The notes under the pieces: model-generated
The model's database searches: none
What the model was told of the DNA's origin: nothing
The model's input: only the letters and a program-made list of their open reading frames with translations
Made by a program: the position numbers and the translations under genes
Virus record (IMG/VR): IMGVR_UViG_3300017989_000409
Coordinates: 1 to 25,909 of that record
Reading direction: 5' to 3' (one strand)
Source of the DNA: a virus
DNA length: 25,909 bases
Shown here: positions 1-25,909 of the stretch, piece after piece
Layout: each line of letters starts with the position of its first letter
Numbering within the stretch: position 1 is the first letter of the stretch

Positions 1-53
1 GTCATCCTTTTTTTTTCACGGGTTTGCGGTCCCGGGTGTGGGGATGAATAAGT
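1..53. other. Left edge, upstream of first gene; possible end of a truncated gene
   Basis: This edge is too short to assign. One + strand frame stays open from base 1 to a TAA at 49-51 and would end in Asp-Glu. The same Asp-Glu-stop ending closes the gene at 572-1168 because it lies inside the 165-bp repeat. The repeat may therefore carry the last codons of whatever gene originally preceded the small terminase. A run of T at 8-16 has no obvious preceding stem within the window, so a terminator cannot be judged. Confidence 0.3.
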
Positions 54-206
54 ATGGGTAAGCGCGGTCCTAAACCTACGCCGACAAAGGTACTCGAAAT
101 GCGGGGTAGTTGGCGTGCGAGGGCTCGCAGTGATGAGCCGCAGCCGGAACCCGGGAAGCCGCAGTGCCCCTCATGGATGTCGGCCGAGCAAAAACGCGTG
201 TACCGG
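42..206 (+). repeat. Direct repeat copy 1 (start of small terminase gene)
   Basis: The 165 bases from GGATGAATAAGT to the TACCGG around base 206 recur at 1159-1323 with four substitutions, at 68, 92, 107 and 122 in this copy. Three of the four fall at codon third positions and are synonymous; the fourth changes Arg23 to Ser. The repeat spans an upstream Asp-Glu-stop, the start signal and the first 51 codons of the P27-type small terminase. Similarity ends abruptly at 206/1323. Confidence 0.95.
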
Positions 207-575
207 GACGCGCTTCCTTTCGACTATGATGGGAATGCTGTTTTCGCCTTCTTGAAAGAACAACTCAAGACCGACATTGCATTATACGGGAAGCTTTTTG
301 ATGATGGGCGAGTCCAAGAGCAGCCTCCTATCGGTCTTGACATGAGATTCGCCTTTTCCTGCAGCGTGCCCAAGGGGGCAATGCATCTCCGATTTTTCAA
401 GGGGAAGAAGAACGATGCTGACGCTCTAATATGGGAGACGATGGTCGAGTCCGTTGGGGAAGATGTCCCCAAGGCCCAAAAGGACATCCCGACTTGGGTG
501 AATGAAGCGCACCTTCTGGCGGAAGATTGGTTCTTCGCGCTGATAGAAGGGGACCTGCAGAGGAAGTTCGAGTGA
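54..575 (+). CDS. Chimeric protein: small-terminase N-terminus fused to a TIGR04255-like C-terminal domain
   Basis: The protein has 173 residues. Residues 1-51 are a near-exact copy of the P27-family small terminase N-terminus encoded at 1171. From residue 52 the sequence is unrelated. That part is about 120 residues and ends in a pattern (WVNEAH near 148-153, then a hydrophobic stretch, FFALIEGDL) resembling the C-terminal end of TIGR04255-family proteins, which are sporadically distributed and of unknown function. Those proteins are usually well over 200 residues, so only the distal half of the family seems present and its own start has been replaced by terminase sequence. The ribosome site is weak. 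The stop overlaps the next gene's GTG (GTGA), suggesting translational coupling. It could be an expressed chimera or a remnant gene. The TIGR04255 link is from memory of the family pattern and is tentative. Confidence 0.6.
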   Translation: MGKRGPKPTPTKVLEMRGSWRARARSDEPQPEPGKPQCPSWMSAEQKRVYRDALPFDYDGNAVFAFLKEQLKTDIALYGKLFDDGRVQEQPPIGLDMRFAFSCSVPKGAMHLRFFKGKKNDADALIWETMVESVGEDVPKAQKDIPTWVNEAHLLAEDWFFALIEGDLQRKFE

Positions 576-1168
576 CGTCCGGTTACACCATAACTGAAGC
601 GATAGCGCCCCAGGTGCGTCCCCTTTCGGGGACGTCAGTCGAGCTGGGTGTGGGAGAGGATGATGATATCCTTGACCTCCTTTGGGAGACGCTTCGCCTC
701 CTGACGGCTGGCAAGTGGCGGCTAAGTCCGGTTCGTCTGCATGGAGACGTTTCCTCTCTGCAAGGCAGCAGTGAGCTGACGGCCGGACTTGACTCGACTT
801 GGGCGTCTTCTCCGGAGTTCTTTCTTGATGAAATTCTGCAGCATGTGGACGATGAGAAGACCCGTTCTTTCATCGACAACGAAGGCCTGCAACTTAGTGT
901 TGCATGGGCGTGTTCTGAGGTACGGAAGGTTCTTGGTGATGTGAGTTTCAACGTGGAACTTCTCCCCGACGATGGAGAGGACCTCCCGCAACTCGCCTTT
1001 GTGATTCATGCTTCCATGTCGCGGAAGACATTCAAGGAGGGTAAGCGTAAGCTCTACGAGAGCATGCGCGTTGACCACGTATGTCTGTACCGCTTGGCGA
1101 GCATCTTTACGGATGAAAGCCTGACGTGCTTCCAGTGTTCGCGCAAGGCCGCATTGGCGGATGAATAA
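572..1168 (+). CDS. Hypothetical protein, partner gene of the left-end cassette
   Basis: I do not recognise this 198-residue protein. It is acidic in its N-terminal third (a GEDDD stretch) and looks soluble, with no signal peptide or membrane segment. A C-terminal patch has two Cys (CFQC). I chose the GTG at 572 because it overlaps the previous stop (GTGA) and has GAGGAAG about 8 bases upstream; the frame also stays open upstream to 527. The last two codons and the TAA lie inside repeat copy 2, so the 3' end is shared with the sequence that originally preceded the small terminase. Coupling to the TIGR04255-like gene suggests the two work together, but no role can be read from the sequence. 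Confidence 0.65.
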   Translation: MTSGYTITEAIAPQVRPLSGTSVELGVGEDDDILDLLWETLRLLTAGKWRLSPVRLHGDVSSLQGSSELTAGLDSTWASSPEFFLDEILQHVDDEKTRSFIDNEGLQLSVAWACSEVRKVLGDVSFNVELLPDDGEDLPQLAFVIHASMSRKTFKEGKRKLYESMRVDHVCLYRLASIFTDESLTCFQCSRKAALADE

Positions 1169-1323
1169 GTATGGGTAAGCGCGGACCTAAACCTACGCCG
1201 ACAAAGGTGCTCGAAATGCGGGGCAGTTGGCGTGCGAGTGCTCGCAGTGATGAGCCGCAGCCGGAACCCGGGAAGCCGCAGTGCCCCTCATGGATGTCGG
1301 CCGAGCAAAAACGCGTGTACCGG
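1159..1323 (+). repeat. Direct repeat copy 2 (start of small terminase gene)
   Basis: This is the downstream partner of the repeat at 42-206, 1117 bases away, with 161 of 165 positions identical. It contains the stop of the 572-1168 gene and the start and first 51 codons of the intact small terminase. The two copies bracket the lower-G+C cassette 207-1158. Confidence 0.95.
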
Positions 1324-1695
1324 CGCCTGGCGCGCGGGCTCCAGGACATGGGCGTGCTCGCGAAGATCGACCGCGACGTGCTGACTCGATACACGGTAAC
1401 GTTCGTTCAGTGGATGGACGCGGAGAAGGTGCTGAATGATAAGGGGCCGACGCAGAACGTTTACGGCAAGGCGGTCGACGAGGACGGGACTCCGCTGGTG
1501 ATCGGTACGACGGACAGACCGGAGGTCGCGCGCAGTCTGGCGCTCGGGAATATGCTGAATAAGCTCGAAGCAAAGCTCGGGCTGTCGCCGGCGGACCGTG
1601 TCGGCCTGAAGGCCGTTGGGAAAACCGGGAAGTCGAAGCAGGGTAAGTCTCGGTTCTTTGCCGGCGGTGCGGGCGCGGCGGGGACGGGTGCGTGA
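1171..1695 (+). CDS. terS: Phage terminase small subunit, P27 family
   Basis: This 174-residue protein opens with the Gly-Lys-Arg-Gly-Pro-Lys-Pro motif and basic N-terminus typical of P27-type small terminases (TIGR01558/Phage_terminase_S). It ends with the conserved LGLSPADR element near residues 136-143, followed by a Gly/Ala-rich tail. The family binds phage DNA and directs the large subunit to the packaging start. Position fits, immediately before the large subunit, whose ATG overlaps this stop (TGATG). The start is fixed by the N-terminal motif, although only a poor ribosome site (GGAT) precedes it. Its first 51 codons are duplicated at 54-206. Confidence 0.92.
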   Translation: MGKRGPKPTPTKVLEMRGSWRASARSDEPQPEPGKPQCPSWMSAEQKRVYRRLARGLQDMGVLAKIDRDVLTRYTVTFVQWMDAEKVLNDKGPTQNVYGKAVDEDGTPLVIGTTDRPEVARSLALGNMLNKLEAKLGLSPADRVGLKAVGKTGKSKQGKSRFFAGGAGAAGTGA

Positions 1696-3629
1696 TGGCG
1701 GCAACGACTACCGCAACCAGGCGCGGACGCAAAGGCATGGCGGCGCGGAAAGGCAAAGCAGGAACGTCGGACGCGGGCAAGCGGTCCGCGAGATCCCGGA
1801 AGGGATCGAGTTCGAGGGCGAGTAACGGGCAGGCAAAAAAGACGCGCACGCGGGCGACGACACGGCAGGGAGTGCGAACGACGGATGCGCAGCTGCGCAC
1901 GCTGAACCTGACAAAGCAGTGGGCTACAATACTGCGGCAAATCCCGATGTATGATCCGATCGCGACGGCCGAGGACTGCGTGTTCAGCCAGGAGCTGGCC
2001 CAGCGGGCGCTGGACTTTTTTCCGGAATGCCTGCACCACGTGAAGGGAACGAAGTTCGTTCAGGCCGGCGAGCCGTTCCGCCTGACTCCCTGGGAGGAGG
2101 CGGCGACGGCGAACATATTCGGGTGGGTTCGTCCGGATGGTACGCGCCGGTACCGGACCGTCTTTTTGTACATCCCGAAAAAAAACGGCAAAACCACCTG
2201 GGGCGCCGGCGTGGTGCTGTACGTGCTGGTGGGTGACGACGAGCCCGGCGCGGAGTTGTACTCGGCGGCCTCGAGCCGGGACCAGAGCAGCATTGTGTTC
2301 CAGCATGCGATGGGGATGGTGGACGCCGATCCGGAGCTGTCGAACATGCTGAAGATCTACGGGCGCCACCACGGCGGGCAGCGCAAATGTATTGAGTATG
2401 GCGCCATGGGATCGAGTTACATACCGCTGGCCGCTGAGGTGGGAGCGACCGATGGAATGAATGTGCACATGGCGATTGTGGATGAACTGCACCGGCACAA
2501 AAAGCGTGAGCTGGCGGATCTGATCGGCGAATCGACGGATGCGCGCCGGCAGCCGCTTGTGATCTATACCACCACCGCGGACAGCGCCGGCGAATCGCTG
2601 TGTAATGAGATGCTGGATTATGCCCGCAAGGTGCGTGACGGCGCGGTGAAGAACAAGGAGTTTCTGCCGATCATCTACGAGCCGACAAAGGAAGAGGCGA
2701 AACGCTGGACGGATCCGGAGGTATGGCGGAAGGTGAATCCGAGCTTTGGAGTGACGCTCGACGAAAAGGCCTTCGCGGCGAAATGTCGCCAGGCGCAGGA
2801 TCGGCCGATACTGGAGAACACGTTCAAGCGGCTGCGCCTTAACATCGTTACCGAGCAGATCGATCGGTGGATTCAGGCTGACAAGTGGGAGGCTTGCTCG
2901 GGCCTGCAGAAAAACGAGACGCCGATGGAATGGCGGTTGCGGATGCTGGATGCGCTGCGTGGGTACGCGTGTTTCGGCGGGCTGGATCTGGGGAGCACGT
3001 CGGATCTGACATCGTTTGGGCTGCTGTTTGCGCATCCGGAACGGGACGGCGTATACGTGATTATCCCGTGGTTTTGGATGCCCCACGACGGTATCGCTCG
3101 CAAGGACCCGATGCACAAGGATCTCTACGCCCAGTGGTGCCGCGAGGGCTGGGTGTGGGAAACGGACGGCGACGTGGCGGACTACGATCGTATCCGCACG
3201 GACATCACCGGCGTGCAGCTCAACGGCGAGGAGTCGGATACAGAGGGTCTGGTGAATGCGTACGGCGTTCAGGAGTTGCTGGTCGACCGCGTGTTTCAGG
3301 GGGCACAGCTTTGCAGCCAGCTTTTGAGCGATGGCGTGCCGGTGACATCGATGGGACAGGGGTTCATAAGCATGGCGGCGCCGGCAAAGTATTTTGAAGA
3401 ACGCGTTATCGGCGGGATGATCGAACACGGAAACAATCCGGTGCTGAACTGGATGGCGGCGAACGTGACGGTGAAGCAGGACGAGTCGGCGAACTACCGC
3501 CCGGTGAAGCCGGGGAAGAACAGCCCGTTGAAGATCGACGGGATTGTAGTAACGCTGATGTGTATCGCCGGCGCCGAGGGGCTGCTGGTTGAAGATAGCG
3601 ACGACGAGGACGATTCCATTATCCTGTAG
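1695..3629 (+). CDS. terL: Phage terminase large subunit (Terminase_1 / HK97-type)
   Basis: This 644-residue ATP-driven packaging motor and nuclease docks on the portal. Numbering from the in-frame GTG at 1692 (a possible alternative start), a Walker A-like PKKNGKTT lies at 162-169, Walker B AIVDEL at 261-266 and a TTT coupling segment at 293-295. Nuclease-domain acidic residues are plausible at Asp432 (GGLDLGST), Asp532 (LLVDRV) and Asp616 (KIDGIVV). This matches the Terminase_1 family usually paired with P27 small subunits. The first ~60 residues are a low-complexity Lys/Arg/Ala/Thr-rich extension before the family's usual start, so an internal ATG (for example 1737) remains possible. The acidic C-terminus (EDSDDEDD) is also notable. 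Confidence 0.96.
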   Translation: MAATTTATRRGRKGMAARKGKAGTSDAGKRSARSRKGSSSRASNGQAKKTRTRATTRQGVRTTDAQLRTLNLTKQWATILRQIPMYDPIATAEDCVFSQELAQRALDFFPECLHHVKGTKFVQAGEPFRLTPWEEAATANIFGWVRPDGTRRYRTVFLYIPKKNGKTTWGAGVVLYVLVGDDEPGAELYSAASSRDQSSIVFQHAMGMVDADPELSNMLKIYGRHHGGQRKCIEYGAMGSSYIPLAAEVGATDGMNVHMAIVDELHRHKKRELADLIGESTDARRQPLVIYTTTADSAGESLCNEMLDYARKVRDGAVKNKEFLPIIYEPTKEEAKRWTDPEVWRKVNPSFGVTLDEKAFAAKCRQAQDRPILENTFKRLRLNIVTEQIDRWIQADKWEACSGLQKNETPMEWRLRMLDALRGYACFGGLDLGSTSDLTSFGLLFAHPERDGVYVIIPWFWMPHDGIARKDPMHKDLYAQWCREGWVWETDGDVADYDRIRTDITGVQLNGEESDTEGLVNAYGVQELLVDRVFQGAQLCSQLLSDGVPVTSMGQGFISMAAPAKYFEERVIGGMIEHGNNPVLNWMAANVTVKQDESANYRPVKPGKNSPLKIDGIVVTLMCIAGAEGLLVEDSDDEDDSIIL

Positions 3630-3648
3630 GATGTAGTAGGAGGCAGTC

Positions 3649-3837
3649 ATGGTGCGGGTGGCAAAGCAGGTGGTGCTGTTCGGCGCGGGGATCGCGGTGA
3701 GTCTCGCGGTGTTTGTGCTGGTGATGTGGTACGGCTACGGTATGGAGCCGCAGAGCTGGCCGTGGGTGCTGGCCGTATATCCGGTGGGGATGCTGGTCGG
3801 CCATGGGATTACGATGCTCGCGCGAACCGAGCAGTAA
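3649..3837 (+). CDS. Small two-helix membrane protein
   Basis: This 62-residue protein is predicted by eye to have two membrane helices, about residues 8-28 and 38-56, with a short MEPQSWPW loop between them. A good ribosome site (TAGGAGGCAG) lies a few bases before the ATG. It sits alone between large terminase and portal with short gaps, so it is co-transcribed with the head genes. Small membrane proteins at this position are common in phages, but I know no assigned role. A holin-like function is possible and unproven. Confidence 0.75.
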   Translation: MVRVAKQVVLFGAGIAVSLAVFVLVMWYGYGMEPQSWPWVLAVYPVGMLVGHGITMLARTEQ

Positions 3838-3846
3838 GGAGCGCTT

Positions 3847-5652
3847 ATGATAGGGCTGAATATCGCGACAATCGATTCCGCGGCGAGCATACTGGCGGAG
3901 CGTATGCTGGGTCCGTGGAGGGTCCGGTCGTACGACAGTATGGGTATCGGCGGGATGCCGGTGGCCGGCATACGCGTGACGAAGGATACGGCGCTGACAT
4001 ATTCGACGTTCTTCGCCTGTATCCGGCTTATATCGGAAACCATCCGGCTGATGCCGTTCCACGTGTTTCGCCGCGCCGGCCGGTACCGATTCCGGATGAG
4101 CTCCGGGCGAGATCCAAAGGACGTGGTCCGCGCCGATGGACTTCTGAGCAAGAAGGCGAACGAGGAAATGGGCGCCGCGACGTTCCGCGAACAGCGGATG
4201 ATATGGGCCATGCTGCAGGGCAATAGCTGCTCGGAAATCGATTATACGCTTGCCGGGCTGCCCGGCGCGCTATACCCCTTCGACGATGCGACGGTCGATC
4301 TCGAGCGCGACAGCAAGGGGGCGCTCGTGTATGTCGTGAAGCGCGGGCAGGAACAGGAAAAGACGCTTCCGGCCTGGAAGGTGTTCCACCTGCGCGGGCC
4401 GTCGCCGGATGGGCTGTGGGGATGGTCGATTCCGAAGCTCGCGCGCGAGCCGCTTGCGCTGGGGCTGGCGATGCAGAGTTTCGGCGCGGCGTTCTTCGGG
4501 AACAACTGCCGGCCCGGGCTGGCGCTGAAACTGTCGCACAAGCTGAAACGGGAGCAGCGCGAAAAGTACCGCGAGGAAATCGACGGCATGCACCGGGGAT
4601 CGCCGAAGGCGTACCGGACGCTGCTGCTCCAGCCGGGGATGGATCTCAAGGAGTACAAGATCTCGGCTGACGATGCACAGTTTCTGGAAAGCCGCAAATT
4701 CCAGAAAGCGGAGGTCTGCCAGTGGTTCAACATGAAGCTGCACAAGGTGGGCGAACCGGGCGAGAAGTTCAACAACATGGAGCGGCAGAATATCGAGTAC
4801 ATCCAGGACGCTATTCTCCCGTGGGCGTCGCGGCTGGAGGAAGAAGCGGACATGAAACTGATCGGGAAGGACCGCGCGGAGTACTACACGAAGCTGAACG
4901 CCAACCAGTTTCTGCGCGGTGACTCCCAGGCCCGCGGCAAGTGGTACGATACCATGTTCAAGATCGGCGTGTATTCGATTAACGATATCCTATCGCGCGA
5001 GGACGAAAACCCCGTCGGCCCGGCCGGCGACATGCATTTCGTGCCGATGAATATGGCGTCGCTCGACCAGGCGTATCGCGACGGCAGTACGACGCCGAAA
5101 AAAGCGTTGCCGGGAGGCGTGTCGAACGGGACGGCATCCGATACCGTTGCGTGCGCGTATCTGAAAGACGGCGCCGGCAATTGGGTCACGGGCACGGCGA
5201 CGTCTGGGCCGTCGCCAGACTGGGAACGGTACAGCGCGGCTCACCGGTGCGTATTCGAGGCGGCCGCCGCGTGGCTGGTGAAAAAGGAAGCCAATGCCGC
5301 TACGCGCGCGGCCGCGAAACACGACAACGACACGGAGGCGTTCAGCGCGTGGCTGGTCGACTTTCACGAGCGCCACGCCGACGAGATGGTATCCGCGTTC
5401 TCCACGCCGGCCGACGCGCTGGCGCAGCTGGTAACGGACGGCGAGCGCTCGGAGGAGAGCGTTACGCGCGTGCATGAGGCCATAGTATCGACGTGCGCGG
5501 CGATATGCGCGGAGGCCGCCGCTGCATACCGGCACGCGTACGGCAACCTGGGCGTGCCGGCGCTGGCGGCGCAGCGTGCGGAAGATTCGGCCGGATACAT
5601 TGCCGACCGGATGATGGCCTCGATTATCGCCGCGCTTCGAGGCGTGCTGTGA
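3847..5652 (+). CDS. Phage portal protein, HK97 family, with long C-terminal extension
   Basis: This 601-residue protein forms the dodecameric DNA channel at one capsid vertex and is the docking site for terminase and connector. The N-terminal part contains the characteristic stretch around residues 50-75 (TYSTFFACIRLISETI, then MPFHVF) of the HK97-type portal family (Phage_portal), and the core resembles it through about residue 400 (VPMNM). Family members are usually 400-450 residues. The remaining ~170 residues are Ala/Glu/His-rich, mostly helical-looking and not recognised; they may be an added portal barrel or internal domain. The start has AAGGAGCGCTT upstream, and the stop overlaps the next gene (TGATG). 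Confidence 0.95.
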   Translation: MIGLNIATIDSAASILAERMLGPWRVRSYDSMGIGGMPVAGIRVTKDTALTYSTFFACIRLISETIRLMPFHVFRRAGRYRFRMSSGRDPKDVVRADGLLSKKANEEMGAATFREQRMIWAMLQGNSCSEIDYTLAGLPGALYPFDDATVDLERDSKGALVYVVKRGQEQEKTLPAWKVFHLRGPSPDGLWGWSIPKLAREPLALGLAMQSFGAAFFGNNCRPGLALKLSHKLKREQREKYREEIDGMHRGSPKAYRTLLLQPGMDLKEYKISADDAQFLESRKFQKAEVCQWFNMKLHKVGEPGEKFNNMERQNIEYIQDAILPWASRLEEEADMKLIGKDRAEYYTKLNANQFLRGDSQARGKWYDTMFKIGVYSINDILSREDENPVGPAGDMHFVPMNMASLDQAYRDGSTTPKKALPGGVSNGTASDTVACAYLKDGAGNWVTGTATSGPSPDWERYSAAHRCVFEAAAAWLVKKEANAATRAAAKHDNDTEAFSAWLVDFHERHADEMVSAFSTPADALAQLVTDGERSEESVTRVHEAIVSTCAAICAEAAAAYRHAYGNLGVPALAAQRAEDSAGYIADRMMASIIAALRGVL

Positions 5653-5831
5653 TGGGGATGCTGTTCGAGACGGAGCTGATACGGCCGGAGCGCGTGGGAT
5701 CGCTGCAGGAACTGTTGAAGGATCTGCCGCCCGATACCGCGGTGCTGAGTGCGGTTGGAGTGCTGCGGATCGCGGTGCTGACAGACGAGGAGATCGGAGA
5801 GCGACGAGTGGAAATCTCGACGGTGGCGTAA
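5652..5831 (+). CDS. Hypothetical 59-residue protein
   Basis: The protein has 59 residues and no recognised family. It reads as a short alpha/beta fold with conserved-looking LQELLKDLPPDTAV and IRVEIS-like ends. It is coupled on both sides: its ATG overlaps the portal stop (TGATG) and its stop overlaps the next ATG (TAATG). That makes the ATG at 5652 a much better start than the longer open frame reaching into the portal gene. A second ATG at 5658 would shorten it by two residues. Confidence 0.7.
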   Translation: MGMLFETELIRPERVGSLQELLKDLPPDTAVLSAVGVLRIAVLTDEEIGERRVEISTVA

Positions 5832-6076
5832 TGGGACGGGTGTACGCTGATGAATCCGGAGAGCTGATGCTGGCGGAAGGGGATTACGGTATACATCCCC
5901 GTGATGGGCAGTGGTATGCTCGCCCGCCGGGAATGCATACCGGAAGTTTGCAGAATCACGCGGTGGAAGAACACGAGGATGGAACGATCACCGTTTCCCC
6001 CTCGATTCGTATCGCCGATGGCCGCGGAAAGTCGTGGTACGGATACTTGAGACGCGGTGTATGGGTCGCGGTATAG
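5831..6076 (+). CDS. Small phage protein, DUF6527-like
   Basis: This 81-residue protein has a His-x-x-(E/D)-E-H-E-D-G-T-I-T-V-S-P-S-I core (about residues 44-58) and a WYGYLRRGVW ending. That is the layout of a widespread family of small phage and bacterial proteins (DUF6527-type) of unknown function. Those proteins usually carry paired Cys for metal binding; none are visible here, so this is a metal-less version or a relative. It is coupled to the preceding gene by TAATG and lies just before the prohead protease. Confidence 0.7.
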   Translation: MGRVYADESGELMLAEGDYGIHPRDGQWYARPPGMHTGSLQNHAVEEHEDGTITVSPSIRIADGRGKSWYGYLRRGVWVAV

Positions 6077-6086
6077 GGAGGTAATC

Positions 6087-7037
6087 ATGCCGACGGAAAA
6101 GATGGTGCAGGACGATATGGTGGTTCGGGCGGCGCAGCATTTTCGCGAGGAGCTGGACGCGGACCTGTTCCTGGGGGTGTATCCGCTGAGCTTCGAGAAG
6201 ATGCTTCACGGGGCAGGGGCGGCGGTGCGCAGCGGACGTATATCGATCGGTGTGCTGAGCGACGATACGAAGCCGGTGCCGACGTCCGGACCGGTGGCGG
6301 ATCTGGAGCGGGACTGGTTTCCGATCAGCCTGGTCGACGGCCAGGCGATCGTGCAGGTGTCCGGGCCGATCTTCAAGGGCAGCAATATCCTCACCCGGCT
6401 GTATGGCGGATCGAGCACGAAAACGCTGCAGCAGATTCTGCGGCTGGCCGCGGCGGACGAGGATGTGAAGCGGATCGTGCTGTCGATCGATTCGCCGGGC
6501 GGGTCGGTGAGCGGCCTGTCGGAGCTCGGCGATACGCTCGACCGCGTACGCGCGCGCAAACCGGTGGTGTCGCACATCGACGGGCTGGGAGCATCGGCGG
6601 CGTATTACATCGCCAGCCATACCGACACGATCTACGCGGAGCGTACCGCGCTGGTGGGATCGATCGGGACGATAATGGTGATGTACGATTACGCAAAGAT
6701 GTTCGAGGAGGCCGGCGTGAAGCCCGTGGTAATCGCCACGGGGCCGTACAAAGGCACGGGCGTGATGGGCACCGAGATCACGGAGGATCAGCAGACGGAG
6801 CTGCGGGAGATCGTGGACTTCTACTTCCGTGAGTTCGCCGCCACGGTGATGAAGGGCCGGTCGATGGCGAAGAAGGACTTCGACGAGCTGGCCACCGGCC
6901 GCGTGTGGGACGCACCCGCCGCGCGGAAGATGGGCCTGGTGGATCAGCTGACCACGCTGGACGGCGTGCTGGCGAAGGGGCGAAGCCGGTCGAACAGGAT
7001 CAAGGCCGAGGTGGGACTGGCCGGCATTAACGGATAA
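6087..7037 (+). CDS. S49-family (SppA-like) prohead protease
   Basis: This 316-residue protein is the likely head-maturation protease that trims the capsid protein's N-terminal scaffold inside the prohead. The S49/SppA fold is clear: SIDSPGGS at 133-140 (substrate-binding strand), nucleophile Ser170 in GLGASAAYY, and the general base Lys222 in GPYKG. There is no signal peptide, as expected for a phage cytoplasmic enzyme rather than cellular SppA. The gene lies between portal and capsid, the standard place. The ATG at 6087 is chosen because GGGAGGT precedes it; the frame is open upstream. Confidence 0.93.
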   Translation: MPTEKMVQDDMVVRAAQHFREELDADLFLGVYPLSFEKMLHGAGAAVRSGRISIGVLSDDTKPVPTSGPVADLERDWFPISLVDGQAIVQVSGPIFKGSNILTRLYGGSSTKTLQQILRLAAADEDVKRIVLSIDSPGGSVSGLSELGDTLDRVRARKPVVSHIDGLGASAAYYIASHTDTIYAERTALVGSIGTIMVMYDYAKMFEEAGVKPVVIATGPYKGTGVMGTEITEDQQTELREIVDFYFREFAATVMKGRSMAKKDFDELATGRVWDAPAARKMGLVDQLTTLDGVLAKGRSRSNRIKAEVGLAGING

Positions 7038-7081
7038 TAGCGGGTATTCGGGTATTGGTTTTTCGTTCGAAGGGAGGATGT

Positions 7082-7417
7082 ATGCGGATTGCAAAGTGTG
7101 ACATTGATGGCGCGGAGGTCGCTTCGGCTGTGGAGCTGACATCGCTGGGTGAGGATCTGCGCACCGAGGGCATAGAGGACCTATGTCCCCGATGTGCGGA
7201 CGGCCTGCAAGCGAAGCGCGAGGAGCTCGAAGACGCGGCGGCAGAGCGGGTGAACGCGGAGTTGCGCGCCTGGCTTCGGAATCGCGCAGGGAAGCCGGCT
7301 GCCGTGGCGGCCGTCGAGGACAAGGGCGACGTCGGCGGCGAGCAGAAGGGCGACGTCGGCGGCGAGAAAAAGACCGCAAAGAAATCCTCGCAGAAAAAGG
7401 CCTCCAAGAAGTCGTAG
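7082..7417 (+). CDS. Small Cys-containing protein with Lys-rich tail
   Basis: This 111-residue protein has no family I recognise. Cys6 and a CPRC at 35-38 could give an incomplete zinc-ribbon-like site. A charged helix (about 42-68) follows, then a tail with two copies of KGDVGGE(Q/K) encoded by a 24-bp tandem repeat (7322-7369), ending in a run of Lys/Ser/Ala like histone H1 tails. The start at 7082 has AAGGGAGG upstream. It lies between protease and capsid, so a nucleic-acid-contacting head protein or an assembly aid is conceivable. It is the last gene before the 478-base gap. Confidence 0.7.
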   Translation: MRIAKCDIDGAEVASAVELTSLGEDLRTEGIEDLCPRCADGLQAKREELEDAAAERVNAELRAWLRNRAGKPAAVAAVEDKGDVGGEQKGDVGGEKKTAKKSSQKKASKKS

Positions 7418-7436
7418 CTGTGCTCCAGCGATCGGT

Positions 7437-7471
7437 CCGGGCGGTTGACGGTTTCTTGTGTCGCCGCCCGG
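7437..7471 (+). terminator. GC-rich hairpin after the Lys-tail gene
   Basis: CCGGGCGG (7437-7444) pairs perfectly with CCGCCCGG (7464-7471) around a 19-base loop, and wobble or Watson-Crick pairs can extend it outward by three. It begins 20 bases after the stop of the 7082-7417 gene. No T-run follows, so it may be a weak or Rho-assisted end, or an RNA-stabilising structure, rather than an intrinsic terminator. Confidence 0.4.
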
Positions 7472-7549
7472 GTCGTCTCGGTTGACGGGGAGACTATCCA
7501 GATTCTGGCTGATTTCTCCGGTTTGGATGTTTTTTTATGTTGCCGGGTC

Positions 7550-7577
7550 TTGACTGGCGATGTTTCGGCCGTATGCT
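7550..7577 (+). promoter_or_regulatory. Candidate sigma70-type promoter for the capsid transcript
   Basis: TTGACT (7550-7555) and TATGCT (7572-7577) are separated by 16 bases, matching 5/6 and 4/6 of the sigma70 consensus. A transcript would start near 7584, giving a leader of about 300 bases before the capsid ATG. It sits in the only long gap of the head region. This is pattern matching only; the host's promoter rules are unknown. Confidence 0.3.
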
Positions 7578-7782
7578 GAGGGTGTGAGGTGTGATCTGAA
7601 TGTTGTGTTTCAGAATTGCGAGGGTTGATCTGATGAGCTGGTGATAACGCGTAGTGCCGGTGCCGGAGATCTCCGCGGAGTCCGGAGTAGTCGGTATCGG
7701 TGCGAGGGTGACGGAGTGCGCGGAGTTCGTACTGAAGCCCGCGGCTGTTGAGGCCATGGTATTTTCTGGTTGAGGTTGCGCG

Positions 7783-7837
7783 ACGCGGAGTACGGCGCGG
7801 ATCTCGATTCCGACAGACACTGATTTACGCGGAGTAC
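7783..7837 (+). repeat. Pair of 11-bp direct repeats in the capsid leader
   Basis: ACGCGGAGTAC occurs at 7783-7793 and again at 7827-7837, 44 bases apart. The core CGCGGAGT also occurs at 7674 and 7719. These could be protein- or RNA-binding sites in the capsid leader, or chance in G+C-rich DNA. Confidence 0.5.
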
Positions 7838-7839
7838 GT

Positions 7840-7872
7840 AACGCAGTCCTTTCGAATGGCTGCGTTTTTTTT
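7840..7872 (+). terminator. Intrinsic terminator / attenuator 23 bases before the capsid start
   Basis: AACGCAG (7840-7846) pairs with CTGCGTT (7860-7866) around a 13-base loop, and eight T's (7865-7872) follow at once, the classic intrinsic terminator form. It lies directly ahead of the capsid ribosome site (GGGAGGAG) and start at 7896, so unless read-through or antitermination occurs it would block upstream transcription from reaching the capsid gene. Confidence 0.65.
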
Positions 7873-7895
7873 GTGCACGCACCGGGAGGAGAGCA

Positions 7896-9287
7896 ATGAA
7901 CGAAAAGCTGAAGGAGCTTCGGGCGAAGATGGCGAACCTGCACGAGCAGGCGCGGGCGATAACGGACGGCGCGGGCGACCGCGACCTGACGGACGAGGAG
8001 CAGGCCTCGGTGACGAGACTGCTGGACGAATACAAGGCGGTCGAGGCCGAGGCGAACGCGCTCGAGGAGAAGGCCGCACGGCAGGCGGCGCTGCGGCAGC
8101 AGATCAGCGACGCCGGCGATACGCTGGAGAAAAGTCACGGGCGCGTGCTGGGCATGGCGCGGCCGACGGCGGACCGGCGCACGCAGGAAACCCATGCCGC
8201 AATGGACAGCTCGCGCGAGCGCGTGCTTGACGACCCGAAGGGCGGCTTCCGGGATTACGGCGAGTTCTGTAGCTCGGTGATCCTCGCGGCCACGCCGGGC
8301 GAGGCGGTGGACGAGCGGCTTCGGATTATCGATGCGGCCTACGGCCAGAACATCGACACGGGATCTGAGGGCGGCTTCCAGGCGCCGCCGGAGTTCTCGA
8401 ACAAGATGATCGCGCGCATGAACCGCCGGCTGGGGCTGGCGGGCAAGGCGGACGTCGTGAGCATGACCAGCAACTACCTGCGGTTTACCGGACTGCAGGA
8501 TCACGATCGCAGCACCACCGCGTACCGCTACGGCGGCGTGATCGTCTACATGGTCGGCGAAGGGAAGCAGATCACGCGCAGCACGCAGAAGACTCGCGCG
8601 ATAGAGCTGAAGCTGCACAAAATGTGCGCGCTGTCGTACGCGACGTACGAGGAGATCAAGGCGGTCGCGAACATGGGCACGCGTCTGCTGGACTCGCACG
8701 GCGGCGCCCTGGGCGACACGATGGAAGAGCAAATGATGTTCGGCACCGGCGTGAACCAGCTTCAGGGCGCGTTCAACGCGCCGTGCTGCGTGTCGGTGGC
8801 GAAAGAGTCCGGCCAGGTGGCGGACACAATCGTCGCGGAGAACGTGGCGGCCCTCGAGGGCGCGCTGGCGGAGGAGAGCGAAGAGGACGCGGAGTTCTTC
8901 TACAACTCCGAGTGTTTCCCGCAGCTCCTGTTTATGAAGGTGGACATCGGCACGGGCGGCGCGCCGCTGATGACGGTCGGTCGCGGGATGGAAGGCAAGC
9001 CGTTCCGGACGATCCTCGGGCGCCCGGCGCACAAGACAAACAAGTGCGAGGCCCTCGGCGACGCGGGCGATATCTGCCTGGGCGACTTCTCGAAGTACGT
9101 CCTCGGCATGCGCGGCACGGTGGACACGGCCATGAGCGTGCACCTGCGGTTCGACTACGTCGAGACGTGTTTCCGGTCGATCGTGGAAGTGGACGGCCAG
9201 CCGTACTACGAGCAGGCGCTGACGCCGCGCAAGGGCGCGAGCGGCCGTACGGTAAGCCCGTTCGTCAAGGTGGCGGAGCGGGCCTGA
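7896..9287 (+). CDS. Major capsid protein, HK97 family
   Basis: This 463-residue shell protein has an N-terminal helical coiled-coil stretch (about residues 1-70, Lys/Glu/Ala-rich), the delta/scaffold domain typical of HK97-type capsids without a separate scaffold gene. A linker follows, then the HK97 core beginning near residue 110. A recognisable part is the GSEGGFQAPPEF segment, corresponding to the family's 'G.lvP..f' motif. The S49 protease encoded just upstream would be expected to remove the N-terminal domain at an undetermined site. Strong ribosome site GGGAGGAG. It sits alone after the long gap and terminator-like hairpin, suggesting separate control of this most abundant product. 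Confidence 0.95.
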   Translation: MNEKLKELRAKMANLHEQARAITDGAGDRDLTDEEQASVTRLLDEYKAVEAEANALEEKAARQAALRQQISDAGDTLEKSHGRVLGMARPTADRRTQETHAAMDSSRERVLDDPKGGFRDYGEFCSSVILAATPGEAVDERLRIIDAAYGQNIDTGSEGGFQAPPEFSNKMIARMNRRLGLAGKADVVSMTSNYLRFTGLQDHDRSTTAYRYGGVIVYMVGEGKQITRSTQKTRAIELKLHKMCALSYATYEEIKAVANMGTRLLDSHGGALGDTMEEQMMFGTGVNQLQGAFNAPCCVSVAKESGQVADTIVAENVAALEGALAEESEEDAEFFYNSECFPQLLFMKVDIGTGGAPLMTVGRGMEGKPFRTILGRPAHKTNKCEALGDAGDICLGDFSKYVLGMRGTVDTAMSVHLRFDYVETCFRSIVEVDGQPYYEQALTPRKGASGRTVSPFVKVAERA

Positions 9288-9317
9288 GTAGCAAGGCCAT
9301 AACGAAAGGAGTTTGAC

Positions 9318-9851
9318 ATGGGTGAAAACGCAAGGTGTCTCGAGAGGATGCAGATCGTCCCCGGCCAGGCCGCGGGCCCGGCCGACATCAACGGCGCCGG
9401 TATTACCGGCGATTACGTTTCGTTCAAAAACTATCGCCGCTGCCTGGTGCTGGTGTACGCCGGCGACGGCAGCGCCGGCGGCGACCTGCAGGTGGACCTG
9501 TACCAGGCCACCGACGTTTCCGGCACGGACGCGAAGGTGCTGAACGCCCTCGAGACGGAACGGATCTTCACGAAGCAGCACGCCAGCACGTTCGCCGGCG
9601 TGGAGCAGTGGACGAAGGAAACGCAGGCGACCGCGGACCAGCAGTACACGGACGCCACCTCGGGCGAGCAGGTGAACCTGTGGGGCCTCGAGGTGAAGGC
9701 CGAGGACCTGGACGCGGACAACGACTTCGACTGCATGCGGGCGGACGTTGCCGACCCGTCGGCGGCGAAGGTGGTGGGGCTGCTGTACATCCTCATGGAC
9801 CCGAAATACCCGAGCGCGCCGGAGCTGATGCTGTCGGCGATCGTGGACTAA
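9318..9851 (+). CDS. Probable head-decoration / structural protein
   Basis: This 177-residue acidic protein is Gly/Ala/Asp-rich with predicted beta-strands and no membrane segment. The GAGITGDYVSFKNYRRCLVLVYAG stretch (about residues 26-49) resembles small proteins commonly encoded straight after HK97-type capsid genes. Those are thought to be capsid-associated, but I cannot name a family firmly. AAGGAG precedes the ATG. It is 30 bases after the capsid stop and is followed by a very strong hairpin, consistent with co-expression with the capsid. Confidence 0.72.
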   Translation: MGENARCLERMQIVPGQAAGPADINGAGITGDYVSFKNYRRCLVLVYAGDGSAGGDLQVDLYQATDVSGTDAKVLNALETERIFTKQHASTFAGVEQWTKETQATADQQYTDATSGEQVNLWGLEVKAEDLDADNDFDCMRADVADPSAAKVVGLLYILMDPKYPSAPELMLSAIVD

Positions 9852-9859
9852 CCATTTCG

Positions 9860-9902
9860 GCGGCGGGGTCCGGCTGCCGCGTCGCGGCGCCGGGCCCGCC
9901 GC
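9860..9902 (+). terminator. Very strong GC hairpin between decoration and beta-helix genes
   Basis: A nearly perfect 19-bp stem forms: 9860-9867 with 9895-9902, 9869-9874 with 9889-9894 (one G-T pair, G9868 bulged), and 9876-9880 with 9884-9888 (T9875 bulged), closing on a GTC loop. It begins 9 bases after the preceding stop. No T-run follows, so it may stop transcription only partially or protect the 3' end of the capsid-decoration mRNA. ATCCGG is repeated just after it. Confidence 0.6.
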
Positions 9903-9934
9903 TCTATCCGGATTATCCGGGGAAGGAGTAGTAG

Positions 9935-10849
9935 ATGGCGGATCGAAGAGGCAAAACAGCGCTGTTCGCGAAGTGGCTGGGCGGCAGCCTGGTGATTGCG
10001 GATCAGCTTCGCACCACGGGGACCATTCTGTTCGTGCATTCGGGGACGGGCACGGACGACAGCGCGCACGGGTACAACCCGGACACGCCGCTGGCGACGA
10101 TCGACTACGCCGTCGCGAAATGCACGGCGAGCAAGGGCGATATCATCGTGGCGATGCCCGGGCATGCGGAGACCGTATCGGCGGCCGCGGGCCTGGCGCT
10201 GGACGTTGCGGGCATTACGGTGCTGGGGCTCGGCAGCGGATCGCTGCAGCCGACCGTCACGCTGGATACGGTGGACACGGCCGACGTGGACGTGGACACC
10301 GCGAACATTACCGTGGAGAACCTCCATTTCCGTGCGAACTGCGCGGATATCGCCGCGGCGATCGACGTGAACGCGGACGATTTCACGTTGCGCAAGTGCC
10401 GGTTCTCCGAAGTGGCGACGAACATGAACGCGAAGATCTGGGTGCAGGACGCCGCCGCGGGCGGGTCCGACCGGATCACCATCGAGGACTGCCACGTGGT
10501 GGCGCTCGACGCGGCCAATACGCACTTCGTCAACTTCGCCGGCACGGGTACCGGGCACCGGGTGCGCCGGAACGTGCTGATAGGCAACTGGGGCACGATG
10601 GCGATCGGCGGCGCGGGCGTGGTGACGAACGTGGAGATCTCCGACAACAAGATCTCGAACGCGGCCACGGACAACGACTCGTGCATCAACCTGGCCGCGG
10701 CGGCGACGGGCGTGGTGATGGGCAACAAGTGCTGCGGCGGCGCGGCGCAGGCCAACGGCATTACCGCGCAGGGCTGCGCGCTGTGTGAGAACTACTACGG
10801 CGTCGTCGGCGAGGACCTGAACGGCATCCTGGAGCCGATCGCAACGTAA
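9935..10849 (+). CDS. Right-handed parallel beta-helix structural protein in the head module
   Basis: The protein has 304 residues. After a short N-terminus (1-30) comes a segment (about 33-80) with the pattern 'V.SGTGTDD...GY.PDTPLATIDYAV..C..SKGDIIV..PGH.ET', typical of parallel beta-helix (pectin-lyase-like) proteins. It is followed by repeated short strands with Asn/Asp turns (ITVENLHF, FTLRKCRF, ITIEDCHV, VEISDNKI, GVVMGNKC) spaced like helix coils. Such helices bind or cut polysaccharides in tail fibres. Here the gene lies between capsid/decoration and connector genes, so it may instead be displayed on the head. AAGGAG precedes the ATG, and the gene is bracketed by two strong hairpins. 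Confidence 0.8.
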   Translation: MADRRGKTALFAKWLGGSLVIADQLRTTGTILFVHSGTGTDDSAHGYNPDTPLATIDYAVAKCTASKGDIIVAMPGHAETVSAAAGLALDVAGITVLGLGSGSLQPTVTLDTVDTADVDVDTANITVENLHFRANCADIAAAIDVNADDFTLRKCRFSEVATNMNAKIWVQDAAAGGSDRITIEDCHVVALDAANTHFVNFAGTGTGHRVRRNVLIGNWGTMAIGGAGVVTNVEISDNKISNAATDNDSCINLAAAATGVVMGNKCCGGAAQANGITAQGCALCENYYGVVGEDLNGILEPIAT

Positions 10850-10861
10850 TCCTGTTTCCCC

Positions 10862-10894
10862 GGGAGGGACACGCGCGCACGCCGTGCCCCTCCC
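10862..10894 (+). terminator. GC hairpin after the beta-helix gene
   Basis: GGGAGGGACACG (10862-10873) pairs with CGTGCCCCTCCC (10883-10894), 11 of 12 pairs with one A-C mismatch, around a 9-base loop. It begins 13 bases after the stop of the beta-helix gene and ends about 20 bases before the next ATG. No T-run follows. Likely a partial terminator or mRNA-stabilising element. Confidence 0.5.
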
Positions 10895-10915
10895 ACCCTC
10901 TTGAAAGGAGAGCGT

Positions 10916-11344
10916 ATGCTGGCGAAACAAAAAGCCGACGCGGTCGAGCTTCTGGCGGAAACCACTACGGCCGCCGGCGCCGTGACGGATACCGGCGACG
11001 AGGTGGCCCTGCCGGGGATGGTGAACGGTATCGTATTTGTCCTGGACGTCACGGCCGCGGCAACGGACAACGCGGACACCCTGGACGTAACCGTGCAAAC
11101 GCTGCTGGACGGTACGAACTGGGTGGACGTGGTCGCCTTTACGCAGTGCGCGGGCGACGGCGGCGCGAAGCGGCACGTGGCGAAAGTGCTGGCCGGTGCC
11201 GCGGAGAGCATGTTCGCGGATACCACGCTGGCCGCCGGCAACGTGCGCAACCTGCTGGGCGACAAATGGCGGGTGAGCTACGCGCAGGCCGACGCGGACA
11301 GCGACGGGACGTTCACCTTTTCCGTGGTCGCCATGCCGATGTAA
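10916..11344 (+). CDS. Small structural protein, probable head decoration
   Basis: This 142-residue acidic protein is dominated by beta-strands: FVLDVTAAA, LDVTVQTLLDGTNWVDV and FTFSVVAMPM. The 'DVTV.T..DGTNW.DV..FT' layout is a beta-sandwich pattern seen in small proteins of phage head or tail modules of unknown role. The ATG at 10916 is preceded by GAAAGGAGAGCG; the upstream TTG at 10901 lies within the ribosome site and is a poor start. It directly precedes the gp6-like connector. Confidence 0.72.
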   Translation: MLAKQKADAVELLAETTTAAGAVTDTGDEVALPGMVNGIVFVLDVTAAATDNADTLDVTVQTLLDGTNWVDVVAFTQCAGDGGAKRHVAKVLAGAAESMFADTTLAAGNVRNLLGDKWRVSYAQADADSDGTFTFSVVAMPM

Positions 11345-11355
11345 GGAGGCCTCGC

Positions 11356-11952
11356 GTGGGCATTGTTACGGAGCGGGTGACCGCGCCCGAGGTGGAGCCG
11401 GTCGACGTCGGTACGGCGAAGGCGCATATGCACGTCACCGCGTCCGTCGAGGCACAGGATACTCTTATCGGCTCGCTCATCACCGCGGCACGGCGCAAAG
11501 CGGAAGCCGAGCTCGGCCGCGCGCTGATTACGCAGACCTGGAAGCTGTACCTCGATACGTTTCCGGGAAACCTCGGCATCATCAAGCTGCCGTATGCGCC
11601 GCTGCAGTCCGTTACGCACATCAAGTACTACGACGAGGAGAGCGTGCAGCAGACGATGGACGCCGAGGACTACCAGGTGGACACCAAGGACGAGCCCGGG
11701 CGGATCAAGCCGGAGGAGGACGTTACCTGGCCCAGCGTGCACGCGTGGAAGTTCAATCCGATCGAGATCCAGTACATCGCCGGCTACGGCGACAGCCCGG
11801 ACGACGTGCCGGAGGAAATCCGCCAGGCCATGCTGCTGATGATCGCGCACTGGTTCGAAAACCGCGAGGACGTGGTGCTGTCGGGATCTCCGCAGCAGGT
11901 ACCGAAGGCGGCGGAGTACCTGTTGAGCACCTGCGAGATACCGGGGCTGTAA
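11356..11952 (+). CDS. Head-tail connector, HK97 gp6-like
   Basis: This 198-residue protein is mostly helical, with a central beta segment. It matches the gp6/phiE125 gp8-type connector layout: an N-terminal 'V...EAKAHLHV....D..I..LI.AAR..AE..LGRALITQTW' block (about 19-63), then LPYAPLQSV, 'YIAGYGD.PDDVPEEIRQAML.MIAHWFENRE' and a C-terminal LL motif. It forms the ring under the portal. The GTG at 11356 follows AAGGAGG and fixes the start. Its stop overlaps the next ATG (TAATG), coupling it to the adaptor. Confidence 0.9.
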   Translation: MGIVTERVTAPEVEPVDVGTAKAHMHVTASVEAQDTLIGSLITAARRKAEAELGRALITQTWKLYLDTFPGNLGIIKLPYAPLQSVTHIKYYDEESVQQTMDAEDYQVDTKDEPGRIKPEEDVTWPSVHAWKFNPIEIQYIAGYGDSPDDVPEEIRQAMLLMIAHWFENREDVVLSGSPQQVPKAAEYLLSTCEIPGL

Positions 11953-12275
11953 TGCGCGCGGGACTGCTACGCAACCGGATAGAGATACAGCGCGCCGACG
12001 TGCGCCGCGATGCCAACGGCCAGCCCTCGCGGCTGTGGACCACCATCGCCAACGTATGGGCGGCCGTGGAACCGCTGCGCGGCGCCGAACGGTTCGAGGC
12101 GCACGCGCAGCACGCGCAGATATCCCACAAGGTGCGCCTGCGGTTCGATCCGGACGTCGCCGTTACCACGCAGCACCGACTGCTGTTCGGCACGCGGATC
12201 TTCCACGTAGAGTCCGTGGCGAACCTGTTTGAACGCGATCGCACGCTGGAACTGATGTGCCGGGAGGAGGTGTGA
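11952..12275 (+). CDS. Head-tail adaptor / head closure protein (Phage_H_T_join type)
   Basis: This 107-residue protein opens with 'MRAGLLRNRIEIQRADVRRDANGQP', followed by 'W.T.ANVWAAVEPLRGAERFEA..', and ends with a short beta strand around 'FHVESVANLFERDR.LELMC'. This is the standard pattern of SPP1 gp16-like head-closure proteins (Pfam Phage_H_T_join), which seal the connector after packaging. Both ends are coupled: its ATG overlaps the gp6-like stop and its TGA overlaps the next ATG. Length is normal for the family. Confidence 0.9.
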   Translation: MRAGLLRNRIEIQRADVRRDANGQPSRLWTTIANVWAAVEPLRGAERFEAHAQHAQISHKVRLRFDPDVAVTTQHRLLFGTRIFHVESVANLFERDRTLELMCREEV

Positions 12276-12811
12276 TGATCGACGTGCGCGTTGACTTCGA
12301 CCAGGCAACGGTGCGCAAGCTGAAACACGCCGTGACCGTGCTTCCGGAAAAGGTGTTCCGCCGGGTTACCGGCAGCGCCGCCAGCTACGCCATAACGCCG
12401 GTGGCCAAGGACATGAAGCGCGATTACCCGGGCATTGTCGGGGAGCATGTGAAGAAGAAGCGCAAAATGCTCAATCGCGTCAAGGGCGTGAGAGTTACCG
12501 TGGGACCGGAGCGCAAGACCATACTGGTGCCGACGGCATCCGGGAAGATGGTAAAGAAAGACCCGGCCGCTATCGGCCGGTGGTACGAGGAGGGCACCGC
12601 CGCGCACCTCATAAGCGCGCGGTTCAAGGGCGGCGGCATGAAGATCGGGCCGGTGGTGATTGCCGGCACGGTGAAGCACCCGGGCGCGGCGCCGCATCCG
12701 GTAGGCAAACAGGCATATCTCCGGCACCGGCGCACGGTGCTGTATCGAATGACGGACAAGCTGCTGCGCGGGATCGATAAGCAGGTGAAAAAGCTGGCGG
12801 TAGGATCGTAG
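12275..12811 (+). CDS. HK97 gp10-like neck/tail protein
   Basis: This 178-residue basic protein has an N-terminal 'V.FDQATVRKLKHAVTVLPEKVFRR' helix, a 'GRWYEEGTAAH' element near the middle and a C-terminal 'HPGAAPHPVGKQAYLRHRR' followed by a helix. This is the familiar layout of HK97 gp10-like proteins, which act at the head-tail junction in tail completion. The gp6-adaptor-gp10 gene order supports it. GGGAGGAGG precedes the ATG. In most relatives the DUF3168 terminator gene follows at once; here three extra genes intervene. Confidence 0.87.
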   Translation: MIDVRVDFDQATVRKLKHAVTVLPEKVFRRVTGSAASYAITPVAKDMKRDYPGIVGEHVKKKRKMLNRVKGVRVTVGPERKTILVPTASGKMVKKDPAAIGRWYEEGTAAHLISARFKGGGMKIGPVVIAGTVKHPGAAPHPVGKQAYLRHRRTVLYRMTDKLLRGIDKQVKKLAVGS

Positions 12812-12824
12812 GAAGGAGGGCTCC

Positions 12825-13244
12825 GTGGAGCAGGCAATGGCCGTACTGGGGATGGTGACGGACAACTGGGAACTTATTGTCGCGGTAATCGCGGCGGCGT
12901 TCGGCGTGGGCGTAAGCCTGCGGAATCGGCAGTGGTCGAAGGCGGCCGAGGCGCTGGCGTATCTGGGGCATATTGCGTACTCGGCGATCGACGAGGCGCA
13001 CGATCAGACGGGCAGTGAGGACGTCAAGGGAATCAAAACGCGCGTGAGCGACGCGGTAACGAAGATGGCCGGCGCCGTGCCCGCGCTGACGGAGGCGGAA
13101 GGCGTGGTGATGGCCCGGGTGGATCCGGACCCGGCGGTTCCGCCCGTCAAACGATTCTGGCGCCGGTTTCTCGCCGGCGAGAACTTCGCGGGCGTGGCCG
13201 CACGCGTTGCGGCCCGGGCGGCGCTGGACAAAATAACGAGATAA
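12825..13244 (+). CDS. Small single-membrane-segment protein (possible holin-like)
   Basis: This 139-residue protein has one hydrophobic helix at about residues 16-32 (ELIVAVIAAAFGVGV) near the N-terminus. An amphipathic helical region follows with 'AYSAIDEAHDQTGSEDVKGIKTRV', then a basic C-terminus. One N-terminal helix plus an amphipathic helical body recalls LLH-type phage holins, but I am not sure of the match. GGAAGGAGG precedes the GTG start at 12825; an ATG four codons later is also possible. It is the first of three genes inserted between the gp10-like and terminator genes. Confidence 0.72.
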   Translation: MEQAMAVLGMVTDNWELIVAVIAAAFGVGVSLRNRQWSKAAEALAYLGHIAYSAIDEAHDQTGSEDVKGIKTRVSDAVTKMAGAVPALTEAEGVVMARVDPDPAVPPVKRFWRRFLAGENFAGVAARVAARAALDKITR

Positions 13245-13260
13245 CGGAAAGGAGCTGACC

Positions 13261-13476
13261 ATGGGAGTGGTGAAGGGAATCAAGACGAGCGAAACGCTGC
13301 TGGTACCGGCGGTACCCAGCTGCATCGGCCGCGAACAGGGAGCCGGCATACCGCTGTGCGATCTGGACGAAAAGGCCCTCGAGGCGATCGGCAAGCAGTA
13401 CACGACTGATCTCCTGGCGAAGCGCGCCGCGATGATCGAAAAGCGCAAGGCATCCGCCCCCGCGGACGGGAAGTAA
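13261..13476 (+). CDS. Hypothetical 71-residue protein
   Basis: This 71-residue protein is not recognised. It has two Cys (in SCIGR and PLCDL) and a charged helical C-terminal half ending in a Lys/Ala tail. AAAGGAGCTGACC gives a good ribosome site. It lies between two membrane-protein genes with short gaps, so it is probably co-expressed with them. No function can be read from the sequence. Confidence 0.7.
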   Translation: MGVVKGIKTSETLLVPAVPSCIGREQGAGIPLCDLDEKALEAIGKQYTTDLLAKRAAMIEKRKASAPADGK

Positions 13477-13479
13477 GAC

Positions 13480-13875
13480 ATGACCATCCGGCCGGAGGAG
13501 ATCCAGGGACTGCGCAAGGACATCACGGAGCTTACCGTGGTGGTATCCAGCCAGCGCACCAGCGTGACGTCGCTACAGCGGTCCGTGGAGATCCTTTCCG
13601 GGTCGGTGTCGGATCTCGGAAAAACCGTTGCCGTGCTTGAGGACCGCCATCGCGCGTTCCAGGCGCCGGAACGGCCGTGTATCGAGCTGGCCGGCCACCT
13701 GAAGGAACACAACGAGGACCGCCGCATAGCGAAAACGGCGGAAGCCAACGCACGGGCCGGCGCCTGGTATGGCGGGATCGCGCATATCGTTGTAACCTTG
13801 ATCCTCGCCGCCGCCGGCGCCGCCGGAGCGGCCTGGTTGTTCGTCTCGATGATGAACCAGGGGGGAGCTCCATGA
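13480..13875 (+). CDS. Coiled-coil protein with C-terminal membrane helix (XhlA-like layout)
   Basis: The protein has 131 residues. Residues 6-58 show heptad-like spacing (ITELTVVV, VTSLQRSVEIL, VSDLGKTVAVLE), a polar linker follows, and a membrane helix spans about 98-122. A soluble coiled coil with a C-terminal membrane anchor recalls XhlA/haemolysin-like phage proteins and some holin partners, though it is longer than XhlA. The ATG follows the previous stop by 3 bases; the stop overlaps the next ATG (ATGA). Together with the 12825 gene it could form a membrane pair, but no lysis enzyme lies in the window. Confidence 0.72.
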   Translation: MTIRPEEIQGLRKDITELTVVVSSQRTSVTSLQRSVEILSGSVSDLGKTVAVLEDRHRAFQAPERPCIELAGHLKEHNEDRRIAKTAEANARAGAWYGGIAHIVVTLILAAAGAAGAAWLFVSMMNQGGAP

Positions 13876-14330
13876 TTACCGTGGAAACCGCCGTGCGCCA
13901 GATTCTAATATCGGACACGGACGTTGCGGCGGAACTGGCCGGGAACATTTACCCGGACGCCGCGCCGCAAAACATCGTGGACGCCGACCCGTCGAAGTTC
14001 CGGCCGTACGCCGTGTACGAGATTATTGCCGACGCGGCCGAGCATCACATCGCCGCGTCGTCGGGCCTGGCGTATGCCGTGCTGCGGTATACATCCGTGT
14101 CGATGAATGCCACGGAGGCGCGTGCCATCAGCGAGGCCATTCGCGAGGCCCTCGACGGCTATTCCGGCGTGGTAACGGTGGGCGCGGAAACCCTGGCCAT
14201 AGAGGTGATTACCATCGAGCGCACCCGCAGGAATTACGCACCGCCGCGCGACGCCGGCGCGGCGGGCACGTACATGATGATTCAAGAAATGCAGATCGGG
14301 TACCAGCAGTCGGTACCCGTGTTCAGTTAA
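13872..14330 (+). CDS. Tail terminator-like protein (DUF3168 type)
   Basis: This 152-residue protein has an N-terminal helix 'AVRQILISDTDVAAELAGNIYPDAAPQ', then 'RPYAVYEIIA', then alternating strands and a helix with 'EARAISEAIREALDGY', the arrangement of DUF3168 tail-terminator/neck proteins. These cap the tail tube at the head-proximal end. Position directly before the tube gene fits. The ATG overlaps the previous stop (ATGA) and GGGGGAG precedes it. Confidence 0.8.
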   Translation: MITVETAVRQILISDTDVAAELAGNIYPDAAPQNIVDADPSKFRPYAVYEIIADAAEHHIAASSGLAYAVLRYTSVSMNATEARAISEAIREALDGYSGVVTVGAETLAIEVITIERTRRNYAPPRDAGAAGTYMMIQEMQIGYQQSVPVFS

Positions 14331-14346
14331 CGAAAGGAGGTAACGT

Positions 14347-14739
14347 ATGGCGATAACGGCGAAGGACGGCCACGGCACCACCATTACGTTCGGCACCAGC
14401 GGGTTCGCCGCGAAGCTGATCGACGTGGAAGGGCCGGGCCAGAGCAGGGTGAAGATCGACTGCACCACCATGGACTCCGAGACGGTGGAGTACCTGGAGG
14501 CGGCGATCGTGGACGGCGGCGACGTGAATATCACGGTGCAGTATCTCGGCAGCGACGATCCCCCGATAGACGGGGCGACGGAAGCCATTACCATCGACTG
14601 GGCCGGTACGGGCACGGGTCACAAGACCTCGTTTAACGGGTTCATGACGAACTTCACCCCGCGCGCGGCGAGCCGCGAACGCATGACCGCCACCGCCACG
14701 CTGGCCGTTGCCGGTGCGGTAAGTGCGGCGCAGTCGTAA
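14347..14739 (+). CDS. Major tail tube protein
   Basis: This 130-residue protein is Thr/Gly-rich and beta-dominated. 'ITFGTSGFAAKLIDVEGPGQSRVKIDCTTMDS' is followed by the 'EAAIVDGGDVNITVQYL' block, the layout of siphovirus tail-tube proteins that stack in hexamer rings. The C-terminus (VAGAVSAAQS) is typical of the fold's last strand. Strong ribosome site AAAGGAGGTAACGT. It lies between the terminator and the chaperone G gene, exactly as expected. Confidence 0.85.
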   Translation: MAITAKDGHGTTITFGTSGFAAKLIDVEGPGQSRVKIDCTTMDSETVEYLEAAIVDGGDVNITVQYLGSDDPPIDGATEAITIDWAGTGTGHKTSFNGFMTNFTPRAASRERMTATATLAVAGAVSAAQS

Positions 14740-14755
14740 GGGGGGGGGCGACCGC

Positions 14756-15262
14756 ATGGCATCCGAAACGGGCAAGTGCGTAATGGAGGCGCCGCCGGAA
14801 CCTGCCGAGGGCCTCGACGAGAGCACCGACGATACCATGGTGCTCGGCGCCGCCGAGATCCTCAACATGCAGGATCTGGGCGTGGTGCTGGTGGACGTCC
14901 CCGAATGGGGCGGCCAGGTATTCGTGCGGCAGATCTCCGGTACGGAGCGCGACGAGTTCGAGGCGCGGCAGCAGTGGCGCAATCGTCAGTGTGCCTGCGC
15001 CGACGATACGGAAGAGGCCGCCGTGGATCGGCTGAACAACTTCCGCGCCCGCGTGGCGGCGCTTACCCTGGCCGATTCGAAGGGCAAGGCGCTGTTTACC
15101 GAGGAGCAGGTGGAGGCGCTGGGAGAGAAAAACGGCGCGGCGCTCGATCGCGTATTCGACGTCGCGTGCCGGATGAACGGGCTGTACCAGGCGGATATCG
15201 AGGACCTGGTAAAAAACTCAGGGAGCGGCCGGAACGCCGATTCTGGTTCCGCCTCAGCATAG
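14756..15262 (+). CDS. Tail assembly chaperone G
   Basis: This 168-residue protein is the zero-frame product of the G/GT pair, which binds the tape measure and tube protein during tail assembly. 'VDVPEWGGQVFVRQISGTERDEFEA' (about residues 44-68) and the helical 'RVAALTLADSKGKALFTEEQVEALGEKNG' segment match G-type chaperones. The last ~14 codons after the slippery site are Ser/Gly/Ala-rich filler. The ribosome site is an unusual run of nine G's (14740-14748), 7 bases before the ATG. Confidence 0.88.
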   Translation: MASETGKCVMEAPPEPAEGLDESTDDTMVLGAAEILNMQDLGVVLVDVPEWGGQVFVRQISGTERDEFEARQQWRNRQCACADDTEEAAVDRLNNFRARVAALTLADSKGKALFTEEQVEALGEKNGAALDRVFDVACRMNGLYQADIEDLVKNSGSGRNADSGSASA

Positions 15263-15597
15263 CGCTGGGCATTCCGGTCGCCGAGTTACAGGAGCGGGTA
15301 TCGTCCCGCGAGTTCGCGGAGTACATGGCGTACGATCGGCTCGAGCCGTTCGGCGCCGCGCATGCGGATCTGCGCAGCGGCGTGCAGACGGCGCATCTGA
15401 TATCTGCGCTGGTGGGGACGAGCGGCGAGACGTTCCGTCCCCGGGATTTTATGCCGGTGTCATACGAGGACGTCGGCACGACCGTGGGCGACGATAATGG
15501 TGGCTGGGAGCGGCCGCGGAAACCGGTAGCCGTAATGAAAGCGGTTGTCGAGGCGGCCATACGGGCCGCGGAGAAGAAAAAGGAGGCGAAGACATAA
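14756..15597 (+). CDS. Tail assembly chaperone GT, -1 frameshift product
   Basis: G codons are read through 15217, then a -1 slip continues from C15217 to the TAA at 15595-15597, giving about 280 residues (154 + 126). The T part begins LRERPERRFWFRLSIALGIP and contains 'LQERVSSREFAEYMAYDRLEPFG', the hallmark of phage tail-assembly T domains. It ends in a Lys-rich helix. The T frame has no good start of its own near its beginning, so frameshifting is the expected expression route. The T domain is thought to recruit tube protein while G coats the tape measure. Confidence 0.85.
15211..15253 (+). promoter_or_regulatory. Programmed -1 ribosomal frameshift site in G/GT
   Basis: The heptamer A_AAA_AAC (15211-15217) sits in the correct zero frame (GTA AAA AAC) and fits the X_XXY_YYZ rule exactly. 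About 9 bases downstream a hairpin can form: 15227-15228 with 15252-15253 and 15230-15235 with 15246-15251, C15229 bulged, 10-base loop. It would act as the pausing structure. The -1 frame gives an unmistakable T domain. Confidence 0.88.
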
Positions 15598-15598
15598 T

Positions 15599-16921
15599 AT
15601 GTCGACCATCGGCAGGATTGCGGTAACGCTGACGGCCAACGCCGCGAAATTCGAGGCGGGCATGGCGAAGGGACGCAAGTCCATCGACCGGTTCGTGCGC
15701 GGCAGCGCCATGCGGCAGCTTCGTCGACTGCCCGCCGTGTTTGCCGCCGCCGGCGCCGGCGCAGCCGTGGGGCTGGCCATGCTGACGCGCAGCAGCATGA
15801 AAAGCATCGACAATACAGCGAAACTCAGCGATCGCCTCGATATCGCTACCGAGCGGCTCACCGGGCTGCAGTACGCGGCGGAAATAACAGGCGCGGGAAC
15901 GGAAACCCTTAACAAGGGCCTGCAATACATGGAGAAGGGTCTCGGCGAAGCCGCACAGGGTATCGGCGAAGCGAAGTACGCGCTCGACGCGCTCGGGATA
16001 AGCGCGGACAGCCTGAAGGGGCTCTCCACCGATCAGAAGTTCTACGCGATAGCCGACGCCATTTCTCGCGTGGAAGACACCTCCACCCGGGCGTTCGTCG
16101 CGCAGAAGATGTTCGGGCGAGCCGGGCTCGCCCTGATTAACATGCTGTCCGGCGGCAGCCGAGCCCTGCAGCAGTATCAGACCGACGCTGACAATCTCGG
16201 CATTACCTTCAACCGGATCGATGCCGGGAAAGTCGAGCAAGCGAACGATTCCCTTCATCGGCTCGGTCAGGTAAGCGTGGGCGTCGGTAACGTACTCGCA
16301 ACGGCAGTCTCCCCCATCATCACCGACGTCGCCGAACGGCTGATTCGGTTTGGTACCGAGGGCGAAGGCGCCGTCGGCAAGGTGAGTGCCGCGTTCGGCG
16401 GGCTTCTCGATGTGGTAACGAAGGTCAAGGACGGCATGGATTTTCTCGGCAGCATCGGCAACCGCGTGAAGCAGGGATTCGCCCAGGGGTATTCATGGTG
16501 GGAGAAATACACCCCGCTGGGCCGGCTGAAATCCGCCGTATACGGATCGGACGCGGAACTGATGGACAAGTACGCCGAGCACGCCGGCGCGAAGGCGAAA
16601 GAGGCTTGGGATCGTATCGGATCGAAAAACGCGGCAGCCGTGGACGACTACATCAAGAAAGCAAACAAGAAAGCCGAAGCCGCGGCGAAGGCGACTACCG
16701 GCCAGGCCGCGGCCGCCGGCGCGGGTGTTAATCTGTCGGGCGGAGGATCGCCCGCCGGGAAAACCCAGACCGCCATGATTATCAACCGCAGTCTCATGGG
16801 CATTACGCCGCATAACGGCGCCGCGAAGATCATCAATACGCGCACCGCGCAGCTCGACACCACCAACCAACTCCTGGCGCGCATCGAACATAAACTCGGC
16901 GGCGCCCCGGTGGTGGGATAG
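15599..16921 (+). CDS. Tail tape measure protein (short)
   Basis: This 440-residue protein sets tail length. Its N-terminal 'TIGRIAVTLTANAAKFEAGMAKG' is typical of tape measures, and a hydrophobic helix lies at about 45-63. A helical body contains 'LSDRLDIATERLTGLQYAAEITG' and 'AFVAQKMFGRAG' motifs, seen in many phage tape measures. The C-terminus ends with 'TTNQLLARIEHKL'. The protein is short for a siphovirus tape measure. The ATG at 15599 is preceded by AAGGAGG inside the end of the T frame, 1 base after its stop. Confidence 0.88.
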   Translation: MSTIGRIAVTLTANAAKFEAGMAKGRKSIDRFVRGSAMRQLRRLPAVFAAAGAGAAVGLAMLTRSSMKSIDNTAKLSDRLDIATERLTGLQYAAEITGAGTETLNKGLQYMEKGLGEAAQGIGEAKYALDALGISADSLKGLSTDQKFYAIADAISRVEDTSTRAFVAQKMFGRAGLALINMLSGGSRALQQYQTDADNLGITFNRIDAGKVEQANDSLHRLGQVSVGVGNVLATAVSPIITDVAERLIRFGTEGEGAVGKVSAAFGGLLDVVTKVKDGMDFLGSIGNRVKQGFAQGYSWWEKYTPLGRLKSAVYGSDAELMDKYAEHAGAKAKEAWDRIGSKNAAAVDDYIKKANKKAEAAAKATTGQAAAAGAGVNLSGGGSPAGKTQTAMIINRSLMGITPHNGAAKIINTRTAQLDTTNQLLARIEHKLGGAPVVG

Positions 16922-16929
16922 GGGGGACA

Positions 16930-17298
16930 ATGGATCCACGAGACATACAGCTGCCGAAAGGCATGGTGCTGATTCTTAACGGCAAGGATGAGAAGGCGAA
17001 GAAGGAAGCGTGGGCCGACATCATCAATTTTGCAGAGCCCGACAATGTGCTAAATCTCGGGGGACGATATGTGGTGACGTATCGGGTGTGCACGTTTAAT
17101 GGAAAGCCGAAATCGACAAGCCGATCGTTCCATTCAAAGACCTATGCAGACTATTTCATTGCGCTCCTCGGGGAACGGGGAGCGACAGTGGAGAGCGGGC
17201 CGGAGTTAAAAGTGGATCTTATCGATCCGAGAGTAGCGGGGATGCATCTGGTGAACGCATACGGTTCGATTGAAGAAGCTGTCCGAGGGGTGGAATAG
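16930..17298 (+). CDS. Hypothetical 122-residue protein at the start of a lower-G+C island
   Basis: I do not recognise this protein. It is a mixed alpha/beta sequence with a compact 'GRYVVTYRVCTFNGKPKSTSRSFHSKTYADYFIALLGERGATVE' stretch, which reads like a small RNA- or protein-binding fold, but this is only an impression. Base composition drops visibly here compared with the tape measure. The ribosome site is a weak GGGGGGAC. Its TAG overlaps the next gene's GTG (TAGTG), so it is coupled to the beta-helix gene and may be its chaperone or adaptor. Confidence 0.68.
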   Translation: MDPRDIQLPKGMVLILNGKDEKAKKEAWADIINFAEPDNVLNLGGRYVVTYRVCTFNGKPKSTSRSFHSKTYADYFIALLGERGATVESGPELKVDLIDPRVAGMHLVNAYGSIEEAVRGVE

Positions 17299-18566
17299 TG
17301 GCCACGGCTTATTACTACGCAGACACCGATGCTCCCGGAGGAGGAGATGGATCGATCGGAAGCCCTTGGACGTGGGCGGAAGCGAAGGCGGCCGACGATG
17401 CCGGCGTGGTGGTTCCTGGGGATATCGTATACATAAAGGGTTCGTCTGTTCTAAGCCTTTCCGCCCAAACATTTGCGCAAGCCGGCACGAACCACAACTG
17501 GATTGAATGGAGAGGATACACTACGACTCCGGGAGATGGGGGTTTGTGTTATTTGAAGTTTAACGGCACCCCCGGCAATCATTTGTTGACGCTCCCGAGC
17601 GTTCCGTATCGCGGATTTAGAAACTTCGATCTCGATGGGAACGGAACCGCGAACAGACTTATCAGTACGAACAACGTATTCAGCCTCTACAATTGCAGGC
17701 TGCACGATTGTACAGGATATGCCGCCTATCGGTACGGCTCGATTTTTCGGTGTGAGTTTGACACGATCCAGTACACCGGAGGATCGGGGGCGCTGATCGG
17801 ATGCAAGGTGAACAACGGCAACGGGAGCGCCGGCTCGGATTCGATTTTCGGGTGCATATTCAAGGGCACCAACATCGCGGTCGGATACCCGAGACTGCTG
17901 ATGAATAGCATCATTGATGCTGCGGGTAACGGTACGCAGCTCTACCTGCAGGGCGGCCAAAACGCGATGAACATCATTATTGTCAACGTTGCAAGCGGGC
18001 AGCGTGCCATAAATTTCTCGGATTCTCCTGTCGACACCTTGGAGTCGTTCGCGGCGAACATAAACTTCTGGAATTGCGACACCCTGTCGAACGCTGACAG
18101 TAAGATCCTTGGGTACACGCAAATCAATCCGATGTTCAAGGACGCGGACAATTTCGATTATCGCATAACGAATCCGAATCTGCGCGGAGCCGGTTTGTCG
18201 AAGGTTGGGCTCTTGACGGAGACGATCGACTACGAGGGTACCCCCGGCATCGATCAGGTCGCCATCACCCTCCCCGACGACGGCAAGGTGCTCACCAGCG
18301 TAACGGCCTTCGGTTGGGACGCGGACCCGGACGTCGGCGAGTACGTTCCGGCGGCAACCACCGATGTGCGGGACGGCGTGACCTTCGGCGACGAGGCCGC
18401 GGAGGAGGGCGACGTGGTGTTGCCGCCGGAAAACAAGGTGGAGTTGAACGAGGGGTACGGATCGGGCGGAACGGAGAAAACGGGCAGCGCGGTATTCTCC
18501 GTGCGCTCGGAGATGATGCTGGAGGTTTCCAGCGATCCTATAGAAGCGATTGTAGAGGTGGCATGA
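17298..18566 (+). CDS. Beta-helix tail protein with C-terminal repeat domain
   Basis: The protein has 422 residues. Residues 4-50 ('YYADTDAPGGGDGS.GSPWTWAEAKAADDAGVV.PGDIVYIKG') and 'NPMFKDADNFDYRITN' near 277-292 are the opening and closing patterns of right-handed parallel beta-helix proteins, with Asn-rich coils between. Such helices contact or cut surface polysaccharide; no catalytic residues can be named. From about residue 315 the base composition rises and a different domain follows. It contains two related elements (TTDVRDGVTFG near 354-364 and ENKVELNEGYGSGGTEKTG near 378-396), a repeat seen after variable domains in phage and bacterial surface proteins. The GTG start overlaps the previous TAG. 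Confidence 0.8.
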   Translation: MATAYYYADTDAPGGGDGSIGSPWTWAEAKAADDAGVVVPGDIVYIKGSSVLSLSAQTFAQAGTNHNWIEWRGYTTTPGDGGLCYLKFNGTPGNHLLTLPSVPYRGFRNFDLDGNGTANRLISTNNVFSLYNCRLHDCTGYAAYRYGSIFRCEFDTIQYTGGSGALIGCKVNNGNGSAGSDSIFGCIFKGTNIAVGYPRLLMNSIIDAAGNGTQLYLQGGQNAMNIIIVNVASGQRAINFSDSPVDTLESFAANINFWNCDTLSNADSKILGYTQINPMFKDADNFDYRITNPNLRGAGLSKVGLLTETIDYEGTPGIDQVAITLPDDGKVLTSVTAFGWDADPDVGEYVPAATTDVRDGVTFGDEAAEEGDVVLPPENKVELNEGYGSGGTEKTGSAVFSVRSEMMLEVSSDPIEAIVEVA

Positions 18567-19114
18567 TGCTCAAGGTTACCGGGATACAGGGTGAGGCTCA
18601 GACGCGCGTGATGACTGTAACCGACAAAAAGGGTTCCGGCCCGCTCACCACGCGCACGGGCGATACGGAGGGAACGGCAACGCTGGCCGCCGATCACGGA
18701 ATAGAAACGGGCGATACCGTTATCGTCACGTGGGACGGAGGCCTGCGCGAGAACGTGACGGTGGGTACGGTGAGCGGATCGAGCGTGGAGCTGACGGACA
18801 GCGGCAGCGGCGATACGTACCCGGCGCAGGACACGGTTATCACCGTTATGCGCACCGTCAACATATCCGGCGCTACGATATCTTTGTGGGCGAAGCGCCG
18901 CCTGGACGCGAGCACGGACTACGTATTCACCAAGGCCGACGATGATTTCACGTGCCCGTACGACAGCAAGAATTACAATGCGTCGGTGGTGTTCACCAGG
19001 GAGGACAACGCGTTTCGCGGTACGGTGTACGTTATCGTGCAGTTCGAGATAGCCGCGGACAACGTGAAGAAGCTCATTTTTGAGTACGAACTGACTCCGA
19101 GCCCGGAGGCGTAG
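18563..19114 (+). CDS. Hypothetical structural protein
   Basis: This 183-residue protein is Thr/Asp-rich and beta-dominated: 'GTATLAADHGIETGDTVIVTWDGG' and 'VTVGTVSGSSVELTDSGSGDTYP' form a small barrel-like repeat, and later 'VYVIVQFEIAADNVKKLIFEYEL' ends the chain. This looks like a two-part structural protein of the tail tip; no family is recognised. The ATG at 18563 overlaps the previous stop (ATGATG; 18566 is equally possible), so it is coupled to the beta-helix gene and could link that protein to the tail. Confidence 0.72.
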   Translation: MMLKVTGIQGEAQTRVMTVTDKKGSGPLTTRTGDTEGTATLAADHGIETGDTVIVTWDGGLRENVTVGTVSGSSVELTDSGSGDTYPAQDTVITVMRTVNISGATISLWAKRRLDASTDYVFTKADDDFTCPYDSKNYNASVVFTREDNAFRGTVYVIVQFEIAADNVKKLIFEYELTPSPEA

Positions 19115-19115
19115 C

Positions 19116-20018
19116 ATGGCGGTTTCCGCGAAAATCGATTTGATCGAGGACCTGACTGCGCAGGAGCATTTGGGCGTGGTAACGGCGCTTACGCGGCGGG
19201 CGCTGGTGATCGGGTTAACGGATATGGACGTGGGGATTATCGCCAGCGCGCTGGCGTATTTGGATACGCAGGGATATACGTACGGCAGCACGCCGGAGGA
19301 TTATCCGAACCTGAAGTTGTCGAACAGAGATCCGGCCGTTCACCCGCGCGACAATACCAAGGCGTACGTAACGCTTTCGTACGTGCATTTTTCACAATAC
19401 GAGGGGCAGCTGATTATCGGGGGGGACGAGGGACTGACGTCGCGAACGGCGTATTATGAACATCGGTCGACCCTGGAGCGATTGCGCACGAATAAATCGA
19501 AGTACACGTATATCACCGGCGAGGAAACGCCGGCGAACGAGGGCGATGATATCTTGTCCGTTACGTACACCTATCCGGCGGCGTCGAAGGAAAGCCCGGG
19601 CCAGGCAGGGAAGACAGTGACGCAGGCGGCGGAGATCGACGTGGATATGGATCGCGGGGAGATACGGCTTGTCGGGTTGATACGCCAGGATTGGCCGGAA
19701 AAGTTTGTGAAATTGATGCGCGGCCGCGTGAATTATACGAGCTGGTTCGAGGGTGGCCCGCGAACGTGGAAGATTGTCGACGTTGGGTATTTTCCTTTTG
19801 ATATCGATTCCACACCGATCACGTACAAGTTCGAATTGCTCTTCCGGCATAGGCCTGAAGGATGGGACCCGACGGCGGTATTTGTTGATCCGGTAACGGG
19901 CCGGCCGCCGAAGGACGTAAACGAGGGCGTGAACTACGGCGTGGCGATGAAAACGGTGGAGTTCGATCGGCCGGCGGAATTTAACGATCTCCTGAAGTAC
20001 GTCGGGCCGGAGGCCTGA
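19116..20018 (+). CDS. Hypothetical tail-tip protein
   Basis: This 300-residue protein has no recognised domain. The C-terminal part carries a distinctive 'FELLFRHRPEGWDPTAVFVDPVTGRPP' stretch (about 244-270) before a final 'VEFDRPAEFNDLL'. The central 'W..VDVGYFPFD' and preceding strands suggest a beta-rich structural protein. I have a weak memory of similar sequences next to tail genes in environmental prophages, but cannot name a family. It might take the place of a distal tail (Dit-like) protein. The ribosome site is weak (GGAGG, 8 bases upstream). Confidence 0.72.
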   Translation: MAVSAKIDLIEDLTAQEHLGVVTALTRRALVIGLTDMDVGIIASALAYLDTQGYTYGSTPEDYPNLKLSNRDPAVHPRDNTKAYVTLSYVHFSQYEGQLIIGGDEGLTSRTAYYEHRSTLERLRTNKSKYTYITGEETPANEGDDILSVTYTYPAASKESPGQAGKTVTQAAEIDVDMDRGEIRLVGLIRQDWPEKFVKLMRGRVNYTSWFEGGPRTWKIVDVGYFPFDIDSTPITYKFELLFRHRPEGWDPTAVFVDPVTGRPPKDVNEGVNYGVAMKTVEFDRPAEFNDLLKYVGPEA

Positions 20019-20019
20019 A

Positions 20020-20859
20020 ATGGGGAAGATCCTCGTTGACAGATGGCGCCGGGGTGCTCCGCTGACCGCGAACCGGCTGAACGATCTCGAACAGCGTGTG
20101 CCGCCGCCGGCGGCGGGCGGTGATGTGCTGTACGGTCCGTCCGTGGCGGCCGTAGGCACGGGGCGGCGGACGACGATCATGCCGGTGGGGTCCGCTCCTC
20201 GCGGCCTCGGCGCCATCATCCAGCCGTTCGCCGTGCGCGATGTGGAGGACGATTACCTGGTGTGCCGTGTGTACTATCCGGCGGACGATTCTATTGATTC
20301 TGTCGACATCCCGGTCGCGAAGCCGTACCTGCAGCGCAAAACGCCGCTGGATGGTGTCGAAATGGACTTCGACCAGGGCGCGAATCCGGTGCAGACGATA
20401 ACGCATACGTACGATACGTACCGCCGTCGCGAGGCGGACGATGGCGCGGATACGGAATACCAGGTGCCCACGGGGGATTACGTCACCGATGTGAACAACG
20501 CCGGCCGCGGGGAGATTATTCTGGCAGTACAGATCCCGGCGTTGGTGGTAATGCCGGTTTCGTACGTGACGTCGGCCACCTGGCAGGCGGATACGCGCTA
20601 CGCGGTGGGTGCTCGGGTACAGCCGACGTCGCCGGCGGCGGCGCCGAACGAAAACCTGTTCTACCAGTGCGTGGACGTGCGCACCAAAATGGTGAACGGC
20701 GAAAAGGTGCTCGGTACGTCCGGGTCTACGGAACCGGCCTGGCCGACCACGCTGTACGAAACGATTGTGGACGCGGAATGCGTGTGGATCTGCCAGCGTT
20801 TTTTGATTGAATGGCAGGACCTGAATACCGCCGGCCGCTACTGGGGAAAGGAATCGTAA
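20020..20859 (+). CDS. Tail protein with a C-terminal chitin-binding-like module
   Basis: The protein has 279 residues. The first part is unrecognised, with a 'DRWRRGAPLTANRLNDLEQRV' helix. Residues about 190-262 ('TWQADTRYAVGARVQPTSPAA...LFYQC' then 'GTSGSTEPAWPTT' and 'TIVDAECVWIC') follow the pattern of a small Trp-rich module common in phage tail and fibre proteins. It is related in layout to carbohydrate-binding modules ('W....Y..G..V.p....yyC..aGtSGs.eP.WP'). A sugar-contact or fibre-attachment role is plausible. The stop is followed directly by the ATG of the Kelch-like gene. Confidence 0.75.
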   Translation: MGKILVDRWRRGAPLTANRLNDLEQRVPPPAAGGDVLYGPSVAAVGTGRRTTIMPVGSAPRGLGAIIQPFAVRDVEDDYLVCRVYYPADDSIDSVDIPVAKPYLQRKTPLDGVEMDFDQGANPVQTITHTYDTYRRREADDGADTEYQVPTGDYVTDVNNAGRGEIILAVQIPALVVMPVSYVTSATWQADTRYAVGARVQPTSPAAAPNENLFYQCVDVRTKMVNGEKVLGTSGSTEPAWPTTLYETIVDAECVWICQRFLIEWQDLNTAGRYWGKES

Positions 20860-21825
20860 ATGTGCGCGCTGCAGGTACGCGATAATTCCGGCCTTCAGGC
20901 GTTCGTCAATTCCGGTCTGCAGGTGCGCGGCCAGGCCGGCGGCGGGCTGTTTTCGATTGGCGACCTGAGCGGTGCGATGGCGGACCGGACGGAGAAGTAC
21001 TCGTATACGGCAGACTCCTGGGCGGTGGTGCACGATATGCTGCAGGATTGGGAGTGGGGCGCGGCTGTCGGGGTGGGCACGAAGGCGTACGCGGAGAACG
21101 ATTATCGCGGATATCTGGACGAGTACGATCCGGCGGCGGATGATTGGACGGCGCGCACCGCCCGCGCGGGTGGGGTGGTGCGGCGCTCGGCCGCGGCGGA
21201 GATCTCCGGGGACCTGTACGTGTCGTGCGGAGAGCGGCCGGGGTGGAGCGATACGGTGCGCGACACGGACGCGTACGATCCGGCGACGGATTCCTGGGAC
21301 GGCGGGATTACGGAGGCTCCCGCACCGGCGCGTTCGTGTTTGGCGGCGGCGTCCCTCGATGGGGAGCTGTATATCTACGGGGGCAATACGCTGTACATCT
21401 ACGGGCAGGCCTTGCCGACGCGCAAGGCGGCATGTGTGGCCGCCTGCGACCGGTACACGCCGCTGGGGGATTCGTGGGCGGCGATGCACGATATGCTGGC
21501 CGCGCGCGATTCCGTGTGTGGGTCGGCGATACGAGACAAGGCCTACGTATACGGCGGCTTCGGCTCGAACGGGAGCTGGTCGGACTTCGACGACTGCGAC
21601 GAGTACGATCCGGCGTCGGACGGTTGGACGGCAAAGCATGCGATGACCTTCCGGAAGTACGACGCGGCCGCCTCCACGGTAAAGGGGCGCGGCGTGGTGC
21701 ACGGGGGGTGGACGTACAGCGGGCCGAAGCACGGGGAGTGTGATGCGTATCTGCCGAGTACGGATACCTGGGACAGTCGCGACGGATATGACTCGCGCAT
21801 GCGGCACGGTTCGGCGGCAGCGTAG
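20860..21825 (+). CDS. Kelch-repeat (six-blade beta-propeller) tail protein
   Basis: The protein has 321 residues. After a ~35-residue N-terminal segment, six repeats each carry a '(D/E)xYxPxxDxW' element, with Tyr/Trp pairs at 49/54, 89/96, 139/146, 199/206, 249/256 and 297/304. Each is followed by a hydrophobic strand and, in the best repeats, a Gly pair (YIYGG 171-175, YVYGG 229-233, VVHGG 279-283). This is the Kelch motif of beta-propellers. Codons are also repeated: GACGAGTACGATCCGGCG occurs at 21118-21135 and 21598-21615. There is no signal peptide, so it is a virion rather than a secreted protein by context. The propeller probably binds a host-surface ligand. The ATG overlaps the previous stop (TAAATG, adjacent). 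Confidence 0.82.
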   Translation: MCALQVRDNSGLQAFVNSGLQVRGQAGGGLFSIGDLSGAMADRTEKYSYTADSWAVVHDMLQDWEWGAAVGVGTKAYAENDYRGYLDEYDPAADDWTARTARAGGVVRRSAAAEISGDLYVSCGERPGWSDTVRDTDAYDPATDSWDGGITEAPAPARSCLAAASLDGELYIYGGNTLYIYGQALPTRKAACVAACDRYTPLGDSWAAMHDMLAARDSVCGSAIRDKAYVYGGFGSNGSWSDFDDCDEYDPASDGWTAKHAMTFRKYDAAASTVKGRGVVHGGWTYSGPKHGECDAYLPSTDTWDSRDGYDSRMRHGSAAA

Positions 21826-21835
21826 GGAGGAACCC

Positions 21836-22483
21836 ATGGAACAGTACATCACCCTTGACGTGCTGATGGCCGACAACCGCCGGTGCCATTCTGATTTTCA
21901 GATGGATTACTTCATCACGAGCCGGGCGGGCGGCCGCACGCTGTACGGCCAGTACAAGCAGGCCTTACGGGAATTGCACAAGCGCATGCGTGCGCTGGAG
22001 AGCGTTGAATACGAGCAGGCGGAGCTGCAGTGCGATGCGGAGGACCTCCGGAGCCGCTGGTGTTTCACGGCCCGGGCGCGCCGGCGGCGGAACCTGAAGC
22101 TGCGCATGCTGCGTGCGCGCGAGGAAGACCTGCGCGCACGCCGGAAAGACACGTGGCGCGAGCTGGACCGTTTTTTGTGGCAGTGCCGTCGATTCAAGGA
22201 ACAGCTCGGGGATCTCCCGGAGCCGCGCCGCGCCGCGCTGGAACGGCAACTGTGGGCGGACCGGATACGGGTGCGCGCAGGGTTGGAGAAGATCGCCGGG
22301 GACGCATACTCCATGGAAACGCTGGAAATGCTGCTGGCGCTGCCGCCGGCGATGCGTATGAAGATGATCGAGGAATTGAACCGTCCGCAGGACCTGGTCG
22401 ACCGGCTGCAGGTTGACGACGGGCCGCATTATCTCCTGGAAGACGGCGACGAACGCGGAGGGCGGCATGTCGATAGCCTTTGA
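21836..22483 (+). CDS. Helical Arg-rich hypothetical protein
   Basis: This 215-residue protein is strongly helical and Arg/Glu/Leu-rich, with likely coiled coils from about residue 35 to 150 ('LRELHKRMRALESVEYEQAELQ', 'RAREEDLRARRKDTWRELDRFL'). An 'LEMLLALPPAMRMKMIEELNRPQDLVDRL' segment lies near the end. It is not recognised. GTAGGGAGG precedes the ATG at 21836; the frame is open upstream but this start is well supported. It overlaps the next gene by 17 bases. It could be an assembly chaperone for the surrounding tail-tip proteins, as small helical proteins beside fibre genes often are; this is inference. Confidence 0.72.
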   Translation: MEQYITLDVLMADNRRCHSDFQMDYFITSRAGGRTLYGQYKQALRELHKRMRALESVEYEQAELQCDAEDLRSRWCFTARARRRRNLKLRMLRAREEDLRARRKDTWRELDRFLWQCRRFKEQLGDLPEPRRAALERQLWADRIRVRAGLEKIAGDAYSMETLEMLLALPPAMRMKMIEELNRPQDLVDRLQVDDGPHYLLEDGDERGGRHVDSL

Positions 22484-22997
22484 CGGCATCGAACAGATAG
22501 GGGGCACGCGGTGGCGCTACACCTGGACGGCCACCACGAGCCCGTACCGGGTGTACTACCGCGGCGAGCTGCGCGAGACCGTAACGGACACGGAATACAC
22601 TATCGCCGCGTCGGACGCGTCGAGCGAACCTCCGGTGATAGAGGTGCTGGACGCGTCCGATACGGACCCGCCGGAGATGCTGAAATATCCGCCGCGCCTG
22701 GCGCTGCAATGGCGCGGCGTGGAAGGCGCCGCCGCGTACCTGCTGTACCGGTACGAGGATACCGCGTGGGTGCACCGCGCCACAGTGCTCGAAAGCGGCC
22801 GCGGATATTACGAGCACGTTACCGACGTGGTGGACGATCTGTCGATCGCCGACTGGGCGGTATACGCGGTGAGCGCGAAGGATAACTCGTCGTATCCGGT
22901 GGAGGTAAGCGGACGCATAGTGCGTAATCCGGATCCGCCGGAGGTGACAATGACGTACGACAAACCGAACAGCGAAATAGATATCGTGGTGGCATGA
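22467..22997 (+). CDS. Fibronectin type III-like tail protein
   Basis: This 176-residue protein opens with 'RWRYTWTATTSPYRVYYRGELRETVTDTEYTI' and continues with 'LQWRGVEGAAAYLLYRYEDTAWVHRATV' and 'WAVYAVSAKDNSS'. This is the strand pattern of two fibronectin III-like domains (W...A..Y.VY..G...). These domains often serve as spacers or weak sugar-binding parts in phage tails. GCGGAGGGCGGC before the ATG at 22467 gives the ribosome site, inside the preceding gene. Its TGA overlaps the next ATG (ATGA). Confidence 0.74.
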   Translation: MSIAFDGIEQIGGTRWRYTWTATTSPYRVYYRGELRETVTDTEYTIAASDASSEPPVIEVLDASDTDPPEMLKYPPRLALQWRGVEGAAAYLLYRYEDTAWVHRATVLESGRGYYEHVTDVVDDLSIADWAVYAVSAKDNSSYPVEVSGRIVRNPDPPEVTMTYDKPNSEIDIVVA

Positions 22998-24037
22998 TGG
23001 CGGACGAAAAACGCAACGCGGACAGCCTGGGCATATACCTCACGGGTGCCGGACACGACGGCGGATCGCAGCCGGACCCGGGGCACAGCCTGGGGGAGTA
23101 TCGCTCGCTTACGGAGGCGGCTACGCTGGGCGTGCGCGTGGCGGACCCGATAGCGCCGCTGGTTATCGAGCGCGCGTTGCCGGCTATCGGCGAGGGCGTG
23201 GGATACCTCCGCGGGGATCTCTCCGGGCACGTGTACTACACGCCGCCGGGAGGCGTGCAGAGTGCCGCCTACACGATCGCCGACGGGGAAACCAAGCTCC
23301 TGGAGCCGGCCGATCCGGACGAGGCCATACGAGTGTCGCGCACCGGAGGCCTTACCCTGTACGGCAGTATGTCGCTTACGTTCGTCGAGCACGTCGGCGC
23401 AGTGTTCGCCGGGCCGGATCTCAGCAACACGGAGCGCGTTGCCGGTGCGGACAAGTATCGCGGGGTGATGCTGCGGGCGCACGGCATAGAGGGCGTTATC
23501 AACGTGGCGCTGTGGATAGCCACGCTGGGCACGCAGCGCGTGTCCGACGGCGGCCAGCTCGGCGCGGCGGGTACGGGCACCATCACCACCACGGGCAGCT
23601 TCGCCGACTGGCCGGACGTGGGCTTCTGCCGGGTGTGCGACAACACCGGCACGCTGCGGGAAATCGTGTACTACTCGGAGCGCACCGCTACCGTGCTGAC
23701 GATATCCGACGCCGCTCACCGGGGGCTGCTGGGCACGTCGCCGGCGGCGGGCGCTGCAACGGATACGGTGGACGCGGTACCGGGCATCCGGATCGCCCTC
23801 GAGGCGCCGGACGCGGCCGGGAAGATCCAGACGATTGCCGACGAGGATACCGCGCCCGGCGGCGTATCGTGGAGCACGGGCATTACGGAGAGTACGGGGC
23901 TTTCCATCCCCGTTATATCGCCGGCGAAGAATTACGGGCTGTGGATACATCGGCAGTTCCCCGCCGGCGGCGAGGCCGCGGCGGAGCTGCGCAATGCAAT
24001 CGATATTTCTTTTTACGGAGCCAGACAAGCGGGGTGA
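22994..24037 (+). CDS. Hypothetical tail structural protein
   Basis: This 347-residue protein has a distinctive N-terminal 'DSLGIYLTGAGHDGGSQPDPGHSLGEYRSLTEAATLGVRV' and then a 'GVGYLRGDLSGHVYYTPPGGVQS..YTIADGETKLLE' block. I recall similar blocks from uncharacterised phage structural proteins without a name. The rest is beta-rich, with a pattern 'WSTGITESTGLSIP..SPAKNYGLWIHRQFPAGG'. It precedes the fibre gene and is coupled to the FN3-like gene by ATGA, so it probably builds the fibre-bearing tip. Confidence 0.75.
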   Translation: MMADEKRNADSLGIYLTGAGHDGGSQPDPGHSLGEYRSLTEAATLGVRVADPIAPLVIERALPAIGEGVGYLRGDLSGHVYYTPPGGVQSAAYTIADGETKLLEPADPDEAIRVSRTGGLTLYGSMSLTFVEHVGAVFAGPDLSNTERVAGADKYRGVMLRAHGIEGVINVALWIATLGTQRVSDGGQLGAAGTGTITTTGSFADWPDVGFCRVCDNTGTLREIVYYSERTATVLTISDAAHRGLLGTSPAAGAATDTVDAVPGIRIALEAPDAAGKIQTIADEDTAPGGVSWSTGITESTGLSIPVISPAKNYGLWIHRQFPAGGEAAAELRNAIDISFYGARQAG

Positions 24038-24040
24038 TAC

Positions 24041-25909
24041 ATGGCAGGTGAAAACAGATTCTACGGGTGGGGCACGGGCCAGGCCCACACGCACACGGTA
24101 AGCGAGGTGACGGACCTGGACGCCGACCTGGCGAACCTGACGGCGGCCGAGGTGGATCAGCTCCTCAATATCGACACCACCACTATCTCCGGCGCGCAGT
24201 GGGGATACCTGGGCGGGCTGGACCAGGCCTTGGACGTTGGCGCTGACGTGGACCATAACGACATGCACCTCACCGGCGACCTGGTGGTGGACGGTACGAT
24301 TACCGGCACGGCGTCCGGGCTCGACCATGGTGCGCTGCTGGGTCTGGCCGACGACGATCACACGCAGTACATCCTGGCAGCCGGCGGCCGCGCGTTTGCC
24401 GGTAACCAGAGTATGGGGTCCAACAAAATCACCAACCTGGCCACGCCGGTGGACGGCAGCGACGCGGCGACCAAGGATTACGTGGACTCCCTCCTGCAGG
24501 GCCTCGACTGGCAGGAATCCGTACTCGATCGGTACGATCCCTCCGGCGGGCTCCCCGGCGGACCGGGTACCGGCGATAGATACATTGCCACCGCCACGGC
24601 CAACGGGTGGACCGCGGACTACATCTACGAGTACAACGGCGCGAGCTGGGACGAAACCGTGCCGAACGAAGGAGCGTGCTCTCGCGTGGAGGATGAAGAC
24701 CGGCAGTATGTGTATAACGGCACTGCGTGGGTAACGTTCGGCTCCACGGTGGACCACGGAGCTATCGGCGGCTTGGGCGACGACGATCACACACAGTATC
24801 TCTTGGCCTCCGGCGCTCGTGCGCTGGCCGGTAATCTGGACATGGGCGGCAACCAGGTAACCAACGTGGGTAACGTGGACGGCGTGGACGTGTCCGCGCT
24901 GAAATCCGACGTGGACGGGTTCCCGGACGAGCTGAAAAACCTGGTTACCGCCGAGATACAGCAGCTCGAAAACATCGGAGCGGTTACCGTGTCGTCGGCA
25001 CAGTGGGGATACCTCGGTGCGCTCGACCAGGGCGTATCGACTACCGATACGGTTCAGTTCGCCGGGTTTACCGTTTCCGGCAAGCTGATACAGTTCGGGG
25101 CAAACGCGCCGGGCGAAAGTTGGGACAGCGCGTACGATGTGATTGAGATCGGCGGCAATTCCGCTATCGTTTCCAGCGACGCCGCCGGCGCCGGCAAGCT
25201 GACGATGTACATGCAGAATGCATATCTCGCCAGCGGGCCGTCGTTCAAGCGCCAGGATGCGGACGAGGCCTCGGCGTATAAACAGTCCGGGGGAATCCAT
25301 CAGTTTCTCGTCGCCGGTTACGGCACCGCCGACAGTGTGATCTCCTGGACGACGGCGATGGAGATCGACGAGAACGCGCTGGTGACGCTGGCGGATGATC
25401 TGAATGTGGGTGGGGATGTTGATATAACAGGATCGCTCGAAGTGACGGGAAATATCGGGGTGGGGTGTACAGCGAGTTATGGTGTGGATATCAATACATC
25501 AAACGGGAATACACAGCGGTGGACTGACACTAATGCTGGTACCATGGGGGTTAATTGGATAACCATTCACGCCGGAGATGACCAGGCAGCAAACGATAAT
25601 ATCTGGGAACATGATATTTATGGACAGGACGATGCAGATGCACAGGTGCACTATGCCCGGACGTTTGTCGAATGCTCATCGGTAGGGGCTGGTTCTGAGT
25701 CTGCTGATTGGTACTGGTATTTGATTGATAATGGGGGCATGAACTTCGCGATGGTGCTGGACTCAGGGGGTACGCTGTCGATTGACGGATCATACAACAC
25801 GCATTCCCCGGCTATTGGAATTGATGATCCTACGCCGGACGATTACCTGGATTGGGCACTGGCCGATGCATTGAAGCCGGTGAAACCCTATCGCGGAATA
25901 TGGAAAGTA
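24041..25909 (+). CDS. Tail fibre protein (3' end beyond window)
   Basis: At least 623 residues, open to the last base. It carries two QWGYLG(G/A)LDQ segments (near residues 53 and 321) and two 'DHGA..GL.DDDHTQY.LA.G.RA.AGN..MG' segments (near 95 and 238), repeats typical of phage fibre shafts. The stretch following the first ends in 'GSDAATKDYVDSL', also a fibre hallmark. Residues about 156-235 (DWQESVLDRYDPSGG, GDRYIA, W.....YNG) resemble a DUF2793-like fibre module. From about base 25390 the G+C falls and codon use changes, suggesting a swapped receptor-binding end. The last visible residues (DYLDWALADALKPVKPYRG) are not recognised. Confidence 0.88.
   Translation, partial: MAGENRFYGWGTGQAHTHTVSEVTDLDADLANLTAAEVDQLLNIDTTTISGAQWGYLGGLDQALDVGADVDHNDMHLTGDLVVDGTITGTASGLDHGALLGLADDDHTQYILAAGGRAFAGNQSMGSNKITNLATPVDGSDAATKDYVDSLLQGLDWQESVLDRYDPSGGLPGGPGTGDRYIATATANGWTADYIYEYNGASWDETVPNEGACSRVEDEDRQYVYNGTAWVTFGSTVDHGAIGGLGDDDHTQYLLASGARALAGNLDMGGNQVTNVGNVDGVDVSALKSDVDGFPDELKNLVTAEIQQLENIGAVTVSSAQWGYLGALDQGVSTTDTVQFAGFTVSGKLIQFGANAPGESWDSAYDVIEIGGNSAIVSSDAAGAGKLTMYMQNAYLASGPSFKRQDADEASAYKQSGGIHQFLVAGYGTADSVISWTTAMEIDENALVTLADDLNVGGDVDITGSLEVTGNIGVGCTASYGVDINTSNGNTQRWTDTNAGTMGVNWITIHAGDDQAANDNIWEHDIYGQDDADAQVHYARTFVECSSVGAGSESADWYWYLIDNGGMNFAMVLDSGGTLSIDGSYNTHSPAIGIDDPTPDDYLDWALADALKPVKPYRGIWKV

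Follow-up and report, generated by a model that had tools for sequence, protein, structure and literature searches.

Organization of the left end of the phage genome

The window, the whole 25,909-nucleotide stretch of DNA that was analysed, is an IMG/VR virus record (IMGVR_UViG_3300017989_000409) read from base 1 of that record. Near its left end lies a 165-nt direct repeat, ungapped and with four mismatches, whose two copies occupy 42–206 and 1159–1323 on the plus strand and which no other direct repeat of the window approaches in length. Copy 1 comprises 12 nt of leader and codons 1–51 of terS, the small terminase gene, while copy 2 comprises a remnant of the leader and the same codons and runs on into an intact gene. 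This gene (1171–1695, plus strand) encodes a P27-family small terminase (PF05119, E 4e-13; TIGR01558, E 2e-15; phrog_83, E 3e-25) with a complete PF05119/TIGR01558 domain, in agreement with an earlier, sequence-only reading of this DNA which held that an intact terminase is kept downstream. It is followed by the large terminase gene terL (1692–3629, plus strand; PF03354, E 1e-24; PF20441, E 1e-18) and by portal, S49 protease and capsid genes, giving an HK97-like order. A Kelch-repeat protein is encoded in the tail region (20860–21825).

The 952 bp between the repeats (207–1158) have a GC3 of 0.61–0.62 as against 0.77–0.81 in terS, terL and portal, and no recombinase gene, terminal repeats or inverted ends accompany them. 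The sequence-only reading had described a lower-G+C two-gene cassette flanked by a 165-bp repeat pair. The repeats lie exactly where it placed them and the insert is indeed foreign and of lower GC3, but the first of the two ‘genes’ proves to be a terS/TIGR04255 chimera without a start of its own. The copies differ at 68/1185, 92/1209, 107/1224 and 122/1239, each of which is the third position of a terS codon (P = 0.012, assuming uniform changes); three of the differences are synonymous, as had been noticed before, and the fourth is an R>S replacement. The final 84 nt of the two copies show no differences.

The first 53 nt of the window (plus strand) hold the presumed cos-type left end of the phage genome and the terS leader, with the motif TTTTTTCACGGGTTT at 11–25. 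In the window, and likewise in L005, L006, L031, L059 (as CAAGGG), L091, L100 and L152, the distance from the contig end to the start of a CACGGG core is exactly 17 nt, and the same core is found 18 nt from the end in L041 and 19 nt in L130; in most of the seven 17-nt contigs a core of this type immediately precedes terS. A conserved motif before terS keeps a constant spacing to the ends of independent contigs, from which, on the basis of established cos-phage biology, we infer that the window begins at the physical end of the phage, at a cos-type site. With the genome ending there, it follows that copy 1 occupies the native, cos-adjacent place of terS and that copy 2 is the displaced one. Motifs resembling TTTTTTCACGGGTTT, set at a constant spacing from contig ends, mark a cos-type end common to a broad group of phages. 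A search for other contigs with the leader of the window found none.

Cassette-free relatives, in which the sequence-only reading had proposed to test for a single, uninterrupted terS, do exist. In the nearest relatives, L005 and L006, whose terS is 49% identical, cos is followed by terS, terL, portal, S49 protease and capsid, and the insert is absent. Extra DNA is present at other places in two relatives, with about 0.9 kb in the terS/terL gap of L031 (~527–1419) and about 3.8 kb in the terL/portal gap of L007 (~2600–6408). We considered the idea that copy 1 is retained for a terminase-binding cosB site overlapping the terS start and rejected it, as a comparison of L005 with L006 shows no reduction of synonymous change within codons 1–51. 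The 90-nt leaders of these two phages are identical at 85 of 90 positions, and any such cosB-type site is more likely to lie in the leader than in the terS start.

A truncated TIGR04255 gene fused to the terS start

The first open reading frame (54–575, plus strand) opens with residues 1–51 of terS and continues, in frame, as the C-terminal half of a TIGR04255 protein. Its terminase portion is limited to these residues, which cover only positions 39–98 of phrog_83 and not a complete terminase domain, and the frame has no Pfam match. The remainder, here termed X′ (207–575, plus strand), is a truncated TIGR04255 gene corresponding to approximately residues 135–254 of a 257-residue homologue, the first ~134 residues being gone. 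The 122 residues of X′ align over their full length with a Planctomycetota TIGR04255 protein (L223; 46% identity, E 9e-38), with a second homologue at 40% (L233; E 1e-34), and because this alignment spans all of X′ the N-terminal half must have been lost exactly at the terS junction. The junction, 206/207, falls on a codon boundary and is in register with the homologues (VYR/DA compared with RYIDA). Against the TIGR04255 profile X′ covers positions 184–252 of 252 with 21.2 bits, below the curated cut-off of 30; the homology is restricted to the C-terminal half and does not amount to full-length membership. The possibility that 54–575 is an ancient stand-alone gene is rejected; the frame is the start of terS fused to a broken TIGR04255 gene. 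Searches of phages and plasmids by tblastn with X′ and Y, the product of the second frame, gave nothing significant, and both proteins are unmatched in PADLOC.

Planctomycetota TIGR04255 genes (L213, L223, L229, L231, L234, L237 and others) usually overlap a second gene, which varies between loci. The 25 genes located further downstream of such pairs include five PIN, one PIN_3, one PemK/MazF and four DUF7689 matches, and these loci appear to share a three-gene, toxin–antitoxin-like layout. The phage version resembles them in that X′ is the C-terminal half of a family member and in the overlap of the TIGR04255 gene with the gene downstream, but it lacks the N-terminal half as well as the third (effector) gene, which in some host loci is PIN or MazF-like.

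The second frame and its HEPN context in host genomes

Y (572–1168, plus strand) begins with a GTG codon that overlaps the X′ stop as GTGA, and its last two codons and stop sit in the terS leader of copy 2. The frames of X′ and Y contain no stops, as opposed to 6–17 in the other frames. An initial scan of genome contigs with Y gave no match; its C-terminal domain (residues ~95–180) matches proteins of Planctomycetota genomes (E 3e-8 in G120; pairwise E 7e-12), and a Y profile retrieved nine host loci from two genomes (G120 and G172), seven of them from one genome. The gene next downstream of the Y homologue is a HEPN gene in eight of the nine loci, and PF05168 (HEPN) was confirmed in all three of the downstream genes tested. 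The domain of Y is thus one found directly upstream of HEPN genes. Since the 5′ gene is often the antitoxin in type II toxin–antitoxin and MNT–HEPN pairs (PMC3710099), Y is, judged by the order of its homologues, in the antitoxin position, and gene order would make it a putative antitoxin. The six frames of the window contain no HEPN domain and Y is followed by terS, so that the window does not carry a HEPN toxin–antitoxin module.

The Y-domain/HEPN gene pairs (L255–L262, in G120 and G172) occur in several copies within one genome, and their HEPN group conserves R-x4-R-x-YYA, H and R-x3-DY. In an alignment judged by inspection the usual R-x4-6-H motif is not conserved in this group, and its toxicity is for this reason uncertain; PADLOC gives only weak HEPN hints for these proteins. 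The arrangement recalls MNT–HEPN modules (PMC3710099), in which the 5′ gene likewise lies directly upstream of the HEPN gene. In Y, the GSx10DxD motif of MNT nucleotidyltransferases was not seen on inspection, and the MNT fold match of its model is weak and not distinctive: no hit of the fold search reached E < 0.001, and the Z of 7.2 for 1ylq is similar to that of unrelated rows. A resemblance to RecQ1 (phmmer E 0.03) was taken as chance.

The Y profile found no Y behind typical TIGR04255 genes. BLASTP detects no relationship to X′ in the X-like genes upstream of Y in L245 and L253, so that a native TIGR04255–Y–HEPN order in the hosts is putative. With respect to source, all terS homologues in bacterial genomes are in Planctomycetota metagenome-assembled genomes, and the nearest homologues of X′ and Y come from one class of this phylum (G120 has both, G048 has X′). 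Planctomycetota are most likely the host of the phage, and since the relatives of terS, X′ and Y all point to this phylum the insert is most plausibly a piece of host-type DNA, foreign to the phage. The exact donor sequence was not found by our searches.

Origin of the duplication

Illegitimate recombination probably placed host DNA between cos and terS and in doing so duplicated the terS start. According to this explanation, an HK97-like phage with a linear (cos) genome would have gained a 952-bp host fragment between the cos end and terS. At the left junction terS codon 51 would have been joined in frame to a host TIGR04255 gene near its midpoint; the copied or ligated fragment would hold the remainder of that gene and nearly all of the overlapping Y gene; and at the right junction, 12 nt ahead of the terS start, the recombinant would have passed back into phage DNA, producing the 165-bp duplication. 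Template switching is one example of a non-homologous capture that could return backward to phage DNA in this manner. The molecule returned to was probably the genome of a sister phage whose lineage had diverged slightly, and this would account for the four third-position differences. The first terS copy would then supply the leader and start codon of the fused frame, with Y remaining translationally coupled through the GTGA overlap. The event was most likely a one-off. An in-frame fusion and two open frames are slightly more than pure debris needs, and this counts against the explanation. As in phage morons and other illegitimate captures, lower-GC foreign genes lie between phage genes and the original gene is retained; unlike them, this insert sits between cos and terS and starts in a broken gene that continues the reading frame of a duplicated terS start.

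A variant that differs in the number of steps, and for which we would argue tentatively at most, would have a phage with the cassette (cos, full X, Y, terS) cross over non-homologously with one lacking it (cos, terS), with the break at terS codon 51 and in mid-X, so that copy 1 comes from the cassette-free parent and copy 2 from the other. The placement of all four differences at third positions suggests that both terS alleles evolved as functional genes, and the final step would need one new junction only. However, no phage with a full X–Y pair between cos and terS was found, and an earlier capture of X–Y is still required. Under capture or crossover alike, the differences at third positions favour terS alleles from two distinct lineages, consistent with the proposal of the sequence-only reading that the copies diverged in separate lineages or under selection.

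That the structure is an assembly chimera at a contig end is improbable. The junction does lie only 206 nt from the end of the contig, the copies have an 84-nt exact stretch in common, and a second IMG/VR contig, 3300029267_005954 (10,312 bp), breaks within this stretch, 40 nt into copy 1. Yet this contig is 100% identical to 167–10478 of the window and spans junction 206/207. It is a separate contig, although it may derive from a further assembly of the same sample, and its identical junction argues against an error. A de Bruijn assembler moreover requires reads across 206/207, the repeat copies differ, and the join keeps to a codon boundary and to the register of the homologues. An assembly error behind the repeats is accordingly unlikely.

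Self-comparison of 71 terS loci, some of which start at or near terS and so offer limited upstream sequence, found a duplicated start elsewhere only in the second contig of the same phage. The observed repeat–insert–repeat structure is what a circle with one repeat copy would leave after a single crossover, as the sequence-only reading pointed out, but a mobile moron or circle that uses the terS start as its landing site is very improbable, as neither a duplicated start nor other cargo at this junction was seen in the 70 other terS loci, no recombinase gene or inverted ends are present, and the insert begins in the middle of a broken gene from a host-type operon.

Possible function of the captured genes

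Capture by illegitimate recombination, our preferred explanation of the origin, is compatible with a role of the captured DNA in counter-defence, a reading that concerns function. It is plausible that Y is a putative orphan antitoxin directed against a host HEPN system. That Y, with or without the chimera, was kept because it neutralizes a host HEPN effector is rather unlikely. This reading is favoured by the occurrence of Y without a HEPN partner and by its antitoxin position in the hosts, and both frames are open, with the in-frame fusion and the GTGA overlap preserving translation. There are also precedents. Phage phiTE-F acquired ToxI, an antitoxin of a ToxIN plasmid, through recombination (PMC3475682), and phages encode antitoxin mimics such as AdfB of ICP1, which acts against DarT (PMC11481870). 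On the other side, the antitoxin activity of Y is deduced from gene order alone, the toxicity of the host HEPN proteins is uncertain with the usual R-x4-6-H not conserved, and a position next to terS suggests late expression, which argues against early counter-defence. The captured frames are presumably expressed; no sigma-70-like promoter was found in 1–1800.

The fullest form of this reading, in which only the antitoxin-side genes of an undescribed planctomycete TIGR04255/Y/HEPN-type module were taken and Y is a decoy that blocks HEPN-mediated abortive infection, expressed from the duplicated terminase start, is more doubtful still. As in phiTE-F, a phage would have taken just the antitoxin part of a toxin–antitoxin locus by recombination; that case (PMC3475682) differs in being RNA-based and experimentally shown, while Y is a protein whose antitoxin role would follow from gene order. 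TIGR04255 is not named in the literature searched, in which we found no description of planctomycete TIGR04255/Y/HEPN operons.

The locus described here would represent a phage's recent acquisition of host-type DNA in which both junctions are still readable, at a cos–terS site that has no such insertion in the examined relatives. An active Y would provide a protein parallel to the antitoxin theft of phiTE-F, and would point to TIGR04255/Y/HEPN operons as defence or toxin–antitoxin modules of planctomycetes.
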